Shown here in pieces: positions 1-7,801 of a DNA stretch of 7,801 nt. Where the stretch lies: contig CADAPN010000086.1 of assembly GCA_902789835.1 (NCBI GenBank), positions 1-7,801 of the forward strand. The letters run 5' to 3'. How positions within the stretch are numbered: the stretch's first letter is position 1; every line of letters starts with the position of its first letter. Origin of the DNA: Oscillospiraceae bacterium (lineage in GTDB: Bacteria; Bacillota_A; Clostridia; Oscillospirales; Oscillospiraceae). The notes beneath the pieces are model-generated. The model did not search any database and was not told the origin of the DNA. It saw only the letters and a program-made list of their open reading frames with translations. The position numbers and the translations under genes are program-made.

Positions 1-29
1 TTTACCGGTATTGGAAAGCTGATTCATCC

Positions 30-1436
30 ATGATAAAAGATATGACAACAGGTTCGCCTTTGAAGTGCATTCTGCGCTTCTGTATTCCGCTGCTGATCGG
101 GAATCTGTTTCAACAGTTTTACAGTGTCGCCGACAGCATCCTTGTCGGCCGTATTCTGGGCCTGAATGCCTTTGCCGGTGTCGGCGTCACCGGGGCTTTG
201 AATTTCCTGATTATCGGGTTTGCACTCGGTGTCTGCTCCGGCCTTTCCATTCCGATCGCCCAGAGCTTCGGGGCCGGAAGGACGGATATCGTCAAGAAGC
301 GCAGCGCGCAGCTGGTCTGGCTCGGGTTCGGGATCTCCGTCGTTATCCAGGTCATTTGTTTCTTCTGGACGGATGACCTGCTTCGTATGATGAATACACC
401 GGCGGAAATCTTCGACGATGCGTATCGCTATATCTTCCTCATTTTCATGGGCGTCGGAGCGACCATGCTGTACAATCTCAGCTCTGCTGTGCTCCGCGCG
501 CTCGGCGACAGCCGCACTCCCCTGCATTTCCTGGTCGGCGCGGTTGTGATCAACGTCTTTCTGGATATCCTCTTCATGAAAGTTCTGCATGCCGGAGTGG
601 AGGGCGCCGCCTGGGCAACCATCCTGTCGCAGCTGGCATCCGGCCTTGCCTGCGTCTTCTATATCATCAAAAAGATTCCGTTCATGGACATCCACCGCTC
701 GGACCTGCGTCCGGACTGGAAGAGCATGCGTCTCATGCTTCGGATCGGCGTTCCGATGGGCGCACAGTTTGCCATCACGGCCGTCGGCTCCATCATCATG
801 CAGAGCGCCGTGAACGGGCTGGGCGCCACCGCCGTGGCAGCCGTCTCGGCGGCATCGAAGGTGCATAACATTGTTGCCGCCCCGCTCGAAAGCTGCGGCA
901 TCGCCATGGCAACCTACTGCGGCCAAAACCTCGGCGCCGGCGAGATCGACCGGATACGCCGCGGAGTTCTGAAAACGACTGTCGTGTCCATGCTCTATTG
1001 CGTCGCGGCCTTCCTCTTCAACTATGCGTTTGGACAGAAAGTGGCCCTGCTCTTTGTGGACGCCTCCGAGATCCGTGTTCTCCGTCAGGCCCAGCAGTAT
1101 CTGGTGGCCATGAGTGCGTTTTATCCCACGCTTGCCGTCATTTTCATTTTCCGCAACGGTCTTCAGGGAATGGGATACTCCGGCGAGGCCATGCTGGCGG
1201 GTGTCTCCGAGCTGATCGCGCGCGTTCTGGTTGCATTTGTGCTGGTCGGAAGAATCGGTTTCAACGGCGTCTGTTGTGCCAACCCCGCCGCCTGGGTCTT
1301 TGCGGATGTGGTTCTGCTGGTGCTCTATTTCCGTGAGATGAGGCATATCCGTTCCATGAAAGCCGCCGGGCTGCAGCCGGAAGCCGTTCCAACAGGGTTC
1401 CGCCGGAAACTTGCCTCCGCTCATACCTCTCACTGA
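30..1436 (+). CDS. MATE family efflux transporter
   Basis: This is an inner-membrane multidrug/toxin or metabolite exporter, predicted to be driven by a Na+ or H+ gradient. The 468-residue protein has the usual MATE length and about 12 hydrophobic segments (roughly residues 13-35, 52-72, 95-112, 133-155, 166-186, 193-214, 236-258, 264-288, 316-335, 355-376, 386-406 and 412-434). The two halves mirror each other: AQSFGAG (77-83) matches GQNLGAG (298-304), and LRALGDSRTPL (155-165) matches the LQGMGYS region (378-384). The N-terminal pattern SPLK...IPLLIGNLFQQFYS is typical of the Firmicute branch. The start is uncertain: the frame stays open to the window edge, only a weak GGAAAG (13-18) precedes ATG 30, and a second ATG lies at 42. 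ATG 30 is chosen because its N-terminus matches the family length. The substrate cannot be read from sequence. No terminator directly follows, so the next small gene may be co-transcribed. Confidence 0.93.
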   Translation: MIKDMTTGSPLKCILRFCIPLLIGNLFQQFYSVADSILVGRILGLNAFAGVGVTGALNFLIIGFALGVCSGLSIPIAQSFGAGRTDIVKKRSAQLVWLGFGISVVIQVICFFWTDDLLRMMNTPAEIFDDAYRYIFLIFMGVGATMLYNLSSAVLRALGDSRTPLHFLVGAVVINVFLDILFMKVLHAGVEGAAWATILSQLASGLACVFYIIKKIPFMDIHRSDLRPDWKSMRLMLRIGVPMGAQFAITAVGSIIMQSAVNGLGATAVAAVSAASKVHNIVAAPLESCGIAMATYCGQNLGAGEIDRIRRGVLKTTVVSMLYCVAAFLFNYAFGQKVALLFVDASEIRVLRQAQQYLVAMSAFYPTLAVIFIFRNGLQGMGYSGEAMLAGVSELIARVLVAFVLVGRIGFNGVCCANPAAWVFADVVLLVLYFREMRHIRSMKAAGLQPEAVPTGFRRKLASAHTSH

Positions 1437-1546
1437 CAGAGCCCGGATGATCCCCAGGATTTCACCGTCCCTGCAGAGAAGACTGCTTTTCCCTGCGAAG
1501 AACCCGTGCGCAACTTGATCCCGCCTGTGAACGTGGAGGGTATGAA

Positions 1547-1768
1547 ATGGAACAACTGATTGTCTGCGCAATTCTCTCCTGCTATGCAGTTTATGTGGAC
1601 TTGTGTGCCGCGATTCTGCGCAGCAGCGGTGACATCTACCAGACCGCTCCTATGACGGTCTGGGGTGTGATCATCAGCATCGCCGCCATTGTCGAAATCC
1701 TGCTTACCTTTCGCTCCCAGATTAAAGCCGCCGCCAAAGAGCTGAAAAGCCGTCGTCGTGGCTCATAA
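1547..1768 (+). CDS. Small two-helix membrane protein of unknown function
   Basis: This encodes a 73-residue protein I do not recognise. It has two hydrophobic segments, about residues 3-24 and 36-55, joined by a short polar turn (RSSGDIYQT). A strongly basic C-terminal tail (from about residue 56, ending KSRRRGS) would place that end in the cytoplasm by the positive-inside rule. Evidence that it is a gene: GGAGGG at 1535-1540 sits 6 nt before the ATG, the composition is that of a membrane protein, and a strong terminator begins about 20 bp after its stop. An ATG at 1542 is out of frame and stops after five codons. The 110-bp gap after the MATE gene shows no clear promoter, so it may be read through from that gene. 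It could be an accessory subunit, a small stress protein, or unrelated to the exporter. Confidence 0.62.
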   Translation: MEQLIVCAILSCYAVYVDLCAAILRSSGDIYQTAPMTVWGVIISIAAIVEILLTFRSQIKAAAKELKSRRRGS

Positions 1769-1787
1769 AGCATTACTCTGCACATTA

Positions 1788-1840
1788 TGAGAAGCAGCCT
1801 TCCGTGCCTGGAGGGCTGCTTCTCACTGTTTTGTTCTTAT
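1788..1840 (+). terminator. Intrinsic terminator after the small membrane protein
   Basis: A long hairpin pairs 1788-1803 with 1810-1825 around the 6-nt loop GTGCCT. All positions pair, with one G-T wobble, and the outer part GAGAAGCAGCC / GGCTGCTTCTC is perfect. A T-rich tail (CTGTTTTGTTCTTA) follows at 1827-1840. The tail is only on the + strand side; the minus-strand exit is not T-rich, so this is a one-way terminator for the MATE/small-protein unit. It lies between two convergent genes. Confidence 0.88.
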
Positions 1841-1871
1841 TTGATTCTGAGCTCCCGCTCATTCTGCCGGA

Positions 1872-2246
1872 TCAGTTGTCCGAGCGATCCCCCATCGCCC
1901 CGCTCTCGCCGTTTTCGGCCTCGGCAGGATCGCTTTCGTAGAGCCGGCCTTTTCTGATATCCCTCAGCATACGGCGGAACGCAGAGCAGGCCGTCATAGG
2001 CCAGAAGCGGGATTCCAGATCTTCGTCGACCCGGCACGAAACGACATGCTCCTCTCCGTCCCTCGAATAGCGGGCCGTAATCCGTCTCTCTTCAAAATGA
2101 ATATCGATGTCCCGGTACCGGATATGCGCAAGAAAGAGCATCACTTTAAGGAAAAACATGGGGGTCGCGTAGTAGTAGGACGCATACAGGATATATGCCC
2201 CCAGCATAGCCAGGGGGATCAGCTGAAAACCCATTCTGTTCACCAT
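1872..2246 (-). CDS. Hypothetical small membrane-anchored protein
   Basis: This encodes a 124-residue protein that I cannot assign. Residues 7-41 form a hydrophobic, aromatic-rich hairpin (two helices, about 7-26 and 28-41). A cytoplasm-like soluble region follows: a strand-rich stretch (IDIHFEERRITARY, 47-60, and EEHVVSCRV, 65-73), a basic helix (about 84-103) and an acidic, disordered tail. The order of two helices followed by strands vaguely recalls YcxB-like proteins, but this is only a resemblance in layout. Support for a real gene is natural codon use, its own promoter (2326-2354) and a strong GGGAGGGG directly upstream. The start is ambiguous: ATG 2246 is only 2 nt from GGGAGG, whereas GTG 2243 has better spacing (5 nt). 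The gene lies downstream of coaX but appears to be separately transcribed. I saw no clear terminator after it. Confidence 0.65.
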   Translation of the reverse strand: MVNRMGFQLIPLAMLGAYILYASYYYATPMFFLKVMLFLAHIRYRDIDIHFEERRITARYSRDGEEHVVSCRVDEDLESRFWPMTACSAFRRMLRDIRKGRLYESDPAEAENGESGAMGDRSDN

Positions 2247-2325
2247 CCCCTCCCGGAATCGAAGATCCCCTGCCCTCAGCAGGCTGTCGTTTCAAAATAT
2301 CTGATTGCTTTTGCCTGTTTACTCC

Positions 2326-2354
2326 ACTATAGCAGAGGATTCATTCCTGCGCAA
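2326..2354 (-). promoter_or_regulatory. Predicted promoter of the hypothetical membrane protein gene
   Basis: Read on the minus strand, the -35 is TTGCGC (2354-2349), the spacer is 17 nt, and the -10 is TATAGT (2331-2326) preceded by an extended TGC. The predicted transcript would start near 2319, giving a leader of about 75 nt to the start at 2246. That leader contains a small hairpin, CCTGC-TGAGG-GCAGG, about 20 nt before the ribosome binding site. Confidence 0.68.
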
Positions 2355-2391
2355 GAGAAATCTCGTGAGGGCATACGATCCGCTTCACGAG
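2352..2391 (-). terminator. Possible coaX terminator
   Basis: An inverted repeat, CTCGTGA (2362-2368) and TCACGAG (2385-2391), lies 27 bp beyond the coaX stop. Read on the minus strand it forms a 7-bp stem with a 16-nt loop, followed by ATTTCTCTTG, a moderately T-rich tail. The stem is short and the loop large, so termination may be inefficient. The tail runs into the -35 box of the next gene. Confidence 0.45.
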
Positions 2392-2417
2392 CTTACCTGA
2401 CTTTTTGTGGGCAAATC

Positions 2418-3188
2418 TTACTGTTTCCTGTTCTTCTCATACAGGATCCAGAGGCCCTTGAGAAGCAGGTTATCGTCCTGAATGACGGTATGTCGGCACT
2501 GCGGGACGATGGCCGAGCACAGGGACCCGGTGGCAACAACCTTACAGCGCAACCCCAGCTCCTGCTCCATCCTCTCGATCATCCCGTCGATCATCGCCGC
2601 CGTTGCAAAGATGGCGCCCGAGCGCATGGCATCCACGGTATTTGTGGCGATCACTTTCTTGGGCGGGGTCACGGAGATGTCCGGCAGCAGGCTGGTTCCC
2701 GCAGACAGCGCCTGAAGGCCGAGCTCAACACCCGGAATGATGATTCCGCCCCGATAGGTCCCCTTCTCATCGACGACGGTCATCGTGGTAGCCGTTCCCA
2801 TATTGAGGACGATCGCCGGTGTACCGTAATACGCAATGGCCGCCACACTGCCCACCACCAGGTCCCCCGCCAGTGTCGACGGGTCGTCGATCCGTACATT
2901 CATTCCCGTCCTGATGCCCGGTCCGACCACCATGACGTTCAGTCCGGTCAGGTGGTATATCGCCTCACACAGCGCTTCCGTCACGGTCGGCACCACCGAA
3001 CAGATGATCGCGCCCTCCAGCCGCCCGGGCGCAATGTTATAATAGTCCATCAGCTGCCGCAGCTGGATCCCGTACTCCGCAGCGGTGTATCTCGGCTCCG
3101 TATGAATCCGCAGGATATTCTCGATGCTTCCTTCTTCGATGGTTCCCAGCATGATCGCTGTATTTCCGACATCAATGGCCAGCAGCAT
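2418..3188 (-). CDS. coaX: Type III pantothenate kinase (divergent motifs)
   Basis: CoaX phosphorylates pantothenate with ATP, the first committed step of coenzyme A synthesis, in the cytoplasm. The 256-residue protein has the family's normal length and ASKHA fold signatures: phosphate loop DVGNT (6-10), [11 protein letters not shown] (89-99) for pantothenate binding, AGD (107-109) with the catalytic-type Asp109, GTATT (131-135), [11 protein letters not shown] (147-157) and NTVDAMRSG (183-191). Oddities: the conserved Asp before GTATT is Asn129, the usual Arg after Asp109 is Leu, and the usual TGGLA is TGSLC (220-224). ATG 3188 is chosen because AAGGAG lies 9 nt upstream and [10 protein letters not shown] is the family N-terminus. 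A longer in-frame start at 3251 lies upstream of the predicted -10 box and so would not be transcribed. It is divergent from glyQS. Family identity is secure; normal activity is less so. Confidence 0.94.
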
Positions 3189-3242
3189 TTCATCACGCTC
3201 CTTCCGTACAGGGAATCCGTGTTTTCTTTCTTCTCTTATTTC

Positions 3243-3270
3243 ATTATACACGATTTCCCGCTCTTTTCAA
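3243..3270 (-). promoter_or_regulatory. Predicted coaX promoter
   Basis: On the minus strand, TTGAAA (3270-3265) is followed by a 16-nt spacer and a perfect TATAAT (3248-3243). The transcript would start near 3236, leaving a leader of about 48 nt with the ribosome binding site AAGGAG just before the 3188 start. A perfect TTGACA further upstream (3292-3287) has no good -10 partner at standard spacing. Confidence 0.75.
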
Positions 3271-3295
3271 TGTTACGTCAGATTTCTGTCAACCA

Positions 3296-3324
3296 TTGCG
3301 GCAGAGGATCATTTGTGCTATAGT
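3296..3324 (+). promoter_or_regulatory. Predicted promoter of the glyQS-nadE operon
   Basis: TTGCGG (3296-3301), a 17-nt spacer and TATAGT (3319-3324), with TGC in front making an extended -10. The transcript would start near 3331, giving a leader of only about 50 nt. Its -35 lies 25 bp from the -35 of the divergent coaX promoter, so one bound protein could affect both. Confidence 0.72.
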
Positions 3325-3349
3325 ATCCAAGTCAAATTTTTACGTTTTA

Positions 3350-3366
3350 CGCGGCAGCCAGCCGCG
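3350..3366 (+). promoter_or_regulatory. GC-rich hairpin just upstream of the glyQS ribosome binding site
   Basis: CGCGGC (3350-3355) and GCCGCG (3361-3366) pair perfectly around the loop AGCCA. The hairpin ends 2 nt before AAAGGA (3369-3374), the ribosome binding site. No T-run follows, so it is not an intrinsic terminator. It may stabilise the message or affect ribosome access. The leader is far too short for a T-box, which often controls glycyl-tRNA synthetase genes in Firmicutes. Confidence 0.5.
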
Positions 3367-3379
3367 GGAAAGGACTCAA

Positions 3380-4816
3380 ATGAAAAACTCCGAAAAAACC
3401 ATGGACAAGATTGTTGCCCTCTGCAAAAACCGCGGTTTCATTTTTGCGGGCAGCGAAATCTACGGCGGTCTCGCCAACACCTGGGACTACGGCCCCCTCG
3501 GCGTAGAGCTGAAGAACAACGTCAAGCGCGCCTGGTGGCAGAAATTCGTCCAGGAAAACCGCTACAATGTCGGTCTGGATGCCGCCATCCTGATGAATCC
3601 CCAGACCTGGGTTGCCTCCGGTCATCTCGGCGGATTCTCCGATCCGCTGATGGACTGCCGCGAGTGCCACGAGCGCTTCCGCGCCGACAAGGTCATTGAG
3701 GACTGGTGCCAGGAAGTCAACTATGAGCTGCCGAAGCCCATCGACGCCTTCTCCCAGGCCGAGATGAAGGAATTTGTCGAAGAGCACAACATCCCCTGCC
3801 CCAGCTGCGGGAAGCACAACTTCACCGATATCCGTCAGTTCAACCTGATGTTCAAGACCTTCCAGGGTGTCACCGAGGATGCCAAAAACACCGTTTACCT
3901 CCGTCCGGAGACCGCCCAGGGCATTTTTACCAACTTTGTGAATGTTCAGCGCACCACGCGCCGCAAGCTGCCCTTCGGCATCGCCCAGATCGGAAAGAGC
4001 TTCCGCAACGAGATTACCCCGGGCAACTTCATCTTCCGCGTCCGCGAGTTTGAGCAGATGGAGCTGGAGTTCTTCTGCGAGCCCGACACCGATCTCGAGT
4101 GGTTCGACTACTGGCGCAGCTTCTGCAAGCAGTTCCTCCTGACCATCGGTCTGAAGGAAGAGAACCTGCGTCTGCGTGATCATGCCCCCGAGGAGCTGTC
4201 CTTCTACTCCAAGGCCACCACCGACTTTGAGTTCCTCTTCCCCTTCGGCTGGGGCGAACTCTGGGGCGTTGCCGACCGTACCAATTATGACCTGAGCCGT
4301 CACCAGGAGACCTCCGGTCAGGATCTCACTTACTATGACCAGGAGAAGAACGAGCACTACATCCCCTTCGTCATCGAACCGTCTCTCGGTGTGGAACGCA
4401 CCGTGCTTTCCGTGCTCTGCGACGCCTATGACGAGGAAGTTGTCGGTCAGGACAAGAAGGGCAAGGACGATGTCCGTGTCGTGCTCCGTCTGCACCCGGC
4501 TCTGGCGCCCTTCAAGTGCGCCATTCTCCCGCTCTCCAAGAAGGAAGTTCTCACCGGTCCTGCCATGGAGCTGTATCAGGAGCTCTCCAAGGACTTCATG
4601 TGCGACTACGACGAGACCGGTTCCATCGGAAAGCGCTATCGCCGCGAGGATGAGATCGGCACTCCGTTCTGCATCACCTTCGACTTCAACACCGTCGGCA
4701 CCGAGACCGATCCCGCCGATCACTGCGTGACGATCCGTGAGCGCGACAGCATGGAACAGGTTCGTATCCCCATCGACCAGGTCAAGAGCTACATCGCCGA
4801 TCGTATCCGGCTCTGA
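3380..4816 (+). CDS. glyQS: Glycyl-tRNA synthetase, alpha2 type
   Basis: This cytoplasmic homodimeric class II synthetase (also written glyS) attaches glycine to tRNA(Gly) using ATP. At 478 residues it is normal for the single-chain alpha2 type, unlike the alpha2beta2 enzyme. Visible features: N-terminal catalytic start with [15 protein letters not shown] (27-41); a Cys4 zinc site in the insertion (C93, C96, C140, C143); RPETAQG (175-181); motif 2 around FRNEI (208-212) and [11 protein letters not shown] (222-232); motif 3 EPSLGVER (333-340), where many relatives have EPSAGVDR; and the C-terminal anticodon-binding domain from about 365, with [16 protein letters not shown] at 415-430. ATG 3380 is chosen because AAAGGA lies 5 nt upstream and the protein then begins at the usual site; ATG 3401 is a less likely alternative. 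It is first in an operon with nadE. Codons end almost always in C or G, as in highly expressed genes. Confidence 0.97.
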
Positions 4817-4830
4817 TCGGGAGGCATTGA

Positions 4831-6735
4831 ATGAAAAACGGGTTTATAAAGGTCGCTGCCGCTTCCCCTGTGATTCGGGTCGCGGACGCGGACTATAACG
4901 CGCAGAGGGTGATTGAGGTCATCCGCTCCGCGGCCCAAAAGGGTGTCAAAGTACTGGTGTTCCCGGAGCTTACGCTTACGGGATGCAGCTGCTATGATCT
5001 CTTTACACACAGAGTCCTCCTTGACGGTGCCAGAGAGGCCCTGCTCAAGGTCGCCGATGAGAGCAGCGCATATGATCTTCTGGCCTTCGTCGGTCTGCCG
5101 CTCGCTGTCGGCGCGAAGGTCTACAACGTCGCCGCCGCGCTCTACCACGGCGAGATTCTTGCCTTCATTCCCGCCGAGGGGATCGCAGACGGTTACTTCT
5201 CCGTACCGGACCCCGAAAGCGATTATGAGGTCAATCTCCCCGGATACGGTCTGGTTCCCATGTCCTGCAGTGTGCTCTTCGAGCATGAGGCGCTTTCCGA
5301 TCTGCGAATTGCAGTGGAAGTGGGCGTAGGACTCCAGCGTTTTCTGACCCCCGCGGTTCGTCATGCGGAAGCCGGCGCCACGCTGATTGTTCAGCTGGGC
5401 TCCTTCCCGGAAACCGTCACCTCCCGTGAGGAAGCCGAGCTGAACGCCCGCTATGAGTCCAGGCAGTTTGCCTGCGGCATGGTATTGGCGGCCCCCGGAA
5501 AGGGTGAGAGCAGCACAGACCGCGTTTTCTCGGGACTCTGCCTGGTGGCGGAGAACGGGAAACTCCTCGCTTCCGAAGAAAAGGCGGGAAGCTTTGCGGT
5601 TTCCGAAATTGACGTGGAGCACATGATGGCCCTGCGCCGGTCTCTGGACTGCTTCGACGTCCCCTCGGACTATCTCCGTTTCAGCTGGGGCGGAGACCTT
5701 GAGGACACTTCCCTCACCCGCACCTACGCCATGCATCCCCATCTTCCGGAAACGGGAGAACAGCTCCCGGCCTATTGCCGCCGCATGCTGGACATCCAGG
5801 TCTCCGGCCTTGTCAAGCGCATGGAGTATGCTCACCTCGACCACTGTGTCGTCGGCATCTCCGGCGGTGTGGATTCCACCCTCGCCGTCATGGTCAGCGC
5901 GATGGCGGTTAAGCAGATGGGCCTTCCGTCCACCAACGTCATTGCCTGCACGCTCCCCTGCTTTGGCACCTCTTCCCGTACAAAATCCAACGCCATTGTT
6001 GTTGCCGAGCAGATCGGCGCCGAAGTCCGCGTAATTGACATCGGCAAGGCCGTGTATCAGCACTTTGACGACATCGGCCACGCTCACGACGATTACTCCA
6101 TCGCCTTTGAGAATGCCCAGGCCCGTGAACGCACCCAGGTTCTCATGGACATTGCCAACAAGGTCAACGGCCTCGACGTGGGCACCGAGGATCTCAGCGA
6201 GTTTATTGACGGCTGGTGCACATACAACGGCGACCACACCAGCATGTATGACGTAAACCTCGGCCTCACAAAGACCCAGGTGCGCGCCAACGTCCGTTAC
6301 ATTGCTGACACCACCGAGGACCGCGTACTGAAAGCCGCCCTTTACGATGTGCTGGATTGCCCGGTCACCCCGGAACTGCTGCCCATCCACGACGACCAGA
6401 TCGAGCAGAAGAGCGAAGACGCTGTCGGCTCCTACAGCCTGCAGGATTTCTTCACGCACAAGATGCTCATCTGCGGCTTTACCCCTTCCAAGACCTTCCG
6501 CCTTGCAAAGGAAGCCTATGGCAAGGACTTCACGGATGAAGAGCTGATCCGCTGGCTCACCAGCTACTGCAGGCGTCTTTTCAGCCAGCAGTTCAAGCGC
6601 AGCTGTCTGATGGACGGCCCGGCCGTGGAAGCCTTCACCGTTTCTCCGCGTGTCGGTTTCCTGATTCCGTCTGATGCGGAAGCCACACTCTTCCTCAAGG
6701 ATCTGGAGCAGCTCACCGTTGCTCGGGACGACTGA
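4831..6735 (+). CDS. nadE: NAD+ synthetase with a degenerate glutaminase domain
   Basis: NadE amidates nicotinic acid adenine dinucleotide with ATP, the last step of NAD+ synthesis. The 634-residue protein has the two-domain layout of the glutamine-dependent form: an N-terminal nitrilase-like glutaminase domain (about 1-265) and a C-terminal synthetase domain (about 320-630) with ATP loop SGGVDST (344-350), GTEDLSE (451-457; usually GTGDLSE), GWCTYNGDHTSMYDVN (461-476) and KSEDAVGSY (527-535). The glutaminase triad is Glu-Lys-Cys. Glu46 (FPELTLTG) is kept, but the Lys position of the usual VPK motif is Ala115 (IPA) and the Cys of the usual EICEDLW motif is Gly165 (EVGVGL). The following LPNY-EFYE-like stretch is also lost. 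Structural motifs GKGESSTDRVFSG (223-235) and AENG (240-243) remain, so the domain probably still folds. The enzyme is inferred to use free ammonia. GGGAGG (4819-4824) lies 6 nt before the ATG, and glyQS ends 14 bp upstream. Confidence 0.95.
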   Translation: MKNGFIKVAAASPVIRVADADYNAQRVIEVIRSAAQKGVKVLVFPELTLTGCSCYDLFTHRVLLDGAREALLKVADESSAYDLLAFVGLPLAVGAKVYNVAAALYHGEILAFIPAEGIADGYFSVPDPESDYEVNLPGYGLVPMSCSVLFEHEALSDLRIAVEVGVGLQRFLTPAVRHAEAGATLIVQLGSFPETVTSREEAELNARYESRQFACGMVLAAPGKGESSTDRVFSGLCLVAENGKLLASEEKAGSFAVSEIDVEHMMALRRSLDCFDVPSDYLRFSWGGDLEDTSLTRTYAMHPHLPETGEQLPAYCRRMLDIQVSGLVKRMEYAHLDHCVVGISGGVDSTLAVMVSAMAVKQMGLPSTNVIACTLPCFGTSSRTKSNAIVVAEQIGAEVRVIDIGKAVYQHFDDIGHAHDDYSIAFENAQARERTQVLMDIANKVNGLDVGTEDLSEFIDGWCTYNGDHTSMYDVNLGLTKTQVRANVRYIADTTEDRVLKAALYDVLDCPVTPELLPIHDDQIEQKSEDAVGSYSLQDFFTHKMLICGFTPSKTFRLAKEAYGKDFTDEELIRWLTSYCRRLFSQQFKRSCLMDGPAVEAFTVSPRVGFLIPSDAEATLFLKDLEQLTVARDD

Positions 6736-6745
6736 ATCCTCATTT

Positions 6746-6800
6746 CGTATCCCGTGCAGAAGGTTGAATTTGCGCGGGATATGTTTTTATCTTCATTTTA
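6746..6800 (+). terminator. Intrinsic terminator of the glyQS-nadE operon
   Basis: TATCCCGTGCA (6748-6758) pairs with TGCGCGGGATA (6771-6781), an 11-bp stem with one G-T wobble and a 12-nt loop. It can be extended outward by two pairs, 6746-6747 with 6782-6783. TTTTTATCTTCATTTTA follows immediately. It begins 10 bp after the nadE stop and separates the operon from gdhA. Confidence 0.9.
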
Positions 6801-6814
6801 TTTATTAAAAAGTT

Positions 6815-6842
6815 TCATGGCAGTTCCCGCATTATTCCATGA
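6815..6842. repeat. Short inverted repeat upstream of the gdhA promoter
   Basis: TCATGG (6815-6820) and CCATGA (6837-6842) are exact inverted copies separated by 16 bp, ending 7 bp before the -35 box of gdhA. The spacing of about two helical turns between half-site centres would suit a dimeric regulator, but six-base repeats arise by chance often. This is a candidate site only. Confidence 0.22.
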
Positions 6843-6849
6843 TTCACTC

Positions 6850-6877
6850 TTGACCTTTGATCAGTTTATGTTATACT
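6850..6877 (+). promoter_or_regulatory. Predicted gdhA promoter
   Basis: TTGACC (6850-6855), a 16-nt spacer and TATACT (6872-6877), with TG at 6869-6870 making an extended -10. The region is AT-rich. The transcript would start near 6884, giving a leader of about 55 nt that ends in the strong ribosome binding site AAGGAGG. Confidence 0.78.
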
Positions 6878-6899
6878 TGAATAAAGGAACAGCATTTGA

Positions 6900-7801
<902 letters not shown>

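Follow-up and report, generated by a model that had tools for sequence, protein, structure and literature searches.

The window, the whole stretch of 7,801 nucleotides analysed here, carries a MATE transporter gene (30-1436, forward strand) and a type III pantothenate kinase gene (2418-3251, reverse strand), both identified by Pfam. A forward-strand gene at 3296..4816 has a Pfam class II tRNA synthetase core, and from its sequence we take it to be glyS (glycyl-tRNA synthetase). Directly downstream of it is a 634-codon nadE-like open reading frame (4831..6735, forward strand, as are all features within it), which appears to encode a long-type NAD synthetase with a dead glutaminase. A glutamate dehydrogenase-type gene recognised by Pfam (6939..7799, forward strand) follows and is cut by the window end.

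The product of the nadE-like gene consists of a nitrilase-like (pseudo)glutaminase domain (residues 1-285; 4831..5685) and an ATP-pyrophosphatase NAD synthetase domain (residues 300-634; 5728..6732; Pfam PF02540, 93.4 bits) that contains the SGGVDS ATP-binding loop (residues 344-349; 5860..5877). With NF002730, the NCBIfam model for NAD(+) synthase, its score is 598.9 bits, above the cut-off of 473, and the Pfam nitrilase model matches residues 7-109 only. The AlphaFold2 prediction retains the full two-domain NadE fold, and the best sequence and fold matches are long-type NadE rather than the NH3-dependent type. The protein thus has the fused nitrilase-fold and NAD synthetase domains of type F (glutamine-dependent) enzymes, and its full N-terminal domain sets it apart from type N (NH3-dependent) enzymes, which have a lone synthetase domain. 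Since the NAD synthase profile also accepts the close relatives described below as ordinary members, judging these proteins by profile and length alone would give a wrong idea of their nitrogen donor.

For comparison, the best 80 of 586 relatives from species-representative genomes were collected. Two were dropped, L025 because a contig end truncates it and L030 because of a run of ten N, and three second copies were added. The broken frame of L030 was rejected as a real feature since it coincides with the ten-N run in the assembly. The alignment of 82 rows, window included, was grouped by the state of the nucleophile column, giving 46 Cys (intact) rows and 36 Gly rows, and residues were numbered after M. 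tuberculosis (tb) NadE, whose triad is E52, K121 and C176. The window falls inside a clade of 31 Gly rows with a support of 100 (30 rows without the duplicate L102, the number used below). Its members are uncultured Oscillospiraceae, Ruminococcaceae and other Clostridia, several of them from ruminant stomachs. Of 32 clade loci, counting the window, 27 have a glyS-like gene that ends no more than 430 bp upstream of the nadE-like gene, and 31 have one at most 10 kb away; none was seen beside 14 intact or other-Gly loci, some of which have little upstream DNA. Of the 45 loci compared, 14 have the glutamate dehydrogenase-type neighbour cluster; all 14 belong to the clade, and in 13 it is on the same strand. 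In six loci (L080, L021, L022, L023, L028 and L030), an open reading frame of about 111-164 amino acids separates glyS from the glutaminase-dead nadE; the L080 copy (L080:6529-6912) has no Pfam match.

The preliminary description of this DNA, made from the sequence alone, had placed Ala115 (GCC, 5173..5175) at the catalytic Lys site and Gly165 (GGC, 5323..5325) at the nucleophilic Cys site, with Glu46 (GAG, 4966..4968) retained. All three codons are exact and align with tb K121, C176 and E52, respectively, so that Glu46 is the remaining member of a triad that type F enzymes have complete. The Lys and Glu columns are invariant in the intact rows (46/46 each). In the clade, Gly165 occupies the nucleophile position in 30/30 rows, and the Glu column holds E in 26, A in 3 and V in 1. 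The Lys column is more varied (R 16, A 5, Q 3, K 2, and others); the loss of Lys therefore stands for the window protein but not clade-wide, as two rows keep it. Of the two replacements, Gly is shared by the whole clade and Ala is particular to 5/30 rows. A sequencing or assembly error, against which the preliminary description had already argued from linked losses in an unbroken frame, is ruled out because Gly165 is shared by 30/30 clade rows, which come from many assemblies, and by 116 of the best 120 of 7,995 database protein matches, the other four having Ser.

The damage extends beyond the triad. Roles for the loop, tunnel, gate and synthetase site were mapped on M. tuberculosis NadE as published (PMC6946656). 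The YRE loop of type F enzymes (tb 127-132), which binds glutamine and gates the tunnel, is a gap in the window protein and in 30/30 clade rows, and its second Glu is gone with it; in the window, nine codons (5173..5199) remain where intact relatives have a longer Lys-to-Phe segment. The rewriting of the segment after the Lys, noticed earlier, is therefore real. At the constriction-1 Tyr of the ammonia tunnel (tb Y58), which is Y in 46/46 intact rows and in 2/30 clade rows (L017 and L026), the window protein has Cys52 (4984..4986). Val166 (5326..5328) replaces the Glu beside the Cys (tb E177), kept in 2/30 clade rows, and Ala598 (6622..6624) replaces the tunnel-constriction Lys (tb K644), present in 46/46 intact and 0/30 clade rows. 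The gate residue at tb 180 is W in 45/46 intact rows and in none of the clade, and tb Arg576 is lost in 28/30 clade rows. As judged from the alignment, then, few or no clade members retain the two catalytic residues Lys and Cys, the Glu next to the nucleophile, the YRE loop, the tunnel constriction residues or the contact between loop and synthetase. Amidotransferases are textbook examples of channelled ammonia. Two clade proteins (L017:10001-11791 and L026:10001-11791) are reduced to 597 amino acids, and most of the former Lys/YRE-loop segment is gone from them.

A glutaminase that still works through shifted residues would be compatible with one feature of the clade, Cys237 (5539-5541), which is Cys in 30/30 clade rows and in 3/46 intact rows. 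The other candidate, Cys146 (TGC, 5266-5268), had been named beforehand as a residue that might rescue activity; it is Cys in only 4/36 Gly rows, and this lack of conservation led us to reject it as a substitute nucleophile. With Lys missing in 28/30 rows and the YRE loop and its second Glu deleted in all 30, glutamine hydrolysis by such a rearranged site is very improbable.

Replacement of the nucleophile was not a single event. Five further Gly rows (L037, L050, L058, L067 and L068) are placed among Cys rows, and the Cys/Gly label takes five changes on the trees, with gain and loss indistinguishable in these counts; well supported branches make four of the changes unavoidable. A careful tree built from 46 of the aligned rows had Gly as one clade in 0% of 200 bootstrap trees. 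Cys is probably the older state because every one of the 46 Cys rows has an intact triad. In the aligned loci, Cys is always replaced by Gly, and Ser was seen only in the four proteins among the best 120 database matches. The codons at this position are TGC (32) or TGT (14) for Cys and GGC (24), GGT (6), GGA (3) or GGG (3) for Gly, so that a single-base change suffices. Gly may recur because it relieves strain in the nucleophile turn when catalysis is no longer needed. Four of the five other Gly rows keep Lys121 and all keep Glu52; the YRE segment is altered or shortened, and tb Gly481, Leu488 and Pro509 are unchanged. By these residues, they appear to represent an earlier stage of glutaminase loss than the window clade. 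The repeated Cys-to-Gly changes in separate lineages provide natural replicates.

The synthetase half presents a mixed picture. Residues corresponding to tb E455, W490, D497, K510 and F634 are kept in 30/30 clade rows, as are the S, G, G, D and S of the ATP loop; the SGGxDS loop and the NaAD/ammonia-site residues expected of an NAD synthetase are thus present throughout. E455, W490 and F634 contact NaAD according to the structural work (PMC6946656). Taken together, the alignment and the model show a protein from which the catalytic and coupling residues of the glutaminase are gone and in which the synthetase site and the predicted fold remain. On the other hand, of 133 synthetase columns conserved at 95% or more in intact relatives, 96 persist in 90% or more of clade rows and 34 are lost in more than half of them. 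At 46 positions, 90% or more of the clade share a residue that fewer than 10% of intact relatives have, and 36 of these positions lie in the synthetase half. The switches E453, D460, D474, T480, S528, Q538 and G609 occur in 30/30 rows, S528 and Q538 being positions at which tb NadE itself has Ser and Gln. Glu453 (6187..6189) is a new acid next to the GT motif, where intact relatives have Gly, and Asp460 (6208..6210), likewise a new acid, precedes Trp462 (tb W490, a nicotinate contact) by two residues. At the P2-loop position of tb K560, most intact rows have L, I or V and most clade rows A or S; nearly all rows, intact and clade alike, lack a counterpart of tb F631 and E552. A further tb residue, D656, has a role in M. 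tuberculosis NadE.

B. subtilis NadE, a type N enzyme, may have an ammonium-binding Asp, which the literature matches listed did not mention and on which nothing here depends. Glu453 and the clade motif GLTKTQ are similar to GTD and GLTKRQ in NH3-dependent enzymes of known structure, among them that of B. subtilis (1ee1), and one may speculate that Glu453, placed like the Asp of some of these enzymes, helps with ammonium. This likeness is only suggestive, since the Glu453 position is Asp in some solved NH3-dependent enzymes and Ser in others, and the short NadE of most clade genomes has Gly after GT. Nor is the acid a general mark of ammonia use, because the same short enzymes lack it and Glu453, like Asp460 and Thr480, is missing from the other four Gly lineages.

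The preliminary description had advised looking for a second nadE. Whole genomes were searched for PF02540, short genes being counted above 150 bits. Another NAD synthetase was found in 29 of 31 clade genomes. Twenty-six of them have a short NH3-type enzyme (17/20 and 9/11 in the two batches), and three (G015, G016 and G057) have an intact Lys/Cys long NadE in its place. The PF02540 search found no second NadE in G012 and G052; the latter also lacks a NadD over the cut-off, so its assembly is probably incomplete. In those 29 genomes the clade NadE is not the sole NAD synthetase, which had not been foreseen. The near relatives of the window (L001-L004) all have a short NadE in the genome. The short enzymes belong to at least two families, about 35% alike, and in three clade genomes the glutaminase-dead gene is accompanied by two short ones (L086 and L103 in G010, L110 and L112 in G060, L115 and L117 in G055). 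Among intact relatives, a second NadE occurs in 2/44 genomes (G034 and G073; batches of 25 and 19). As for the other five Gly genomes, G026 has a short NadE, in G040 a contig end carries a fragment of one, and no second NadE was found at E 1e-15 in G035, G047 and G048. For L050, L067 and L068, the Gly rows with a single NadE, the use of ammonia is predicted to be essential, provided that no second gene was overlooked. A tree-aware test of glutaminase loss against a second NadE (43 rows, the G040 fragment scored as present) yielded 4-5 independent contrasts, with which a sign test is unable to reach 0.05; the exceptions were three Gly rows without a second NadE and two Cys rows with one. The contrast of 29/31 with 2/44 hence rests mainly on one large clade and demonstrates no causal link.

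Both forms of NadE can occur in one genome, which makes the clade gene a separate, diverged paralogue. In the synthetase half, the branch that leads to the clade is very long, at 1.03-1.1 changes per column, and is followed by conservation within the clade. By dN/dS, a rough measure here because dS is often above 1, purifying selection acts on the synthetase half, with a constraint about equal to that of intact relatives, and constraint on the glutaminase half is relaxed. The frame is unbroken in 29 of 31 fetched clade loci, the exceptions being L025 and L030. A pseudogene was rejected on the grounds of dN/dS and unbroken frames. The relaxed glutaminase half and the redundancy with another NadE would also suit a protein without catalysis, either kept as a regulatory or structural partner or a relic on its way out. 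We consider this improbable given the intact frames, the constraint on the synthetase half and the invariance of the ATP loop and of E455, W490 and F634.

Ammonia-dependent NAD synthesis is the likeliest function of the window protein. On present comparisons it is modestly probable that the clade enzyme is a long-type NAD synthetase paralogue that keeps its dead glutaminase half as a structural part and uses free ammonia. The synthetase half would adenylate NaAD with ATP and then amidate it with ammonia entering from solution, so that the old tunnel would be bypassed and the former glutaminase would persist as a structural part of the protein. Ammonia is plentiful in the gut and rumen, and glutamine hydrolysis could therefore go at little cost. 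The earlier reading of a pseudo-glutaminase in an ammonia-using enzyme holds well for the glutaminase, given the residue losses; it did not anticipate a paralogue beside another NadE or a synthetase half diverged at 36 positions. These two points also weigh against our preferred explanation: a working ammonia-dependent NadE would have no obvious need of the other NAD synthetase present in 29/31 genomes, and the change in the synthetase half (34/133 columns, 36 positions and the long stem) exceeds what the loss of glutamine use requires. The difference at the P2-loop position of tb K560 counts against it as well.

Alternatively, an ancient copy of long NadE may have lost glutamine coupling and come to amidate a different acid, for example another nicotinate nucleotide, the second NadE making the NAD of the cell. 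The other NadE in 29/31 genomes (26 of the short NH3-type, in at least two families, one beside pncB and nadD), the long stem followed by conservation, and the seven switches fixed in 30/30 rows agree with such a change of substrate. However, the NaAD contacts (PMC6946656) and the ATP-loop residues are kept in every clade row, the NCBIfam score lies above the NadE equivalog cut-off, S528 and Q538 are uninformative because tb NadE shares them, and bacteria with two NAD synthetases are known (PMC3376133). We regard a new substrate as rather unlikely. A broader view, that the clade is an ancient NAD synthetase paralogue of uncultured Oscillospiraceae and related Clostridia in which the glutaminase serves as a scaffold and the synthetase performs ammonia-driven amidation in a new role or on a new substrate beside a separate NAD-making enzyme, as one of several independent glutaminase retirements that nearly always run from Cys to Gly, is put forward tentatively as a possibility.

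Compared with glutamine-dependent NadE of the M. tuberculosis type (NF002730; PDB 3dla, 6ofc), the clade has lost the Lys, Cys, YRE loop, constriction Lys and gate, and has new fixed acids in the synthetase half. With type N enzymes it would share the use of ammonia; it differs from them in the complete nitrilase-fold domain and in its closer match to the long type. According to PMC3376133, every fused NadE characterised before used glutamine; by its sequence, the clade is a predicted exception. The M. tuberculosis C176A structures (3sdb, 3seq, 3sez and 3szg), among the best fold matches of the window protein, are its laboratory counterpart in having a Cys-less glutaminase domain, with synthetase ligands present except in the apo form 3sdb; unlike the clade, this single point mutant keeps the Lys, loop and tunnel residues. 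The closest functional parallel, by analogy, appears to be human CPS1, an ammonia-specific carbamoyl phosphate synthetase that likewise retains an inactive, ancestral glutaminase-like domain: it has lost the catalytic Cys and uses free ammonia (PMC4655335). CPS1 differs in its unrelated glutaminase class (Cys-His-Glu triad), its chemistry and its change of Cys to Ser, not Gly. Among the matches listed, open-access titles and abstract openings mentioned no inactive glutaminase domain or dead-glutaminase NadE clade, which is weak evidence of absence, and the matches listed for rumen and NadE held nothing relevant. The retention of a whole glutaminase domain after loss of triad, loop and gate lets one ask what non-catalytic purpose it has.

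A scan of ten proteins encoded next to short nadE genes assigned five to purA, guaA, glnA, an Amt-PII fusion and pncB, and two more to murD and pepT; the remaining three have no match at E 1e-10. G011 has a short nadE, pncB (nicotinate phosphoribosyltransferase) and nadD as immediate neighbours (L095:5324-8313). The Amt-PII fusion is a 574-residue product of a gene near a short nadE (L091:2533-4257) that joins an ammonium transporter (Amt) to a PII regulator domain, and an open reading frame at L103:2103-3827 matches this gene in size and place.
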